64,000 bases of DNA from Algoriphagus sanaruensis (GTDB taxonomy: Bacteria; Bacteroidota; Bacteroidia; Cytophagales; Cyclobacteriaceae), in assembly GCF_001593605.1 (NCBI RefSeq), contig NZ_CP012836.1, forward strand, positions 620,001-684,000, written 5' to 3'. Each line of letters starts with the position of its first letter. Within the stretch, counting starts at the first letter, position 1. Under the pieces are notes generated by a model that was not told where the DNA came from, searched no databases, and saw only the letters and a program-made list of their open reading frames with translations. Below, piece by piece: positions 1 to 64,000 of the stretch. The translations under genes and the position numbers were made by a program.

Positions 1-653
1 TAATCACTGCATCAATCGGAACCTATGAAGAAATCCGAATTGGCTATGTAGGAAAGATTGTAAAAGATGTCCAAGTCAAAATCGCGGACGATGGAGAAAT
101 CCTAGTCAAAGGTCCCAATGTAATGCAGGGATATTACAAAGACCCAGATATGACTTCAGAGGTGATCAAAAATGGCTGGTTTCATACAGGAGATATTGGT
201 GAGCTTGATGGTCAATATCTTAAGATTACAGACCGTAAAAAGGAAATGTTTAAAACCTCTGGAGGGAAATACATTGCACCTCAAGTCATGGAAAATAAGT
301 TTAAGGAATCCCTATTGATCGAGCAGCTTATCGTAGTAGGAGATGGTAAGAATTACCCAGCCGCATTGATTGTACCCAGCTTCGAAGGTCTAAGAGAATA
401 CTGCAAGCGAAAGGATATTCCTTATACTACCGATCAGGAAATGGTTAAAAAACTTGAGATTCTAGAAAAATACCAATCTGAGTTAGATCATTACAACAAA
501 TTTTTTGGGAAATGGGAACAGATCAAACGTTTCAAACTTCTTGATCAACCTTGGGGAATTGAAACAGGTGAACTGACACCTACCATGAAATTGAAGCGAA
601 AAGTCATTACTCAAAAGTATCAAGATAAAATTGAATCGATTTATCAGGCTTAA
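1..653 (+). CDS. AMP-dependent (long-chain) acyl-CoA synthetase, C-terminal part
   Basis: The frame is open from base 3, so the N-terminal two-thirds lie outside the window. The visible part is the end of an ANL-superfamily adenylate-forming ligase. It contains GWFHTGDIGELDG followed by the hinge ITDRKKEMFKTSGGKYIAP, in which the Lys-rich hinge leads into the small C-terminal lid domain. This is the pattern of long-chain fatty acid-CoA ligases, which activate fatty acids with ATP and CoA in the cytoplasm. It lies just upstream of a beta-oxidation regulator and operon, which fits a role feeding acyl-CoA into that pathway. The chain-length specificity cannot be read from this fragment. Confidence 0.88.
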   Translation, partial: ITASIGTYEEIRIGYVGKIVKDVQVKIADDGEILVKGPNVMQGYYKDPDMTSEVIKNGWFHTGDIGELDGQYLKITDRKKEMFKTSGGKYIAPQVMENKFKESLLIEQLIVVGDGKNYPAALIVPSFEGLREYCKRKDIPYTTDQEMVKKLEILEKYQSELDHYNKFFGKWEQIKRFKLLDQPWGIETGELTPTMKLKRKVITQKYQDKIESIYQA

Positions 654-818
654 TCTTCTGAATACTTGATATTTATAAAAATTTGAGAAAAATCAAACTT
701 CAAAATTATTTATTGAGTTAAGTGTATTTGAATAGTAAAATTCTGTTTTTTCCTTAAATATCACTTTAATTCAATCTTATATTTTGAAAAAATCGAATTC
801 ATCAATTAATAATTTGTG

Positions 819-857
819 ATGCATGCATAACTATTGTTAAAAATAGTATGCATGCAT
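819..857. promoter_or_regulatory. Large inverted repeat upstream of the MarR gene (candidate operator)
   Basis: Two copies of the palindrome ATGCATGCAT (819-828 and 848-857) are joined by ACTATT (830-835) and its complement AATAGT (842-847), around a 6-nt centre. The whole makes 16-bp arms with one extra A on the left. It lies 50 bp before the ATG of a MarR regulator, so autoregulatory binding is the natural inference. Binding is not demonstrated by sequence alone. Confidence 0.6.
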
Positions 858-907
858 ACAAAATTTTTCTAACTTAGGTCTCTTTGAATTTTTACCCATT
901 TGCAGAG

Positions 908-1369
908 ATGAAAAGAGAAGAGACGGTTGATTACCATATTAAAAGTGCCTGGCATGCTATCTCTCGCATGTACAATCAACAAGCGGCTGAGGAAGGATTT
1001 ACAACCGCAATAGGATTTGTACTGATTAATATTAATTCAAAAGAAGGAACCCCAGCTACTAAGATTGCTCCACTGATTGGATTGGAAACCAGGAGTCTTA
1101 CCCGAATGCTTAAGACCATGGAAGAAAAGGGATTAATCTACAAAAAGGCTGATCCCATAGATAAGCGATCCGTAAGGATTTTTTTAACTGAAGAAGGAAA
1201 GCAAAAAAAAGAACGCTCTATCAACACCATTATGGATTTTAATTTTCAAGTCCGAGAATTTGTTTCAGAAGAAGAGCTCCAATCCTTTTTTGGGGTGTTT
1301 GAAAAAATCCAACAAGTAATAGAAAGAATCAACGAAAACCATATCACAAAACCCTTATTTGAAATATAA
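908..1369 (+). CDS. MarR-family winged-helix transcriptional regulator
   Basis: A 153-aa protein of normal MarR length. The winged-helix core includes KIAPLIGLETRSLTRMLKTM (recognition-helix region) followed by EEKGLIYKKADPIDKRSVRI, the typical MarR wing with its D-x-R-S signature. The open frame extends upstream to a TTG at 884, but the ATG at 908 (MKREETVDYHIKSAW) gives the usual family N-terminus and is preferred. It sits 44 bp before fadN, so it probably controls the beta-oxidation operon, like other fatty-acid-responsive repressors. The effector, perhaps acyl-CoA, is inferred. A large palindrome upstream is its likely binding site. Confidence 0.87.
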   Translation: MKREETVDYHIKSAWHAISRMYNQQAAEEGFTTAIGFVLININSKEGTPATKIAPLIGLETRSLTRMLKTMEEKGLIYKKADPIDKRSVRIFLTEEGKQKKERSINTIMDFNFQVREFVSEEELQSFFGVFEKIQQVIERINENHITKPLFEI

Positions 1370-1413
1370 ACCCAAACTCATTTTCAAATCTTAACTACCA
1401 AAAACTCAAAATA

Positions 1414-3819
1414 ATGAACAGAACCATCAAAAAAGTCGCCGTATTAGGTTCGGGCGTGATGGGCTCGAGAATAGCCTGTCATTTCGCGAATATCGGTGTT
1501 CAAGTACTTTTATTGGATATTGTTCCCTTTGAACTTACCGAGGATGAACAAAAAAAGGGATTGACAAAGGAGCATCCAGCTGTCAAAAATCGCATTGTCA
1601 CAGCTGCCTTGCAGAATACCCTTAAGTCTAATCCAAGTGCCATCTATGACAAATCATTTGCTTCCAGAATCACCACTGGAAATTTTGATGATGATCTGCC
1701 TAAGATCAAAGATTACGATTGGGTCATCGAAGTCGTGGTTGAGCGACTGGACATTAAGCAACAACTATTCGAAAAGGTAGAGAAGTACCGAAAACCCGGT
1801 ACCTTGATTACTTCCAACACTTCGGGTATTCCCATGCATTTAATGTGTGAAGGTAGATCTGAGAATTTCCAAGCTCACTTTGCAGGAACCCACTTTTTCA
1901 ATCCTCCTCGGTACTTGCGTCTTTTGGAAATCATCCCTGGACCTAAATCTAATCCAGAGATTATTGATTTCTTGATGGATTACGGAGACCGATATCTGGG
2001 AAAAGAAACGGTTTTATGTAAAGATACGCCTGCATTTATAGCAAACAGAATTGGAGTATATGCCATCATTTCAGGAATGCATGCCATTGAAAAGGCAGGT
2101 TTTGGAGTTTCTGAAGTAGACAAACTGACGGGACCTGTGATTGGCCGAGCAAAATCAGCCACCTTCCGAACCATGGATGTTGTAGGTCTCGATACCACCG
2201 TTAATGTGGCCAATAACCTTTACAAAGCCCTTCCAAATGATGAGTCCAGGGAAAAATTCAAACTTCCCAAAATCGTAGAAGTCCTATACAACAACAAATG
2301 GTTTGGGGATAAGACAGGCCAAGGCTATTTTAAAATGATTCGTCATAAGGACGGTAGAAAAGAACTCAAAGAATTAGACCTTACAACCTTCGAATACAAG
2401 GATGTAGAAAAACCAAAATTTAAAGCACTCGAAGCTTCTAAAGAAATCGATGACCTCAAAAAAAGGATCAAGTTTTTGGTGAATTTCGAAGACCGAGCAG
2501 GCGAATTTTACAGGGCTTCTTTTTACGATTTGTTTAAATACTGTTCTTACCGTATTCCTGAAATTTCCGATGAACTCTATCGAATCGATCAGGCGGTATG
2601 TGCTGGTTTTGGTTGGGAATTAGGACCTTTTGAAACATGGGACATTCTTGGAGTAAAGGAAACTCTTGAGAAAATGGAAGCAGCTGGAGAAACAGCGGCT
2701 TCATGGGTACATGAAATGCTTGCAGCAGGCCATGATTCATTCTACAAAGTCGAGGGAGGAAAAAGAAAATACTACGACATCCCTTCCAAATCCTATTTGG
2801 AAATCCCAGGTATTGAAGATTTCATCATTCTTGATACACTCAAATCTGCAGGCAAAAAAGTCTGGGGAAATGCGGGATCGACTATTTACGACATGGGGGA
2901 TGAAGTCATAGGATTAGAATTCCATACGAAAATGAATTCTATGGGAGCTGAAGTGATTGAAGGAATCAATACAGCAATCGGTATGGCTGAAAAGTCCTAC
3001 AAAGGCTTGGTGATCGGAAATGAAGGCGGAAATTTCTCAGCAGGTGCAAATTTGGCTATGCTCTTCATGTTCGCTGGAGATCAGGAGTTTGACGAAATCA
3101 ACTTAATGATTGCTCAATTCCAGAACACCATGATGCGTGCTCGTTATTCTTCAGTCCCGGTAGTTGTTGCGCCACATAATATGGCGCTAGGAGGTGGATG
3201 CGAACTTTCACTTCATGCTGATCATATTCAAGCACATGCTGAATTGTATATGGGATTGGTGGAAGTCGGTGTTGGATTGATTCCTGCTGGCGGGGGTACT
3301 AAAGAAATGACTCGAAGGTTTGCTAATGGAGTAATCGCAGGTGATGTAGAGCTTAATCAGCTTCAGGAATATTTCATGAACATCGCCACTGCCAAAGTTT
3401 CAACTTCGGCCGAAGAAGCCAGAGGGTTGGGTTATTTGAGAACACAGGATGGAATTTCCCTCAATCGTAAAAGACAATTGGCAGATGCTAAAGCAAAAGT
3501 TATGTCTCTTTCGGACTTAGGGTATACGCAGCCAATGCAACAAACCAATATCAAAGTCTTAGGAAAGACTTCTTTGGCTCTTTTTGAAGCGGGTATCACT
3601 GGAATGATTTACGGAAACTATATCTCTGAGCACGATGCTAAAATCGCCCGAAAATTGGCTTGGGTCATGTCAGGTGGTGATTTATCTTCTCCAACAGAAG
3701 TTTCTGAGCAGTATTTGCTTGACTTAGAGCGTGAAGCCTTCTTGAGTTTGACTGGAGAGCAAAAGACACTGGAACGAATCCATAGTATTTTATTCAAAGG
3801 CAAACCACTTAGAAACTAA
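1414..3819 (+). CDS. fadN: 3-hydroxyacyl-CoA dehydrogenase / enoyl-CoA hydratase fusion (FadN type)
   Basis: An 801-aa bifunctional beta-oxidation enzyme. Residues 8-40 form a Rossmann NAD-binding site (GSGVMG at 12-17). The dehydrogenase catalytic set is visible: S137 in SNTSG, H160 in THFFNPPR and E172. From about residue 490 there is a crotonase domain with GGNFSAGANLAM (oxyanion hole) and ALGGGCELSLHADH followed by EVGVGLIPAGGG (catalytic Glu region). Dehydrogenase first, hydratase last is the order of Bacillus FadN and the reverse of E. coli FadB. It is followed by fadA and fadE, so it supplies the hydration and NAD-dependent oxidation steps of fatty-acid degradation in the cytoplasm. 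Confidence 0.93.
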   Translation: MNRTIKKVAVLGSGVMGSRIACHFANIGVQVLLLDIVPFELTEDEQKKGLTKEHPAVKNRIVTAALQNTLKSNPSAIYDKSFASRITTGNFDDDLPKIKDYDWVIEVVVERLDIKQQLFEKVEKYRKPGTLITSNTSGIPMHLMCEGRSENFQAHFAGTHFFNPPRYLRLLEIIPGPKSNPEIIDFLMDYGDRYLGKETVLCKDTPAFIANRIGVYAIISGMHAIEKAGFGVSEVDKLTGPVIGRAKSATFRTMDVVGLDTTVNVANNLYKALPNDESREKFKLPKIVEVLYNNKWFGDKTGQGYFKMIRHKDGRKELKELDLTTFEYKDVEKPKFKALEASKEIDDLKKRIKFLVNFEDRAGEFYRASFYDLFKYCSYRIPEISDELYRIDQAVCAGFGWELGPFETWDILGVKETLEKMEAAGETAASWVHEMLAAGHDSFYKVEGGKRKYYDIPSKSYLEIPGIEDFIILDTLKSAGKKVWGNAGSTIYDMGDEVIGLEFHTKMNSMGAEVIEGINTAIGMAEKSYKGLVIGNEGGNFSAGANLAMLFMFAGDQEFDEINLMIAQFQNTMMRARYSSVPVVVAPHNMALGGGCELSLHADHIQAHAELYMGLVEVGVGLIPAGGGTKEMTRRFANGVIAGDVELNQLQEYFMNIATAKVSTSAEEARGLGYLRTQDGISLNRKRQLADAKAKVMSLSDLGYTQPMQQTNIKVLGKTSLALFEAGITGMIYGNYISEHDAKIARKLAWVMSGGDLSSPTEVSEQYLLDLEREAFLSLTGEQKTLERIHSILFKGKPLRN

Positions 3820-3867
3820 GGATTGGTATTTAATATCAATTGACCAAACTACCTAAACGAAACACCA

Positions 3868-5043
3868 ATGGAAGCATACATAATTAATGGATATAGATCA
3901 GCAGTAGGAAAATCCAAAAGAGGAGGATTTCGATTTTATCGTCCAGATGATCTCGCTACGGATGTAATCAAACATTTAGTGGCTAATACACCTGGGTTGG
4001 AACCAAAAATGGTTGATGATTTGATCGTTGGTAATGCTGTACCAGAAGCAGAACAAGGTATGCAGATGGGACGAATGATTTCCTTGATGGCACTTGGAAT
4101 AGACGCTCCAGGCTTTGTGATGAACCGTTATTGCGGTTCAGGTTTGGAAGCAATTGCCTTGGCCGTAGGAAAAATCAAGGCAGGCATGGCAGATTGTATC
4201 ATCGCAGGTGGTACAGAATCCATGTCCTTGGTGCCTATGATGGGCTATAAAACAGCTTTGAACTGGAAAATTGCATCACAAACTCCTTCTTATTACTTAA
4301 GCATGGGTTTGACGGCGGAAGAACTGGCGAAAGATTACTCGATTACCCGAGAAGAATCAGACGCTTTTTCAGTAAGATCTCATGATCGTGCGCTAGCAGC
4401 TATTGCAGGTGGAAGATTTAAAGATGAAATCGTTCCAGTAGAAGTTGAAGAAACGTATCTCGATGAGAAAGGCAAAAAGAAGACCCGGAAGTTTACGGTA
4501 GATACTGATGAAGGACCAAGAGCGGGTACCACGATGGAAGCTTTGGCAGCGCTAAAGCCTGCTTTTAAAAATGGCGGGCAAGTGACTGCGGGTAATTCCT
4601 CTCAAACCTCTGATGGAGCAGCTTTCGTAGTAGTTATGTCTGAGCGATTAATGAAATCTCTCGGACTTGATCCGATTGCACGAATGATGTCCTATTCTGT
4701 AGCAGGTGTTGATCCAAGAATCATGGGTATCGGTCCAAAAGAAGCAGTTCCGAAAGCCCTCAAGCAAGCGGGCCTTAGTCTTCAGGAAATTGATTTAATC
4801 GAATTAAATGAAGCATTTGCTGCACAGGCATTGGCTGTGATCAAATCTCTGGATATGAATCCTGAACTAGTTAATGTGAATGGCGGTGCTGTAGCTCTAG
4901 GACACCCTCTTGGATGTACAGGTGCAAAACTTTCCGTTCAGCTCTTTAATGAGTTACGCCGACAAAACAAAAAATACGGGATGGTCACCGCTTGTGTAGG
5001 GGGAGGTCAAGGAGTAGCGGGTATTTATGAATTACTTAAGTGA
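3868..5043 (+). CDS. fadA: Acetyl-CoA acyltransferase (thiolase)
   Basis: A 391-aa protein, the standard length of a degradative thiolase. The nucleophilic Cys89 lies in NRYCGSGLEA, His346 in GGAVALGHPLG, and the second catalytic Cys376 in TACVGGGQG; the NEAFA motif is also present. It performs the last step of beta-oxidation, CoA-dependent cleavage of 3-ketoacyl-CoA to acetyl-CoA. It begins 48 bp after fadN and precedes fadE, so the three probably share a transcript. All catalytic residues are intact. Acetyl-CoA acetyltransferase activity is possible too, but the operon favours a broad 3-ketoacyl-CoA thiolase. Confidence 0.94.
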   Translation: MEAYIINGYRSAVGKSKRGGFRFYRPDDLATDVIKHLVANTPGLEPKMVDDLIVGNAVPEAEQGMQMGRMISLMALGIDAPGFVMNRYCGSGLEAIALAVGKIKAGMADCIIAGGTESMSLVPMMGYKTALNWKIASQTPSYYLSMGLTAEELAKDYSITREESDAFSVRSHDRALAAIAGGRFKDEIVPVEVEETYLDEKGKKKTRKFTVDTDEGPRAGTTMEALAALKPAFKNGGQVTAGNSSQTSDGAAFVVVMSERLMKSLGLDPIARMMSYSVAGVDPRIMGIGPKEAVPKALKQAGLSLQEIDLIELNEAFAAQALAVIKSLDMNPELVNVNGGAVALGHPLGCTGAKLSVQLFNELRRQNKKYGMVTACVGGGQGVAGIYELLK

Positions 5044-5063
5044 TAAAACTTCGAGATTCGAAT

Positions 5064-5103
5064 TTCATCATTCGATAGTCAAATTGACATATTGAATGAT
5101 GAA
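5064..5103. repeat. 40-nt near-perfect hairpin between fadA and fadE
   Basis: TTCATCATTC (5064-5073) pairs with GAATGATGAA (5094-5103). Inside this, GATA pairs with TATT (one G-U), and GTCAA (5078-5082) pairs with TTGAC (5084-5088). Only a one-base bulge and a one-base centre remain unpaired, so in RNA the tip must open a few pairs. No T-run follows, so it is not a classical terminator. It may be an mRNA-stability element or an intergenic palindromic repeat unit. Confidence 0.55.
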
Positions 5104-5145
5104 CACCGAATGAAGAATAAGGAAGAAATCTAAAAAAATAGAATA

Positions 5146-6939
5146 ATGACCACTTTATCAAAAACAATTCAAGGAGGAGAATTCCTCATCAGGGAGACTG
5201 CAGCGCAGGATGTTTTTATTCCTGAACAATTCAATGAAGAACAAAAAATGATGGCTCAGGCCTGTCAGGATTTTATTGACACGGAGATAACCCCCAAAAT
5301 CGAAGAAATAGACAGTATGAAACACCCCGATCTAGTTCCTTCTATTTTCAAAAAGGCTGGTGAACTGGGTTTGCTAGGTGTTTCTGTCCCTGAAGAATAT
5401 GGCGGTTTGGGGATGAGCTTTAATACCTCCATGTTGATTGCAGATATTATTGGAGCTGCTGGATCGTTTTCAACTACCTACGGCGCGCATACGGGGATAG
5501 GTACTTTGCCAATTCTCTACTACGGTACTGAAGAGCAAAAGCAAAAATACTTACCCAAACTAGCCACAGGCGAGTGGGCTGCTTGTTATTGTTTGACAGA
5601 ACCTGATGCAGGATCTGATGCAAATAGTGGAAAAACCAAAGCCACTCTTTCAGCTGATGGAACTCATTACCTGATCAATGGACAGAAAATGTGGATTTCA
5701 AATGCTGGATTTGCAGACCTGTTTATTGTCTTTGCCAAAATTGAAAACGACAAAAATCTAACTGCATTTATCGTAGAAAAGACCTTCGGTGGAATTACGA
5801 TGAATGAGGAAGAAAAGAAAATGGGTATCAAAGGATCTTCAACAAGACAGGTCTTTTTCAATGATTGTCCAGTTCCTGTAGAAAATATGCTTTCTGATCG
5901 TGGAAATGGATTTAAAATAGCTGTAAATATCCTCAACATCGGACGAGTAAAATTAGGATCTGGTGTGTTGGGTGGTGTGCGTACAGTGATTTCAAAATCC
6001 ATCGCCTATTCATCAGAACGCCGTCAGTTCGGAGTAAGCATCAATACCTTTGGAGCAATCAAATCCAAGTTGGCAGAGATGGCAATCCGTACCTTCGCCT
6101 CTGAATCACTCTGTTATAGAGCAGGTCAGGATATTGAAGATCGAATGGCATCCTTAGCTCAGGAAGGATTACCGGATGCAGAAGCCAAACTGAAAGCATT
6201 GGAGCAATTTTCCATCGAATGCGCGATAGCCAAAGTTCATGGATCTGAAGTCTTGGATTATGTTGTAGATCAGGGTGTCCAAATCTATGGAGGGATGGGC
6301 TACTCTGCCGAGGCTCCGATGGAGCGCGCTTATAGAGATGCGAGAATTGCTCGAATTTATGAGGGAACCAACGAAATCAACAGAATGCTGATGGTAGGTA
6401 TGGTGCTGAAGCGAGCCATGAAAGGAGAAATCAATCTCTTTGAACCAGCAATGGCTGTTGCTGCTGAATTGACCTCTGTTCCTTCCTTTGAAAGTATCGA
6501 TGCATCAGAACTCTTCGCTGTAGAAAAAGATATCCTCAAAAAGCTCAAAAAAGTATTTTTGATGGTGGGTGGAAAAGCAGCTATGGCCCTCCAAGACCGG
6601 ATCGAAGATGAGCAAGAAATCATGATGAATCTGGCCGATGTAATGACAGAAATTTACGCAGCAGAATCAGCCATTCTTCGAGCTGAAAAATTAGCGGGTC
6701 TCACCGGTGAGGATGGTGCCAAACATCAAATTGCCATGGCTAAAGTTTATCTCTATGAGGCAGTGGATAAAATTGAAGCTGCAGCAAAAGAAGCAATAGT
6801 ATCTTTTGCAAAAGGAGATGAACAAAAGGTCTTGTTGATGGGACTGAAGCGATTCACGAAGCCAGATTTTGTGAACGTCAAAGAATTGAGAAGACAAATT
6901 GCTGACTATATGATCGCTGAGGGTAAATATCCATTCTAA
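5146..6939 (+). CDS. fadE: Acyl-CoA dehydrogenase with C-terminal extension (FadE type)
   Basis: A 597-aa flavoenzyme catalysing the first oxidation of acyl-CoA to trans-2-enoyl-CoA. The signatures are CLTEPDAGSDANSGKTKA and KMWISNAG (FAD/substrate binding), and IYGGMGYSAEAPMERAYRD followed by RIYEGTNEI, where E406 is at the catalytic-base position. After about residue 440 there is a helical extension of roughly 150 residues, as in Bacillus FadE and very-long-chain dehydrogenases. It is the last gene of the fadN-fadA-fadE operon and is followed by a terminator. Electrons would go to an electron-transfer flavoprotein not encoded in this window. Confidence 0.93.
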   Translation: MTTLSKTIQGGEFLIRETAAQDVFIPEQFNEEQKMMAQACQDFIDTEITPKIEEIDSMKHPDLVPSIFKKAGELGLLGVSVPEEYGGLGMSFNTSMLIADIIGAAGSFSTTYGAHTGIGTLPILYYGTEEQKQKYLPKLATGEWAACYCLTEPDAGSDANSGKTKATLSADGTHYLINGQKMWISNAGFADLFIVFAKIENDKNLTAFIVEKTFGGITMNEEEKKMGIKGSSTRQVFFNDCPVPVENMLSDRGNGFKIAVNILNIGRVKLGSGVLGGVRTVISKSIAYSSERRQFGVSINTFGAIKSKLAEMAIRTFASESLCYRAGQDIEDRMASLAQEGLPDAEAKLKALEQFSIECAIAKVHGSEVLDYVVDQGVQIYGGMGYSAEAPMERAYRDARIARIYEGTNEINRMLMVGMVLKRAMKGEINLFEPAMAVAAELTSVPSFESIDASELFAVEKDILKKLKKVFLMVGGKAAMALQDRIEDEQEIMMNLADVMTEIYAAESAILRAEKLAGLTGEDGAKHQIAMAKVYLYEAVDKIEAAAKEAIVSFAKGDEQKVLLMGLKRFTKPDFVNVKELRRQIADYMIAEGKYPF

Positions 6940-7268
6940 GGAATCTTTACCTAAAATCAAATTAACCTCCCTTTCATTTGAAATGGGAGGTTTTTTGTTC
7001 TTGTACCATTTAGGGCTACCTGCTAAATGATCAGACTTAATTTTTAGTAAGAAGGACTTCAATTAAAAAAATCTAGTTTTCCAAGCATCCTTTCATGAAC
7101 TTATTAACTTGTATCCATTACTTGCTAGCGGCAATAGAAAAAGAACCCAATCCCTGATTTTCATGTGAATTAAGAGGTATCTGCACTTTAATTAACAATA
7201 GATCAAAATACATTTAGCTTCTTTTGAAGTAATTTAGGAATCTATTTATAAGGGTAATCGATGGTTAA
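6940..7268. other. Intergenic region between fadE and the sensor kinase
   Basis: 329 bp without a credible gene. Its first part holds the fadE terminator. The rest is A+T-rich and presumably contains the promoter of the downstream kinase, but I find no clear TAnnTTTG box and no further strong hairpin. Confidence 0.6.
6964..6996 (+). terminator. Rho-independent terminator after fadE
   Basis: AACCTCCC (6964-6971) pairs with GGGAGGTT (6985-6992), with a partly paired CATTT/AAATG interior, followed by a T-run to 6996. It closes the fad operon. Confidence 0.85.
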
Positions 7269-9023
7269 ATGGAGGAGTTGAAACAAAAGATAGTAGATAA
7301 GGCACTATTGATGACCTGCATTTTTGCATCGATACCTTATATAATTGCATTAATCCGGGTGTTTGATACAGGATTATATTATCAAGCGATATTTTATTCT
7401 ATTCTATTTTTAATACTAATTACCCTATCTGTTTTAAGGTCCAAACTTGGCGTTTCAATAAAAGCACATTCTATTGGCTTAATTTTTTCTGCCTTGACTA
7501 TTTTCCAGGTTTATCACATTAGCTTGACAGGTGCGTTTTGGGGACTTATTCCACTCATGATCTATTCGTTACTAGGATTTAAAAAGCATGCCATAGCGTA
7601 TTTTATTGTATTTGGGGTCTACCTTTATTTGATAGGAATTGGGAGTTTTGAAGGATTCGTGGTTCCTGCTAGAGATTTAAATCACCTCATAAATGAGCCT
7701 ACTGGAATGATTTCATCCATTACCTCGATTATGTTTATTGTTTATCTGATTTACGTGTCAACGGGGAAACTTTTTGAATACTACGCAAATGCAAATGGCG
7801 AGCTATTGGAGTCGGAGTCCCGATTGAAATACCAAATTAAAAAAACGCCAATTCCGATTGTGATTACCTCAGTCGATGGGACAATCATTGATTACAATGA
7901 GGATGCGGAAAAATTATTTGAAGTCGATGGTAAAAACCTAAGAGGAACTAAATCTACGGATAGTTATAAAAACCCAGAGGACAGAAACAGGTTTGTAGAG
8001 CTTTTTAGTCAAAATGGGTTTGTAAATGAATTAGAATTGGAGCTGATCACCCAAAAAAGGATAGCAAAGATTGTAACCATTTCCTCAATTCTTTTTGAGG
8101 ACAAGGAAAGAGGTTCGCTATTCCTTAATGTGTTTCAAGATATTACAGACCGGAAAAATTATGAAACCCAGCTAGAAATCTATAAGGAAAACCTAGAGCA
8201 CTTGGTCAAGGAAAGGACGCAGCAACTCGAAGAAAGTCATGAAAGAATCCATGCAATCAATCGAGAAGTTTCTGATAAAAACCTCGAATTACAGCAAACT
8301 TTGCAGCAGCTTCAAGAGACTCAAGCCCAATTGATCCAAAAAGAAAAAATGGCCTCCTTAGGATCTTTAGTTGCTGGAGTAGCTCACGAGATCAATAATC
8401 CCTTGAACTTTATCATGGGAGCTCATGGGGGTCTTACTCAATATTTCAAGGAATTCGGAAGTGAAAACCCCAAGAAGACTGATTTTTTCCTAAAAAGTAT
8501 TCAAACTGGGCTTGAAAGATCCACGGCAATTGTCAAAGGATTAAATCTGTTTAGTAGAACCAGTGAGTCTCTCAATGAGGTTTGTGATCTTCATGCTATT
8601 TTGGAAAATTCTTTGCTTTTACTTCATGCGCAGTTAGGAGATAAAATTGTAATCCAAAAAAACTATTCTCGTGACCCAATCATGTTAAGGGGAAATGTAG
8701 GAATGCTCCACCAAGTATTTACCAATTTACTTAGTAATTCAGCGTATGCTATGCGCGTTACGAACGGCACTATTTCCATAGAAACTTCTTTAAAGAATGA
8801 GCAAGCCGAAATTTCAATAAAGGATACTGGAAAGGGGATGAGCCAAGAAGTATTGAATAAAATAACTGACCCATTTTTCACCACCAAACCTCCAGGAGAA
8901 GGAACGGGTTTAGGACTTTCAATTACGTATTCAATCATTCAAAAACACCATGGTTCCATTCGCTTTGAATCCAAAGAGGGAGAGGGAACATTAGTTACCA
9001 TTTTATTACCCCTAACCAATTAA
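7269..9023 (+). CDS. Membrane PAS sensor histidine kinase
   Basis: A 584-aa protein. Residues 1-165 hold about five or six hydrophobic segments with little periplasmic sequence. A PAS domain follows (about 185-300, TSVDGTIIDYNEDAEKLFEV), then a Gln-rich coiled coil (300-365). The HisKA box is GVAHEINNPLNFI with phospho-acceptor H373, and the ATPase domain has the N-box NLLSNSAYAM, then DTGKGM and TGLGLS. The DxxFFTTKxxGxGTGLGL form is typical of NtrB-like kinases acting on stand-alone receivers. The next gene starts two bases after its stop and encodes such a receiver. The signal sensed is unknown. Confidence 0.9.
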   Translation: MEELKQKIVDKALLMTCIFASIPYIIALIRVFDTGLYYQAIFYSILFLILITLSVLRSKLGVSIKAHSIGLIFSALTIFQVYHISLTGAFWGLIPLMIYSLLGFKKHAIAYFIVFGVYLYLIGIGSFEGFVVPARDLNHLINEPTGMISSITSIMFIVYLIYVSTGKLFEYYANANGELLESESRLKYQIKKTPIPIVITSVDGTIIDYNEDAEKLFEVDGKNLRGTKSTDSYKNPEDRNRFVELFSQNGFVNELELELITQKRIAKIVTISSILFEDKERGSLFLNVFQDITDRKNYETQLEIYKENLEHLVKERTQQLEESHERIHAINREVSDKNLELQQTLQQLQETQAQLIQKEKMASLGSLVAGVAHEINNPLNFIMGAHGGLTQYFKEFGSENPKKTDFFLKSIQTGLERSTAIVKGLNLFSRTSESLNEVCDLHAILENSLLLLHAQLGDKIVIQKNYSRDPIMLRGNVGMLHQVFTNLLSNSAYAMRVTNGTISIETSLKNEQAEISIKDTGKGMSQEVLNKITDPFFTTKPPGEGTGLGLSITYSIIQKHHGSIRFESKEGEGTLVTILLPLTN

Positions 9024-9025
9024 AG

Positions 9026-9397
9026 ATGAATACAAAGCCAAAAATACTTTACGTGGATGATGAGCCCTTGAATCTGGAATTGTTTGACATCAATTTCAGT
9101 CCATTTTATGAGGTATTAACTTCTACCAATGGATTTGATGCAATGGATATTTTAAAAGAAAATTCAGACATAAAAGCCGTCATTTCCGATTTGAAAATGC
9201 CATTGATTAATGGTTTTGATTTCGTCGGAAAAGTCAAAGAAAGTTTTCCAGAAATGAAATGCTTTCTCATGTCTGGATATTATTTAAATGAACAAATCGC
9301 GAATGCAATTGATACGGGCTTGATCTTAGGGCATTTTATGAAACCCTTTGATCTGAATGAAATTGGTACAACTCTAAAAAAATACATATCAGAATAG
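9026..9397 (+). CDS. Single-domain response regulator (CheY-like receiver)
   Basis: A 123-aa receiver with no output domain. The acidic pocket D11/D12 lies in LYVDDEP, the phospho-acceptor is D55 in ISDLKMP, and the conserved lysine lies in FMKPFD. It starts two bases after the upstream kinase gene, so the two are translationally coupled and form a pair. With no DNA-binding domain it must act by protein contact or as a phosphorelay intermediate; its target is not visible here. Confidence 0.9.
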   Translation: MNTKPKILYVDDEPLNLELFDINFSPFYEVLTSTNGFDAMDILKENSDIKAVISDLKMPLINGFDFVGKVKESFPEMKCFLMSGYYLNEQIANAIDTGLILGHFMKPFDLNEIGTTLKKYISE

Positions 9398-9558
9398 CGC
9401 TTAAAGAATGACTTTTGGAGGAAAGGTTAATTTTCCACCATTCAACTTTTTTATATCGGTCTTGTCTTTTACCATATTCTGAAATGGATTCCGTAAAAAA
9501 GAACTCGATAAGACCGCCCCCGCTTTTCCATTGCTTTAGAAAATCCCAATTTAGAGAG

Positions 9559-11232
9559 ATGAAGAAGCAATTGATTTTTACCGCACTAAGCCTTGTGTTT
9601 CTTTACTCCTGTACACAGGAAAAAAAGGAGTTTGGCTTGGAAATTTCTACTGATGCAAGCCAAATATTACAAGGCAGAATGCTGTTTGAAAAGCATTGTT
9701 CGACCTGTCATAATTTCAACGAAGATGCGATAGGCCCCAACCTAAGTGGACTTACCAGGCAGGTAGAAACAAGCTGGATTCGACAGTTTATCCTCAATTC
9801 TACTTCACTTATTGAGGCTCAAGATCCCAGGGCCATCCAGCTTTTTGAAAAATTCAAAAGTACAATGCCGGCTTATCCTGGTCAGCCTGAAGAGATAGAT
9901 GCCATTCTAAGCTACTTACATACGTTTGAAACATTACCAATTCCGATTAGCGGAGACACCACTTCCAATTTGATTCCCGAGAAAATTCAGGATTCGGGCA
10001 TCCGGCTTTCCCTAGAATTGTTTGCTCAGCTTCCATCATCTGACTCGGTAGCGCCTTTGGCAAAAATGACCAAGATGGAACCCATATCAGGCACCGAACG
10101 ACTGATAATTAATGATCAACGTGTGGGTTTGTATGAATTGGTGGATCAAAAGCCCGTTTTATTTTTAAATGTTCTTGAAAAAAAACCAGCCATGGTAAGT
10201 AAGCCTGGTTGGGCGACAGGAGTGGGAAGTTTTGCTTTTCATCCAGATTTCCAATCCAATGGTCTTTTTTATACTGCTCATACCGAACCCGGAGGTACTG
10301 CTCCTTCTGATTTCGGATATACGGATAGCCTTGCGGTTTTCATGCAATGGGTATTGACCGAATGGAAATTGAATGATCCAAAGGCAAGAAAATTTGAAGG
10401 GACAAATCGGGAGATTTTGCGGATTGACAATGCCTCTCAAGCTCATGGAATGCAGGAATTGACGTTTAACCCCTATGCAAAAAAAGGAGATCCCGATTAT
10501 GGACTTTTGTATATCGGATATGGAGATGGAGGTACTGCGGAGAAGCGATTTGCTGCTATTTCCAACCACAAAGGAAAAGGAATCTATAGCAGTATTTTGA
10601 GAATTGACCCATTGGGATCAGATGGAAAAAATGGGAAATATGGAATTCCCAAAATCAATCCATTTGCTAGAAAAGAGGGAATGGCTGGGGAAGTCCTTGC
10701 CTATGGCTTTCGGAATCCAAATCGTATTTTCTGGGATGCAAAGGGCCAGCTTCATGCAACAGACATCGGACAGCACAGTATTGAAGAAATCAACCGAATC
10801 GAGCCTGGCAAATTTTATGGTTGGCCAGTAAGAGAAGGAACGTTTGGGATCAATCCCTTTGGGAGTTTCCGGGCACTTTATCCCCTTCCTGAGGATGATT
10901 CCAAACTGGGCGTTACCTATCCTTTGATCCAATTGGAACATGACGAAACCGTAGCAGTAATCGGTGGATATCTTATTCCGGATGGTCCGTTGAAAGGAAA
11001 ATTTGTGTTTGGGGATATTCCTTCCGGAAGGTTGTTTTTTGCCGATTTGAATGAATCTGGAAGCCCAAAAGTCCAAAGCTGGGGAGTGCTTTTTGATGGA
11101 AAAGAAATTTCAATGAAGGGATTGGTTAATCATGATCGAGTAGACTTGAAGTTTGGCATTGATGCTTCTCAAAATGTCTACATTATGAGCAAAGCGGAAG
11201 GAAAAATTTACAAAATCATAACGACGGATTGA
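9559..11232 (+). CDS. Lipoprotein with cytochrome c and PQQ-type sugar dehydrogenase domains
   Basis: A 557-aa protein. The lipobox FLYSC puts the acylated Cys at 18. Residues 35-125 form a class I cytochrome c with CSTCH (C47, C50, H51) and a candidate axial Met103 in STMPAYPG. Residues 190-550 form a six-bladed propeller of the glucose/sorbosone dehydrogenase family: FAFHPDFQSNGLFY, LAYGFRNPNRIFWD and DIGQHSIEEINRI. The likely role is PQQ-dependent oxidation of an aldose at the cell envelope, with electrons passed through the fused haem. The frame extends to a TTG at 9415, but the ATG at 9559 gives a proper signal peptide. Confidence 0.88.
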   Translation: MKKQLIFTALSLVFLYSCTQEKKEFGLEISTDASQILQGRMLFEKHCSTCHNFNEDAIGPNLSGLTRQVETSWIRQFILNSTSLIEAQDPRAIQLFEKFKSTMPAYPGQPEEIDAILSYLHTFETLPIPISGDTTSNLIPEKIQDSGIRLSLELFAQLPSSDSVAPLAKMTKMEPISGTERLIINDQRVGLYELVDQKPVLFLNVLEKKPAMVSKPGWATGVGSFAFHPDFQSNGLFYTAHTEPGGTAPSDFGYTDSLAVFMQWVLTEWKLNDPKARKFEGTNREILRIDNASQAHGMQELTFNPYAKKGDPDYGLLYIGYGDGGTAEKRFAAISNHKGKGIYSSILRIDPLGSDGKNGKYGIPKINPFARKEGMAGEVLAYGFRNPNRIFWDAKGQLHATDIGQHSIEEINRIEPGKFYGWPVREGTFGINPFGSFRALYPLPEDDSKLGVTYPLIQLEHDETVAVIGGYLIPDGPLKGKFVFGDIPSGRLFFADLNESGSPKVQSWGVLFDGKEISMKGLVNHDRVDLKFGIDASQNVYIMSKAEGKIYKIITTD

Positions 11233-11270
11233 GGTAAAATTTTGTCTAATTTCATGCTGAAATCATTTCC

Positions 11271-11296
11271 AGCCGTGTTGGGAGGTCGGCTTTTTT
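11271..11296 (+). terminator. Terminator-like hairpin directly before a start codon
   Basis: AGCCG (11271-11275) pairs with CGGCT (11287-11291) and is followed by a T-run to 11296. It probably ends the sugar dehydrogenase transcript. The next ATG is at 11300, so little room remains for an independent leader. Confidence 0.5.
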
Positions 11297-11299
11297 ACC

Positions 11300-12361
11300 A
11301 TGTCCTTTTCAGACTTCAATTATGAGTTTTTTTTCAATCTAACCCCGGACTTGCTGTGTGTAGCTGGTTTTGATGGGTATTTTAAAAAAATTAATCCGGC
11401 AGTATCCCAAGTTTTAGGCTATTCGGAGAAAGAACTATTCGAACGTCCCATCAATGAATTTATCCATCCGGAGGATCAATTTTCGACTCAGAAATATAGG
11501 GAGCAGCTCCATGTAGCTAAGCCATTGCTCAATTTTGAAAACCGGTACCTCACCAAATCCGGGGAAATAGTTTGGCTTTCCTGGACTTCAATGCCGGTAC
11601 CCGAAAAACAGCTCGTTTTTGCTATCGCCAAAAACATCACACATAAAAAGAAAATTGAGCAGGATCGAAATGCGCTATTGGCTCAGGTAACCAAAATAAA
11701 TAACGAACTCATGCAGATCAGTTATACCACCTCGCATGATCTTCGTGCCCCAGTTAATAATTTGCTTTCGGTATTTGATCTAATGGATACTTCTAAGATT
11801 CAAGATCCAGATACAATCGAATTGCTAGATATTTTAAAGAACTCCAGTCATAACCTGCGCGATAAATTAAACGGATACATTGATATCATTCGTGACAAAA
11901 ATCCACTAGGAGAAAAGATGGAAACCTTGAGGTTCTCTGATGTTCTTCATACTGTTCTAACTTCCATTTCCCACTTAGTAGAAAGTAAAAAGGGTTTGAT
12001 TAGATCCGATTTTTCAGAAATCAATGAAGTTTTATTTAATGCAGATTATTTAGAAAGCATTTTCCTGAATTTGATTACGAACGCTATCAAATACGCTCAA
12101 CCTCACCTCTTTCCTGAGATTCATATTTATTCACGAGTAATGAATGGGGAAACTCAGTTGATTTTTGAGGATAATGGATTAGGGTTTGATATGGAAAAAG
12201 TGGGTTCTAGATTGTTTGGTTTAAACCAGACTTTTCACGGAAATCCTGACAGCAAAGGCATTGGACTATATTTGGTATACAACCATATCCATAATCTGGG
12301 TGGAAAAATTGAAGCACAAAGCGAGGTGAATAAGGGAACTCGATTTACCATCACCTTTTGA
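11300..12361 (+). CDS. Cytoplasmic PAS-domain histidine kinase
   Basis: A 353-aa protein without membrane segments. It has an N-terminal PAS domain (about 8-118, DLLCVAGFDGYFKKINPAV), a short coiled coil, a HisKA region with H146 in TTSHDLRAPVNNL, and an ATPase domain with NLITNAIKYA, DNGLGFD and GIGLYLV. PAS kinases with SHDLRAP boxes are abundant in Cytophagales and often lack a linked regulator; none lies next to it here. The start codon follows a terminator-like T-run by three bases, so its promoter must lie within or before the upstream gene's 3' end, or expression depends on read-through. Confidence 0.87.
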   Translation: MSFSDFNYEFFFNLTPDLLCVAGFDGYFKKINPAVSQVLGYSEKELFERPINEFIHPEDQFSTQKYREQLHVAKPLLNFENRYLTKSGEIVWLSWTSMPVPEKQLVFAIAKNITHKKKIEQDRNALLAQVTKINNELMQISYTTSHDLRAPVNNLLSVFDLMDTSKIQDPDTIELLDILKNSSHNLRDKLNGYIDIIRDKNPLGEKMETLRFSDVLHTVLTSISHLVESKKGLIRSDFSEINEVLFNADYLESIFLNLITNAIKYAQPHLFPEIHIYSRVMNGETQLIFEDNGLGFDMEKVGSRLFGLNQTFHGNPDSKGIGLYLVYNHIHNLGGKIEAQSEVNKGTRFTITF

Positions 12362-12406
12362 ATCCACAATTTCGAATTATCTATTTGGAAGATCCGATTT
12401 AAACAA

Positions 12407-12432
12407 AAACGCCTTGAATTCTCAAGGCGTTT
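12407..12432. terminator. Bidirectional terminator between convergent genes
   Basis: A perfect 11-bp stem AAACGCCTTGA / TCAAGGCGTTT with the 4-nt loop ATTC, flanked by A-rich and T-rich ends. It serves the kinase (plus) and the phosphorylase-like gene (minus). Confidence 0.85.
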
Positions 12433-12438
12433 ATTTGT

Positions 12439-14094
12439 TTATCGATACATCAGCTCATAATACTCTTTGGCCATCCGATTACTTTCAAATTCAAAGCGGA
12501 CGTCCGTCATCCCTGATTGGACAATGTCTCTCCATTGTCTTTTATTTTTATAATAGGTAGGAAGAATTTCGCCTTGGAGAATTTCATACAAGTGATTCAG
12601 ATCCCACTGGTCCTGATCCTGAATGGATAAATTGTGATAATCCGCTTGAGGGACGATGAAGCAATTTTCCCCATGCTTCGCAAATTCACAAATCCATCCA
12701 TCGTAGGTGCTGAAGTTTACAGAACCATTCATTGATGCTGTCATTCCGGAAGTTCCAGAGGCTTCTCGAGGTACCCGAGGATTATTAAGCCAAATGTCGG
12801 ATGCTTGTTTGAGTCGCTTGCTTAAGGTAAGTTCATAACCAGTACACACGGCTACATTTTTATATCGTTTACTCAAATGGACAAGCGAATTGAACACAGA
12901 AATAGCTCCATAGTCCATAGGATAAGGTTTTCCTGCCCAAATAATTTGCACCGGGAATTCTGAATTGGTCACCAATTCCTCAAATTTTCTAAAATCATGG
13001 GTGATCAAATCCGGTCTTTTGTATGCGGCAAATCTTCTAGCCCAGACAATGGTTAACACATCTGGATCAAAGATTTTTCCGGTTTGGTCAGCAACAATCT
13101 CAAATGCTCGTTTTTTCAAATAGCGCTTGCGGTCATCAAATCCTTCGTTGTCCGCCTCTTCCATAAATCGGTACAACTGCTTATCTGCCCAATATTTCCA
13201 ATTTTGCGCATTAGTGATAGATTGAATTTCAGGAATGTTCTCATACTCACCCCACATTCTTCGGCTCACTTCTCCGTGAAGTTTACTCACGCCGTTTGCG
13301 GCATGTGCAAATCGCAAAGCCGCAAGACTATGATTAAACATATCCCCACTCATGCCAGTCAATGCTTTTACTTCGTCGATGCTATATCCGTAGAAATAGC
13401 TCATTTTATCGCATAGGTAAAAATCATGTTTTTCATTGCCAGCTTCCTCTGGAGTATGAGTGGTGAAGACGAGCTTTTTCTGAACTTCCTCTTTTTTACC
13501 CAATTTTTTCATCAGGTAAAAGACACTGCTAACCCCATGTGCCTCATTCAAGTGGTATACTTCGGGATTGAAATTTAATTCATCAATGAGTTTAGCCCCT
13601 CCTATTCCTAATATGATCATTTGGGCAATTTTTGCTGCAGTATCCGAATCATAAAGTTTATGGGTAATGGTCTGACTGAGGTAGTCATTTTCAGGAAGAT
13701 CCGTACTTAATAAGAATAAAGGAGCGGATTTGAATGTGTCAGGGGGAAGGTACCAAGCCTTTACCCATACCGGTTGACTGTGAACTGGTACTTGAAATTT
13801 TATTCCAGTATCGACCAGGAATGAGTTGTTTTTTTCATACCACTCTGGCTTGAGGGTTTGATCTTGATTTCGGCTCTGATCATAGTAGCCATACTTCCAA
13901 AGGATGCCAATGCCAATCAAGTTCTGCTTCAATTCATAAGCACTTCTTAAATGAGAGCCGGAGAGAAAACCTAACCCACCACTGTAAATTTTCAAGGGTT
14001 GGTGGATAGCAAATTCCATGGAGAAGTAGGCCACTGATTTGGAATATTCGGACGAAGGTTCATAAGGAACCTTATAGTTTCTAAAGTCGGTCAT
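12439..14094 (-). CDS. Alpha-glucan phosphorylase-like GT35 enzyme lacking the PLP lysine
   Basis: A 551-aa protein of the short alpha-glucan phosphorylase type. GT35 features are seen throughout: SVAYFSMEFAIHQPLKIYSGGLG near the N-terminus (shown here in part), HLNEAHGVSSVFY, FTTHTPEEAGNEKH, VWARRFAAYKRPDL and IIWAGKPYP. In phosphorylases the PLP cofactor is bound by Lys in the motif E-A-S-G-T-x-x-M-K; here it reads EASGTSGMTASMNG with Thr452 (codon at 12739-12741) in that place. Phosphorolysis of glycogen is therefore uncertain. The frame extends to a TTG at 14118; the ATG at 14094 is preferred. The next gene upstream is an unrelated small membrane protein. Confidence 0.78.
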   Translation of the reverse strand: MTDFRNYKVPYEPSSEYSKSVAYFSMEFAIHQPLKIYSGGLGFLSGSHLRSAYELKQNLIGIGILWKYGYYDQSRNQDQTLKPEWYEKNNSFLVDTGIKFQVPVHSQPVWVKAWYLPPDTFKSAPLFLLSTDLPENDYLSQTITHKLYDSDTAAKIAQMIILGIGGAKLIDELNFNPEVYHLNEAHGVSSVFYLMKKLGKKEEVQKKLVFTTHTPEEAGNEKHDFYLCDKMSYFYGYSIDEVKALTGMSGDMFNHSLAALRFAHAANGVSKLHGEVSRRMWGEYENIPEIQSITNAQNWKYWADKQLYRFMEEADNEGFDDRKRYLKKRAFEIVADQTGKIFDPDVLTIVWARRFAAYKRPDLITHDFRKFEELVTNSEFPVQIIWAGKPYPMDYGAISVFNSLVHLSKRYKNVAVCTGYELTLSKRLKQASDIWLNNPRVPREASGTSGMTASMNGSVNFSTYDGWICEFAKHGENCFIVPQADYHNLSIQDQDQWDLNHLYEILQGEILPTYYKNKRQWRDIVQSGMTDVRFEFESNRMAKEYYELMYR

Positions 14095-14165
14095 AGGTTG
14101 GGAGATATTAAATGACAAATAACTGGCTGAAAGTTACAAAGGATTGGCCATAGCGAGGAAAGAAA

Positions 14166-14540
14166 TTAATTTTTCCCGGCGATGATAAAGACACCATGAA
14201 TAAGGTAGGCACTCACAAATGAGATGGGTATAACGATCGCCAAGCCTATCATCAACTCGAAAGGAAATAGATTATGCGAACTTGGATCAATAATCATATC
14301 AGCAAAAATCCGTGAAAGCATGCCTAACATGACTCCAAATGATACCATGAGGGCATTCCACGCGGGTTGATTTTTTCTGAAAATGCCAACCAGTAAGGTA
14401 GCTAAGAATGCTCCAGGCGCCTTAATGTAAAATAGCGATTGGTAGAGCGCGTCTTCTTCTGAAAAATCTGCTGTCCAATAGCCGAAGGCACCGATCAATA
14501 CTCCAAGAGCGATGGGCAAAACGTTTGATTTTTTCCTCAT
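14166..14540 (-). CDS. Small four-helix membrane protein of unknown function
   Basis: A 124-aa hydrophobic protein with about four predicted transmembrane helices (for example NVLPIALGVLIGAFGYW and LMIGLAIVIPISFVSAYLI). I do not recognise the family. An upstream-extended frame reaches 14591, but that start would lie within the terminator of the esterase gene; the ATG at 14538-14540 (MRKKSNVLP) is preferred. It reads toward the phosphorylase-like gene with a 71-bp gap. Confidence 0.65.
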   Translation of the reverse strand: MRKKSNVLPIALGVLIGAFGYWTADFSEEDALYQSLFYIKAPGAFLATLLVGIFRKNQPAWNALMVSFGVMLGMLSRIFADMIIDPSSHNLFPFELMIGLAIVIPISFVSAYLIHGVFIIAGKN

Positions 14541-14547
14541 AACAAAA

Positions 14548-14597
14548 AAAGACTTGGACATCAAAAAGGTGAAACTTTCTGATAAATCCAAGTCTTT
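14548..14597 (-). terminator. Terminator after the carboxylesterase gene
   Basis: On the minus strand AAAGACTTGGA (14597-14587) pairs with TCCAAGTCTTT (14558-14548) across a 28-nt loop and runs into a T-rich tract. The 11-bp stem is perfect. Its position supports the ATG at 14540 as start of the next gene. Confidence 0.75.
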
Positions 14598-14618
14598 GTA
14601 AATCTGAGGTTTTGAGAA

Positions 14619-16283
14619 TTAGGCTACTGGAAGAGCCTTTCTTGCAGCTCGATCTGGATCATTTTTGACTTCACAAGTGTCATTTAGGATCATCGTCTCG
14701 CCATTGGCAGCTGTAAATTTTGGCCAGCTTGGAAGTCCCTGAGCATTAGGATTTCCGGTTTTCATAAATGCCAATAAGGAGGCGGTCATTTTTTCAGAAA
14801 GAAGTCTGGGACGTTTTCCTCCACCAGTGTGTGTGTACATCCGATCTGTATTTGCAAACCAGAAACAAATATCAATGCAATGAAAAGCCCGCATTCGTCC
14901 ATTGTAAAGGTTGGGCTCCCATCCAAACCAAGCCATGTATACAGGCGCTTTTTGAGAAGATTTCGCATTGCCACAGGCCACTGCATTTTGTCGGTTTGAG
15001 GCCGCAAGGGTCATGATTTCAGCAGGTTTTTTATCTGGGAAATTAGCGGCATACGCTTGGTATACCTTCTCGGCATTTTCCCCAAATCTTGATTTGAGTC
15101 CTTCAATGGCTTGTTCTGGGCCGCCCGCTTCCAAGGCAGGATTCGTTCTTGTGGCTCCCCATTCATGAAAGGTCGTACAAATCATCAGCGGCATTTCTGC
15201 CTCATGGCTGTTTGGATCTGAAAAGAACTGTCCTTTGGGAACATGAATTCCATCCGCCACCGGACCAAAACCGCCTCTAAATCCAGGCTGAGGATTTTCT
15301 TTTCTCATCCGATCTAGAGCTTTGTTAGCAATATCGATATAGGTTCTCCAAGGAATTTCCTGAAGTTTATGAATCTCTCCAGGATTTAGGCCAGCTTCCT
15401 CCAAGACATATTGTCCTAACTTTCTGCTATAGTCTTGATCATTAGCTCTAAGCATACTTCCACTCAATGCGACGCCTTTATGAACTAGTCCCTTGGAGGC
15501 AGGCATGGCCATTGTGCAAGTTACTTTTGCACCTCCTCCAGATTGTCCCATGATGGTCACGTTAGTTGGGTCTCCTCCGAAGTTGGAAATATTGTCCCGT
15601 ACCCAATGAAGCGATGCGATGATGTCCAATTGGCTGACATTTCCGGATGCAGAAAAGGCGTCCCCTCCTACTCCAGACAAGTCCGTAAAACCAAGTGGAC
15701 CCAATCGATGATTGATCGATACAAAAACTATTTCATCGGTTTTTGCAAGGTTTTCCCCATGGTATCCGTCTTGTTCGATTCCATTTCCATTTGTAAATCC
15801 TCCTCCATGCAACCAAACCAAAACAGGTCTCTTTTTCCCATCTGCAATCCCTTTGGTCCACACGTTCAGTTTCAAACAATCTTCACTGACGTCGTCATAG
15901 TTCCAGTGGTCTGCAAATGAATAATGGACATTTGCATATCGATTGTCCATGATCTGTGGAGCAGTGTTTCCCCACCAAAGGCAATCTTTGATTCCATCCC
16001 ATTTTTCAGGTTTTTGAGGAGGCATGAATCGGTTTTTTCCGGCTGTATTTGCGCCGTAAGGCACGCCTAAAAAGGTATAGACACCATTGAGTTGGTAGCC
16101 TCTGATTTTTCCGAAACCTGTATTAGCGATGGCAATTTCATCCCCGATGTGTAGGATTTGATCCTCTTCAGATTCGGAATGAGAAGTCTGAACTTTTGCA
16201 TTGCTGGCAAAGGGAACAGCTGCCAATCCGGCTGTTCCAAGCCCGATTTTTTGCAGAAAGTCGCGTCGATTATTTTTTTTCAT
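14619..16283 (-). CDS. Tat-exported type B carboxylesterase (alpha/beta hydrolase)
   Basis: A 554-aa protein. The N-terminus NNRRDFLQKIGLG followed by a hydrophobic stretch is a twin-arginine signal, so it is exported folded. The esterase/lipase type B fold is shown by FLGVPYGANTAGKNRF, EDCLKLNVW, LVWLHGGGFTNGNG (oxyanion hole) and the nucleophile elbow GQSGGG with S248. The usual elbow of this family is GESAG, so Gln and Gly are variants. Acid (TFHEWGA) and His (AFHCIDICFWF) candidates are present. The substrate is unknown. It is a separate transcription unit ended by a strong terminator. Confidence 0.87.
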   Translation of the reverse strand: MKKNNRRDFLQKIGLGTAGLAAVPFASNAKVQTSHSESEEDQILHIGDEIAIANTGFGKIRGYQLNGVYTFLGVPYGANTAGKNRFMPPQKPEKWDGIKDCLWWGNTAPQIMDNRYANVHYSFADHWNYDDVSEDCLKLNVWTKGIADGKKRPVLVWLHGGGFTNGNGIEQDGYHGENLAKTDEIVFVSINHRLGPLGFTDLSGVGGDAFSASGNVSQLDIIASLHWVRDNISNFGGDPTNVTIMGQSGGGAKVTCTMAMPASKGLVHKGVALSGSMLRANDQDYSRKLGQYVLEEAGLNPGEIHKLQEIPWRTYIDIANKALDRMRKENPQPGFRGGFGPVADGIHVPKGQFFSDPNSHEAEMPLMICTTFHEWGATRTNPALEAGGPEQAIEGLKSRFGENAEKVYQAYAANFPDKKPAEIMTLAASNRQNAVACGNAKSSQKAPVYMAWFGWEPNLYNGRMRAFHCIDICFWFANTDRMYTHTGGGKRPRLLSEKMTASLLAFMKTGNPNAQGLPSWPKFTAANGETMILNDTCEVKNDPDRAARKALPVA

Positions 16284-16417
16284 TAGGTATGGGTTTAAGT
16301 CAATCTCTATTGTCTCAATATGAGAAAATGATTGAATTCATCCTAATGGAAAATGATGTTCGGTAACTCGTGTTGACTGATTAAAAGGATTTTAGCGATT
16401 AAAAATCTCCTCAAGAT

Positions 16418-16609
16418 TTAGCCTATTTTCCCATCTCCATTGATGTCTTTTCCGGTTTGCTCCTCGAGGATTTGAAGCGCTTGAATCAAAAGCTCTCGAG
16501 TTTTTTGCAGTTCCCGTTCTAAATTGGCTACTCTAGCCTCCAGCCCGGCGGCACGTGAACTTTGTTCGGAGATTTGGCTTTGTTGGATTAAGTCCCAAAA
16601 TAGTCCCAT
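16418..16609 (-). CDS. Small coiled-coil protein ending in an EF-hand-like loop
   Basis: A 63-aa protein. Residues 12-52 form a heptad-rich coiled coil (LEARVANLERELQKTRELL), and the C-terminus is KDINGDGKIG, matching the D-x-N-x-D-G-x-I part of a calcium-binding EF loop (D55, N57, D59, G60, I62) but ending before the final acidic residue. It has a proper ATG, a biased coding composition and no overlap with neighbours, so it looks genuine. No family function is known to me. It lies between the esterase and the molybdenum hydroxylase genes, on the same strand. Confidence 0.6.
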   Translation of the reverse strand: MGLFWDLIQQSQISEQSSRAAGLEARVANLERELQKTRELLIQALQILEEQTGKDINGDGKIG

Positions 16610-16665
16610 AGGATTTTATTTTATTAGGTTTAAAGAATTCTGGATCAAGTGAAATCAATCTTGGT

Positions 16666-18891
16666 TCAACTCGTTTGTCGAATTGATATCCGTAAATCGG
16701 TTTTCGTAATCGGTAATTGACGGATTCGGATTCCTACTGCAGCAAATATGGCATTGGTCACAGCCGGAGCAATGAGCGGGGTGCTAGGTTCTCCAGCCCC
16801 ACCTGGAGGATTACCTGAATTGATAATATAGGTTTCAATTTTTGGGGCTTCATGCATTCGCGTTACCGGGTAATTGTGAAAATTTCCTTGAGCCACTGCT
16901 CCATTTTCGATGGTGATTTCACCGGTCATAGCTGCTGCTAAACCGTAAATTATTCCACTTTCCATTTGAGCTTTGAAGCCATCAGGATTAATAGCAAACC
17001 CTGGGTCTGCCACGCAAATTACCCGGTGAACTTTCACTTTTCCTTCTAAGGTGACTTCTACTTCTGCAACTTCTGCGACTACGGAGCCGAAGGATTCACC
17101 GATTGCTATCCCTCTACCCCAATTGGCCGGAAGTGCTGATCCCCAATTTGATTTTTCCTGAGCTAAGTCTAAAACAGCCAGAAGTCTAGATTTATCCTTG
17201 ATCAGATTTTTTCGGTAAAGAAGTGGATCTTGTTTTGCCGAATGAGCCATTTCATCAATAAATGACTCAGTCACAAATCCATGGGTAGAATGGTCTACAC
17301 TTCGCCAATTCCCCCAAGGTACATGGGATTTTGGACTGGAATATTGAATCAATTGATTGGGTACTGCATAAGGAATATCGGCAGCTTCTGGTGGGTGATG
17401 TTTAAAAATAAATTGGTGGGAATAGGCAACGGGAAGTCCAGATTCGTCCAATCCCGCTTTTAATCTACTGATGGTGGCTTCACGATATACATCATGTTGG
17501 AGATCTTCTTCTCTGGACCAAATCAATTTTACGGGGAAATCAACCTCTTTGGCAATCAAAACGGCTTGTTTGATCACATCTGTTTCAGATCGTCGTCCGA
17601 ATCCTCCACCCAAAAGCTGATTGTGAATGATCACTTGGTCCAAATCCAAATCCAGGATTTCTGCTACAGTGGCTTTGGCGCCGAGCGGATTTTGACTCCC
17701 ACACCAGATTTCACATTTTCCTTCTTGTACCCAGGCAGTACAATTCATAGGTTCCATGGTCGCATGGGCCAGAAAGGGAAGTTGATATTCAGCTTCCAAT
17801 AAGACTTTAGCCTCTTGAAGTGAGAGTTCAGTATCACCTCGTTTATGATGAAGTTCTAAATTTCCATTAGCCAAATCTTCCTCCATGGCTTTTCGATAGT
17901 TGGCCAGGATTTCTTCTTGATTCAGTTTATCCTCAGCTGTCGATTCAAAAGAGATTGGAAGTGTATCAAGTGCGATTTTCGTTTGCCAATACCCATCCGC
18001 TATCACAGCTACCGCATCGCCGAGGTTGATTATTTTGTGAATCCCAGCTGAGTTTGAAGGGATAGTGGTATCCACAGATTTTACCTTACTTCCAAAAACC
18101 GGAGCGGTTTTAAGTGTGGCATATTTCATTCCCGGAACCTGTACATCTATCCCAAATTTTGCCTCACCTGTCACCTTTGCAGGGATATCTATTCTAGGCT
18201 GGGAAGTCCCCATCAGCTTAAATTCTTCCTGCGTTTTTAGCTTGGGATTCGAAGGTGTGCTAACCTTGGCTGCCTGAGGGGCAAGGTCCCCAAAGCTGGC
18301 AGTCCGGTTGGACTTCGGATGGGAAATAGTACTCTTTTCGGCTATTAATTCTTCAACTGGCACATTCCAGGAATTTGCAGCCGCTTGAAGAAGCATTTCT
18401 TTGGCTGAAGCTCCTGCGATTCGCATGGCATCCTGACCGGTAAATCTGACTGATGCACTTCCGCCTGTAATTTGAAAATTAAGTGACTTTACAGCCGTCA
18501 GAAATACACCATCTATAGTCTCTTCCAAGAATTTGGGAAAATGAGCATTTCCTGCAATAAAGCCTTTGGCCACAGAATAGTTTGCATATTCTTTTTCTGC
18601 AGGAGCTTCTTGGATTTTTACTTTCTCCCAATCTGCCTCCATTTCATCTGCAAGCATCATAGCCAATGCGGTATGAATCCCTTGGCCCATTTCAGCATGA
18701 GGAATAATTGCCGTGATGGTATTGTCAGGAGCGATTTTAAGCCAAATATTCATCACTGTTTCTTCAGCGGAAGCAATTAAACCTGCAACTTTTGAAGCGC
18801 GATTTCCCGGGCGAATCGCTATTCCCAAGACCAATGTTCCACTTGCCAATACTCCCGTACCAATGAAGGCCCTTCTAGTCCATTTTTTCAT
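16666..18891 (-). CDS. Exported molybdenum hydroxylase large subunit (IorB-like)
   Basis: A 741-aa protein of the xanthine dehydrogenase family, resembling the beta subunit of isoquinoline 1-oxidoreductase and membrane aldehyde dehydrogenases. The N-terminus KKWTRRAFIGTGVLASG is a twin-arginine signal or anchor. Molybdopterin-binding signatures include IIPHAEMGQGIHTALAMML and LLGGGFGRRSETD, and the catalytic Glu701 lies in GGAGEPSTP. It forms a complex with the [2Fe-2S] subunit encoded 12 bp upstream. No FAD-subunit gene is nearby, which fits the IorAB type that passes electrons to cytochromes or the respiratory chain. The substrate, an aldehyde or N-heterocycle, is not predictable. Confidence 0.9.
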   Translation of the reverse strand: MKKWTRRAFIGTGVLASGTLVLGIAIRPGNRASKVAGLIASAEETVMNIWLKIAPDNTITAIIPHAEMGQGIHTALAMMLADEMEADWEKVKIQEAPAEKEYANYSVAKGFIAGNAHFPKFLEETIDGVFLTAVKSLNFQITGGSASVRFTGQDAMRIAGASAKEMLLQAAANSWNVPVEELIAEKSTISHPKSNRTASFGDLAPQAAKVSTPSNPKLKTQEEFKLMGTSQPRIDIPAKVTGEAKFGIDVQVPGMKYATLKTAPVFGSKVKSVDTTIPSNSAGIHKIINLGDAVAVIADGYWQTKIALDTLPISFESTAEDKLNQEEILANYRKAMEEDLANGNLELHHKRGDTELSLQEAKVLLEAEYQLPFLAHATMEPMNCTAWVQEGKCEIWCGSQNPLGAKATVAEILDLDLDQVIIHNQLLGGGFGRRSETDVIKQAVLIAKEVDFPVKLIWSREEDLQHDVYREATISRLKAGLDESGLPVAYSHQFIFKHHPPEAADIPYAVPNQLIQYSSPKSHVPWGNWRSVDHSTHGFVTESFIDEMAHSAKQDPLLYRKNLIKDKSRLLAVLDLAQEKSNWGSALPANWGRGIAIGESFGSVVAEVAEVEVTLEGKVKVHRVICVADPGFAINPDGFKAQMESGIIYGLAAAMTGEITIENGAVAQGNFHNYPVTRMHEAPKIETYIINSGNPPGGAGEPSTPLIAPAVTNAIFAAVGIRIRQLPITKTDLRISIRQTS

Positions 18892-18903
18892 TTGATCTGT
18901 GGA

Positions 18904-19377
18904 TTAAAGTGTTGAAGATTGAATGGCTTCCGATGCACGTTTGATGGCAGATCTAATTCTTCCGTACATGCCACATCTGCAGATATTTCCTGACATAGCT
19001 TCATCGATTTGTTCATCAGTGGGAATTGGATGCTCATTTAAAAGTGCCACAGCTGACATGATTTGGCCAGATTGACAATACCCGCATTGAGGTGTTTGCT
19101 CTTCAATCCAAGCTTGTTGGACAATATGAAGTGTTTTATTTTCTGAGGCGATTCCCTCTATAGTTGTTACGTTTTTACCTTCGGCGGTTGAGGCTGGAGT
19201 TATGCAAGAACGAATGGGCTGACCGTCCAAATGAACCGTACATGCTCCACATTGTGCGATGCCGCATCCAAATTTTGTTCCTGTCAATCCGCATTGTTCC
19301 CGGATTACCCAAAGTAAAGGCACGCCGTTCTCAGTTTGAACGTCGAATTCATTTCCGTTTATAGTCAGTTTGGTCAT
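18904..19377 (-). CDS. [2Fe-2S] subunit of molybdenum hydroxylase (IorA-like)
   Basis: A 157-aa two-cluster ferredoxin-like subunit. The plant-type cluster ligands are C38, C43, C46 and C58 ([15 protein letters not shown]); the second cluster uses C98, C101, C133 and C135 (QCGYCQSGQ and [10 protein letters not shown]). All eight cysteines are intact. It lacks its own signal peptide, so it probably crosses the membrane by riding with the Tat-signal-bearing large subunit, which follows 12 bp downstream. It transfers electrons from the molybdenum centre to an acceptor outside this pair. Confidence 0.92.
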
Positions 19378-19450
19378 TTTTAAGGAAAGAATGTTCTATA
19401 AGGTCACTTTCAAAAGCTTAACTCTCCATCGCTAAGCCCTGTTTATAATT

Positions 19451-20515
19451 TTAATGCTTGTGCTCTAATCGGTGTTTTTTAAGGATATCGTCTCCAAAAT
19501 CATTTCCTTTTTCTCTCCAAATACTATGGATGTGGTTGGCGTTATCCAGGAATCCAACATTGTCATATTCGATCAAAAAATCAGGACTATGAATGATGTA
19601 ATAATGCGCCTTCATCGGTTCATAACTCCCGATCCATGCGAAATAAATTGATTCCATTCCGCTCTTGTGAAGCTTGCTTAAGTATTCTTCTGCTTTTTGA
19701 TGATCCAAATTTCCAATGTATTCTTCGATTAGATAGTGGAGGATTTTTTGCTGGCCATCATTGAGTTCAGAGCCTTTGATTCCTCGGAATTCTTCTAGCC
19801 ATTGAGGTCGATCAGGGCTAGTTATAATGTCTCCGGGCACTTTTTCGCTTAAGGTAGCTTTGGCCTTTTGAGTCTCATCCAAAGCATTGATCAGCCAAAA
19901 CCCATAATCTTCTTCCTTGCTTAGGGGACGTAGGCCTGCATATTGTGTAGCCTCAACTAAGGCCGGATCGGAACCCATAAATAGTGGAGTCATAGAAATT
20001 AGGTCTCCAGCTGCTGTGATGTTAAGCGAAAGGTGATGTCCTTCAAACTTTAGTCCCCAAACGTCCTCGTCGGGATGTCCAGCAATCGCCAAGTAATAAT
20101 TTCCATAATCCCAATTCAGCTTTCGAATAAACTCCATACTCCGCTCATTCACTTTTCCTTGCTGAAATTGGATCTCAAAAAGTTCATGCAAGATGTCGTC
20201 TACTTGCATGATAGCAAAGGTCTTTAAATATCCTTGGGAGCTTAAAATGGAGCTCAACACTTTATGAAACGCAATTTTGCTATTCTCGGAAAGGTCACCG
20301 TACCGTAATCCAGCTCGAGGAGCAAGTCCCAAGGGTAGATTGGTCCAATTGGTCCTTGCACTATCTTCCATGCTGATCAAGACCTGCTTTGCTTGGTCTT
20401 CTGAAAGCGTGGTCAAGAATTTGGAGACTTTGGTTTTCACTAAAGCAGCATCTTGAGCGTAGCATGACATAGCGATACTAAAACTGAAAAACAAAATCAA
20501 AATGAGATTTTTCAT
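19451..20515 (-). CDS. DUF3500-family secreted protein
   Basis: A 354-aa protein with a signal peptide (residues 1-21, ending near SCYAQ). The body matches the DUF3500 pattern: GLRYGDLSENSKIAFHKVLS, DEDVWGLKFEGHHLSLN and PLFMGSDPALV. DUF3500 proteins are exported and have no assigned biochemical function that I can state with confidence. It lies 73 bp upstream of the molybdenum hydroxylase pair on the same strand and could be co-transcribed, but nothing in the sequence links them functionally. Confidence 0.82.
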   Translation of the reverse strand: MKNLILILFFSFSIAMSCYAQDAALVKTKVSKFLTTLSEDQAKQVLISMEDSARTNWTNLPLGLAPRAGLRYGDLSENSKIAFHKVLSSILSSQGYLKTFAIMQVDDILHELFEIQFQQGKVNERSMEFIRKLNWDYGNYYLAIAGHPDEDVWGLKFEGHHLSLNITAAGDLISMTPLFMGSDPALVEATQYAGLRPLSKEEDYGFWLINALDETQKAKATLSEKVPGDIITSPDRPQWLEEFRGIKGSELNDGQQKILHYLIEEYIGNLDHQKAEEYLSKLHKSGMESIYFAWIGSYEPMKAHYYIIHSPDFLIEYDNVGFLDNANHIHSIWREKGNDFGDDILKKHRLEHKH

Positions 20516-20656
20516 ATCCTTTGAAGTTTAGGAAAAGGTACATAATTCAGTCGGTAAATGGATTACCATGGGCTCTCACCAATTTGACAAGCTTGTTAAT
20601 TCTGGTTTTTTCTTGAGAAGACTTTTAGGCTTTTTTCTTGAGATAATGTCCAAGAA

Positions 20657-21535
20657 TTAATTTTTGGTTAGCTCACAGATTTCTTCAGCACTTTCTGTTT
20701 CGATGGTATAATGGACAAATGGATACTCCAAGAGCACTTTTCGGATCTTGGTTTTTACTTCTAGAATTTTTGAAGGAGAAATTTCAGCTGTCAATTTCAC
20801 GTGAGTCGTAAAGACATGATGCTCTCCGTCTAAGGACCAAATGTGAGTTTGATGAACTGATTCAACTCCTTCAAGCTCTAAGATTTTTCCCTCAATTTCA
20901 GATTTGCTGACATCCTTGGGTTGGCCCTGAAGAAACAGAAAAACCGTTTCTTGGAGCCTTTTAAACACATTCCAAAGAATAAAGCAGGTAATAGCCAAGG
21001 AAAGAATCGGATCGATGTACGGCGATTTTACAATCAATAGGATTACCGCTCCAACCAAAATTGCAGCCCAACCCAGCACATCTTCGACAAGATGCCAGGA
21101 AATCACCCGTTCATTCATGGTTTTGCCATGGCTCACCTTCCAGGCGGCGTATCCGTTGATCGCTAATCCGAAAATGGCAAGCAAAATCATTCCTTGTGCG
21201 TTGGAAGGTTCGGGTTGCACCAGACGAATGATGGCCTCTTTAATCACCCAGATTGAGCCTAAGATCAAAACCAAGGAATTGATCAAGGCTCCTAAAAGTG
21301 AAAAGCGCCGGTAACCAAATGAATATTTTGAATCAGGAGACTTTTTGGCCAGCTTTTCCAAATACAAAGAACTACCTAGCGATAAGCAATCTCCCAAATC
21401 ATGGATGGCATCAGACAGGATGGCCACGCTGTTCACCCAAAGACCACCTACCAGTTCCACAATAGTAAATGCCAAATTCAGGAAAAAGGCAGTTCGGAGG
21501 TTTTTCTCAGAAGGATGATGGTGGTGGTGCCCCAT
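20657..21535 (-). CDS. Cation diffusion facilitator (CzcD/ZitB type) metal transporter
   Basis: A 292-aa inner-membrane transporter. The start is the ATG at 21535, giving MGHHHHHPSEK, a His-rich cytoplasmic N-terminus usual in Zn/Co/Cd exporters. It has six hydrophobic helices, with metal-site residues in ILSDAIHDLGDCLSLG (helix 2) and SWHLVEDVLGW (helix 5). The C-terminal cytoplasmic domain contains VHQTHIWSLDGEHHVFTTHV. It works as a proton-driven efflux antiporter. An upstream-extended frame to 21628 would run into the amidase gene and is rejected. It starts 8 bp after the amidase stop, so the two are probably co-transcribed. Confidence 0.92.
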   Translation of the reverse strand: MGHHHHHPSEKNLRTAFFLNLAFTIVELVGGLWVNSVAILSDAIHDLGDCLSLGSSLYLEKLAKKSPDSKYSFGYRRFSLLGALINSLVLILGSIWVIKEAIIRLVQPEPSNAQGMILLAIFGLAINGYAAWKVSHGKTMNERVISWHLVEDVLGWAAILVGAVILLIVKSPYIDPILSLAITCFILWNVFKRLQETVFLFLQGQPKDVSKSEIEGKILELEGVESVHQTHIWSLDGEHHVFTTHVKLTAEISPSKILEVKTKIRKVLLEYPFVHYTIETESAEEICELTKN

Positions 21536-21543
21536 GGTTTTTA

Positions 21544-23064
21544 TTATTTTTTCAAGACTGGGGGTTTTCGATGCTTCGTGCCTTGCTCGTAGGCATATGA
21601 AATCCGAATTAGAGTCGGCTCTGACCACATTTTACCCAACAATTGAAGACCTGCCGGAAGACCTTTGCTAGTAAATCCCATGGGTACGGTAAAGGCTGGC
21701 TGACCAGTATGAGGAGCGATGACTTGACTATTGTCTCCTCGATATTCTTCTTGAAATCGCTCGATCAGCGCAGGAGGATGATTCCAGCTTGGATAAATCA
21801 AGGCATCAAGTTGAAGTGAATCCATGACTTTTTCGATTGCCTCCCGAAAAGCAATTCGTTTGAGGTCTGTAAACGGATCTCCACAATCGGCTTCCATGTT
21901 TTCTGGAAGCGTAGAATCAGTGAATCGCTCTAGCCCAGTTCGGGCATAGTCCGATTTGCTTCCTACCCGAATCACATCTTCTAAGGTTTGCATAGTGTCT
22001 CGCTTCACGTAAGTTGAAAGAAACTCTTCAAGGTCTTTTCGGAATACGGGACACCATTGATTTCTTCGTAAGGAATCAAAGTTTTCCACCTCAACGGAAT
22101 CAATTAAAACAGCGCCTAAAGATTTCAAATCTGTGACAGCTTGTTCGAAAAGACTTGAAATTTCCGAATCAGGATTTGCTTCACTTAAGGTTCGAAATAT
22201 CCCAATCCTGGCACCATTTAGCCCGTCTTTTTGGAGAAATTGCAAGTAGTTGTTTGGGATTTTTCCTTGACTTCGGGTTGTAATAGGATCCTTTGAATCG
22301 GTTCCTGCGATAACTTCAAGAACTCGGACTGCGTCCTCGACTGTGCGGCACATGGGCCCGACTACATCATTTCGAAGGTATAAGGGAACGATCCCTTCTC
22401 TACTTACCAAGCCAAGCGTGGTCCGAAATCCTACTAAAGCATTGTGAGAGGATGGCCCCCGGATAGAATTACCCGTATCCGTCCCTAGACCAATTGTTCC
22501 AAAATTAGCCGCAAGGGCTGCTCCCGTTCCCCCACTTGATCCTGCAGGAACGTGGTCCAAATGGTAAGGATTACGAGTAATTCCAACGGTGGAGCTTTCC
22601 GAATGCATGGGACTGAAAGCCCATTCAGCCATGTTGGATTTGGCCAAAATGATTGCCCCGGCGTCTTTTAGTTTTTGAATGATAAAGGCATCCGATTCGG
22701 GATAAAAATCTGCCAAAGCCAAAGAGCCTGCAGTAGTGAGTAGACCGATGGTATTGATGTTATCTTTTACGATCAAGGGAATGCCATGAAGGGGTCGAAG
22801 TTTGCCGGTATTAGAAAATTCCTCATCCAAAGCCTTGGCTTGAGCGCGGGCTTCCGGGTGAATAAAAGAAATGGAATTGGTCAGGGAATCCCAAGTTTCG
22901 ATTCTGGCCAAATAGGCCTCCGTTAGTTCCAAGGCTGTAAAATCACCCTTTTGAAACGCTTGATGAATTTCCGAAATGGTTAACTCTTCCAAAGCAATGG
23001 AAGAAGGCTCCTGCTTGCAGGCAGAAATTAGACAAAGTCCTATAATCCAGATCAAATACCGCAT
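21544..23064 (-). CDS. Amidase-signature family lipoprotein
   Basis: A 506-aa protein with lipobox LISAC (Cys16), so it is membrane anchored on the outside of the inner membrane or sent to the outer membrane. The amidase-signature triad is complete: K100 in LIVKDNI, S176 in PAGSSGG and nucleophile S200 in DTGNSIRGPS. The usual motif is DTGGSIR, so Asn199 is a variant. The family hydrolyses amides, carbamates or small peptides; the substrate cannot be told. It is more like secreted Bacteroidota amidases than GatA, which lacks a lipobox. A CDF transporter gene follows 8 bp downstream. Confidence 0.89.
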   Translation of the reverse strand: MRYLIWIIGLCLISACKQEPSSIALEELTISEIHQAFQKGDFTALELTEAYLARIETWDSLTNSISFIHPEARAQAKALDEEFSNTGKLRPLHGIPLIVKDNINTIGLLTTAGSLALADFYPESDAFIIQKLKDAGAIILAKSNMAEWAFSPMHSESSTVGITRNPYHLDHVPAGSSGGTGAALAANFGTIGLGTDTGNSIRGPSSHNALVGFRTTLGLVSREGIVPLYLRNDVVGPMCRTVEDAVRVLEVIAGTDSKDPITTRSQGKIPNNYLQFLQKDGLNGARIGIFRTLSEANPDSEISSLFEQAVTDLKSLGAVLIDSVEVENFDSLRRNQWCPVFRKDLEEFLSTYVKRDTMQTLEDVIRVGSKSDYARTGLERFTDSTLPENMEADCGDPFTDLKRIAFREAIEKVMDSLQLDALIYPSWNHPPALIERFQEEYRGDNSQVIAPHTGQPAFTVPMGFTSKGLPAGLQLLGKMWSEPTLIRISYAYEQGTKHRKPPVLKK

Positions 23065-23111
23065 AAGCTAAAGCTAAGAAGGATTTGCTCGGAAGAAAAG
23101 AATCCAATTGA

Positions 23112-23864
23112 TTAACGATCCAGCCAGTCCTTAAAGTCTGCGACTTTTTCCCTGCTGATCAAAATTGCCGAATCCGAACAATTGCTGAGATGAACCTTAA
23201 GCCGACTGTTGGAATAGGTGAAGACCTCCTCGATCGCATCGACATGACAGAGGTATTTGCGGTTGAGTCGAAAAAAGTTCGCTGGGTCGAGTTGAGATTC
23301 TATCTGTTCTAGGGTAGAATCCAGGACATATTTTTTTCCGGAATTCGTTTGCAGAAAAGTTATCCGCTCCTCACTGAAGAAAAAGGCAACTTCTTCCAAA
23401 GGCACACTTTGGATTTTATCTCCAAATCGAACTAGAAATCGACTTTTATAAACGTTGCTTTTGGGTTGAATAAGCGTTCTGAGCACTTCCAAATCCAATG
23501 TTGGCTGAACAGTCCTCGTATTAAATTTTTCCACAGCCCTTCCCAGTTCTTTTGGATCTATCGGTTTTAAAAGATAATCGATGGCATTAACCTTAAATGC
23601 CTTGATCGCATATTGGTCAAAGGCTGTCGTGAAAATGACGAGCGCTGTCAGAGGTACTTGTTCAAAAATTTCAAAACTGATTCCGTCGGCAAGTTGGATA
23701 TCACAAAATACAAGGTTGGGACTGGGGTTTTGAGAAAGCCATTCTACCGATCTGCTCACCGTATCGATTGGACCAATCAATTCAGCATTAGGAAAATATC
23801 CTTTGAGTAATTGGATTAGTCGGGTCGCTGCTGGCTTCTCGTCTTCAATAATCAAAATCTTCAT
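23112..23864 (-). CDS. LytTR-family response regulator
   Basis: A 250-aa protein. It has a receiver domain (1-120) with phospho-acceptor D55 in VFCDIQLADG and Lys in YLLKPID, then a LytTR DNA-binding domain (about 145-245) with FFFSEERITFLQTNSGKKY and FFRLNRKYLCHVDAI. It overlaps the stop of the upstream sensor kinase gene by 4 bp (ATGA), the classic arrangement of a LytS/LytR pair. Targets are unknown, but the TPR-like and TonB receptor genes upstream on the same strand are candidates. Confidence 0.92.
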   Translation of the reverse strand: MKILIIEDEKPAATRLIQLLKGYFPNAELIGPIDTVSRSVEWLSQNPSPNLVFCDIQLADGISFEIFEQVPLTALVIFTTAFDQYAIKAFKVNAIDYLLKPIDPKELGRAVEKFNTRTVQPTLDLEVLRTLIQPKSNVYKSRFLVRFGDKIQSVPLEEVAFFFSEERITFLQTNSGKKYVLDSTLEQIESQLDPANFFRLNRKYLCHVDAIEEVFTYSNSRLKVHLSNCSDSAILISREKVADFKDWLDR

Positions 23865-24931
23865 GGGTGGATTTTCAATAGTGGAAGTTTGACCAAAAAT
23901 TCATGTTCAGAAATACTGACCTCTGGCATTTTTTCGCTCAACAAGCGATATCTGGAGCGAATATTCTCGAGTCCAACCCCCGTTGAACTCTCATTTTTAC
24001 TTCGTTTTGGTTGAAAAGTATTGCTTACCCAAAGCTCCTCTCCGTTTTGCAAGATGGAGATAAATAAAGGGTCTTGCTGCGAAGCTATGTTGTGTTTGAT
24101 TGCGTTTTCGAGCAATAGTTGAAGCGAAAGTGGAGGTAGGAAACAACCCTTACAATTGGGGACATTGACTGAGAAATTCAGATTTTCGTCAAATCTAATT
24201 TTCTGGAGGTCGAGGTAATTTTGTGCAAATTCCAGTTCACGGTCTAGCTCTACCAGCTCCTCTTGCTGTACATCGAGTACATAGCGATAGATTTTACTTA
24301 GTTTTTGGATAAAGGCTGCAGAACGGTCTGCGTCCTCATAGACCAGATTAGAAAGTGCATTCAGAGAGTTAAATAGAAAATGCGGATTAAGCTGGTCTTT
24401 GAGTCCCTGATATTGGCTGGCTAATTTTTCAGATCGAAGTTGTTCCGCTTCAATGGCTGATTTTCTCCATTCCATCAGCCATGACCTTGTGGTAAAAATG
24501 GCCATAAATACCAAGGCGATTTGCATTGGGATCAAGGTAAATTCCAAAATACCATTCCATGGGATCGCATCAAACGTAAACTGACCATCCAACCAAGCAT
24601 AAATAAAAACGATCACAAAGCTCACGACAAAGGAATACACCATATAGGATCCCACGGTCGCGAGGAGCCGCTTTACCGGATAATGAATCCAAGAAAGTCT
24701 CGGATCCCAAAATTCCTCCACTCGACTTCCCCCGAAGCTCAAGGCCATTGATACAGCAAATGAAAAGAGAAATTCAGGGTAGAGATTGACGAAATTCGAC
24801 CAATTCAAAAAGCAAATCGGGCAAAAAACAATTTGTAAAAAGAAGGCAATCGTCAAATTGACGAGCAAAAAATTTCGAAGATTTTTCCATAGACCTTTTG
24901 GGTCGTGACGAACTGATGTGCTGGTGGTCAT
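23861..24931 (-). CDS. LytS-type membrane sensor histidine kinase
   Basis: A 356-aa protein with four transmembrane helices in residues 20-150, and a His_kinase (PF06580-like) core with H184 in LKDQLNPHFLFNSLNALS. The ATPase part contains LSLQLLLENAIKHN and GVGLENIRSRY. The start at the ATG 24931 (MTTSTSVRHD) is preferred over an in-frame upstream codon at 24970. Small extracellular loops suggest it senses a membrane or cytoplasmic cue. It overlaps the LytTR regulator gene by 4 bp. A strong hairpin separates it from the TPR-like gene upstream. Confidence 0.9.
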   Translation of the reverse strand: MTTSTSVRHDPKGLWKNLRNFLLVNLTIAFFLQIVFCPICFLNWSNFVNLYPEFLFSFAVSMALSFGGSRVEEFWDPRLSWIHYPVKRLLATVGSYMVYSFVVSFVIVFIYAWLDGQFTFDAIPWNGILEFTLIPMQIALVFMAIFTTRSWLMEWRKSAIEAEQLRSEKLASQYQGLKDQLNPHFLFNSLNALSNLVYEDADRSAAFIQKLSKIYRYVLDVQQEELVELDRELEFAQNYLDLQKIRFDENLNFSVNVPNCKGCFLPPLSLQLLLENAIKHNIASQQDPLFISILQNGEELWVSNTFQPKRSKNESSTGVGLENIRSRYRLLSEKMPEVSISEHEFLVKLPLLKIHP

Positions 24932-25005
24932 GTCGGAAGTTATGAAAAAGCGAGGATTTTTGAGGAGCAACCATGAAATCCAATGCCTCGGATTTTAATC
25001 AAGTC

Positions 25006-25039
25006 TAACCTCCAACAGATTAGCTTTTGTTGGAGGTTA
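25006..25039 (-). terminator. Strong hairpin after the TPR-like gene
   Basis: A perfect 12-bp stem TAACCTCCAACA / TGTTGGAGGTTA with a 10-nt loop, 27 bp after the stop of the minus-strand gene above it. The trailing T-run is poor on the minus strand, so termination may be incomplete and may let some transcription into the kinase gene. Confidence 0.6.
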
Positions 25040-25065
25040 GGTGGTTTAGTTTTTCAAAGCGGGCA

Positions 25066-25710
25066 TCAATTACACATACTTGCAACTTGCTCTGCCTCTC
25101 TTTTTCCCCAAGTTGGCAGCAAGTAATCCTCGTTTATCTTGGATTCTTCTTTTGAGAAAAGCTCCAATCCAACTCGTGCAAGACCACAGGCTTTTTCAGG
25201 TCCTTGTCCAAAAAACTGAGACATACCCAGTTCCATTTGTGCCATTAGAGTTGTAGCTCTAGGGTTCTCCTTATCTAATGCGATGGCCTTTCCGAAAAGC
25301 TGCATGGCTTGCCCGCTGAGTTCTTGTCCACGATTCATTGGGTCAACAGAAATCTTTCCCATCAAAATAAACCCTTGGAGGGCCGTGATTTCAGAATGAT
25401 TGGGTGCAAGCTGATTTGCTTTTTGGATGAGCTCCATGGCTTGATCAAAGTATTGGTCCTGGTCCACTTCAAATCGGAATGCCGCAATCGCCTGAAGGTA
25501 TGCTGCATAATAAAGAGGAAGCCATTCCGAAGATTTAGCCTCGGCAATTCTTAAAAAGGCATTGGTGATTTCCTGTGATTCAGCCGCTGTCTGAATAGTT
25601 TTCATAGCCTGAAGCTGTTTTTTCATGGCAGATTCGTAGGCAGGATCATTTGCAAAGGCAGACAGAACAAATGTGAAAATTAGAAGGAGGGTTGTGAAGT
25701 AGGTTTTCAT
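25066..25710 (-). CDS. Secreted TPR-like protein
   Basis: A 214-aa protein with a signal peptide (1-20, ending SAFAN) and two or three helical hairpins of TPR type: QYFDQAMELIQKANQLAPNH and QAMQLFGKAIALDKENPRAT. Such small periplasmic TPR proteins often accompany TonB receptors in Bacteroidota. Here it starts 11 bp after the stop of the TonB receptor gene and is almost surely co-transcribed with it. A scaffold role is likely; the binding partner is unknown. Confidence 0.8.
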   Translation of the reverse strand: MKTYFTTLLLIFTFVLSAFANDPAYESAMKKQLQAMKTIQTAAESQEITNAFLRIAEAKSSEWLPLYYAAYLQAIAAFRFEVDQDQYFDQAMELIQKANQLAPNHSEITALQGFILMGKISVDPMNRGQELSGQAMQLFGKAIALDKENPRATTLMAQMELGMSQFFGQGPEKACGLARVGLELFSKEESKINEDYLLPTWGKREAEQVASMCN

Positions 25711-25721
25711 AAAATAGAAGT

Positions 25722-27884
25722 TTAAAGGTTGTTTAATTGATTTGCGTTTTTGTCTTTGGATAGGGTTAGGAAAATTCCAAGAAATAGAAATCTCGGAGCG
25801 GGCTGTCCTATCGGAACGGATTCGTAGGTTCCGGAGGAATTTGGAGTTGAAGCAAATTGGTATCCGAATACATTGCTGTGCCCGGTAACATTGGTAATGG
25901 CCCCGTGTATGATCAGGTTGGGTCTTGGTAGATAGCTCCAGCTCAAACTTAGGTTTTGAAAAGAGTTGGTTTTGGAATTCATTTCACCCGAAAAATTGGG
26001 ATCAGTGAAAGTTAATCCATCGTTGAAAGACCAAGAAATACCCAACTGTGACTTAAGAGGAACGATGAAATGCTTGACCACCACGCTTAGATTATGCTTT
26101 GGAGCAAAGTCTGGTTGTACTTGATTTGAGTATTGGAAATAGCTCCTTTTACTATCTACAAAGCTGTAAGTAATCCAGTAGTCTGTGTTTTTAATACTTT
26201 CTCGGTCTCTGAAAAACACATCAAATCCACGGGCAAATCCTTCTCCTCCATTTTGGATGTTTAAGGGGTTTTGGAAGCTACCTTCAAATCGGATCAAGTG
26301 ATCATAGGACTTGTGAAAGGCTTCTGCACGGAAAGTTTTGCCCTCTTTCTGGTAGAGGTAATTTAAGATCAGATGCTTGGATGAGGTATTTTCCAAGGCT
26401 GGATTGAGTACTCTAAATCGCTCTTCGGGTAATTGATGAAATCTACCGGCGGCAACTGAAAGGGTTCCGTTTTCTGAAAGTTTGAATGCTAAAGAAGCTC
26501 TTGGGTCAATCCAAGTTTCATTGGCTAGACTGGAATAGCCGGTTCGTACACCTGCACGAAGCACAAGTTTCCTACTTAAATACCAATCCCATTCTGAAAA
26601 AAAGAAGGCTTGATTTTCCGAAAAGTTGCGCTCGAATTTTTCCTGAATTAGGGCTTCCGAGTATTCGTTTCGGAGGTATTCTAATCCATTTTTCACCGAA
26701 AGACGATCGCTGAAATCATATCCTGCGGTCCATTTGGCATGTATGAGCTGATTTTTTCGGTTGAGGTCAACAGGACCTAAGTGTATTCTGTCCTTGTTAT
26801 GTGAGAAGGAGATTCCTCCAAAAAGAGACCATCCATTTTCATAACCTTTTCTCCAGTTGGATTGGATATAGGAATATTGATTGTTGAGCTTCATCAAAAT
26901 TCCTCTTCCCACCTGTCCAGGTTGATCTTGCCAAAGCTTCATGCCTCCAGATTCTGTTCGGGCTAGGATTTTCCAAAGGCCTCCCTGACTTGTTTTTCGT
27001 TGTGCGGCGATTTCCATATCTCTTCCGAAAGGGGCACGCTCCCAATCGAAATTTTGCTGGATTAAAGCTTGATAAGGCTTGAGGTCAAACAAATTGGCGG
27101 AGACAGTTAAGCTTTGTTTTTCGTTTGCTAAGGTGTGAGAATATCCTCCTCCCACTGACATGATAGAAATGTCACCTTGGTTCCGCTTTGCCAAGTCTTT
27201 GGTAGTAAGTGCTAAAGCCGAGGATAAGGCCTGCCCGAATTCAGCTGAATATCCGCCTGTTGAAAAAAATGTCCCCTTGAATAGATTGGGGTTAAATCTT
27301 GTCCGAGTGGGTACGTTGCCGGCGGTACTTCCATAGGCGTTACCGACACGGAGCCCGTCGATAAAAATCCCTACCTCCGAAGCATCTCCTCCCCGGACGA
27401 ATAGTCTGCCGTCATTCCCGACGGTGGAGGTTCCTGGCAAAGTTTGAAATGCGCCTACGATATCCCCGACTGCAGATGGGGTGGTAACAATATCCAATGG
27501 GCGGAGAATTACGGATTTTTTCTCATCCGATGCCTCCAAAGCGCCAGCGGATATCGTGACGGTATTTAATTCATTGTATTCTTCTTTCAGCGAAAGAGTC
27601 GGAATTTCCAACCTATCGACAGTAAGCGAGACCGGTTGTTCGATGGTGATGAAACCCATCATTTTGAACACCAAAAGTTGGTTACCTTTTTCTGTGGTTT
27701 CAAATTCAAAACTTCCTTCACTATCTGTACTTGTCCCATCATAGGAGCCCTTTATAAAAACATTCACCCCGGGCAGTGGCTGGTTTTTCTCATCCAATAC
27801 TTTACCGATCAGGATACTAGATTGGGAAAGTCCGTGGATGGGAATTAGAAGTGTCAGAATAAAAAAAGAGTAAATCGCCTTCAT
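25722..27884 (-). CDS. TonB-dependent outer-membrane receptor with N-terminal regulatory-like domain
   Basis: A 720-aa protein. It has a signal peptide (1-20), then a carboxypeptidase-regulatory-like beta-sandwich (about 24-105, VLDEKNQPLPGVNVFIKGSY), a plug domain (about 120-230, GRLFVRGGDASEVGIFIDGL) and a 22-strand-type barrel to the C-terminus. This class imports siderophores, oligosaccharides or peptides across the outer membrane with TonB energy. At 720 residues it is shorter than SusC, and no SusD follows; instead a small TPR protein is encoded downstream. The start codon lies in a 17-bp inverted repeat, which may regulate expression. The substrate is unknown. Confidence 0.9.
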   Translation of the reverse strand: MKAIYSFFILTLLIPIHGLSQSSILIGKVLDEKNQPLPGVNVFIKGSYDGTSTDSEGSFEFETTEKGNQLLVFKMMGFITIEQPVSLTVDRLEIPTLSLKEEYNELNTVTISAGALEASDEKKSVILRPLDIVTTPSAVGDIVGAFQTLPGTSTVGNDGRLFVRGGDASEVGIFIDGLRVGNAYGSTAGNVPTRTRFNPNLFKGTFFSTGGYSAEFGQALSSALALTTKDLAKRNQGDISIMSVGGGYSHTLANEKQSLTVSANLFDLKPYQALIQQNFDWERAPFGRDMEIAAQRKTSQGGLWKILARTESGGMKLWQDQPGQVGRGILMKLNNQYSYIQSNWRKGYENGWSLFGGISFSHNKDRIHLGPVDLNRKNQLIHAKWTAGYDFSDRLSVKNGLEYLRNEYSEALIQEKFERNFSENQAFFFSEWDWYLSRKLVLRAGVRTGYSSLANETWIDPRASLAFKLSENGTLSVAAGRFHQLPEERFRVLNPALENTSSKHLILNYLYQKEGKTFRAEAFHKSYDHLIRFEGSFQNPLNIQNGGEGFARGFDVFFRDRESIKNTDYWITYSFVDSKRSYFQYSNQVQPDFAPKHNLSVVVKHFIVPLKSQLGISWSFNDGLTFTDPNFSGEMNSKTNSFQNLSLSWSYLPRPNLIIHGAITNVTGHSNVFGYQFASTPNSSGTYESVPIGQPAPRFLFLGIFLTLSKDKNANQLNNL

Positions 27885-27919
27885 TTTTGGTATTTATTTG
27901 AGCCAAAAGTGAAGGCGAT
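27874..27919 (-). promoter_or_regulatory. Inverted repeat covering the TonB receptor start codon
   Basis: 27874-27890 and 27903-27919 are 17-nt inverted arms with one mismatch and a 12-nt spacer. In the minus-strand transcript the downstream arm contains the AUG, and the mismatch falls on its A. If the leader includes both arms, the start codon is sequestered. A weak -7-like CACTTTTG (minus, 27911-27904) overlaps the upstream arm, so the repeat could instead be a DNA operator. Confidence 0.55.
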
Positions 27920-28008
27920 AACTCGTTTAAAAAATTGAACCTGACTGAAGTGTCAAAATCAGGAACTGAAATGTAATTCCCTGCGGATGAATTTTTAGGG
28001 AAAGTCGA

Positions 28009-28740
28009 TCAATACACCTCAAAACTCAATTTCATGGTGATCGATGCAGTTTTATTCTTGGAAGAAGTATTGAAGGCGCCGCCCCAAGAATAATCTTCAC
28101 CGGAGTTTTGACCTGTGATCTGAAAGACGCCCATGTTGGCCGTGACTAGATCTCCCAATCTTGAATTTGAATTTTCCGCAATCCGCTCTGCACGTACTCT
28201 TCCATCCTCAGTTGCTTTTGCGACCATTTCGAGTTTGAGGGATTCGAGTTGGGTATAATAATATCGTGGAGGCTGAGAATAAAAAGTGATGCCCTGATTC
28301 AGTAGTTCTGTGATCTCACGGGAGATTTTTTCCACTTTTTCTACTTCTTTGGATTCGATCACCAAGGTTTGACTGAGTTGATATCCGGTAAATGTTTGGC
28401 CGGCATAGTTCCCAGAGGAAGTATAATTCTGTTCGTATTGCGGTAAGGTACTTACAGCATTAAATACCAATTGCTCCTCAGGAATGCCTTTTGATTTCAG
28501 ATAGGAAGTCACTGCCTCTCGATCTTTTTCCAGACTCGCATAGGCAGCCTGCAAATCCCGGCTTTCTCGTGTAAAATTTCCTTCCCAAACGATCAGGTCG
28601 GAGGTGAAATTTTGCTCTCCTAGGCCGGTTACATGAATCATCCCTTGAGGGCGATTACGATGAATGATGGCATCTCCCAATAAATAGGCAGAAAGAATGA
28701 TAGCGATCGCGAAAAGGACAGGGGAAAGCGTTGATTTCAT
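28009..28740 (-). CDS. SIMPL (DUF541/YggE-like) domain protein
   Basis: A 243-aa protein with an N-terminal membrane anchor or uncleaved signal (residues 7-25) and a SIMPL domain: MIHVTGLGEQNFTSDLIVW at the start, YQLSQTLVIES in the middle, and MVAKATEDGRVRAERIAENS toward the C-terminus. Homologues such as E. coli YggE and BP26 are periplasmic and linked with oxidative-stress tolerance or oligomer formation, but no precise activity is known. It is a probable single gene, downstream of the M14 peptidase gene and separated from it by a terminator. Confidence 0.85.
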   Translation of the reverse strand: MKSTLSPVLFAIAIILSAYLLGDAIIHRNRPQGMIHVTGLGEQNFTSDLIVWEGNFTRESRDLQAAYASLEKDREAVTSYLKSKGIPEEQLVFNAVSTLPQYEQNYTSSGNYAGQTFTGYQLSQTLVIESKEVEKVEKISREITELLNQGITFYSQPPRYYYTQLESLKLEMVAKATEDGRVRAERIAENSNSRLGDLVTANMGVFQITGQNSGEDYSWGGAFNTSSKNKTASITMKLSFEVY

Positions 28741-28791
28741 GAAGCTTGAATTAAAAGTTAGGATAAGTTACCGTATAATTTTCAAACAAAA

Positions 28792-28812
28792 AACCCGCCA
28801 TTCGGGCGGGTT
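28792..28812 (-). terminator. Terminator after the M14 peptidase gene
   Basis: AACCCGCC (28792-28799) and GGCGGGTT (28805-28812) pair around a 5-nt loop. On the minus strand the stem is followed by a run of T, so it ends the M14 peptidase transcript. Confidence 0.85.
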
Positions 28813-28838
28813 CTTGATCAAGTTAGGTGTTTTAACAC

Positions 28839-30314
28839 TTAGTAAATCCGATTTCTAATTTCTTGTTTCTTAGGATTTTCCAAGTCGATCAAGTAGCCAT
28901 TCACCACCGCGTAGCGAGGTTTACCTTCTTTTGCCAAAAAGAAGTTGGTGGCTGATCCTGTCATCCATCCGCTGGAATATTTTTCAGTAGTCTTTAGCAC
29001 CAAAATTGGAAGTGGGTGGACTTGTCGCGCCTCTCCATTTTTCACTTTTACAGCTAGGTAACCTTCCCGAAGAAGCTCCACAGCTTTAGCTTCTGTAAGC
29101 TCATTCACGGATTCAAAGGGTGTAGGGAATACTTTTCCTTCGAGGTATTGAAGCCCTGTCGCATCCAAAGTTTCAAATCCAAAGAAAACCTGCATATCGC
29201 CAAGGTCTTCGACAGATGCACTCATGTAGTATCCAGCCGGGTTTTCAGTTTCCCTCCTTCGGATAGCAATGTCCAAAGGATACCATTCACCCTTAACCTT
29301 CACTTGCATTTCATTGATAATCAAATCCATCAACTGAAATCCATTATCAGGAATGGCAAAGTATTGCTCGGTGGTATATTGCTCATAGCCTCGCGTAGCA
29401 ATCTGATTAAGCGCATTGAGAATGATCATAAAATTGATCTTTCGAATGTGTTGTTTTTCTGGATCTCCCAAATAGCCACCAGATTCGATCAAAATGGTAC
29501 TAGTTCCCCATTTTTGAATATTATCTCCAAAAGCGCGCGGCTCAAAAGCATCATCGTATTTTCCTACTTGCCCGGGAATCAGCTCTTGGAGCAATTCGTT
29601 CATTCCGGCGATAGTCTTCATTGCCCGACCTCTGACCTCGTTGATGTCGGTTTCGTAATTGTATGCTGGAGCTAATAGGGAGATTGTAGCTTGCTTGGGG
29701 GTATTTACCACATTGTAATAGATCTGCTGATCGTGGAGGTTAAATCCAAACTCTGGCTCAAAGTCGTCCCGAGCTTGTTTCAAAATCACAGCCTCTGGTG
29801 AAATCTGGGAAATAGCATCTCGATTTAGGTCAATGTCCAAGGAATTTCGGCGCTTAAATGCCTCGGCCCCATCTGGATTGATCATCGGGATAAACTTGAG
29901 GCTGAGTTGTGATTTTAGTAATTCTCTGACTTCGTCATGTCCGTCATTTTCACCTTCCAAGAAATTAAATAAATCAAACAGTGCCATGGTGGCTGTGCTT
30001 TCATTTCCGTGCATTTGAGACCAAAGCATGACTTTGGTTTGACCTTGGCCCCATTTCATGGAAGTGATAGTTCGGCCATCTACAGATTTGCCCAATTCTT
30101 CCAGTTTGAAATCCGTTCCATGTTTTTGAATCAATGGCTGAATGGTCTCATGCTTAAACCTACGATGCGTGATTGCAGGCTCTTTGTAGGTAGTATAAGC
30201 TTGCTCTAATTTTTCTACGGGAAGTTTTTGATAGGCTGTTTGTGAAAAGCTAGGCGAAGTGGCGCATGCTAGTAGAAACAGGAAAATCCAATGGGCTTTA
30301 AATCGAGTGTACAT
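28839..30314 (-). CDS. Secreted M14-family zinc carboxypeptidase
   Basis: A 491-aa protein with a signal peptide (about 1-25). The M14 zinc site is H102 and E105 in SQMHGNEST, with the third His in GFNLHDQQIYY and the catalytic Glu in STILIESGGYLG; the substrate Arg motif lies in LDIDLNRDAI. The C-terminal 150 residues form an extra beta-rich domain of unknown role. The family trims C-terminal residues from peptides, including murein peptides. It is divergent from a dipeptide epimerase gene with a shared 89-bp intergenic region, so a joint role in using cell-wall or dietary peptides is plausible. Confidence 0.9.
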   Translation of the reverse strand: MYTRFKAHWIFLFLLACATSPSFSQTAYQKLPVEKLEQAYTTYKEPAITHRRFKHETIQPLIQKHGTDFKLEELGKSVDGRTITSMKWGQGQTKVMLWSQMHGNESTATMALFDLFNFLEGENDGHDEVRELLKSQLSLKFIPMINPDGAEAFKRRNSLDIDLNRDAISQISPEAVILKQARDDFEPEFGFNLHDQQIYYNVVNTPKQATISLLAPAYNYETDINEVRGRAMKTIAGMNELLQELIPGQVGKYDDAFEPRAFGDNIQKWGTSTILIESGGYLGDPEKQHIRKINFMIILNALNQIATRGYEQYTTEQYFAIPDNGFQLMDLIINEMQVKVKGEWYPLDIAIRRRETENPAGYYMSASVEDLGDMQVFFGFETLDATGLQYLEGKVFPTPFESVNELTEAKAVELLREGYLAVKVKNGEARQVHPLPILVLKTTEKYSSGWMTGSATNFFLAKEGKPRYAVVNGYLIDLENPKKQEIRNRIY

Positions 30315-30374
30315 AGGTGGAAATTTTCAATCAATTCTGGATAAAACTAGGTAATCGGGTCAAATAAATACCTG

Positions 30375-30382
30375 TATTTTTG
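30375..30382 (+). promoter_or_regulatory. Bacteroidota -7 promoter box for the epimerase gene
   Basis: TATTTTTG matches TAnnTTTG, 21 bp before the ATG at 30404. No clear TTG element is seen at -33. A start of transcription near 30389 would rule out the in-frame TTG at 30380 as initiation codon. Confidence 0.45.
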
Positions 30383-30403
30383 CTCATTCTAAAAAATCAT
30401 GCC

Positions 30404-31414
30404 ATGAACCTCAGCTATCAGGTTTTCGATCTTCCGCTCAAGCACACCTTTACGATCGCTCATCAAAGCCGCGACATTCAGGATACCATTATTGTTAAGT
30501 TGGAGGAAAATGGACTTTTTGGTCTTGGAGAATCTACCACCAATCCGTTCTATGGGATGACTATTGAAAATATGAGCGCTTGCGTAGAGGAGTTTCGTCC
30601 TGTGGTGGAATCCAAATTTTGGAATACCCCTGAGCAACTTTGGGAGTTGGGAAGGGACGTTTTTCAGAATAACCCTTTTGCTCAATGTGCCTTGGACCTG
30701 GCTGCTTGGGATTTATTTACGAAGAAGCAAGGCAAAAAACTTTACGAGTATTTGCAGCTAAATCCTGAAAAAATCCCAATCACCAACTTCACCATAGGAA
30801 TTGATACCGTAGAAAAAATGGTGGCAAAGATGAAAGAGGTGGATTGGCCAATCTATAAAATTAAGCTGGGTACCGATAATGATCTTGAGATCGTCCGGGA
30901 GCTTCGAAAGCATACTCAATCCGTTTTTCGGATTGATGCCAATTGTGCCTGGACCGCGGAGCAAGCTATTCGAAATTCCGAAGAATTGGTCAAACTAGGC
31001 GTAGAGTTTATGGAGCAGCCATTGGGAAAAGATGATCTGGAGGGAATGAAGGAGGTTTTTCAGTATTCCAAGCTTCCGGTGATGGCTGATGAAAGCTGTA
31101 TTGTCGAAAGTGACGTAAAAAAATGTCATGGACTTTTCCATGCGATCAATGTCAAATTGGTCAAGGCGGGAGGAATCACTCCCGGGCTTCGAATGATTCG
31201 AGAAGCGAAGTTGCTTGGGATGAAAACCATGGTAGGCTGCATGACTGAGTCATCCGTGGGGATTACTGCCATCGCACATCTTGCTCCATTGTTGGACTAT
31301 GTAGATATGGATGGTGCAATGCTCTTAGCCAAAGATCCAGCCCGTGGGGTTCAAATCACTCCTGAAAAAGTTACCTTCCCCAAAGGTCCTGGGATCGGGG
31401 CAGAGTTGGTCTGA
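30404..31414 (+). CDS. Dipeptide epimerase (L-Ala-D/L-Glu epimerase type), enolase superfamily
   Basis: A 336-aa protein of the muconate lactonizing subgroup. The catalytic lysine pair is K152/K154 in YKIKLG; metal ligands are D178 (RIDANCAW), E204 (FMEQPL) and D229 (MADESC); the opposite-face lysine lies in NVKLVKAGG. All are present. These enzymes interconvert L-Ala-D-Glu and L-Ala-L-Glu during recycling of murein peptides, though relatives accept other dipeptides. I chose the ATG at 30404 because a -7 box covers the upstream TTG. The divergent neighbour is an M14 carboxypeptidase. Confidence 0.9.
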   Translation: MNLSYQVFDLPLKHTFTIAHQSRDIQDTIIVKLEENGLFGLGESTTNPFYGMTIENMSACVEEFRPVVESKFWNTPEQLWELGRDVFQNNPFAQCALDLAAWDLFTKKQGKKLYEYLQLNPEKIPITNFTIGIDTVEKMVAKMKEVDWPIYKIKLGTDNDLEIVRELRKHTQSVFRIDANCAWTAEQAIRNSEELVKLGVEFMEQPLGKDDLEGMKEVFQYSKLPVMADESCIVESDVKKCHGLFHAINVKLVKAGGITPGLRMIREAKLLGMKTMVGCMTESSVGITAIAHLAPLLDYVDMDGAMLLAKDPARGVQITPEKVTFPKGPGIGAELV

Positions 31415-31476
31415 TGCCAAAAAGTATCGAAGCCCTCAAGTATTTTCCTTGAAAACCTGATTATAAATAAACAGAA

Positions 31477-31503
31477 AGCCCTGAATTGACTCAATTCAGG
31501 GCT
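31477..31503. terminator. Bidirectional terminator between convergent genes
   Basis: AGCCCTGAATT (31477-31487) pairs with AATTCAGGGCT (31493-31503) with a 5-nt loop. It is flanked by T-rich sequence on the plus side and serves the epimerase gene and the convergent response regulator gene. Confidence 0.82.
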
Positions 31504-31528
31504 ATTTTCTTGGTACCAGATACACCAA

Positions 31529-32224
31529 TTATCCTTCTCCCACGATCAACTTAAACCCTTCTCCATGCACTGTGATGATCTGCACCTTTGGATCGTCCTT
31601 CAGGATTTTTCGGATTTTGCTCAGATAAACATCCATGGACCGGGCATTGAAATAGCTATCGTCACCCCAGATTTGCTTGAGTGCATGGCTTCGGTTGACC
31701 AGCTTGTTGATTTCTGAAGCAAGAAGTCGAATCAGTTCATTTTCTTTGGAAGTTAACTTATGTTTTCCTCCTGGACCTTCGATGTACTGCTCATCGTAAT
31801 GGAGAATAAAATCCCCAAAGGAATAGGTTTTCAAAGGGGTTATTTCGGATGACTTTTGAGTCCGACGGAGAATTGCTGTAATCCTCAAAAGCAATTCTTC
31901 CATGCTGAAGGGCTTGGTGAGGTAATCATCGGCACCGATTTTTAGTCCCTCTATAATATCGTCTTTTTGATTTTTGGCCGTAAGGAAAAGGATTGGAAGT
32001 TCCTCCTGTACTTTTTTGATTTCCTTAGCCAGTGTAAACCCATCTTTTTTGGGCATCATGATATCGAGAAGACAGAGATCATATTTGTCCTTTTTAAATT
32101 TATTCCAGCCTTCTTCTCCATCCCGACAAAGGGTGGGTTCGTAGCCTTTCATTTCCAGATATTCTTTCAGGATATCTCCTAGGTTAGGATCATCTTCGAC
32201 GACTAATAGTTTGGCTTTGCTCAT
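31529..32224 (-). CDS. OmpR/PhoB-type response regulator
   Basis: A 231-aa protein. The receiver domain (1-120) has the acidic pair in VVEDDPNLG, phospho-acceptor D54 in LLDIMMPKKDG, and Lys in YLTKPFS. The winged-helix output domain (about 135-229) includes LTSKENELIRLLASEINKLV and the recognition helix region ARSMDVYLSKIRKIL. Its start overlaps the stop of the kinase gene by 4 bp. Targets are not evident from the sequence. Confidence 0.93.
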   Translation of the reverse strand: MSKAKLLVVEDDPNLGDILKEYLEMKGYEPTLCRDGEEGWNKFKKDKYDLCLLDIMMPKKDGFTLAKEIKKVQEELPILFLTAKNQKDDIIEGLKIGADDYLTKPFSMEELLLRITAILRRTQKSSEITPLKTYSFGDFILHYDEQYIEGPGGKHKLTSKENELIRLLASEINKLVNRSHALKQIWGDDSYFNARSMDVYLSKIRKILKDDPKVQIITVHGEGFKLIVGEG

Positions 32225-33933
32225 TGTTTTTTGGGTAGGTTTATCGTGAACGTACTTCCTTTTGCGGGCTCTGATTGGACATGAATTTCTCCTTGGTGGG
32301 CTTCTAGCATGGTTTTGACGTAGGAAAGTCCAAGTCCAAACCCTTTTACATCGTGGAGGTTTCCGGTGGGAACTCGATAGAATTTATCGAAAATTTTCTT
32401 TTGTGCATCTCGACTCATGCCGATTCCATTGTCTTGAATAATCACGATTACTTGGTTTCCATCTTCTTTGGCGGTCACCTTGATGATCGGATTTTCATGG
32501 GAATATTTATTGGCATTGTCCAAAAGGTTATTGAAAATATGCGTCAAGTGAAAGGCATCTCCTTCTATTTCTGGATTTCGAAGTTGATTATAAAATTCAA
32601 TCCGTCCTCCTTTCTTCTCTACTTGAAGGCTGATATGATCCACTGTTGATTCCAATAATTCAGCCAAATTCACAGGCTCTAGTTTAAGTTTGAAATCTTG
32701 CTTGTCTAATGCCGCTGCCTGGAGTACTTTTTCTACTTGGGTTACTAGACGCTTATTTTCATCCTTAATAATCCCCAAGTATCGAGTTCTAAATTTATCC
32801 TGTGAACTCAAATCTGGATCTTGCAATGCTTCCACAGCAAGACTGACTGTGGCTAGAGGAGTTTTGAACTCATGCGTCATGTTATTGATAAAATCATTTT
32901 TGATATCCGAAAGGGCTTTTTGCCTTAGGATGATTTTAATGGCATAAATGAAGCAAAGTATAATGACCAAGATGAATAAAATGGAGCTTGAAATTGGGAT
33001 CCATACTTGGCGAAATACGTGGCTGTTTTTCTCAGGAAAATAGACATAGATATAATTATCTTTTCCGAGAATGTCATTTGGAAAAAGCTTGGCTTGTACG
33101 CCTTGCGTTTTCAATTGATTCACATCCGAGGATGGTCCAATTCCGATGATCTGGCCATCGTCATTGAGTACTCCCAGTTCAAAACTTTCTGAAATCCCTT
33201 TTTCAATCAATTGATTTTTTAATAAGGACTTTAGCTGGGCCGTATCTAATCTGTCTAAAATTTCCCGCTGACCTTCGGCCATTTCTTCCCAGGCCTGATT
33301 CATCAATTCGATTTTTAAATTGGTCTTGCGGATCTTGTCTAGCGCATCATCCGAAATGTTAATAGCGGTTGTCACAGCTGATGTGATCGTAAGTGCTGGT
33401 GGAACCTCGGGCAGAAAACCTTGATTTCGGCTTAAATACTCCAATTGCCGCTCTTTCTCTTGTAGGAGAATTTCCATTTCATCGGGGGTAAACATGGATG
33501 AAGCTACCTCTGGAGTCATGTAGGTGAAGAAGTTTTCCAACTCAGATAGAATAGAAATATCTAGTCCCCTGGAGAGGAGCATTCGTCTAAAAGTTTGGCT
33601 GACTTGAGGGACCTGGGTAGAAAATAAGGTGTCTACTGCTGAAGGTCTGGAATAGTTAGGAGTCGTCTGGATTTGAAGATCAATGGGATCGATCTTTTTG
33701 AACAGATTTTCCTGCAAGACCGAATCGCGTAAGAGTTGGCTAAGAAGAGCATCACTGGCCTCCCCTTTTTCTAGCTCTTGAATCGTTCCAGAAAGAGCTT
33801 GCAAGACATTTTGATCAAATCGCTCCTGATTGATTCGAATGGCATTTCGAATCCAATAGTATTGAAATCCCATCAAACCAAAGCTGGCGACGGACATCAG
33901 GACAATAATCAGGGTGATTTTTCCTTTGGACAT
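32221..33933 (-). CDS. Two-transmembrane sensor histidine kinase
   Basis: A 570-aa protein. It has TM1 at residues 6-28, a sensor region of about 270 residues with helical character, and TM2 at about 312-335 (SSILFILVIILCFIYAI). The HisKA box is NMTHEFKTPLATV with H354, and the ATPase domain has NNLLDNANKYS, DNGIGMS, FDKFYRVPTG and GFGLGLSYV. It is the cognate kinase of the OmpR-type regulator gene it overlaps. The large sensor region matches no domain I can name. It is divergent from lysA, with 221 bp between the two start codons. Confidence 0.92.
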   Translation of the reverse strand: MSKGKITLIIVLMSVASFGLMGFQYYWIRNAIRINQERFDQNVLQALSGTIQELEKGEASDALLSQLLRDSVLQENLFKKIDPIDLQIQTTPNYSRPSAVDTLFSTQVPQVSQTFRRMLLSRGLDISILSELENFFTYMTPEVASSMFTPDEMEILLQEKERQLEYLSRNQGFLPEVPPALTITSAVTTAINISDDALDKIRKTNLKIELMNQAWEEMAEGQREILDRLDTAQLKSLLKNQLIEKGISESFELGVLNDDGQIIGIGPSSDVNQLKTQGVQAKLFPNDILGKDNYIYVYFPEKNSHVFRQVWIPISSSILFILVIILCFIYAIKIILRQKALSDIKNDFINNMTHEFKTPLATVSLAVEALQDPDLSSQDKFRTRYLGIIKDENKRLVTQVEKVLQAAALDKQDFKLKLEPVNLAELLESTVDHISLQVEKKGGRIEFYNQLRNPEIEGDAFHLTHIFNNLLDNANKYSHENPIIKVTAKEDGNQVIVIIQDNGIGMSRDAQKKIFDKFYRVPTGNLHDVKGFGLGLSYVKTMLEAHQGEIHVQSEPAKGSTFTINLPKKQ

Positions 33934-34080
33934 GGGACAAAAATAACTTGATTAGCAGGCGGACTGATGACCCTTAACATGATTTAACTCAGACAAAATA
34001 AGAGGATGTAAATCTTTTGAACCTCAGCGATTATCTTGCCGTTGAATTCATAGAAGTTTTCTTAATTACAATAAATCCTA

Positions 34081-34112
34081 AAAAAGGGAAGGCAAAAGCC
34101 TTCCTTTTTTTT
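34081..34112 (+). terminator. Orphan terminator-like hairpin upstream of lysA
   Basis: GGAAGGC (34087-34093) pairs with GCCTTCC (34098-34104) around AAAA, extended by flanking A/T pairs and followed by a T-run. No plus-strand gene lies upstream, so it either ends an unannotated short RNA, insulates lysA, or acts in attenuation. Confidence 0.6.
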
Positions 34113-34120
34113 TGGTGTAC

Positions 34121-34128
34121 TATCTTTG
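34121..34128 (+). promoter_or_regulatory. Bacteroidota -7 promoter box for lysA
   Basis: TATCTTTG is an exact TAnnTTTG match, 27 bp before the TTG codon at 34155. Transcription would start near 34135, after the orphan hairpin, leaving a leader of about 20 nt. A -33 TTG is not evident. Confidence 0.55.
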
Positions 34129-34154
34129 TCGCCACATCTCAAAACTACCAAACC

Positions 34155-35378
34155 TTGCAACATCCATCACACCTTCAGGGTATTTCTCTGGTTTCTCTCG
34201 CCGAGGAATTTGGCACCCCACTTTATATCTATGATGGGGAGAAAATCTTCAATCAGGTCAAGTCGCTTCAAAATGCATTTTCTGCAGCACCATTAAAAAT
34301 TAAATATGCGACTAAGGCTTTGTCTAATATTTCTGTTTTGAAGCTCATAAAAAAAGCAGGAGCAGGAGTGGATGCGGTTTCGATTGAAGAAGTAAGGCTA
34401 GGATTGATGGCTGGTTTTATTGCGGATGAAATAATGTATACTCCAAGTGGGGTAAGTTTTGATGAAATCCTTCAGGCAGTGGACCTAGGTGTGATGGTCA
34501 ATCTCGACAGCATTCCGTTAATGGTTCGTTTTGGTGAAACATTTGGCGGAAAAGTTCCGGCTTGTATTAGAATAAATCCGCATATCATGGCGGGAGGAAA
34601 TTATAAAATTTCCGTTGGTCATAAGGAAAGTAAGTTTGGGATCTCTATCGAGCAATTACCTCAGATTTTGAAAGTGGTGAAGACTTACAATTTGAGCATC
34701 GTTGGATTACACATCCACACAGGTTCAGATATTCTTGATGCAGAAGTTTTTCTAAAAGGAGGAAATGTGCTCTTTGAAGCAGCACTTCAATTTCCTGATT
34801 TGAAGTTTTTGGATTTTGGTGGTGGTTTCAAAGTCGCCTATAAGCCCGGAGATATTGCAACTGATATTCAGGTAGTGGGTCAGGCTGTTGGGGAAGCTTT
34901 TCAAGCCTTTTGCGAAAAGTACGGTCGGCAATTGGAGCTTTGGCTTGAGCCAGGGAAATACCTGGTTAGTGAATCTGGCTATCTAGTGGTCAAAACTACC
35001 GTTGTGAAAGAAACCCCAACGGTAACTTTTGTTGGTGTGGATTCTGGATTAAATCATCTGATTCGCCCGATGATGTATGATGCTTATCATGATGTGTACA
35101 ACGTAAGCAATCCCGGTGGACCAATTAAAGAGTATACCATCGTTGGCTACATCTGTGAAACAGACACGATCGCCTCTAAGCGACAGCTTCCAGAGATTCA
35201 TGAAGATGATTTTCTAGTGATAAAAAATGCAGGAGCCTACGGTTACAGTATGTCCAGCAACTACAACTCAAGAATAAGACCAGCTGAAGTATTGATTTGG
35301 GAAGGAAAGGCCCATCTGATTCGTCGAAGAGAAGAATTTGAAGATCTAGTCAGACATCAGATTGAAGTTGATTTTTAA
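34155..35378 (+). CDS. lysA: Diaminopimelate decarboxylase
   Basis: A 407-aa PLP enzyme of fold type III that converts meso-diaminopimelate to L-lysine. PLP-Lys54 lies in KYATKAL, followed by VGLHIHTGSD, the phosphate-binding FLDFGGGFKVAY, LWLEPGKYLV, and the active-site Cys in GYICETDT with NAGAYGYSMSSNYN. The open frame reaches back to 34017, but that extension (with no ATG) crosses a terminator and a -7 box. A TTG at 34155 gives a family-sized protein beginning QHPSHLQGISLV. The start is therefore non-ATG and remains somewhat uncertain. It is probably a single-gene unit, followed by a terminator. Confidence 0.88.
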   Translation: MQHPSHLQGISLVSLAEEFGTPLYIYDGEKIFNQVKSLQNAFSAAPLKIKYATKALSNISVLKLIKKAGAGVDAVSIEEVRLGLMAGFIADEIMYTPSGVSFDEILQAVDLGVMVNLDSIPLMVRFGETFGGKVPACIRINPHIMAGGNYKISVGHKESKFGISIEQLPQILKVVKTYNLSIVGLHIHTGSDILDAEVFLKGGNVLFEAALQFPDLKFLDFGGGFKVAYKPGDIATDIQVVGQAVGEAFQAFCEKYGRQLELWLEPGKYLVSESGYLVVKTTVVKETPTVTFVGVDSGLNHLIRPMMYDAYHDVYNVSNPGGPIKEYTIVGYICETDTIASKRQLPEIHEDDFLVIKNAGAYGYSMSSNYNSRIRPAEVLIWEGKAHLIRRREEFEDLVRHQIEVDF

Positions 35379-35380
35379 CA

Positions 35381-35405
35381 CAAAGGCACCCCATGGGTGC
35401 CTTTG
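35381..35405 (+). terminator. Hairpin terminator after lysA
   Basis: CAAAGGCACCC (35381-35391) pairs perfectly with GGGTGCCTTTG (35395-35405). The tight loop and weak T-tail are unusual, but the position directly after the lysA stop fits a terminator. Confidence 0.7.
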
Positions 35406-35564
35406 GTATAATTATTGAGTTTGTTCCAAAGCCTGCGTCATTTTCTTATTTAAAATGAGATTTTATGCAGGGATCTAATTGCGATTGTACCCTCAATCCT
35501 AAGCCCTAGTCGTTTTGTAATTCTTGGATAGTTTAATTAATGCAAAGGGTAAAGTCCTGATTAT

Positions 35565-35572
35565 TAACTTTG
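35565..35572 (+). promoter_or_regulatory. -7 promoter box for the first porP/sprF gene
   Basis: TAACTTTG matches TAnnTTTG, 20 bp before the ATG at 35593. It implies transcription from about 35579, so the GTG at 35581 would be nearly leaderless and the ATG is preferred. Confidence 0.5.
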
Positions 35573-35592
35573 TCCTTTGAGTGGATTGGTTT

Positions 35593-36633
35593 ATGCTGAA
35601 GAAAATATTAGGGATAGGACTATTGATCTTTGGCCTTTTGGCAAGCACATGCCTGAAGGCCCAGGATGTCCAATATTCTCAATTTTACTCAGCCCCACTT
35701 TACCTTAATCCAGCACTTACAGGTGCTTCGGAACTTACTCGAGTGGGAATGAACTACCGAAACCAATGGCCAGGCCTAGATCATAGCTTTAATTCCTATT
35801 CAGCGTATATCGATCACTATATTTTTGACTACAATAGCGGGATTGGATTAATTTTTAATGGAAATCAAGAAAGCCTTGCAAATCTTTCCACCAACGAAGT
35901 AGGATTGAGTTATGCCTATCGACTTCAAATCTCAGAGGATTTGTATTTCAGAATTGGAGCTCAAGCGAGTTTTGTGCAGCGTGATGCCTTTTTCTCTGAT
36001 TTAGTATTTGGCTCTATGATCGATATTGTCAACGGAAATGTTGGTGTCATTACAGATGAACTAAACGGTGTTCCTTTGGATAGTCGCTATTCCTTTATGG
36101 ATTATGCTGCAGGAGGGATGTTTTATGGAAACAATTTTTGGTTTGGGGGGGCTCTTCATCATATCAGCGAACCCAATACTTCTTTTGTCCAAGATCAGAT
36201 ATCAGTGCTTCCTCAGAAATTTTCGCTTCAAGGAGGTTATAAAATCAATCTTGCCCCTGGAGGAAGAGATTTCTTCACTCACCTCTATCAAGAGCGCTCT
36301 TTATCTTTCGCCTTTAACTACAAACAGCAAGCTCCATTCAACCAATTGGATATAGGTACTCAATTGTATTTACATCCTTTGGTGCTGGGTCTTTGGTATA
36401 GAGGACTCCCTACTAAATATAGCCTTCCGAATAATGAGTCCATTATTGGATTAGTAGGCGTCTCATTGGAATCAGGCTTGGATATAGGGTATTCTTATGA
36501 TTTTACAGTTTCGAAATTAAATCAGCGTAACAGCGGTGGAGCTCATGAAATTTCAATTCGTTATACGTTTTTATGGGGTGACCCAAGAAGTAGGAATCAG
36601 AGGTCAAGAGTAATACCTTGCTTTAAATATTGA
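35593..36633 (+). CDS. PorP/SprF-family type IX secretion membrane protein (copy 1)
   Basis: A 346-aa protein with a signal peptide (1-23, ending LKAQ) followed by the family hallmark DVQYSQFYSAPLYLNPALTG, NYRNQWPGL near residue 55, and a C-terminal beta-rich domain ending in HEISIRYTF. PorP/SprF proteins are outer-membrane barrels. F. johnsoniae SprF is needed for secretion of its partner SprB, and others attach to type B T9SS substrates. The next gene encodes such a substrate. A second homologue, clearly paralogous, lies on the other side of that gene. A terminator overlaps its stop codon. Confidence 0.9.
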   Translation: MLKKILGIGLLIFGLLASTCLKAQDVQYSQFYSAPLYLNPALTGASELTRVGMNYRNQWPGLDHSFNSYSAYIDHYIFDYNSGIGLIFNGNQESLANLSTNEVGLSYAYRLQISEDLYFRIGAQASFVQRDAFFSDLVFGSMIDIVNGNVGVITDELNGVPLDSRYSFMDYAAGGMFYGNNFWFGGALHHISEPNTSFVQDQISVLPQKFSLQGGYKINLAPGGRDFFTHLYQERSLSFAFNYKQQAPFNQLDIGTQLYLHPLVLGLWYRGLPTKYSLPNNESIIGLVGVSLESGLDIGYSYDFTVSKLNQRNSGGAHEISIRYTFLWGDPRSRNQRSRVIPCFKY

Positions 36634-36658
36634 GAGACCTTTGAGGTCTCTTTTTTTT
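36633..36658 (+). terminator. Terminator after porP/sprF copy 1
   Basis: AGAGACC (36633-36639) pairs with GGTCTCT (36645-36651) around TTTGA and is followed by eight T residues. It means the SprB-repeat gene is probably transcribed from its own promoter in the A+T-rich gap 36659-36905, where no exact TAnnTTTG box is seen. Confidence 0.82.
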
Positions 36659-36905
36659 GATTCATATAGTATTGATAGTTTAATCGGAATCATTTTTTTG
36701 ATTATAAAAACCATTTATTTACATCATCTTCCAACTTGTTTGCTAAATAAAAAAATATATTCAATTTGATTTTATAAATTGGTCTTTGAAATAAAGAAGT
36801 ATTATGTATTTAAAATACAAAATCTTCGATATTTAATATTTAAAAACAATATTTTGAAATCGAAATACAATTATTCGAATTCAAAATAACACCCTCGCTA
36901 AAGTC

Positions 36906-39632
36906 ATGAATAGGGTAATTCTTTTTTCGAAAATCTGGGCCCTTATCCTTCTCCAATGGATAGGCGGAATTTCCTATGTCAATGCCCAGCTTTCTGACAC
37001 GATGGCAAGGACTGCCAGTTATGATAAAATGACCGTAATCGTTTCTGGCAAACTAGCCCTTTGTTCTCATAGTGAGCGAGGAAGTATTGTGCTGACTGTT
37101 CAAGGTGGAAAAGCACCCTACAAATTCAAGTGGAATAATAATGATACCTCCCAAAATAGAGTAAACCTCTATGCGGGTACTTATACAGTTTGGATCACAG
37201 ACGCAGATGGTCAGATGATCACTGAGAGTATTGTTATCCAGCCCCCCTTTCCACTTATCCTCAATCCTGTAGATAAAAGGGATGCATCCTGTGGATCAGG
37301 TCAAGATGGATATGCAAGAATATCTGTCAAAATAGGACGTGGTGAACCCTACCAAGTCACTTGGAGTAATGGATTGAAAAACGTATGGGAGGCGGATAAT
37401 TTAGCTCCAGGTACTTATGTGGTCACTGTAGCGGATCGATATAATTGTGATACAAGTATTTCCTTCGAAATCAAGGCTGCATCCGAGGGGATTTCTGTGT
37501 CAGAATCTGTCCAGAATATTTCTTGTTCTTCTTCCCAAGACGGAAATATCCAACTGAATGTAACCGGTGGACAAACCCCTTACACCTTTAAATGGAGTAA
37601 TGGAGCTACCACTAAAGATATTTCCAATCTAAGTCCTGGGACTTACCAAGTCCAAGTAACTGACGCGAAAGGTTGTTCCTTCCAAGCGTCTTATGCCGTC
37701 CAAGCTGCGTCACAAATTCAGATTTTGGATGATATCACTCAACCTTCATGCACAGGTAGCGCATCAGGATCTATTAAATTGACTGTTTCAGGAGGGAAAT
37801 CGCCTTACACCTATCAATGGAGTAATGGAAGTACTCAATCCTCTGTTCAAAACTTGGTAGCGGGAACATACACTGTTAAGGTGACAGACGCTTCTGGATG
37901 TTATTCAGAGAAACAGTTTACGTTAGCCAACCAGTCAGCACTTAGCCTTTCTTTAGTTTCGAAATCTGATGTGTTGTGCTTTGGAGATAAAACTGGAAAA
38001 TTGGACTTGAATGTAACTGGGGCTGCTGGTTCTACTACTGTAAAATGGTCTGACGGCTCTACCACATTGGACAGAGATAATTTGGCTCCAGGAACTTACA
38101 CTGTAACAGTTAAAGATCAATTCTGCGAAGTATCTTCCACATTCCAGATTTCCGGACCCGCATCTGAAATTCAAGTATCAGCTTCTCCTCAAAACCCTTC
38201 CTGTGCTGGAAATGACGGAAAAATTTCGCTGACCGTTTCTGGTGGTACTGCTCCTTATATATATGCGTGGAATAATGGTGCATCGGCCAAAGACCTCAGC
38301 AGCCTTGGAGAAGGAAAATATGAAGTAACCATAACCGATGAGAACGGTTGCTCCGTCCAAAAGTCCTTTGACTTGGTGTCTCCACTTCCCTTAGCTTACC
38401 AGGAGGAAATAACCCAGCCATCCTGTGCCGGTGAGTCTACAGGGGCAATTAAATTAACAGTAAGTGGAGGAAATGCGCCTTATACCTACTTGTGGAGTAA
38501 TGGAAGCGTACATTCCTCTGCCCAAAATTTGGCAGCAGGAATTCATCAGGTAAAAATCACTGATGCTACTGGATGTGTTGTTGAACGACAATTTGAACTT
38601 ACCAATCAATCCGCATTGAAAGTGGAAGCCATTAACGTGGCTCCAGTTTCTTGTCAAGGCAAAGAGGATGGGGCAATTGAATTGACCATTTCTGGAGCGA
38701 AAGGAAATGTAAAATTTAATTGGTCTGATAATTCTAATGCAGGTTCGAGTAGGACTAATCTTAAATCTGGAACCTATGAGGTTTTGATTTCCGATGAATC
38801 GGGTTGTACTATTTCTCAACAAGTCCAGGTAGCCGAAACTATCCAACTCCAAGCACGGGTAGAAAGTACATTGGATGTTGATTGTGAATCAGGAAAAGTG
38901 ACAGGTAGAGCCTGGGTAGCCATTACAGGAGGTAAAGAACCGTATACCTATCAATGGTCAAATACAAATTTTAAGGAAAAGGAAATTGAATTTTCGAAAT
39001 CTGGACTCTTGAAAGTTAAGGTAACTGATGCACTAGGCTGTGAAGTAGAAGCACAAGCGATGGTGACCTTCCCAGACTTCAGCAATCAAGGAGCAAGATT
39101 AAATTTTGAATATAGAAAGCTCGTATTCACCAATGAGCCTGAGGTAATGGTCGAGGAAGAGATTCTCTTTGAAAGTGATATTTCTCCTGAATTTATTGCT
39201 TGGGAATGGGAATTTGGAGATGGTCAAAAATCTTCTGAAAAAGATCCCATCCATGTCTTTAAAGCTCCAGGTACTTATGTAGTCAAGCTTACTGGATTTG
39301 ATATTTTCGGTTGTGATCTTCAAGAAGTCAACGAGGTAGTTGTCAACCAGCCTGAAGAAATGATGGTAATACCGAATGCTTTCTCTCCAAATGGAGATAA
39401 TTTAAATGACACCTTTATTCCAAAAATGAGGGGCGTTGATGAATTCAACATGCAGGTCTTCAACCTTTGGGGAGAAAAATTATATGAAGCATCAGGAGTT
39501 GAAGCAAGCGGATGGGATGGTACCTACAAAGGGCAACTCGTCCCTCCAGGAAATTATATCTATAAAATAGAATACCTGACTTGGGAAGGCATTAGAAAAT
39601 CCGCCTCCGGATCAGTCTCCCTCATCAGGTAG
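36906..39632 (+). CDS. SprB-repeat surface protein with type IX (type B) sorting domain
   Basis: A 908-aa secreted protein with a signal peptide (1-28, ending NAQ). Nine SprB-type repeats of about 75 residues (residues ~50-720) share a start C-x(n)-G-x-I-x-L, then GG-x-x-PYTYxWSNG and GTYxVxVTDAxGC. A PKD-like domain (about 750-830, FGDGQKSSEKDPIHVF) is followed by a gliding-motility-type C-terminal domain with PNAFSPNGDNLNDTF and VFNLWGEKLYE, which targets it to the T9SS. It is probably a cell-surface adhesin or filament anchored with the help of the flanking PorP/SprF proteins. SprB itself is several thousand residues, so this is a short relative. Confidence 0.92.
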   Translation: MNRVILFSKIWALILLQWIGGISYVNAQLSDTMARTASYDKMTVIVSGKLALCSHSERGSIVLTVQGGKAPYKFKWNNNDTSQNRVNLYAGTYTVWITDADGQMITESIVIQPPFPLILNPVDKRDASCGSGQDGYARISVKIGRGEPYQVTWSNGLKNVWEADNLAPGTYVVTVADRYNCDTSISFEIKAASEGISVSESVQNISCSSSQDGNIQLNVTGGQTPYTFKWSNGATTKDISNLSPGTYQVQVTDAKGCSFQASYAVQAASQIQILDDITQPSCTGSASGSIKLTVSGGKSPYTYQWSNGSTQSSVQNLVAGTYTVKVTDASGCYSEKQFTLANQSALSLSLVSKSDVLCFGDKTGKLDLNVTGAAGSTTVKWSDGSTTLDRDNLAPGTYTVTVKDQFCEVSSTFQISGPASEIQVSASPQNPSCAGNDGKISLTVSGGTAPYIYAWNNGASAKDLSSLGEGKYEVTITDENGCSVQKSFDLVSPLPLAYQEEITQPSCAGESTGAIKLTVSGGNAPYTYLWSNGSVHSSAQNLAAGIHQVKITDATGCVVERQFELTNQSALKVEAINVAPVSCQGKEDGAIELTISGAKGNVKFNWSDNSNAGSSRTNLKSGTYEVLISDESGCTISQQVQVAETIQLQARVESTLDVDCESGKVTGRAWVAITGGKEPYTYQWSNTNFKEKEIEFSKSGLLKVKVTDALGCEVEAQAMVTFPDFSNQGARLNFEYRKLVFTNEPEVMVEEEILFESDISPEFIAWEWEFGDGQKSSEKDPIHVFKAPGTYVVKLTGFDIFGCDLQEVNEVVVNQPEEMMVIPNAFSPNGDNLNDTFIPKMRGVDEFNMQVFNLWGEKLYEASGVEASGWDGTYKGQLVPPGNYIYKIEYLTWEGIRKSASGSVSLIR
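37050..39072 (+). repeat. Nine tandem SprB-type repeats within the surface protein gene
   Basis: Units of about 225 nt are diverged from each other, except for units 4 (from 37731) and 7 (from 38406). These share xITQPSCxGxxxGxIKLTVSGG and continue into L-x-NQSAL, exactly 675 nt (225 codons) apart. This indicates an older duplication of a three-repeat block. Confidence 0.75.
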
Positions 39633-39658
39633 ATTTAGCCAAAATTAGGTCGTTTTTT

Positions 39659-39693
39659 AGGCGAATGGTTTTTTTACCATTCGCCTTTTTTTT
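39659..39693 (+). terminator. Terminator after the SprB-repeat gene
   Basis: AGGCGAATGGT (39659-39669) pairs with ACCATTCGCCT (39676-39686) around a T loop, followed by a T-run to 39693. It isolates the surface protein gene from the second porP. Confidence 0.88.
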
Positions 39694-39945
39694 GGACTGT
39701 CTATTTCAATTCCAGGCATTTTTGATGGATTAGGCTTCGAAATGAAAATTTTCATGAAAAAAAATTACATTTTTTTCTTTTGTCTAGCTTTTTAAAGTGT
39801 TTTTCATCCCTAGAAAAAAGAGTTATATGTTTTGATTTTTGTATATAACATACACTAAAATAAAAATGTCTTTTTGTGTATATAAAATGCAACTCTCTGT
39901 TGTATTCAAAATTAGCTTTTCTAATAATTGGCTTATATATTTTAT

Positions 39946-40084
39946 TAAAACAAAGACATAATAACAAAATCAAATAACACTAAACAAAAAACAAAAAACA
40001 GAATATAAAAACTCATAAAACAAAAAAAGAAAAACAAACAGCAAAAAAATAAATACAAAAATCACCCCCCAAAACAACAAGAAA
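39946..40084 (+). promoter_or_regulatory. Long A-rich, U-poor 5' leader of porP/sprF copy 2
   Basis: About 139 nt consist almost wholly of A with scattered C and few G or T, running up to the ATG at 40085. Unstructured A-rich leaders favour strong translation in Bacteroidota, which do not rely on Shine-Dalgarno pairing. Here it accompanies a gene with strongly biased codons. Confidence 0.5.
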
Positions 40085-41173
40085 ATGAAACCCGCCGACC
40101 TCCAATATCGCTCCTCAAAAAGCCTCCTAGTCCAGGGGATGGAGAACTTCTGGAAGGTGGCTTTCTTCTTGATCGTTCTTTTTCAATCTGCAGTAAGCAT
40201 GGCTCAGGACGTTCAATATTCTCAGTTCTATGCTAATCCACTTTACCTTAACCCAGCATTTGCTGGTAGCTCTGAAATGAGCAGATTAGGCGTAAACTAC
40301 AGAAACCAATGGCCTGGACTTGATCAATCTATCAATTCTTATTCTGCAAGTTTCGATTCTTACATTTTCAATGCAAATTCTGGAATCGGTATCCTTTTCA
40401 ATAAATCTCAACAAAGCCAAGCAAACTTGAGTATTTCTGAAATCGCAGGTTCTTACTCTTACAGAGCAAGATTGGGTTTCAGATCTTTCCTTAGAGTAGG
40501 TGGTCAAGTGAGCTACATCGATCGTGACGCTTACTTTGGAAACTTGGTTTTTGGTAGCCAAATCGATGACGCTAGTGGTAGCATTTCAGATTTCTCAGGT
40601 GAAAACCTCGGTGCTGATGTGAGACACCAATTTGTTGATTACTCTGCTGGATTGCTTTTCAACAATGAGTCAGCTTGGTTTGGAGTAAGTGCTCACCACC
40701 TTTCTCAACCTAACATCTCCTTCATGGATGGTCAAATGAGCCAGTTGCCTTTGAAACTTTCTGTTCATGGTGGAGTCAAATTCGACCTTTCTGGTGGTGC
40801 TTCTAGAAACTTCATGAACAGAAGAGAAAATGTTCGTGAGTTCATGATCGCCTTCAATTATAAAAACCAAGAGCCTTTCCAACAATTAGACTTAGGTGCT
40901 CAATTGAACATTCAGCCTTTGGTAATCGGCCTTTGGTACCGAGGTATTCCAGTAGCAGGATCCCAAAATGCACAACATGAATCCTTGATTGGATTGGTTG
41001 GAATTTCCCTTGCAAACGGAATTGATGTTGGATACAGCTACGATTACAGTATCTCTTCTTTAGGCAACGCCAACAGCGCAGGTGCTCACGAGATTTCAAT
41101 TCGTTACTCCTTCCTTGCAGGATCTCAACAAGGCGCTGGAAGAAAGTCTTCTATGCCATGTTTCAAATATTGA
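40085..41173 (+). CDS. PorP/SprF-family type IX secretion membrane protein (copy 2)
   Basis: A 362-aa paralogue of the gene at 35593, sharing AQDVQYSQFYxxPLYLNPA, NYRNQWPGLDxSxNSYSA and a C-terminal AHEISIRYxFL. The signal peptide core is WKVAFFLIVLFQSAVSMAQ. Two starts are possible: ATG 40085, directly after the A-rich leader, or ATG 40139 (MENFWKVAF), which gives a shorter and more typical signal peptide. Codon choice is strongly biased (AAC, TTC, TAC, AGA, TCT), unlike its neighbours, which with the leader suggests very high expression. It is likely an abundant outer-membrane partner for the upstream type B substrate or for others. Confidence 0.9.
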   Translation: MKPADLQYRSSKSLLVQGMENFWKVAFFLIVLFQSAVSMAQDVQYSQFYANPLYLNPAFAGSSEMSRLGVNYRNQWPGLDQSINSYSASFDSYIFNANSGIGILFNKSQQSQANLSISEIAGSYSYRARLGFRSFLRVGGQVSYIDRDAYFGNLVFGSQIDDASGSISDFSGENLGADVRHQFVDYSAGLLFNNESAWFGVSAHHLSQPNISFMDGQMSQLPLKLSVHGGVKFDLSGGASRNFMNRRENVREFMIAFNYKNQEPFQQLDLGAQLNIQPLVIGLWYRGIPVAGSQNAQHESLIGLVGISLANGIDVGYSYDYSISSLGNANSAGAHEISIRYSFLAGSQQGAGRKSSMPCFKY

Positions 41174-41200
41174 TTTTTCATAAACAATGGGTTGGTAAAA

Positions 41201-41229
41201 GGGCTTTAAGCAATTAAAGCTCTTTTTTT
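41201..41229 (+). terminator. Terminator abutting the photolyase start codon
   Basis: GGGCTTTAA (41201-41209) pairs with TTAAAGCTC (41214-41222, one G-U) around GCAA, then a T-run ends at 41229. The next base begins the photolyase ATG. It ends the porP copy 2 transcript and could leave photolyase dependent on read-through. Confidence 0.75.
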
Positions 41230-42759
41230 ATGGCTAAAATTTTACGTCTAATTCTGGGAGACCAATTAAATATCCAGCATCCTTGGTTTGAGAAATGCGA
41301 TGATTCGGTCACTTATTTACTGATGGAAATGCGTCAGGAAACAGATTATGTCGTCCATCATATTCAAAAGGTGGTGGGAATATTTGCAGCCATGGAAGAG
41401 TTTGCCAATCAGTTGACGGCTCTGGGACATCAGGTGTACCATTATCCCATTGATCATCCTGAAAATCACCAAACCATAGCTGGCCAACTCCAATTTTTAA
41501 TTTCCCGTGATCACTTTACCCATTTCGAATATCAACTACCCGATGAATACAGATTGGATCAACTTCTAAAGGAGTTGAAGACCTTTTTGAAAATTCCAGT
41601 AAGTGCTGTTGATACCCATCATTTCCTTACTTCTAGGGAATTTCTGGGTGAATTTTTCAAGGGCAAAAAAACCTTCTTGATGGAAAATTTCTACCGGGAA
41701 ATGAGGAGAAAATACCAAATCCTCATGGAGGGCAATCTTCCCCTGACCGGACAATGGAATTACGATCAGGAAAATAGAAATGCACTGAAGGATAAAAAGC
41801 TGCTTCGTCCTGCTAAACTCCACCCGAAGAATGTTCAAAGGATAGTTAACCGTATTGAAACTTCGGGAGTCAAAACGATGGGTAGCATCAATCCGGAGCA
41901 GTTTCCTTGGCCAACCTCCCGATCGGAGAGTTTGGAAATTCTGGATTACTTCTGTGACCATTTACTCCAACATTTCGGAGCGTATCAGGATGCTTTGACC
42001 ACATGGGATCCATACCTGTTCCATTCTCGACTTAGTTTCTCATTGAATACCAAAATGATTTCTCCATTGGAAGTTGTTCAGAAGGTGGAAAGCTTTTGGT
42101 ATGGACATCAAGACCGAATTTCGATTTCTCAAGTGGAGGGATTTATCCGCCAGATTATAGGTTGGAGGGAATACATGCGAGGGATTTACTGGGCGAAAAT
42201 GCCTGATTACGCTCAATTGAATTATTTCGAACATGAGCAGAAATTGCCCAGCTGGTTTTGGACGGGAAAGACTAAAATGTCCTGTTTGAAGCAATCTATC
42301 GGTCAATCTTTGGACTTGGCCTATGCACATCATATCCAACGTTTGATGGTCACTGGCAATTTTGCCTTGCTAGCAGGAATCCATCCTGATGAAGTGGATC
42401 AATGGTATTTGGGGATTTATATTGATGCATTTGAATGGGTAGAAATTACCAATACCCGGGGAATGAGCCAGTTTGCAGATGGAGGAATCGTAGGTACGAA
42501 ACCGTATGTTTCCTCAGCCAATTACATCAAAAAGCAGGGCAATTATTGTGAGCACTGTGCCTATGATTCTTCCAAAAAGACCGGTCATGGCTCTTGCCCA
42601 TTTAATAGTCTTTATTGGCACTTTTATGCTAGAAATAGAGAAAAACTAGAACGAAATCCTCGGATCGGCATGATGTATCGAACTTGGGATAAAATGAATA
42701 ATAAACAGGAAATACTCAATCAGGCGGATTTTTACCTGAAAAATTTGGATGAGCTATAA
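41230..42759 (+). CDS. Iron-sulfur bacterial cryptochrome/(6-4) photolyase (PhrB type)
   Basis: A 509-aa protein of the FeS-BCP family (deoxyribodipyrimidine photolyase-related). Four cysteines in the expected places would bind a [4Fe-4S] cluster: C352 (MSCLKQ), C440 and C443 (YCEHC) and C456 (GSCPFN). Their spacing equals that of Agrobacterium PhrB. The N-terminal LRLILGDQLNIQHPWF and the FAD-region IRQIIGWREYMRGIYW are family signatures. It should repair (6-4) photoproducts with blue light, using FAD and an antenna chromophore. Its ATG directly follows the terminator T-run of the preceding gene, an odd arrangement. Confidence 0.92.
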   Translation: MAKILRLILGDQLNIQHPWFEKCDDSVTYLLMEMRQETDYVVHHIQKVVGIFAAMEEFANQLTALGHQVYHYPIDHPENHQTIAGQLQFLISRDHFTHFEYQLPDEYRLDQLLKELKTFLKIPVSAVDTHHFLTSREFLGEFFKGKKTFLMENFYREMRRKYQILMEGNLPLTGQWNYDQENRNALKDKKLLRPAKLHPKNVQRIVNRIETSGVKTMGSINPEQFPWPTSRSESLEILDYFCDHLLQHFGAYQDALTTWDPYLFHSRLSFSLNTKMISPLEVVQKVESFWYGHQDRISISQVEGFIRQIIGWREYMRGIYWAKMPDYAQLNYFEHEQKLPSWFWTGKTKMSCLKQSIGQSLDLAYAHHIQRLMVTGNFALLAGIHPDEVDQWYLGIYIDAFEWVEITNTRGMSQFADGGIVGTKPYVSSANYIKKQGNYCEHCAYDSSKKTGHGSCPFNSLYWHFYARNREKLERNPRIGMMYRTWDKMNNKQEILNQADFYLKNLDEL

Positions 42760-42764
42760 AAAAT

Positions 42765-42807
42765 AAAGGCAGTTTCGAAGGTGTAACACGCTTCTAAAAC
42801 TGCCTTT
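42765..42807. terminator. Terminator between photolyase and propeller lipoprotein genes
   Basis: AAAGGCAGTTT (42765-42775) pairs with AAACTGCCTTT (42797-42807); GAAG/CTTC pairs inside. It serves the convergent genes on both strands. Confidence 0.85.
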
Positions 42808-42830
42808 TAGGTAAAGAAATTTACGGTCTC

Positions 42831-43934
42831 TTAATCACCAATCCATTCTGCTACGAAAAGGTTGGTATCTCGGGTTCCACCGTTATTCCGATTGGAAGCA
42901 AATACCAAGTATTTTCCGTCATTTGAGAAAACTGGAAATGCATCAAAAGTACCATCATGAGTGATTCGGGTAAGTCCGGTACCGTCGAGGTTGATCATGA
43001 ATAGATTAAATGGATAGCCTCTTTCAGTTTGGTGATTCGATGCGAAAATCAGTTTTTCACCAGACGGATGGAAAAATGGTGCCCAGTTTGCCTTGCCTAA
43101 ACTCGTGATTTTTTTCACATCGCTACCATCCGCATTTGCTACATAAAGCTCCATTTCTGTTGGCTTGACAAGGCCTTCTTTTAATAAACTTTTGTATTCC
43201 TCGATTTCTTCTTCGGTCTGAGGCCTGGAAGCCCTCCATACGATTTTTGATCCATCGGGGGAGAAAAATGCTCCTCCATCATAACCTAATTCAGAGGTAA
43301 TCTGCTTGACATCACTTCCATCCAAATTCATGGTGTACAATTCCAAGTCGCCGGTACGCATCGAGGTGAATACAATTCGGTCACCTTTTGGAGATACTGT
43401 AGCTTCAGCATCATAGCCGGGCTCATTGGTTAGTTGGGAAAGAATCGTCCCATTTAGATCAGCTGTGAAAATGTCAAAACTATCATAAATCGGCCATACA
43501 TATTTACCATCTGCCCTTCGTTCCGGAACAGGTGGACAGGCCTCACCTCCCAAATGTGTGGAAGCGTAGACAATGGTCTGGTCACCCGGTAAAAAATAAG
43601 AGCAAGTAGTTCGACCTAGTCCCGTACTTAGACGTTGAGGAGTTTGACTTTGGAGATCGTCTTCACGCCAGTTTAGATAATAAATCTGGTCGCAGGCATT
43701 ATCCCAGCCTGCATAATCGGATTGAAAAACTAGAAGCGAATCGTTGAAAGCCCAATAGGCCTCCGCATTATTTCCACCAAATGTAAGTTGCTTGATGTTC
43801 TTGAGGTACTTCATTTCTTCCGGATGAAGTAATAAAGAGTCGGATGCAGATCGCGCTTCAGGCTCGACTTGCGTCTCGGTTTTTGGACTGCAGGCAAAGG
43901 CCAACAAGGTAAAGGCACAAAGAAGTGTTCTCAT
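42831..43934 (-). CDS. WD40-like (PD40/TolB-type) beta-propeller lipoprotein
   Basis: A 367-aa lipoprotein (lipobox LAFAC, Cys near residue 15) starting at the ATG 43934 rather than the TTG at 43940. Several PD40 repeats are visible: DAEATVSPKGDRIVFTSMR, GGAFFSPDGSKIVWRASRP, WAPFFHPSGEKLIFASN and DAFPVFSNDGKYLVFASN. Such propellers are periplasmic or outer-membrane interaction domains, as in TolB. No enzymatic domain is attached. It is divergent from an M28 peptidase gene and may share regulation with it; a joint role in handling peptides is possible but unproven. Confidence 0.86.
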   Translation of the reverse strand: MRTLLCAFTLLAFACSPKTETQVEPEARSASDSLLLHPEEMKYLKNIKQLTFGGNNAEAYWAFNDSLLVFQSDYAGWDNACDQIYYLNWREDDLQSQTPQRLSTGLGRTTCSYFLPGDQTIVYASTHLGGEACPPVPERRADGKYVWPIYDSFDIFTADLNGTILSQLTNEPGYDAEATVSPKGDRIVFTSMRTGDLELYTMNLDGSDVKQITSELGYDGGAFFSPDGSKIVWRASRPQTEEEIEEYKSLLKEGLVKPTEMELYVANADGSDVKKITSLGKANWAPFFHPSGEKLIFASNHQTERGYPFNLFMINLDGTGLTRITHDGTFDAFPVFSNDGKYLVFASNRNNGGTRDTNLFVAEWIGD

Positions 43935-43982
43935 TTTCAAGGGTTAAAACAGAATAATAACTACCGCGAAGATACCAATTAT

Positions 43983-43990
43983 TATCTTTG
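43983..43990 (+). promoter_or_regulatory. -7 promoter box for the M28 peptidase gene
   Basis: TATCTTTG is an exact TAnnTTTG match 19 bp before the ATG at 44010, supporting that start over the longer open frame. No clear -33 TTG is seen. Confidence 0.5.
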
Positions 43991-44009
43991 GCCTAAATCG
44001 ACAATTCAC

Positions 44010-45254
44010 ATGAAGAAATTTCTTTTAAATCCAGCCTTACTTGCGGTCATTGTTTCGCTTTTCGTTATTGCCTGTGACGCTCCTCCATCGGATGAACAGC
44101 TTCAATCTTCCTTACAGAAAGACGTTACTTATCTCGCCGCCGATGACTTGGGAGGTCGTGCTATTGGTACCGAAGGAGAACAAAAAGCAGCTGAATACTT
44201 GGCTAAGCAATTTGAATCTCTTGGACTTCAAGCCAAAGGAACAGAAGGATTTTTCCAGCCATTTACAGTTTCAAAACCAACCAATCCTCATGAGGAAGCA
44301 GTAATTGGAACGGATGGTGATGGGGTCACTGGAAGAAATGTGGTTGGTTTTTTGGATAAGCAATCAGACAAGACAATAGTCATTGGAGCTCACTTTGACC
44401 ACTTGGGAATGGGTGGACAGGGCTCGCTGCATCGAGGAGATTCTGCCATCCACAATGGAGCCGATGACAATGCCTCAGGAACGGCGGCCTTATTGGCATT
44501 GGCAACTATTTTAAAGCATGAAAAATTGCAAAGCAATGTCTTGTTTATCGCCTTTTCGGGCGAAGAAAATGGGCTTTGGGGTTCCAATTATTTTGTCAAA
44601 AACCCGACCATCGATCTTTCTACCGTTAACTACATGATCAATATGGATATGGTCGGAAGACTTAAGGAAGATAATTCCTTGGCGATAAATGGAGTTGGTA
44701 CTAGTCCCAGTTTCGCTCCAGTGTTTGATCAAATTAATTCCGATAGCTTAAAATTGGTCACTTCCGAATCTGGCGTGGGTCCATCTGACCACACCTCTTT
44801 TTATCTTCAGGATTTGCCAGTGCTTCATTTTTTTACCGGTCAACATGAAGACTACCATAAGCCAAGTGATGATTCTGATAAAATCAATTATGAGGGTTTA
44901 GTCAAAGTGGTTCGATATATTTCTCGCTTGGTTACGGCTCTTGATGCTGAACCGAAATTGGCATTTACCAAGACCAAGGATTCCAGTGATTCTCCAAGAT
45001 TCACTGTTTCCATGGGGGTTGTTCCTGATTACATGTTTGATGGCAAAGGCATGCGAGTGGATGGCGTGTCAGAAGGAAAACCCGCTCAGGCTGCAGGTAT
45101 TCTCAAAGGAGATGTTGTCGTACAGTTGGGAGATTCTACAGTTTATGATATGATGAGTTATATGAGAGCCTTAAGTGTTTTTCAAAAGGGAGACTCAACC
45201 CAAGTGGTCATTGACCGAAATGGGCAAAAAGTAGAAGCTGTAGTCAAATTCTAA
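44010..45254 (+). CDS. M28-family zinc aminopeptidase lipoprotein with PDZ domain
   Basis: A 414-aa protein with lipobox VIAC (Cys22). The M28 core holds two-zinc ligands: H128 in GAHFDHLG, D152 in GADDNASG, E185/E186 in FSGEENGLWGS, D213 in NMDMVGR, and His in GPSDHTSFY. A C-terminal PDZ domain (about 330-412, VDGVSEGKPAQAAGILKGD) may recognise substrate tails. It would cleave N-terminal residues from peptides in the periplasm or at the outer membrane. The open frame extends upstream to 43869, overlapping the divergent gene, but the -7 box at 43983 excludes this. RlmF follows 10 bp downstream. Confidence 0.91.
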   Translation: MKKFLLNPALLAVIVSLFVIACDAPPSDEQLQSSLQKDVTYLAADDLGGRAIGTEGEQKAAEYLAKQFESLGLQAKGTEGFFQPFTVSKPTNPHEEAVIGTDGDGVTGRNVVGFLDKQSDKTIVIGAHFDHLGMGGQGSLHRGDSAIHNGADDNASGTAALLALATILKHEKLQSNVLFIAFSGEENGLWGSNYFVKNPTIDLSTVNYMINMDMVGRLKEDNSLAINGVGTSPSFAPVFDQINSDSLKLVTSESGVGPSDHTSFYLQDLPVLHFFTGQHEDYHKPSDDSDKINYEGLVKVVRYISRLVTALDAEPKLAFTKTKDSSDSPRFTVSMGVVPDYMFDGKGMRVDGVSEGKPAQAAGILKGDVVVQLGDSTVYDMMSYMRALSVFQKGDSTQVVIDRNGQKVEAVVKF

Positions 45255-45264
45255 TTCCCCAAGT

Positions 45265-46212
45265 TTGTCATCACGTTCAGTGTCAAAACACCATCCTAGA
45301 AATCTCCACCAAGGCAGTTATGATTTGGTGGAGATTTCAAAGTCCTCTCCAGAACTACTGGAGTTTATTTTTACCAATTCCTATGGGACGCTGACTCTTG
45401 ATTTTTCTGACCCTAAGGCGGTTTTGGCACTGAATCGAGCGCTACTGAAACACGATTACCAAGTTGATTTTTGGGAGATACCAGCTGGGTTTTTGTGTCC
45501 CCCCATTCCTGGTCGAGCGGATTACATTCATTTCTTGGCAGATTTGTTAATCCAAAGCAACAATCAAAAGCGACCAAATTGGGAAAAAATTAGGGTGCTT
45601 GATTTAGGGACTGGAGCAAATCTCATTTATCCCATCCTAGGTGTTTCGAGCTATGGATGGTCTTTTGTAGGGTCTGAGATAAATCTTATTGCCTTTGAAT
45701 CAGCTCGGAAAATCAAGGAAAATAACCCTTCTCTACAATCCAAGGTGGAACTCAGACTCCAAGGCAATTCGTCAAAGTTATTTGACTCTGTAATCCTTCC
45801 CGATGAATTCTTTGACTTGACTTGCTGCAATCCTCCTTTTTTTGAATCTGAAGAAGAAGCCCTCCATGCAAACAGACGCAAAGTTCAAAACCTAAAAGGA
45901 ATCAAGGCTGTAAAGCCTTCACACAATTTTGGTGGTCAGGCCAATGAGCTTTGGACAGAGGGTGGTGAGTTACAGTTTTTGAGAAAAATGGCTCTTGAAA
46001 GCACTCAATTCAAACATCAAGTATTTTGGTTTACGAGTTTGGTTTCTAAGTCTGCCCATGTCAATCCCATGAGATCCTACTTGGAAAAATTGGGAGTTAC
46101 TACTCAGAAAGTCATCGAGATGGAGCAGGGAAATAAAAAATCTCGATTTATAGCTTGGACATTTTTGAATGCAAAGCAGCAAGAGTCTTGGAAAAGTTAC
46201 CGCTGGAAATAA
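45265..46212 (+). CDS. rlmF: 23S rRNA (adenine-1618-N6)-methyltransferase
   Basis: A 315-aa protein matching RlmF: HHPRNLHQGSYDL near the start, PAGFLCPPIPGRADYIHFLA in the middle, the SAM-binding VLDLGTGANLIYPI, and the catalytic NPPF motif in LTCCNPPFFES. It methylates A1618 of 23S rRNA. There is no ATG start: TTG at 45265 gives the full frame, and GTG at 45280 is the alternative, both keeping the conserved HPRN. It lies 10 bp after the M28 peptidase gene, so it may be co-transcribed. A hairpin terminator follows. Confidence 0.9.
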   Translation: MSSRSVSKHHPRNLHQGSYDLVEISKSSPELLEFIFTNSYGTLTLDFSDPKAVLALNRALLKHDYQVDFWEIPAGFLCPPIPGRADYIHFLADLLIQSNNQKRPNWEKIRVLDLGTGANLIYPILGVSSYGWSFVGSEINLIAFESARKIKENNPSLQSKVELRLQGNSSKLFDSVILPDEFFDLTCCNPPFFESEEEALHANRRKVQNLKGIKAVKPSHNFGGQANELWTEGGELQFLRKMALESTQFKHQVFWFTSLVSKSAHVNPMRSYLEKLGVTTQKVIEMEQGNKKSRFIAWTFLNAKQQESWKSYRWK

Positions 46213-46214
46213 AA

Positions 46215-46246
46215 AACTCTCCGGAATATTTAAATTCTGGAGAGTT
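46215..46246. terminator. Terminator between rlmF and the OsmC-family gene
   Basis: AACTCTCC (46215-46222) pairs with GGAGAGTT (46239-46246); the interior also pairs (GGAAT with ATTCT, one G-U), giving about 13 bp. It is suitable for both convergent genes. Confidence 0.8.
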
Positions 46247-46271
46247 AAGCGGGGTTTTCCCACTTTTATGA

Positions 46272-46685
46272 TTAGGCGTTTAGCGTGTATTCCACACTGA
46301 TTTCCATATTTAAGGCTCTGGAGATCGGGCAGTTTTTTTCAGCGTCTTGGACTAGTTCAGCAAACTGTTCTTCTGAAATTCCTTCCACTTGGGCTTTCAA
46401 TACCAAGTGGGATTTTTTCAAAGTTCCTTCCTCGAAAGTAATCTGAGAAGTGACATCCAATTCTTGTGGAGGGAAATTGGCTCCGCTGAGGTTAAAGCTG
46501 AGTTTCATCGCAAAACAACCTGCATGAGCAGCCGCGATAAGTTCTTCCGGATTGGTTCCTACCCCGTCTTCAAATCGGGTATTAAAGGAGTATTGGGTTT
46601 GGTTAAGTACGGTGCTGTCTGTGGTCAAATGTCCTTTGCCTTCTTTGCCGCTTCCGTTCCATACGGCTGTTGCTTTTCTGATCAT
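46272..46685 (-). CDS. OsmC-type thiol peroxidase
   Basis: A 137-aa protein of normal length for the OsmC/OhrA group, closer to OsmC. The two redox cysteines are C57 in AHAGCFAM and C119 in EKNCPIS; R37 and E48 complete the active site. It reduces organic hydroperoxides in the cytoplasm using dihydrolipoyl or similar thiols. It is a single gene between rlmF and the repeat-flanked GxxExxY unit. Confidence 0.92.
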
Positions 46686-46769
46686 GGATTAAAGAGTTTT
46701 TATGGTGAAAAGATACTTCATAAAGGAAAATTGAGCGCTTAAAGTTTCAAGGTTTCTTGTTTCCCACAG

Positions 46770-46868
46770 ATTTCCACGAATAAAATCACGGATAGACACA
46801 GATCACTATTAACCGATCAGTGAAATTCTGTGGGACAAATCAGTGAGAATCTGTTAGAACTATTTTTT
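46770..46868. repeat. Left copy of ~100-bp direct repeat flanking the GxxExxY gene
   Basis: 99 nt, about 94% identical to 47262-47361 in the same orientation (five substitutions and one 1-nt indel, roughly). It contains two imperfect copies of an ATCAGTGAxAxTCTGT unit with a 23-nt period (46816, 46839) and complementary CACAGAT/TCACT segments that can fold. Confidence 0.85.
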
Positions 46869-46879
46869 AACTTAAGATC

Positions 46880-47260
46880 ATGCACGAAAATGAAATTACC
46901 TTTTTAATCCGTGGTGCAATTTTTAAAGTCTACAATACCCTCGGTCCGGGACTTTTGGAATCTAGCTACGAAGCTGCTTTGGGATATGAATTAGTCAAAT
47001 CTGGGCTGATAGTTGAGCGTCAGGTTGGTCTACCCATGGTTTATGAAGATCTGAAATTAGATGTTGGATATCGATTAGACTTACTGGTAGAGAAAAAAGT
47101 AATTGTAGAGATCAAATCGATCGAACTTTTGCAAAATATCCACCACCTGCAACTAATGACCTATCTGAGGTTGGCTAAGTTGAAAGTAGGTTTATTGGTT
47201 AATTTCAATACCGATAACCTGCCAAAAAATATTATCCGAAAGATTAATGGATATCTATAA
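46880..47260 (+). CDS. GxxExxY-family protein
   Basis: A 126-aa protein carrying the name-giving motif at G24, E27 and Y30 in LGPGLLESSYEAAL. The middle part, YRLDLLVEKKVIVEIKS, has D67, E77 and K79 in the spacing of a PD-(D/E)xK nuclease core, so nuclease activity is a reasonable inference; no function is established as far as I know. The family is short, highly conserved and scattered across very different bacteria. Here the gene sits alone between two near-identical direct repeats, with 11 bp on the left and 1 bp on the right, as if gene and repeats form one unit. Confidence 0.9.
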   Translation: MHENEITFLIRGAIFKVYNTLGPGLLESSYEAALGYELVKSGLIVERQVGLPMVYEDLKLDVGYRLDLLVEKKVIVEIKSIELLQNIHHLQLMTYLRLAKLKVGLLVNFNTDNLPKNIIRKINGYL

Positions 47261-47261
47261 A

Positions 47262-47361
47262 ATTTCCACGGATAAAAATCACGGATAGACACAGATCACC
47301 ATTAACCGATCAGTGAAAATCTGTGGGACAAATCAGTGAGAATCTGTGGGAACTATTTTTT
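47262..47361. repeat. Right copy of ~100-bp direct repeat flanking the GxxExxY gene
   Basis: 100 nt matching 46770-46868. The 23-nt tandem units are at 47309 and 47332. It begins 1 bp after the GxxExxY stop codon, and its other end covers the last codons and stop of the convergent glycosyltransferase gene. Confidence 0.85.
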
Positions 47362-48477
47362 CGCTAGTTTTTCAAAAACTTCTAAATACCGCTTCGTCAC
47401 GAAATCCCAATTGTATTTTTGAGTCAATCCAGCTTGGGCCGTTTGTCGGAGATGATCTAGAGTATCAGGGTCTTTTTCCGCGTTTTCTATAGTTCCTTTT
47501 ACTGATTCAGTCTTTTTCTCGAAATACCATCCATGCTTTCCGTTTTGAAGCATTTCTTGATTAAAAGGAGTGTCAAGAGCTAGAATCGCACAACCATAAC
47601 CCAAGGCCTTGAGCATTGCAGGATTCGTGCCGCCAAATTCGTGACCGTGGAAATAGGCATAGCAATGTGAATACAAAGCTGCCAATTCATTAGGATCGGT
47701 GACATAGCCTGTAAAAAGTAATCTGGGATCTGATAGCGACTTTAATCGATTGGCCCAAGGATCGGAAAAAGGGACGTCTCCTACCACCACAAGCTTTTTT
47801 TGAGAAGATGAAGTCAAAAAACCTTCAATAATCAGATCGGCATTGTTGTCTGGGACCAACCTTCCAACGATCAAATAATATCCTCTGCTTTCTAAATTCC
47901 ATCGTTCGATGTGCTTAGGATCGACAGTTTCTCTAGGATTTGCACCATAAGCTATGACTTCCGAATCTTTCCCAAAATGCTCCAAATAAACCCTGCGCAT
48001 TTCCTCGGAGTCATTGATGATTTGGTCGTAAAACTTCGTGGCCATTCGAGAAGCCCAATAAAAATACTTGGATCCTATTCCTTTCCATTTCGGCCTTAGC
48101 CATTCCAAACCATCCACATTGATGGCAGTTGGTTTCCCAAATATTCGTGCAATTAATCCGAATGGACCATTTCCGCTGTTCACAACAAAAATCACGTCCA
48201 CATCCGAAAAACAGGCATGGACCATGGATATCAAAGTATGTGAGAGTTGGGTGAAACTTTTGGATTCGATCGCAGGAGTGTAGATGCATTCAATTCCATT
48301 GACATACCGTGGCCGAGTATCAAATAGGGCTCTGTGATTGTATACACGGACATGCACGCCTTTTTCCACGAGCCTTTCACCAAGTTCCTTGATTAGCGTG
48401 TCATACCCTCCATAGACATAGGGATAACCCTTGGCTCCCATGATGGCGATTTTTAGTTCCTTTTCAGATTTCGCCAT
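47353..48477 (-). CDS. Glycosyltransferase, DUF1972/GT4 (rhamnosyltransferase-like)
   Basis: A 374-aa GT-B enzyme. The N-terminal half matches DUF1972: IAIMGAKGYPYVYGGYDTL, NGIECIYTPAIESKS, VVNSGNGPFGL and NVDGLEWLRPKW. The C-terminal half is a GT1/GT4 nucleotide-sugar domain with YLIVGRLVPDNNADL, LLFTGYVTDPNELAALY and YFHGHEFGGTNPAMLKA. Homologues add rhamnose or similar sugars to a lipid-linked precursor during capsule or O-antigen synthesis in the cytoplasm. It is the last gene of the cluster. Its last codons (AKK and stop) lie inside the right GxxExxY repeat, and it overlaps the preceding gene by 25 bp. Confidence 0.9.
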   Translation of the reverse strand: MAKSEKELKIAIMGAKGYPYVYGGYDTLIKELGERLVEKGVHVRVYNHRALFDTRPRYVNGIECIYTPAIESKSFTQLSHTLISMVHACFSDVDVIFVVNSGNGPFGLIARIFGKPTAINVDGLEWLRPKWKGIGSKYFYWASRMATKFYDQIINDSEEMRRVYLEHFGKDSEVIAYGANPRETVDPKHIERWNLESRGYYLIVGRLVPDNNADLIIEGFLTSSSQKKLVVVGDVPFSDPWANRLKSLSDPRLLFTGYVTDPNELAALYSHCYAYFHGHEFGGTNPAMLKALGYGCAILALDTPFNQEMLQNGKHGWYFEKKTESVKGTIENAEKDPDTLDHLRQTAQAGLTQKYNWDFVTKRYLEVFEKLAKK

Positions 48478-49616
48478 AAATGAGCTGTGATTTTTTGTTC
48501 AAAGGATTCCAAGCTATACACTTGCAGTACTCGTTCTTGTCCATTTTTTCCCATTTGTAGCGAAAGCTCATGGTTCGAAAGAAGCGTTTCTAAGGCCCTA
48601 ACCCCTTCCTCAATATCTCCCACTGGAATAAGGATTCCCGTTTCCCCGTTCACTACCATTTCGGAAGCTCCTCCTGATTTTGTAGCAATTACAGGTTTGC
48701 TGCTAGCCATCGCCTCCAAAACAACGGTTGGAAAAGAATCGGGAAGGATTGAGGGCAACATGAAAATATCCAATGATGCCATAACCTCGGGAATATCGTC
48801 CCGAAATCCCAAATAGCTAACATTTCTTTCCAGTCCTTTTTGCTGAATTTGAGTTTTAATTTCTTCCAAAATAGGTTCATATCCTGGAAATGGATCACCC
48901 ACTAAGACAAAGTGAGTATCGGCATAAGATTTTAAAATTTCCTCTGCAATCTGGAGGAAGAATAGCTGACCTTTTCCGGGATTTATCCTTCCTACCATTC
49001 CGATCAGAAATCTGGAAGAAGGAATTCCGAGTTCTTGCTTTAGGGAAGGTTTCGCTTCAAAAAATGCCCGATATGGAATTCCATTGTGGATGACTTCAAG
49101 CCTTGATTTTTTTAGAAGGGGTTGCCAATGATCCGCCACTGCTTGAGAAACTGCGATGGGATTTGGGGTGGACTGTTCCAGCAAAGATGCCAACCCTTTG
49201 ACCAAGGGTAAAGGCCCTGGCAAGATTTCATGAATATGCCAAATATGGGGAAGCTTATTTCGTTTGGCCCAAATGGCCCCAATGACCACCGCAAGTGTAT
49301 TGGAATACACCAATTCAAAGGAGAACCGATGGTGCAATTCTGCCAGAAAGCGATACGCTTTTAGGTTCTTTTGGATTCTGTTGATTAAGCCAAGCGGACT
49401 GACATACTTGCGTCTTAAAATGCCCAGATTATGGACAAAAAAAGGAATGTTCAGTTTGGTGAGTTCTTCTTCAATCGGTCCATGATTGGTCAATAAAACT
49501 ACTGGAGAAAGACCCTGTTTTTGATAAAATTGGATGACCTGAAGGATGATTTTTCCCGAACCATAGCCCTCTGAGGAACTTTGAAGAAAAAGAATATGTC
49601 GGGGTTTATTCGCCAT
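48453..49616 (-). CDS. GT4-family glycosyltransferase
   Basis: A 387-aa GT-B glycosyltransferase. It has an N-terminal acceptor domain (HILFLQSSSEGYGSGKIILQ) and a C-terminal donor domain with IGMVGRINPGKGQLFFL, VSYLGFRDDIPEVMASLDIF, and the E-x7-E motif in FPTVVLEAMASSKPVIATKS. The start is the ATG at 49616; the upstream TTG at 49634 lies within a -7 box. It transfers a sugar from an activated donor during polysaccharide assembly; the sugar is not predictable. The following DUF1972 glycosyltransferase gene overlaps its end. Confidence 0.9.
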   Translation of the reverse strand: MANKPRHILFLQSSSEGYGSGKIILQVIQFYQKQGLSPVVLLTNHGPIEEELTKLNIPFFVHNLGILRRKYVSPLGLINRIQKNLKAYRFLAELHHRFSFELVYSNTLAVVIGAIWAKRNKLPHIWHIHEILPGPLPLVKGLASLLEQSTPNPIAVSQAVADHWQPLLKKSRLEVIHNGIPYRAFFEAKPSLKQELGIPSSRFLIGMVGRINPGKGQLFFLQIAEEILKSYADTHFVLVGDPFPGYEPILEEIKTQIQQKGLERNVSYLGFRDDIPEVMASLDIFMLPSILPDSFPTVVLEAMASSKPVIATKSGGASEMVVNGETGILIPVGDIEEGVRALETLLSNHELSLQMGKNGQERVLQVYSLESFEQKITAHLWRNLKRN

Positions 49617-49631
49617 AGGTTTTGCTGAGTA

Positions 49632-49639
49632 CAAAGGTA
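49632..49639 (-). promoter_or_regulatory. -7 promoter box inside the polysaccharide cluster
   Basis: On the minus strand TACCTTTG matches TAnnTTTG, 15 bp before the ATG at 49616. It suggests the last two glycosyltransferase genes can be transcribed separately from the rest of the cluster. Confidence 0.5.
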
Positions 49640-49670
49640 AGTCTAAGCTTTCCCAATTCTTTCTGGATTA

Positions 49671-50564
49671 TCAGGTTTGTTGGAAATACAAACCTAAAAT
49701 TCCGGATTTACCAAAACCCAGAGAAAAAACCTCCAATGTCCAAGCGATCGGCAACGTGAATCCAATCAAAAGCAGCAAGCCTAGCGTCTTTCGGCGCTTC
49801 AACCTAAGAATCAGATTTTCACGATATCCCAACCTAGCTAATAGGGCTTGAAGCATCCCCAAAACACCCAAATGAACAGAATAGCTTCTTGTTCCAACTA
49901 CCGAAAAGCCCAATTTTCCCATTTGCTCGGATAATTCTGGTTTCGTCCAGTGAGTCAAATGCTTGGGGATATCCCAATGCATCCAATGCTTTCCGGCGAT
50001 TTTTGCTTGCCAAGAATCTGCTCGAGGCACTTCAATATACACGATCCCCTGAGGTTTGAGATTGGCAGATAGTAATTCTCCCAATAGGTGAACTGGATTT
50101 GGCAAATGTTCCAAAACATGATTGAGAGAGATTAGATCAGCGAGATTTTCTCCGATTTTTCCGGATTCATAATAGGAGCTGATCACGTCTACTCTGTACT
50201 TTTCTCTCGCAAAATCGGCCCTCGCTTGTTCGGTTTCTATGCCGATTCCATTCCAGTTTAATTTCTTTGCAATGGCCAAAAACTGACCTTTTCCAGATCC
50301 AAAATCAAGGAGATGCTGAGCTTTTGGATTCAGTTTACGAGCCTTATGAAGAATCTTCTTGGCCTCCGAAAAAATGATCTTTTCGAATATCGAAGTTCTA
50401 TTATCCACAATCGCATAGACTTCATCTCGATAAAGAGCTTTGTCATCGATAGGTTCAGGGATAAACGTCCATTGAACCCCACAGCTTTGACACCCGATTA
50501 AAGTTAAGGGTTCAGGGGAATTTTTGGGGGGGGTAGAACAAACCGGACAGGTGATTTGTCTCAT
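49671..50564 (-). CDS. SAM-dependent methyltransferase with N-terminal zinc ribbon
   Basis: A 297-aa protein. A four-Cys zinc ribbon (C6, C9, C25, C28) precedes a class I methyltransferase fold: LLDFGSGKGQFLAIAKKL is the SAM site and LISLNHVLEHLPNPVHLL the post-motif II region. A hydrophobic C-terminus (LGLLLLIGFTLPIAWTLEV) could associate with the membrane. Zinc-ribbon methyltransferases of this layout occur in sugar and O-antigen clusters, where they methylate sugars or lipid-linked glycans. It lies 3 bp from the upstream glycosyltransferase gene and is translationally close-coupled. Confidence 0.87.
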   Translation of the reverse strand: MRQITCPVCSTPPKNSPEPLTLIGCQSCGVQWTFIPEPIDDKALYRDEVYAIVDNRTSIFEKIIFSEAKKILHKARKLNPKAQHLLDFGSGKGQFLAIAKKLNWNGIGIETEQARADFAREKYRVDVISSYYESGKIGENLADLISLNHVLEHLPNPVHLLGELLSANLKPQGIVYIEVPRADSWQAKIAGKHWMHWDIPKHLTHWTKPELSEQMGKLGFSVVGTRSYSVHLGVLGMLQALLARLGYRENLILRLKRRKTLGLLLLIGFTLPIAWTLEVFSLGFGKSGILGLYFQQT

Positions 50565-50567
50565 GGA

Positions 50568-51692
50568 TCAAAGAGTCGGATTCAAAATAATCCGGTGGAA
50601 GGCTTCAATAAATTTTTCGGCGGAAAAATCCTTAGCCCGCTCTTTTCCATGAGAAATCTGCTGGCTTCTAAGGTTTCCATCACGATCCAAAAGTATCAAT
50701 TTTTCAGTCAAATCTTCTCCATTTCCGGTCTGGAAAGGAAGTCCTGCCCCGCCGGCCACCTCCAGTAAAGCAAGTTGATCCGAATGAATGACCGGAACAC
50801 CAAAGCCCATGGATTCTAAAATAGGGATTCCAAATCCCTCATTTTGGGAAGGAAAAACATAGGCAAAAGCACCTTCATAAAGAGCCTTCACCTCTCCATC
50901 GCTGAGATATCCCGGCAGAATGATTTGTTCCTGAAGCCCAAGCGACTCAATTAATTTTTCTACGACAGGGAAATCATTCATTTGCTTGCTCTGACCGGGT
51001 CCGCCCGCCAAGACTAATTTTTGGATGGTGGGTTGTTGCTTGAGGTATTGAGCAAAAGAGTTGACTAGGAGTGGTAGGTTTTTCCGCTTGTCAAAGGTCC
51101 CGATATGCACAAAATATCCCTTTTTTGGGAGGTGTTTTTTTACCAAAAACTGAGGATCAGAAGCTGCTTTCAGGCCTTTTGGAGCTTGATAAATAACTGA
51201 AATCGGCCAATCGTTACCGAGATATTCAAGTAGGGAATTTTTGGAATAATTGGTTGTGGTAATGATTTGGGTATCTTCTTTCAATCCTTTTCGAATCAGG
51301 TTGAGGAAATAGGTCCTCCACCAGCGAGGGTAGTTTTCGGGCATTTGCCAGAAAAACGCATCATGGATTACTGTCAATCTTCGGCAGGGAAGTGATGCTG
51401 CAGGCGATACAAAATCCGGACAGATCAACACATCTGGTTTGTACTTTTTGACCAGATCAGGAAGTTGAAATTCTTTCCATCTGAAATAGTCCAAATGATA
51501 GTTGAGGCGCTGGATTTTTGATTTTGCACCTTGGTAGGTCTTATCGGCAGCCTGCACTTCAGGCTCATGCGTAAAAATCCACTCCACTTCAGGATGGGGA
51601 TATTTCCGAGCCGCCTTGGCAAGTTCCACCATATAGGTTTTGATACCCGTAGTGGCGACGTTGAGGTGCTGAAGATCGAGGAGGACTTTCAA
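50568..51692 (-). CDS. GT4-family glycosyltransferase
   Basis: A 374-aa GT-B enzyme. N-terminal LLDLQHLNVATTGIKTYMVE, then VIHDAFFWQMPENYPRWW; donor domain with YFVHIGTFDKRKNLPLLV, ILPGYLSDGEVKALYEGAF and the E-x7-E motif in PSQNEGFGIPILESMGFGV. The set resembles mannosyltransferase-like enzymes of O-antigen loci. No in-frame ATG exists at the N-terminus; initiation is likely at TTG 51692, which gives the usual family beginning. It is followed within 3 bp by a methyltransferase gene. There is a 162-bp gap upstream of it. Confidence 0.88.
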   Translation of the reverse strand: MKVLLDLQHLNVATTGIKTYMVELAKAARKYPHPEVEWIFTHEPEVQAADKTYQGAKSKIQRLNYHLDYFRWKEFQLPDLVKKYKPDVLICPDFVSPAASLPCRRLTVIHDAFFWQMPENYPRWWRTYFLNLIRKGLKEDTQIITTTNYSKNSLLEYLGNDWPISVIYQAPKGLKAASDPQFLVKKHLPKKGYFVHIGTFDKRKNLPLLVNSFAQYLKQQPTIQKLVLAGGPGQSKQMNDFPVVEKLIESLGLQEQIILPGYLSDGEVKALYEGAFAYVFPSQNEGFGIPILESMGFGVPVIHSDQLALLEVAGGAGLPFQTGNGEDLTEKLILLDRDGNLRSQQISHGKERAKDFSAEKFIEAFHRIILNPTL

Positions 51693-51854
51693 AGCAATGG
51701 TCTTTAATGCCCGATAAATGAGAATCCGCTCAGGGGTTAAAATAGATTTTTGAACGTGAATTCAAGTTAGGGATAAACTGAGCAGATAAACGAAAAAAAA
51801 GTAAAAATGAGCATGTTTTCAAACCCGATGCCATTGGGCAAAAATAGGTTCTTC

Positions 51855-52742
51855 CTATTGTCCAACCTCCTTCAGGCAAATTATCCATTGATTTACCTGA
51901 AATACATTTTGAATCAGCCGGTTGATTTTTTTGGTGAGGGGCATTTGATATCGAATTAATCTGCTGATTTTTTCTCCCAAATTATGGGTGTAATGATTAT
52001 TCACGGTCAACCCTTCCTCTTCACAAAGGCTTCTCAATCTCTTTTTTGGAAAAATAAACGTATGCTCCAAGCCGTCAATCACATCTGGAATTCGCAATTG
52101 AAGCAAATTGGCCCAACGGTGCCAAGTGTATAGTCTGCTTGAAATGTCCGGTGTGCCGATTACCAAAAATCCTCCGGGTTTCAGGATTCGTTTCATTTCT
52201 TGGATATCCCCTCGTGGATCCAAGACGTGCTCAATCACATGAGAAATGTGGATAAAGTCAAAAAATTCATCCGGATACTGAGCACTTTCCAGATCTCCTT
52301 GGTGGGTCTTGACAGAGAAATGCTCCTGAACAAACTCCAAAGCACCTTGGTCGTATTCGGTGGCATACAATTCACAACTCAATTGGTTGGCATAAGCTAG
52401 TCCCAGGCCCAGTCCACAACCAACATCCAGAAATTTACTTCCACCTTGAAGGTTTTTAAGGTACCGGGATTCTTGCTTGATCTGGGCTTCTGTTAAATTT
52501 TTGATCCGCTCAAAATGCCCCAGGATGATTTCTTTGTAAGAAACTGCCTCGTAGTGGTCTTTTTCATAATAGGACTGATAGTACTCCTTGAGCTCTTCTG
52601 CATCTGCCATAGGATTGGCAAAGACTACTCCACAGGCATCGCATTTTACTCGTGAGATGTGTGGCCCTTTTCTTCGGGTGTCAATCGCAAAGCCGGTGAG
52701 ATTAGTCGAGTTGCAAAGAGGACAAGAGCGGTGTAAAATCAT
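51855..52742 (-). CDS. SAM-dependent methyltransferase with N-terminal zinc ribbon
   Basis: A 295-aa protein built like the other zinc-ribbon methyltransferase in this cluster but clearly diverged. Its ribbon cysteines are C7, C10, C34 and C37 (VKCDACGVVFANP). The methyltransferase core includes FLDVGCGLGLGLAYANQ and FIHISHVIEHVLDPRGDIQ, followed by LKPGGFLVIGTPD. It overlaps the start of the polymerase-like gene by 4 bp, so they are co-translated. It probably methylates a sugar of the exported glycan; the target atom is unknown. Confidence 0.88.
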   Translation of the reverse strand: MILHRSCPLCNSTNLTGFAIDTRRKGPHISRVKCDACGVVFANPMADAEELKEYYQSYYEKDHYEAVSYKEIILGHFERIKNLTEAQIKQESRYLKNLQGGSKFLDVGCGLGLGLAYANQLSCELYATEYDQGALEFVQEHFSVKTHQGDLESAQYPDEFFDFIHISHVIEHVLDPRGDIQEMKRILKPGGFLVIGTPDISSRLYTWHRWANLLQLRIPDVIDGLEHTFIFPKKRLRSLCEEEGLTVNNHYTHNLGEKISRLIRYQMPLTKKINRLIQNVFQVNQWIICLKEVGQ

Positions 52743-54133
52743 GAAATCAACTTGTTTTTAAGCTCGGAATATTCCCGGAGACTAAACCCAATCATCCACC
52801 AAGTCAGCCAAGATACATACGTGTAGATTTCTACATTGGCAGTGAAGAGTGGCAAAAGTAGCCCCACTTTCACCACAGCTCCAGTAAATGCGACACGGGC
52901 TATGGCCGTATTAGTCGAGGATCGAAATACTCGAATGGAATCCCGGACTCCGGTAGCCAAAGTTAAACTATATAAAAGCAACCCCAGCCAACCAAGCTGA
53001 ACTCCGTAGATTAAAAATTGATTTTCACCTCCTACTCGGAGCTCGTCCTCAACGCTTCCAAAATTCCCGCTCATCGCCAATCCGATTCCAAGCGGATTGC
53101 TAATCATGGAGTCTAAAGCCAAGAGCCACTCGACCACGTGACCCACGCTCGAGCTGTTTTCAAACGTCAAGGTATCTAGGACAAAAAAGTAAAAATCCTC
53201 AGAAGCAAAAAAGACCACATAGATTCCGAACAAGAGCAAGGCTAGAAATCCCGCTCCAATCAATTTGTACAAGCGAAATACCAAGGCCACAAAAAAGATC
53301 ATGATAAAGAAAGCTCCAAAAGCCGCACGCGAGGCGGAGAAAACTAAGCAACCTAGTGAGACCAACATCACTAAAAGGTATTTCCAGTTTTCTTCTCGTT
53401 TGGTAGTCAAAAACCAAATCAAACCTGCGGCAAATCCCATCAAGACCGAGCTTGCCATTTCCAAGGGATCAGAGAAAAAGGAAGCTAATCGCTTGGTGAC
53501 TGCCTGAGTTTCAAAGGTCCAGGTTAAGCCGAAATTTCCAGTAGGGTCAATGTTATTGATTACTTGGTTGTATAAGGCATAGCCCGTGAACTGTTGCAAA
53601 TGGGCCTGAAGGAGGTAGTTTTCAATCAGATTTATCCCAAAAGCAGCAAACATGACCCCAAAAATGAGGACGAACAGTCTTCGAATTTCTGCTTGATCCC
53701 ACTGCGTATTTCTGCCTAGAAAGTATGCTAAGCCAGGCATGAGCATGCTTTTATAATACAATGCTTTATTCAAAAATGAGGCATTTCCCAAGGGTAATAG
53801 CAAATACAGAAAGGCCAAGCTCAATAAACCCAACATCATCCAATCTGTGGCAAGCAGTCGCAAGGGATAGCAGAACAGGTCCTTTCGATATACTATGAAA
53901 ATTCCTACCGACAACAAGATGATCAGCTCTTTGAGAATTTGGAATACACTCAGGAGCTCTGGGGATCGAGTGGCTAAGAAAATCACACTCAAGCTGGTAA
54001 TATATACAGGAAGAAAAGCCGCAAGAAAGTAGATGAAGTAGCTCCATTTACCTTCAACCGTCATTTTTTGAAGGGTCCAGAGCATTGCTCCAAATACCCC
54101 TGCAGCTATTAGGATAAAAAATACTATAGCCAT
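52739..54133 (-). CDS. O-antigen polymerase/ligase-like membrane protein (Wzy type)
   Basis: A 464-aa integral membrane protein with about ten to twelve transmembrane helices and a larger extracytoplasmic loop (about 330-370), as in the Wzy/WaaL superfamily. The segment SASRAAFGAFFIMIFFVAL holds the conserved S-R-x-A/G pattern of O-antigen ligase-like proteins. The family is poorly conserved in sequence, so the call rests on topology and its place between flippase and transferase genes. It would polymerise repeat units at the periplasmic face. It overlaps the neighbouring genes by 4 and 10 bp. Confidence 0.8.
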   Translation of the reverse strand: MAIVFFILIAAGVFGAMLWTLQKMTVEGKWSYFIYFLAAFLPVYITSLSVIFLATRSPELLSVFQILKELIILLSVGIFIVYRKDLFCYPLRLLATDWMMLGLLSLAFLYLLLPLGNASFLNKALYYKSMLMPGLAYFLGRNTQWDQAEIRRLFVLIFGVMFAAFGINLIENYLLQAHLQQFTGYALYNQVINNIDPTGNFGLTWTFETQAVTKRLASFFSDPLEMASSVLMGFAAGLIWFLTTKREENWKYLLVMLVSLGCLVFSASRAAFGAFFIMIFFVALVFRLYKLIGAGFLALLLFGIYVVFFASEDFYFFVLDTLTFENSSSVGHVVEWLLALDSMISNPLGIGLAMSGNFGSVEDELRVGGENQFLIYGVQLGWLGLLLYSLTLATGVRDSIRVFRSSTNTAIARVAFTGAVVKVGLLLPLFTANVEIYTYVSWLTWWMIGFSLREYSELKNKLIS

Positions 54134-55050
54134 GACCCTGATATTAGTGGTTCACGAAGGCCATCTCGGATTCCTTTGGCCACAGCTTTAAGTTTGGTAA
54201 AACGGCCTCGAGCTAAAAAATAAACCATCCAAAGGCTGAATCGCCCCAAGTGATAAGCGGAACTCAGCCCTTTATTTTTTCCCAATGTTCGAATCAGGAG
54301 GAATTGATTTCTTACATGGTAATAAAATACTTTTGGACTTAGCGTCCCCTCGGCATGTTGCTTTTTAGAAGAGGCTCCCGCTTCATGGTAAATTTTGGCT
54401 TGGTCCTCTAGGTAAATGGAAAAGCTTGCCTTTCGAATTCGGAGACTCCATTCGACATCTTCGAAATACACAAAAAACTGCTCATTGAGCAGGCCTGCTT
54501 TTTCAATTGCTCGAACACTTACCAACATGGCACAGCCTGTTGCCCAGTCTAACCTAGGGCTTTTTATTCGATAATCCGCCAAGGGCTCCCGGTCGCCAAG
54601 TGTAAGCGATCTTGAAAATGCCGGGATCCACTTTCCTCCGGCACTCCAGATTTCCCTCGGATTGTGGAGAAATAAAATCAGGGGTTGGATAATGCCCGCA
54701 TCTGGGTATTTGTTGGCGGCTCGGATTAATTCGCCCAAAAAATCCGGCTCCACCTCGGTGTCATTATTTAGAAGAAGTACATGGGAAAATCCTTGTTCCA
54801 TCGCTTTCCGAATGCCTAGATTATTCCCGCCTGAGAAGCCTAAGTTTTTCTCGGATTGGATCAGGTCAATTTCAGGAAAGGTATGTTTCAGCTTTTCCCC
54901 TTCATTTTCGTCCGAACCGTTATCCACCACGATGATCTTGAAATTAGGATAATCCACCTTTGCCAAGGAACGAAGGCAAGCTTGGGTGAACTCCAGCCCG
55001 TTCCAGTTGACCAAAATGATCGCTACCGATATTTCAGGAGAATAAACCAA
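54124..55050 (-). CDS. GT2-family glycosyltransferase (rhamnosyltransferase-like)
   Basis: A 308-aa GT-A enzyme with VAIILVNWNGLEFTQACLRS, KIIVVDNGSDENEG, NLGFSGGNNLGIRKA and the metal-binding LLLNNDTEVEPDFL, followed by LDWATGCAMLVS and FFVYFEDVEWSLRIRKA. This is the WcaA/RfbN-like subgroup, whose members include rhamnosyltransferases. There is no ATG near the N-terminus; TTG at 55050 is the likely start, inside the end of the flippase gene (17-bp overlap). It overlaps the polymerase-like gene by 10 bp, so flippase, transferase and polymerase genes are tightly coupled. Confidence 0.89.
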   Translation of the reverse strand: MVYSPEISVAIILVNWNGLEFTQACLRSLAKVDYPNFKIIVVDNGSDENEGEKLKHTFPEIDLIQSEKNLGFSGGNNLGIRKAMEQGFSHVLLLNNDTEVEPDFLGELIRAANKYPDAGIIQPLILFLHNPREIWSAGGKWIPAFSRSLTLGDREPLADYRIKSPRLDWATGCAMLVSVRAIEKAGLLNEQFFVYFEDVEWSLRIRKASFSIYLEDQAKIYHEAGASSKKQHAEGTLSPKVFYYHVRNQFLLIRTLGKNKGLSSAYHLGRFSLWMVYFLARGRFTKLKAVAKGIRDGLREPLISGSWL

Positions 55051-56326
55051 GTAACAGGTGTTTTTTTCGTTGGTACAGGAGGACTAAACAAATGAAGAAT
55101 GCAACTACTTCCGTGGACAAAATCCCGTAGCATAGCCCTAATGGACCTAGTTGAGAGGTGAGAATTGCGGATATGCTGACCATGTAAAGACACATCATCC
55201 AGCTTGCCTTAAAGAGCAGGTTTTTTAAATCTGCCACGAGCATCAAAGTGATATTACCGACATTCAGACAAGCCAAAAAAGGAAGAAATGCCAGGATTTT
55301 CAAAAACTGAGTGGACTCCTCTAAGTCAGATCTCGAAAGCACCTTGATGATCCATGGGGCAGCTCCAAAAGTTCCTAAGGAAATCAATAATCCTCCAAAT
55401 AGGACTTTCCCATAGGTATTTCTTAGGAATTTAAAGAAAGCTTGTTGGTCTTCTTGATACAACTTGGAAGCGTTTGGGAAAATCGCCTGGACAATCAAGG
55501 CTGGGAAAAGCCGAAGCACCATCGCGACTTTTTCAGCCAAGCTATACATCCCCAAGGTGGAGGCGGGAGAGAAAAAACTGAGGATAATTAGTCCTCCACT
55601 AATTGAAATGTAACTAGCCAGATTGCTAAAAAACAATAAGATATTTTCTGTCAAACTTTTCCAAATCGTAGCAAACTCAGGTCTGAAAAATCGAATTTCC
55701 ATCACTCCGTGGATATACCCTAACAACAGTAGGTTAATGCCAAGGCCAAAGAAGCCCATCATGAAATTGACCCATTGACTTTGATCGGGATCATGGATAA
55801 ATAATACGATTCCCATCAGAAATAGAAGCTTGGAAAAAATATTGGCGATCGAAATCAGCTTCATCTTTTCCATTCCTTGAAAAAACCAAAGCGGTAACGT
55901 CGCCTCCGAAAACAGAATCATCATCGAATAAATCAGAATCACCTGATAACCCTCAAAAAGCCCAAAAACAAAGATTCCTCCCAAGACCAACACTGAAGCT
56001 AGAAGGGCAAGAATCAGCTTTGCAGAAAAAATATTGGAGACTAAATGCGAAAGGGCTGTTTTGTCATTTTGGCTCACGGCGACCTCCCGGGGAGCACTTA
56101 AGTTGTACCCAAAGCCCACCAAAATATTGAGGAGGATAATAACCGAAAGTGCCAAATTTACTAAGCCAAACTGATCTACTCCGATGCTTTGAATCAGTAA
56201 AGGGACAGAAATGATGGAAATCAGCACATTGGAAGACTGAATAATCGCCAGAAAAATGAAGTTCTGGATGGATTTGTTCCGAATGAAATTCCCAAAGGGG
56301 ATGAGCTGATTAAGTTTTTCAAACAT
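55034..56326 (-). CDS. Polysaccharide flippase (Wzx/MATE-like)
   Basis: A 430-aa membrane protein with about twelve helices. The N-terminus NFIFLAIIQSSNVLISIISVPL and the following IQSIGVDQFGLVNLALSVI are typical of Wzx (polysaccharide biosynthesis protein family). It would flip undecaprenyl-linked repeat units across the inner membrane. It lies between the chain-length regulator gene (13 bp upstream) and a GT2 transferase gene (overlap 17 bp), the usual setting for a Wzx/Wzy pathway. The substrate structure is unknown. Confidence 0.9.
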   Translation of the reverse strand: MFEKLNQLIPFGNFIRNKSIQNFIFLAIIQSSNVLISIISVPLLIQSIGVDQFGLVNLALSVIILLNILVGFGYNLSAPREVAVSQNDKTALSHLVSNIFSAKLILALLASVLVLGGIFVFGLFEGYQVILIYSMMILFSEATLPLWFFQGMEKMKLISIANIFSKLLFLMGIVLFIHDPDQSQWVNFMMGFFGLGINLLLLGYIHGVMEIRFFRPEFATIWKSLTENILLFFSNLASYISISGGLIILSFFSPASTLGMYSLAEKVAMVLRLFPALIVQAIFPNASKLYQEDQQAFFKFLRNTYGKVLFGGLLISLGTFGAAPWIIKVLSRSDLEESTQFLKILAFLPFLACLNVGNITLMLVADLKNLLFKASWMMCLYMVSISAILTSQLGPLGLCYGILSTEVVAFFICLVLLYQRKKHLLLGLFS

Positions 56327-56339
56327 GGCAGCCTAGAAT

Positions 56340-57407
56340 TTAGCTTTGCTGCACGTGTACTTGATACAGCCTTCGGAAATACAGAAAGAAGAACGCTAGG
56401 ACTCCTAAGATTGCTGCGCCGAAAACCATTCCCTTGACAAGTCGAATTTCGGATCGTTTGAGCGGAAATCGAGGTGAGTCAATGATCTGAATCAAGGGAG
56501 AATTGTTGCGATGATTGACTTTGGCGATTTCTAGGTTTTTGACAATTTCCTGATAGACTGCTGCAGTGGCTTGGACATCTATTTGGCGTTTTCTGGATTC
56601 TACGGTGGCCGAACTCAGAATGGGATTGGCATTTGGAATTTGATCCTGAGCACTGGCAAAAGCGCCAATACTTTGATCCAAAATTGCTCGAACAGAATCT
56701 GCCTGGGTTTGAAGAATTTCGAGATTTTCCCCGGTTTTTTTGGTTTTGGTGTCGAAATAAAATCCATTCACCTTCTCCACTAAGGTCTCGTTAAACACCT
56801 TGGCAAACGCTTCATCTTTCGAAGAAATGGTCACCTGGATGATACTTAATTTACGGTCAGGTTTGGCGACTGATAGTTGCCGCTCACGGATGAGTTTGGA
56901 GATTTCTTGCACGACCGAATCTTGAGTTACGCTAAATTGGTCTCGAGCAATCGAAAAATCCAGATTGGTAAAGTCCACCTTTGAAGCCCATTTTTGGTCT
57001 AATTCTTCAAAAGCGACAAACCGGTCAATCAGCAACAAATCCTCTGAAAAAGGGCTTAGTAAAGTCTCTCCGATCATCCGGTCTGATCGATATAGCTCCA
57101 TAATATTATCTCCCTGAAACAATCCGCTTGTACTTCCCAAAGAACCTAAATTCACTCCGACTAAAGATGCTAATCCGGACATTTGGCTGATACCGGCACC
57201 GTCATTTTCTTCTAAAACGAATGAAGTTTCTGCATGGAAAACAGGCTTTTTAAGTATCGAAACTAGGGCACCTCCAATGGATCCAAGGACAAGAGCTACG
57301 ATCATTACCCTCCATTTCCCCTGAAAATAGTGAATCCAGTTGCCGAGATTCTGGATGACTTCCCGAAGCGTAAACTGATCGTTTGAAAAGTGAGGTTGGT
57401 TTGTCAT
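56340..57407 (-). CDS. Wzz-family chain-length determinant
   Basis: A 355-aa inner-membrane protein with TM1 at about 33-53 (VMIVALVLGSIGGALVSIL), a large periplasmic coiled domain, and TM2 near 325-348 (VFGAAILGVLAFFFLYF) followed by a short cytoplasmic tail without a tyrosine-kinase domain. N-terminal and C-terminal parts match Wzz/GumC-type copolymerases. It sets chain length and couples polymerisation with export. It overlaps the stop of the SLBB export gene by 1 bp and is co-transcribed with it. Confidence 0.89.
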   Translation of the reverse strand: MTNQPHFSNDQFTLREVIQNLGNWIHYFQGKWRVMIVALVLGSIGGALVSILKKPVFHAETSFVLEENDGAGISQMSGLASLVGVNLGSLGSTSGLFQGDNIMELYRSDRMIGETLLSPFSEDLLLIDRFVAFEELDQKWASKVDFTNLDFSIARDQFSVTQDSVVQEISKLIRERQLSVAKPDRKLSIIQVTISSKDEAFAKVFNETLVEKVNGFYFDTKTKKTGENLEILQTQADSVRAILDQSIGAFASAQDQIPNANPILSSATVESRKRQIDVQATAAVYQEIVKNLEIAKVNHRNNSPLIQIIDSPRFPLKRSEIRLVKGMVFGAAILGVLAFFFLYFRRLYQVHVQQS

Positions 57408-59986
57408 TACGGAGTCCAGTTGATTTGAGAAATAACCAAGGCAAGTGTTGCCAATCCAGTGGTAATGCCGACTACATCACCCAGGCGAAGCGGTAGTTTT
57501 GGACCTTTGGTAGGGACAATTACCTCTGCTCCTGGTTCAACAGGAGGGTAAGCCTTTATTCCTATAAAGCTTTTGGTTCGCTTGACTGCGCCATTGGCAT
57601 AGACCACATAGGTCTGCTTGCGATTTGCGCGTCGTTCGAAACCTCCCGCACCATCAATGTAATGTCTCAATCCTTTTCCATTCTCGTGTCGAAGGGTAGT
57701 TGGGTAGACCACATCTCCTCTCATGCGGACCGTTTGAAGGACTTTTGGAATGGAAAGGATGTCTCCTTCTTCCAATAAAAGATCTTCTTCCGAACCAGGA
57801 TTTTGAAGGATCTTTTCCAAGTTGATGGCTACTACTTCAGTTTCTTTGATTTTTACTTCTAAACTTGCATTTCCTTCAGCCAGTTGATCCAATGCTTCTC
57901 GTTTGACGAATGAACCTGCGCTATCAGATTTTCCGATTACAGGCAAATCCTTAAATAATCGCTGAAGGAGTTCTTCTTGCGCTTCTGAATTATTAGGGTC
58001 TTCAAGGAGTCGCATTCGAAGAGATTCCAGATTTCGTGTTCGCCGAATTTGCTCTGATTCTGTATTAAAAAACTCAGTTTTTCGGATCAAAGTGGCTCCT
58101 TTAGCATAAGCAAATCGATTGATTCCACCCGCTCTTCGAATCAAATCGGAGATTCGCTCTCCACTATTTTGAATGGCAAACATGCCAGGAGAATTAACTT
58201 GTCCTTCGATGGTCACCAGTTTTTGTCTTGAGAAATCTGCTCTTTTTCGGACGATCAATTGATCAAAAGCCATCAACTCCGGAGAGTTGTCATTGATAGA
58301 AAGATCTGCATTCACCTTTACAGGAATTAATTCTGCAAGAGTTCCCAAATCCTCATCCTCTAGTCTTCTTGCAATTTCCACGTCTTCGGTATTGGCGGAT
58401 TCTTGAAGACCTCCAGCCATCAAGATCAATTCCTCTGGAGTTAGACCTTCTGCAAAAGGATACGTTCCTGGACGTTTTACTTCACCGAAAATCTGGACAT
58501 AGCGTTCATTTTGCAGCTCATATTTACTCGAAATTCGAACGACATCCTCACGTTTGAGCATGATGTCCGTAGCCTGGCCTGATAAAATCGCATTTAAATT
58601 AACTTCCAAAACCTCCGAACTCAAATCCTCTTTGGTTCGGAGAATACTTGCGCGATCTGTGAAAGCATCTCCTTTTAAACCTTCTGCTTGTTGAATCAAT
58701 TGAGTGAGTGTCATTCCCTCAGTCAATGCAAATACGCCTTGGCGATAAACAGCTCCCTTGATTTGAACTCGATTGGAATATCGATTCAGAATTTTACCAA
58801 CCGTAATCTCATCTCCGCCTTTTAAAATAAAAAGTCCAAACTGGCTGGGCATCACATCCGAGACGGAGCGCTGAGTTCCAGTAATTCGGGAGATGGAAAT
58901 TCGCTCCCGGAAAGCCTCATCGGTAAATTCCCCAGCATAGCTCAATAGTTGACTTAGGGTTTCTTCGGGCTTTATTTCAAAAATGAGTGGGCGCTTCACT
59001 TCCCCATTGATTTCGGTTCTTGCCAAATAAGGCGGGATAAGCAGGACATCCTGATCCTGGAGTTGTAAGTCCAAGTTTGCAGCACCTTTGGTGAGGAGTT
59101 CATAGACATCGATTTCTGCGATCGTTTGATTTTTTCGTACGAGTTTGATTGCACGAAGGGATCCATTTTCATTCGGTCCTCCAGCGGCATAAAGTGCATT
59201 GAAGACTGATGAAAAAGCGCTCAAGGTAAATGTTCCTGGGAGTCGCACCTCACCGAGAATATGAACTTTGATCGTTCGCACATTGCCAAGTGTGACTTGC
59301 AAAAACGTGGAGGGATTGCTTCCACTTAAACCGGGGTAAAATTTCGATACCCGCGACTTGATGATTCCGGTGGCGTCTTCTATTCTTTTTCCTGAAACGG
59401 ACACTGGACCGATGTTATCGAGAAGAACAAAGCCGTCTGGGTTGACAGTCGCCTCGTAGTATTTTTCTGATTGGCCATAGATGTCGATGTACAAAATATC
59501 GCCCGGGCCTAAAATGTAATTTGTGGGAGTAGCTTGGTTGAGGTTGGGCTCAAAGCTCAATCTTCTGTTTTTCTGGTAAAATAAATTGGCCCCGAAAATT
59601 CTGGAATTTCCTTCTTCCAAGTTTGCTTGAGGTGCCAGTAAGCCTTGAGTAATGACAGATAAATCAACCTGTTTCCTTGGATCTCTTTTGGATACGGCAG
59701 TGGCTCGAGAAACACCCTTGCCCAGATTTAGCTCTTCGATTCTGGCTTTTAGTTTCTCGGCTTGAAGCCCAGACAATCCTCGCATTTCAGCCATTTGAAG
59801 AAACTCCGTGGTACTCAATCCAGCTTCGTTAGCTCGCTGAACCAACTCAGCAATTTGATCATCCGAAAGCTCATCCACGTTTAGTGTGCTGATGTCTAAA
59901 TTTTGCTGCGCAAATCCCGATGGACCGAAGGCAGTGAGGGTGAAGAGTAAGGAAAAAATGTACCCGAATCGTTTGAATAAATTCAT
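57407..59986 (-). CDS. Wza-like polysaccharide export protein with multiple SLBB domains
   Basis: An 859-aa exported protein with a signal peptide at 1-27 (start ATG 59986, not the upstream 60040). The polysaccharide-export (Poly_export) domain begins near residue 155 (TNYILGPGDILYIDIYGQS), followed by several SLBB beta-grasp domains: VHILGEVRLPGTFTLSAF, RVQIKGAVYRQGVFALTEG, YVQIFGEVKRPGTYPFAEG, VTIEGQVNSPGMFAIQ and VRMRGDVVYPTTLRHENG. At 859 residues it is over twice the length of E. coli Wza, as usual in Bacteroidota. A C-terminal hydrophobic segment replaces the Wza barrel helix. It forms the outer-membrane channel for the polymer. Confidence 0.92.
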   Translation of the reverse strand: MNLFKRFGYIFSLLFTLTAFGPSGFAQQNLDISTLNVDELSDDQIAELVQRANEAGLSTTEFLQMAEMRGLSGLQAEKLKARIEELNLGKGVSRATAVSKRDPRKQVDLSVITQGLLAPQANLEEGNSRIFGANLFYQKNRRLSFEPNLNQATPTNYILGPGDILYIDIYGQSEKYYEATVNPDGFVLLDNIGPVSVSGKRIEDATGIIKSRVSKFYPGLSGSNPSTFLQVTLGNVRTIKVHILGEVRLPGTFTLSAFSSVFNALYAAGGPNENGSLRAIKLVRKNQTIAEIDVYELLTKGAANLDLQLQDQDVLLIPPYLARTEINGEVKRPLIFEIKPEETLSQLLSYAGEFTDEAFRERISISRITGTQRSVSDVMPSQFGLFILKGGDEITVGKILNRYSNRVQIKGAVYRQGVFALTEGMTLTQLIQQAEGLKGDAFTDRASILRTKEDLSSEVLEVNLNAILSGQATDIMLKREDVVRISSKYELQNERYVQIFGEVKRPGTYPFAEGLTPEELILMAGGLQESANTEDVEIARRLEDEDLGTLAELIPVKVNADLSINDNSPELMAFDQLIVRKRADFSRQKLVTIEGQVNSPGMFAIQNSGERISDLIRRAGGINRFAYAKGATLIRKTEFFNTESEQIRRTRNLESLRMRLLEDPNNSEAQEELLQRLFKDLPVIGKSDSAGSFVKREALDQLAEGNASLEVKIKETEVVAINLEKILQNPGSEEDLLLEEGDILSIPKVLQTVRMRGDVVYPTTLRHENGKGLRHYIDGAGGFERRANRKQTYVVYANGAVKRTKSFIGIKAYPPVEPGAEVIVPTKGPKLPLRLGDVVGITTGLATLALVISQINWTP

Positions 59987-60078
59987 GAGTTTAAGTCTGT
60001 TCCGAGGTAGATGGGGAGAATTTAGCAGATAAAAATCCACTTAATTATCAATTCTACCAAATTTGAACCAAAAATGGG

Positions 60079-61083
60079 CTATTCGGTGCAGTTTCGGCAA
60101 ATCTCGAGTTGGGCTCGATCCTCCAAAAGCTGAGCTCGGAATTTTTGGTAGTTTTCAGAATTCCAGATAGCAGCAAGCGATTTTTCGGGAAGCTGTCCCA
60201 TCACATATTGGGCATCTTTGTCAAAGCAGCAAGGAACGACTCTCCCATCCCAAGTGACCACGGCACCTTGCCACATTCTCCAGCATTTATTTTCTATTTT
60301 CTTTTTGAGTTTCCATTTGCCCTTGCCGTCTGGAATATATCGGGAATACCCTAAATCACTTGGAATCAACTCAGATCCGTCTTCATAATCATAAATCTGG
60401 GTGGACTTCAGTTGGAGTTCGTCTACTCCCAAGGCTTCTGCCCAAGTTTTCAAAGCGGGGATTTGATGTTCATTTTGCCCAGTAACCAAAAATTGGAGAA
60501 CGACCCGAGGAAAGATTTTTTTAGCCTTGGCTCGACTGGAAATAAGAGTTTTTAAGCCGTTTTGGACCTTTTCCAGTTTTCCGCCTATTCGATACTTTTC
60601 GTAAATCTCTTGGGTAATTCCATCCATTGATACGATCAATTGTCTCAGTCCACTTTGGATGATTTGATCTACCGTATCCTGGCTGAGGTAATGAGCATTG
60701 GTCGAGGTAGATGTGAAGACACCTTGCTGATCCGCATAGCTTACCATCTTCAAAAACTCTGGATTTAAAAAGGGTTCACCTTGAAAATACAAATGCAGCC
60801 AAGTCAGGTGATCCTTGCTTTGGTCTATGGTTTCCTTAAAGAGTGAAAAATGGAGCATTCCCGTTGGTCTGGAAAAAGCGCGTAAGCCAGAGGGACATTC
60901 CGGACATCGAAGATTGCAACTTGTGGTTGGCTCTAGGCTTAGCGTGGTTGGCATCCCCCAAATGATCGGCTTTCGGGTCAATTGGCTGAAAGCATAGGAT
61001 GCATACAAAAGACCTAGGTTCCATGCTTTTGACCAGGTAAGCTTACGCAGAAAGGCTAAACCAATCCAAAATTGATTCTTCAC
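60079..61083 (-). CDS. Radical SAM/SPASM-domain protein
   Basis: A 334-aa protein. The radical SAM [4Fe-4S] motif is C56-x3-C60-x2-C63 in TTSCNLRCPECPSG. A C-terminal SPASM region has CCFDKDAQYVMGQL and ICRNC for auxiliary clusters. Start is GTG at 61083. Such proteins modify peptides, proteins or sugars; members are seen in lipopolysaccharide and exopolysaccharide loci without a fixed function. It lies 92 bp upstream of the Wza-like gene, so it likely belongs to the polysaccharide operon. What it modifies is unknown; there is no obvious small precursor peptide next to it. Confidence 0.87.
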   Translation of the reverse strand: MKNQFWIGLAFLRKLTWSKAWNLGLLYASYAFSQLTRKPIIWGMPTTLSLEPTTSCNLRCPECPSGLRAFSRPTGMLHFSLFKETIDQSKDHLTWLHLYFQGEPFLNPEFLKMVSYADQQGVFTSTSTNAHYLSQDTVDQIIQSGLRQLIVSMDGITQEIYEKYRIGGKLEKVQNGLKTLISSRAKAKKIFPRVVLQFLVTGQNEHQIPALKTWAEALGVDELQLKSTQIYDYEDGSELIPSDLGYSRYIPDGKGKWKLKKKIENKCWRMWQGAVVTWDGRVVPCCFDKDAQYVMGQLPEKSLAAIWNSENYQKFRAQLLEDRAQLEICRNCTE

Positions 61084-61193
61084 TCCGAAAAATAATCCCC
61101 TTTTCCCTGATCAAAAAATCTATCCAACTGATTGTTCTCTTTTGCGTTGGTTTGGAATGGCTTTACTTATTTTGCCGAGACAATAACGTGATT

Positions 61194-62198
61194 ATGAAAA
61201 ACAGACTCTTTGGATTAGCGCTTTTACTCTTGGTTGGATTGTTTTCCTGCAGCAAAAAGGATCAAGCCTGTGCCTTGGATGAAGATATTTTAAGTCAGGA
61301 TTTGACGGTAGAGCTCGTGAGATTGGATCAGGAATTTTTTGCAGGTACTAGTGCCTCCGACTTTTTACACTTGATGGAGAAGTACCCGGACTTTGCGCGT
61401 AATTACCTCCAAGTGGATCAATATTATTCTCCAGACACCTTAGCTGCCTTGCTTGTAGAAGTGCATCAGGATTCTGCGATGCGTGCTCTGTACGATTCGG
61501 TTCAGGTAGAGTTTGCAGATATTTCAGATATTCAACAAGATCTTGAGCACGCTTTTAAATATATCAAACACTACTATCCAAATTTTCAGGCTCCCAAGGT
61601 GTATACCTTTGTATCAGGATTCAATTCTGATTTGGTCGTGACTCCTGAAATGATTGTCATCGGATTGGATTATTACCTGCCCAAGGATCATAGTTTTCAG
61701 CCGGATATTGCCCGCTATATGGCAGAACGATACGAACGTTCCTATTTGGTTCCGATGATCGTCCTTGCCATTTCCTCCCGATACAATACGGTCAACCCAG
61801 AAGAAAATAGCCTTCTGTCGGAAATGATTTATTACGGCAAAGCATATCACTTTGTCAAAGCCATTATGCCTTGTACCTCAGATCAGTTTATTATAGGATA
61901 TACTCCTGAGGAAATTTCAGAATGCTATGCCAATGAGGAATTTATCTGGGCACATTTTGTCGAAAATGAGCTCCTATATGAAACCAGTCCTTTGGAAATC
62001 AGAAAGTACATTGGTGAGGCGCCATTTACTGATGCAATCAGCACCAATGCCCCGGGTAGACTTGGAAGATGGATTGGATGGAATATTGTGGATGATTACC
62101 AAGCGAGTCAAGACTTGGACTTGCCCCTACTGATGATGGAGGCAGATTCGGAAAAAATCTTTAGGCAATCCGGATATCGGCCGAGGAGTCAAGAGTAA
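61194..62198 (+). CDS. gldB: Gliding motility lipoprotein GldB
   Basis: A 334-aa lipoprotein (lipobox GLFSC, Cys near 18) from ATG 61194. The body matches GldB: VELVRLDQEFFAG, YYPNFQAPKVYTFVSGFN, MIVIGLDYYLPKDHS, LLSEMIYYGKAYHFVKAIMP and NAPGRLGRWIGWNIVDDY. GldB is essential for gliding motility in Flavobacterium, though its biochemical role is still unclear. It is the only plus-strand gene in the polysaccharide cluster, divergent from the radical SAM gene. Its 3' end overlaps the convergent glycosyltransferase gene by 38 bp. Confidence 0.92.
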   Translation: MKNRLFGLALLLLVGLFSCSKKDQACALDEDILSQDLTVELVRLDQEFFAGTSASDFLHLMEKYPDFARNYLQVDQYYSPDTLAALLVEVHQDSAMRALYDSVQVEFADISDIQQDLEHAFKYIKHYYPNFQAPKVYTFVSGFNSDLVVTPEMIVIGLDYYLPKDHSFQPDIARYMAERYERSYLVPMIVLAISSRYNTVNPEENSLLSEMIYYGKAYHFVKAIMPCTSDQFIIGYTPEEISECYANEEFIWAHFVENELLYETSPLEIRKYIGEAPFTDAISTNAPGRLGRWIGWNIVDDYQASQDLDLPLLMMEADSEKIFRQSGYRPRSQE

Positions 62199-63381
62199 GC
62201 TTTGGCCGTGATTCTACCACCTCGAGTACACGACTTACGGCTAACTCTTTGGAGAAATAAAACGAAGCCAACTGACGGGATCGTTGTCCCATGGCGTGAA
62301 TTCGCCTAGGTTGAGATTCCAATTCGTCCAACTTCTCCCAAGCTTTTTCCCATTTTCCAGGAAGAAAGGCAATCCCTAAGTCATGGGATTTTACCAGATC
62401 AAAAACCCATCCTTTGTGATTCACCAAAATAGGTTTGCCTGCGGCCAAAGCATCAAAAAATTTGTTTGGGCTATTGGTCTTTAATACTGGATAATGGGCA
62501 AAAGAAATCCAGGCAAAATCGGCAAGATTGAGTATTTCATTTACTTGTTTTTTGTTTTGGAGTGGTAGAAACCGAACCTGATGGAGCTGTCTCTGTGTGG
62601 CATCTTTTTGAAGAGTCTCTTGGTGACTACCTTCCCCCAAAATCAAAAAGTTCCAGTTTTTCCCACGTTTCTGGGCCCATTCTGCTAAATCCAATAATTC
62701 ATCAACCGCATTCACCATTCCCAAAGCACCCGTGTATGCAATGGTCAGTCCCGGGCTTAACCCGAGTGATTTCTGCAAAGTTGAATCGGGCTCTTTTGGA
62801 TAAAAAAGCTCCAAATCTGAAAAATTCGGGATAAGATCGATCTCTTTATCTGAGACCAGCGATTGCAGATGTCTCACAATCCCCGGAGAAAGTCCGATCA
62901 GTCGGAGGCTTTGCGAATAGATTTTTTTCTCCAACTTTTTCAAATAAGCGATCGCTAAGCGGTTACGGATGGCACCGACTTGAATTGGAGCCTCCGGCCA
63001 TAAGTCACGAACTTCAAACACATATGGAAGAGCCAATTTTCGTTTGGCCCAAAGTCCGATCAAGCCTGTTGTCAAGGGGGTGGAGGTAATGTATAAAAGA
63101 TCAGGTCTAGAGAGTTTTTTCAACAGCTTTTTGCTTTTCCGCACAAACATTAAAAAGGACCAAATTCTCCTCAGAAATCCAAAGTGTTGGGAATAGGCAA
63201 CCGGCAAATAGTGCACTTTGACACCCTCAATCCATTTTTGATCATAAAAACCCGAATTATGGGCAGTGATCATTTCCACCTCATGCCCTGCTTCCACCAA
63301 ACCTTTGGCAAGGTGGTAGGATCTCACGGCTCCGCCTTGTTCAGGAGTTCGGAAATATTGGTGGATATAAATGATTTTCAT
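62161..63381 (-). CDS. WbuB-like GT4-family glycosyltransferase
   Basis: A 406-aa GT-B enzyme of the WbuB/L-fucosamine-transferase-like type. N-terminal IIYIHQYFRTPEQGGAVRSY, then LPYVFEVRDLWPEAPIQVGA; donor domain with LTIAYTGALGMVNAVDELL, FLPLQNKKQVNEILNLADF and KTNSPNKFFDALAAGKPIL. This group often adds aminosugars during O-antigen synthesis. Its C-terminal 12 codons overlap the end of gldB on the other strand. It is 64 bp downstream of the asparagine synthetase gene and probably in the same operon. Confidence 0.9.
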   Translation of the reverse strand: MKIIYIHQYFRTPEQGGAVRSYHLAKGLVEAGHEVEMITAHNSGFYDQKWIEGVKVHYLPVAYSQHFGFLRRIWSFLMFVRKSKKLLKKLSRPDLLYITSTPLTTGLIGLWAKRKLALPYVFEVRDLWPEAPIQVGAIRNRLAIAYLKKLEKKIYSQSLRLIGLSPGIVRHLQSLVSDKEIDLIPNFSDLELFYPKEPDSTLQKSLGLSPGLTIAYTGALGMVNAVDELLDLAEWAQKRGKNWNFLILGEGSHQETLQKDATQRQLHQVRFLPLQNKKQVNEILNLADFAWISFAHYPVLKTNSPNKFFDALAAGKPILVNHKGWVFDLVKSHDLGIAFLPGKWEKAWEKLDELESQPRRIHAMGQRSRQLASFYFSKELAVSRVLEVVESRPKLTLDSSADIRIA

Positions 63382-63445
63382 GAGGCTCTTTACTACTACA
63401 GCAAGATTAATCGGTGAGAAACGCTTACTCCAATTTCATTTTCGA

Positions 63446-64000
63446 TCAGGATCTTAAATTTACCCATTCCCTCCAAAGGAATAGATTGTACAAAGTTAAA
63501 AACTGATTTTTAGCGGCTTGCTCTGGATGTTTGCAAACTTCTAAAATTGGCTGGGGTAAGAGTTTTCCTTCGAGGTCTGCCCATGCTTTAAGCGTACTAA
63601 AAACACGCTGAGCAAAGGGACCATCTTCCTGAAGCCACTCCTGCAAAGGCAATCCAAACCCGAATTTTTTTCGATTTGCGATCCAGTCCAATCCAATCTC
63701 AGATAAGGAGGCCTTGATCCAAGTTTTCCCGATTAATAATGAATGATCAGTGACGGATTCCCAAAGAGAAATCATTTCAGCATCCAGATACGGAGATCTA
63801 CCTTCGATGCTGTGCGCCATGAGCGCATGATCGTGAATCTTAAGCACATCTTCGACCAAATAAACCTGTCGGTCAAAATCCAACATACGTTTGTACGGGT
63901 CAAGTGAGAGGTTAAAATATCGATCAAAGTCGGGGTAGAGTTCCGAGTCAGGATTTTCTAAGGCCGAAAAATTCAAAAAGGTCTTATTTGGATTTCGATC
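63446..64000 (-). CDS. asnB: Asparagine synthetase (AsnB-like), C-terminal part
   Basis: The frame is open to the window edge, so only the last ~185 residues are visible. They match the synthetase domain: YKRMLDFDRQVYLVEDVLK, HDHALMAHSIEGRSPYLDAE and ANRKKFGFGLPLQEWL. The missing N-terminus would hold the class II glutamine amidotransferase domain. In polysaccharide clusters such proteins usually make an amide on a sugar acid rather than supply asparagine, so either role is possible. It is followed by a WbuB-like glycosyltransferase gene on the same strand. Confidence 0.88.
   Translation of the reverse strand, partial: DRNPNKTFLNFSALENPDSELYPDFDRYFNLSLDPYKRMLDFDRQVYLVEDVLKIHDHALMAHSIEGRSPYLDAEMISLWESVTDHSLLIGKTWIKASLSEIGLDWIANRKKFGFGLPLQEWLQEDGPFAQRVFSTLKAWADLEGKLLPQPILEVCKHPEQAAKNQFLTLYNLFLWREWVNLRS

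Follow-up and report, generated by a model that had tools for sequence, protein, structure and literature searches.

A GxxExxY-family gene for a predicted PD-(D/E)xK nuclease very probably forms one inherited unit with its private flanking word arrays

INTRODUCTION

In Algoriphagus sanaruensis, a small gene of the GxxExxY family stands between two nearly identical repeats of about 100 nt. Do the gene and the repeats belong together, and what might the gene product do at the repeats? We addressed these questions in a stretch of 64,000 nt, here called the window, from a genome of 3.88 Mb in a single contig. A first-pass annotation, made from the letters of the window, had proposed that the gene and its repeats could be a self-contained mobile unit.

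GxxExxY genes are common in genomes of this phylum yet scarcely named in the open-access literature. Two papers name the family, once each: PMC8934634, where a GxxExxY gene is reported beside a reverse transcriptase, and PMC12085832. Among the open-access literature matches listed, a scope with most subscription journals outside it, we found no description of GxxExxY genes with such arrays.

RESULTS

Two word arrays border the gene

The locus has the following features.

46272..46685, minus strand: left neighbor, OsmC-family gene (TIGR03562, 168.5 bits); anchor of the orthologous site
46760..46868, no strand: upstream hairpin-like array of words, CAC class (R1 model, 84.0 bits at 46760-46860)
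46816..46855, no strand: inverted half of the upstream array, with ATCAGTG, TTCTGTG, ATCAGTG, and ATCTGTT (read from the sequence and alignment)
46880..47260, plus strand: GxxExxY gene, 126 codons (126 aa); active-site residues E27, D67, E77, K79, and Q91
47262..47361, no strand: downstream array copy, 94% identical to the upstream array (R1 model, 69.0 bits at 47251-47353)
47353..48477, minus strand: right neighbor, glycosyltransferase gene (PF00534); anchor of the orthologous site

The gene of 126 codons at 46880-47260 (+) was exactly as the first-pass annotation had given it, and so were the two repeats of about 100 nt: the copies at 46770-46868 and 47262-47361 have the same orientation and 94% identity, the upstream one ending 11 bp before the ATG and the downstream one starting 1 bp past the stop codon. 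We found that the upstream array truly starts about 10 nt before 46770, at TTTCCCACAGAT (46760). Each array has four words of the CRCNGAT type, spaced 10, 12 to 13, and 10 bp apart, and then an inverted set. In the upstream array the words are CCCACAGAT, CACGAAT, CACGGAT, and CACAGAT, with the inverted half next to them; the downstream array is without the outermost first word of the upstream array. The downstream repeat overlaps at its end (47353-47361) with the minus-strand glycosyltransferase gene, of which it covers the final codons and the TAG stop codon.

The upstream and downstream flanks of the gene aligned locally with a score of 86. This match is beyond chance, since a score of 18 is reached by just one of the 277 control pairs taken from farther out in the genus set described below. 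We searched the window with the R1 repeat model, which was made from 23 hand-picked arrays that include both window copies and thus matches those copies by construction, and arrays were found only at these two places. The gene is antisense to both neighbors, with a complete array on either side of it rather than a single array around it. Two complete arrays in direct orientation are a variant form; in the wider samples, a single gene between inverted arms is usual. As the first-pass annotation had said of the vicinity, we found no tRNA, here anywhere in the window. Farther to the right (48453-54133), a run of minus-strand ORFs looks by eye like genes for glycosyltransferases and methyltransferases together with one for a membrane protein; it may be a surface polysaccharide cluster.

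The gene product is a predicted minimal nuclease

We scanned three proteins of the locus with Pfam and NCBIfam profiles. The window protein matched PF13366 (PDDEXK_3) at 133.5 bits (cutoff, 22) and TIGR04256 at 133.6 bits (cutoff, 35), and it is thus a member of the GxxExxY family. PF13366 was the sole Pfam family to match the gene product at an E value of 0.001, and no transposase match was found in it at that limit. E27, D67, E77, K79, Q91, and Y95 are invariant in 78 of 78 aligned GxxExxY sequences, which bears out the conserved D67/E77/K79 pattern that had been noted before. Within the genus, Y95 varies (it is present in 135 of 144 genes), and the catalytic residues are intact in 142 of 144.

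AlphaFold modeled the window protein with a pLDDT of 95.6 and a pTM of 0.89. A sequence search of the PDB with the window protein found no relative at an E value of 1. The top Foldseek matches in the PDB were nucleases, namely, SSO0001 (4ic1), which we take to be a Cas4, and lambda exonuclease, with modest scores and a best E value of 1.0e-3; the 4ic1 chains had TM scores of 0.44 to 0.54 against the model, normalized by query length. Cas4 profiles matched weakly (E value, 0.004), and Q91-x3-Y95 resembles the QxxxY motif of RecB and Cas4. The conserved acidic/lysine active site and the predicted alpha-beta core are those of the PD-(D/E)xK superfamily. We infer that the window protein is a minimal PD-(D/E)xK nuclease of the Cas4/lambda exonuclease type, with predicted nuclease activity. 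It shares with these enzymes the catalytic residues, the QxxxY-like motif, and its best fold matches. In contrast to them, it has just 126 aa, and a CRISPR context was not seen at the window locus.

Matching flanks recur across the family

We aligned the 250 bp before each gene locally with the 250 bp after it, and pairs lying farther out at the same locus served as the control. The score limit was 18, set at the 99th percentile of far-control scores in the named-genome set. That set comprises the best 80 of 577 relatives listed, leans toward the query, and was used at 78 loci (one was short and one had Ns); 54 of the 78 reached the limit, with 51 inverted and 16 direct matches, against 2 of 200 control pairs. 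The phylum sample took 27 of 30 best-per-genome loci (L078, L081, and L089 were left out for a cut contig or a stop codon) and lost one further locus to Ns; here 17 of 26 GxxExxY loci had matching flanks, and none of 52 controls did. In the genus set (145 genes from 142 loci, fewer than all found, with the G034 copy not included), the limit was reached in 98/142, 81 inverted and 53 direct, with 1/277 in the control, leaving 44 of the 142 genus genes without matching flanks at a score of 18. The association of gene and repeats, first drawn from a single locus, is therefore borne out, as matching flanks recur across genomes and phyla.

Part of the flank signal comes from shared words, since flanks taken from two different GxxExxY loci match in some cases too (109/936 in the named-genome set and 57/650 in the phylum sample). 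In both sets examined for spacing, five-base matches recur at lags of 9 to 10, 12, and 21 to 23 nt, and the genus set has a further lag of 8 nt; the excess over the control is as high as about sevenfold. At site S05 (L317, L334, L340, L342, L347, L349, L354, and L032), the active site is intact, and the flanks, scored for seven of the eight loci, are unmatched. Three Hymenobacter loci (L114, L111, and L126), apparently at one site, have arms of different words; in L114, the two arms agree by eye along 51 nt (score, 51).

PF13366 genes were found in 194 of 392 sampled genomes of the phylum and also occur in other phyla. A one-protein query, by which distant relatives would be missed, found GxxExxY relatives in 8 of 72,556 plasmid records; the same kind of query, with the same reach, found 0 of 50,697 in a phage collection. 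We opened six of the eight plasmid-borne relatives, and the words were clear in two, on a Bacteroides plasmid (L363; flank score of 24 against at most 11 in the far controls) and on a Fusobacteria plasmid (34 against at most 13). The Gemmatirosa relative scored 60 to 61, but its surroundings also scored 23 to 27. On the Bernardetia plasmid (20 against up to 18) and the Sphingomonas plasmid (L365; 21 against up to 16), words were seen by eye without a clear excess, and the Treponema relative showed no excess (12 against 12). The gene lies between fabD and fabG in L365 and between radA and a gene for an FAD-dependent protein in L363, all co-directional in each case.

Each gene has flanks of its own

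We found that own flank pairs match in 93 of 128 genus genes, compared with 10 of 374 pairs between paralogs of the same genome. In the window's genome (G000), own scores were 86, 47, and 53, and cross scores were 8 to 14. Because the flanks are private to the gene in this way, we rejected a chance adjacency of generic genome-wide repeats. The two paralogs in G000, L004 (G000:C1:1862455-1865805) and L005 (G000:C1:3154148-3157492), have word classes of their own, CGCAGAG-like and CACGGAG-like, respectively; L005 lies by eye among several array copies, between sugar-nucleotide genes.

At least three CRCRGAK words were present in 38/77 and 20/26 GxxExxY loci, compared with 7/138 and 4/52 controls; the motif was picked after viewing the same flanks, and the count also leaves out one short locus and two from the window's genus. 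An unguided 6-mer count of the same GxxExxY flanks ranked CGCAGA and CACAGA first. The words are oriented: in the first set the upstream flank had 78 on the plus strand versus 24 on the minus strand, and the downstream flank had 95 minus versus 29 plus, while the second set had 55 plus versus 7 minus upstream and 45 minus versus 4 plus downstream. Position 2 of the word (A or G) switches as a class and covaries between arms, and position 4 is free on both arms. As read from the letters, this combination is expected of binding sites more than of a strict RNA stem. Word class changed 3 times on the protein tree (shuffled, 7.0), and linked inheritance alone could account for this tracking. Our search for residues that separate the CAC from the CGC word class gave nothing convincing. 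A candidate promoter motif between arm and gene, TAnnTTTR, was found in 27 of 144 genus cases (28.8 expected) and in 20 of 79 in the wider set (8.9 expected).

Matches to R1 occurred in at least 61 of 72 genus genomes, with both strands of the palindrome counted. The first-pass annotation had allowed that the repeats might occur throughout genomes without relation to GxxExxY genes, and this was borne out only in part. Array matches stand at seven loci (L003, L028, L030, L031, L033, L035, and L036) without a GxxExxY gene in the stretch examined. However, arrays are commoner in genomes with the gene clade (a median of 16 matches in 21 genomes versus 3 in the 51 without it; P = 6e-7, with the gene's own arrays included and the kinship of the genomes ignored), and each gene's flanks are private; thus, the link between gene and arrays stands.

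Comparison with IVP and Y1 genes

Genes for the four-helix 23S_rRNA_IVP protein in the phylum had matching flanks at 19 of 35 loci and 0 of 70 controls (the set is 35 of 36 loci; L099, which has stops, was left out). At loci L097, L098, and L100 to L102 in G000 and at phylum loci L213 to L242, IVP genes often lie between inverted arrays, whose words (e.g., CGAGTTA, AAAGTTG, and CTAAGATGCTGAG) differ from the GxxExxY words. Three or more CRCRGAK words were present at 1 of the 35 IVP loci. Since IVP genes have no nuclease fold and share the layout, a gene-between-arrays architecture does not need this enzyme.

Y1_Tnp proteins are encoded in 65 of 72 genus genomes, with 5 matches in the window's genome. 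We took 20 of the 65 genomes, examined a single Y1 locus in each, and found matching flanks in 12 of 20 (control, 4/40), which means that the flank method also detects REPtron-like loci. The Y1 flanks have GTTCC..GGAAC-like and other palindromes; no locus among the 20 had three CRCRGAK words, and R1 gave just two nonsignificant matches at Y1 loci (E values, 0.17 and 0.89). The GxxExxY family is thus set apart from Y1 REPtron-like loci among the loci examined. Five Y1_Tnp loci with GTTCC..GGAAC-like palindromes (L378, L382, L383, L387, and L388) are probably ordinary REPtrons.

The OsmC-glycosyltransferase site in relatives

We compared the site in 30 loci listed of 54 genomes with an OsmC match. 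The glycosyltransferase gene adjoined in 20 of these, 11 with the GxxExxY gene and 9 without it. All 11 gene-bearing loci listed have at least two arrays (the second array of L061 is very weak, at 15.3 bits), so that none keeps the gene without repeats, an arrangement that the first-pass annotation had named as evidence against its proposal. It had also predicted that a relative without the gene would retain a single repeat. L038 (G037), the closest by OsmC (87%) among the loci listed, is gene-less and keeps exactly one clear array (68.9 bits). Of the other eight gene-less loci, six have no array at the junction and two show weak array traces, at 17.8 and 13.1 bits. In G004, the order is repeat-gene-repeat-gene-repeat, i.e., gene and repeat are duplicated. 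In L046 (G020), the 3' side of the gene shows by eye two repeats and, between them, an apparent second copy of part of the glycosyltransferase 3' end, which looks like a stretch duplicated together with an array.

The upstream array of the window scores 86 against the downstream array of G005, equal to its score against its own partner. The upstream array of G005 belongs to the CGC class, as does the solo array of L038, and CAC-class arrays stand upstream in several more distant relatives at the window site. Because of the score shared with G005 and the CGC class in G005 and L038, the near-identity of the pair is best read as recent homogenization, and the two window repeats look recently homogenized. 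The upstream array of the window may have replaced a CGC-class array, or the arrays of G005 and G037 may have changed later.

Inheritance, inversion, and homogenization

Of 131 genes whose site is shared, 120 had their nearest relative on the protein tree at that same site and 11 had it elsewhere; the count covers 131 of 144 tips and leaves out 13 genes at single-member sites, which favors a vertical reading. Frequent jumping, as the proposal of a mobile unit might suggest, is not supported by these numbers. The median dN/dS was 0.07 and the maximum 0.55 over 61 ortholog pairs with a dS of 0.05 to 1.2 and no internal stop; 10 of 145 genus GxxExxY genes have an internal stop. Since the unit is mostly inherited at fixed sites and is under strong purifying selection, it is not an active jumper, and this selection points to some benefit, rather than jumping, as the reason why the nuclease is retained.

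Five sites have family members in both orientations with respect to shared flanks. Site S02 was also flagged but is left out of this number, because its signal comes from a paralog next to a similar glycosyltransferase. In the two closest pairs (S06 and S14), the whole of arm, gene, and arm is flipped in place, and the breakpoints fall at the arms or inside them. The opposite directions of distant genes at S09 may reflect independent arrivals and not an inversion. We also searched two close pairs for a clean insertion site with a target-site duplication and found none; there was no sufficiently precise empty site. When L019 (G028) and L020 (G001) are compared, one has a second downstream array, and about 100 bp of other sequence separates it from the first.

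We compared array similarity within loci and across orthologs, using loci at sites where some pair reached 18 (98 inverted, 54 direct). Direct pairs scored 43.3 within a locus versus 25.6 across orthologs (n = 54; P = 1.9e-5; 8 of 9 sites). The difference for inverted arms was small, 20.3 versus 18.9 (n = 98; P = 0.02; 7 of 14 sites), and an earlier test of inverted arms with flipped orthologs mixed in had shown no effect (59/121; P = 0.62). Homogenization is clear for direct pairs only. We rejected the idea that inverted arms generally evolve in concert, as the effect is weak with flips removed.

DISCUSSION

The gene and its repeats very probably constitute one inherited unit. As an explanation of the whole, we favor a nuclease with a private array, organized much like a REPtron, to which we give about an even chance. 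According to this model, a GxxExxY nuclease would recognize its own phased words, possibly extruded as a hairpin; recognition of the words by the protein is the somewhat likelier part. The nuclease would then nick or resect its own array, and the arrays would recombine or anneal. Annealing of direct copies would leave a single-repeat empty site or tandem units, annealing of inverted arms would invert the unit, and copying between arrays would yield a homogenized pair. Such products are seen among the relatives: a one-array empty site, tandem units, in-place inversion, and homogenized direct pairs. That nuclease action at the arrays drives these rearrangements is conceivable, at a probability that we place just short of even.

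The arrays might instead be passively linked to the gene, being neutral or of use to the host (as terminators or slippage-prone words), while the gene has an unrelated job and the nuclease does not act on them. The vertical inheritance and strong purifying selection agree with such a view, as do the array matches found at a distance from the gene or in genomes that lack the gene clade, and template-switch correction of imperfect palindromes can homogenize arms without a dedicated enzyme. We nevertheless consider passive linkage rather unlikely, as flanks are private to each gene (93/128 versus 10/374), the type of word goes with the gene family outside the genus too, and the far-flank control is near zero. 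An element acting at the RNA level, like the intervening sequences of 23S rRNA, is unlikely too. Here the arms would pair in the transcript with the ORF in the loop, the protein would bind or mature the RNA, and RNase III would trim it. IVP genes do share the arms-around-ORF layout (19/35 versus 0/70), and GxxExxY genes between co-directional neighbors tend to follow the transcription of these (++ 46 versus -- 11 and 41 versus 15, or 87 versus 26 over both sets, with crude ORF calls and genus loci that are not independent). The window repeats fold better than shuffles on the plus strand (z scores, -2.5 and -3.1) but not on the minus strand (-0.6 and -1.1). Over the whole proposed stem, 86% of cells are paired, with covariation above all 500 shuffles, mainly at word position 2, whereas position 4 is unpaired in 4/23, 13/23, 7/23, and 15/22 cells and the linkers appear unpaired by eye. 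Moreover, the window gene is antisense to both neighbors and lies between complete arrays rather than within one, and we found no Rfam match in 45000-49000.

Two further readings involve movement. In a true homing element, the nuclease would cut solo arrays and repair would copy gene and repeat in. The single array at the empty site L038, the tandem arrangement in G004, and the 11 of 131 genes nearest to a relative at another site are what homing would leave, yet inheritance is mostly vertical, and the solo array of L038 is of the other (CGC) class; we regard homing as quite improbable. With inheritance mostly vertical (120/131), repeat propagation is a conjecture. Least probable of all is that the arrays are REP-like palindromes mobilized by a Y1 (HUH) transposase encoded elsewhere, with GxxExxY as a passenger. 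Y1_Tnp genes are indeed available in most genus genomes, the window's included, but those examined often have palindromes of their own (12/20), none has three CRCRGAK words, and R1 is nonsignificant at their loci. We thus rejected mobilization of the arrays by RAYTs, as the Y1 genes examined carry other repeats.

The favored model, a nuclease with its private array, has its closest parallel in REPtrons. These are RAYT (TnpA_REP) transposases with REP/REPIN palindromes (PMC8266576 and PMC3116915; see also PMC3733652). The likeness lies in three things: palindromic repeats that belong to the gene, solo copies dispersed elsewhere, and a repeat type that follows the enzyme clade. The GxxExxY unit has private palindromic flanks and copies dispersed away from the gene. 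In contrast, its enzyme is a predicted PD-(D/E)xK nuclease and not an HUH Y1 transposase, the defining feature of a REPtron, and its arrays are about 100 nt long with about eight phased words, where REPtrons have palindromes of 20 to 40 bp. The 23S rRNA intervening sequence, as a section of PMC4990558 describes it, has a small ORF for the S23/IVP four-helix protein between complementary arms, and that section cites a proposal that the ORF served mobility. The GxxExxY unit is likewise a small ORF bordered by complementary arms; unlike the intervening sequence, it lies outside rRNA among protein-coding neighbors, its protein has another fold, its words differ, the pairing of word position 4 is often lost, and the window repeats are direct. 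Homing endonuclease units resemble it in having a nuclease gene and an empty site (L038) that keeps a recognition-like sequence, but cutting by GxxExxY proteins is a prediction from their sequences, and a spread bias was not observed.

We tentatively extend this, with somewhat more doubt than confidence, to the family: GxxExxY proteins may be repeat-keeping nucleases across phyla, each reshaping its own array, with word specificity that changes with the protein. If true, GxxExxY, RAYT/REP, and four-helix IVP would be three unrelated protein types with one private-array strategy, and the REPtron idea would extend beyond HUH transposases. A common kind of intergenic hairpin repeat would be tied to specific proteins, and the private cognate repeat would offer the first testable substrate for the GxxExxY family.
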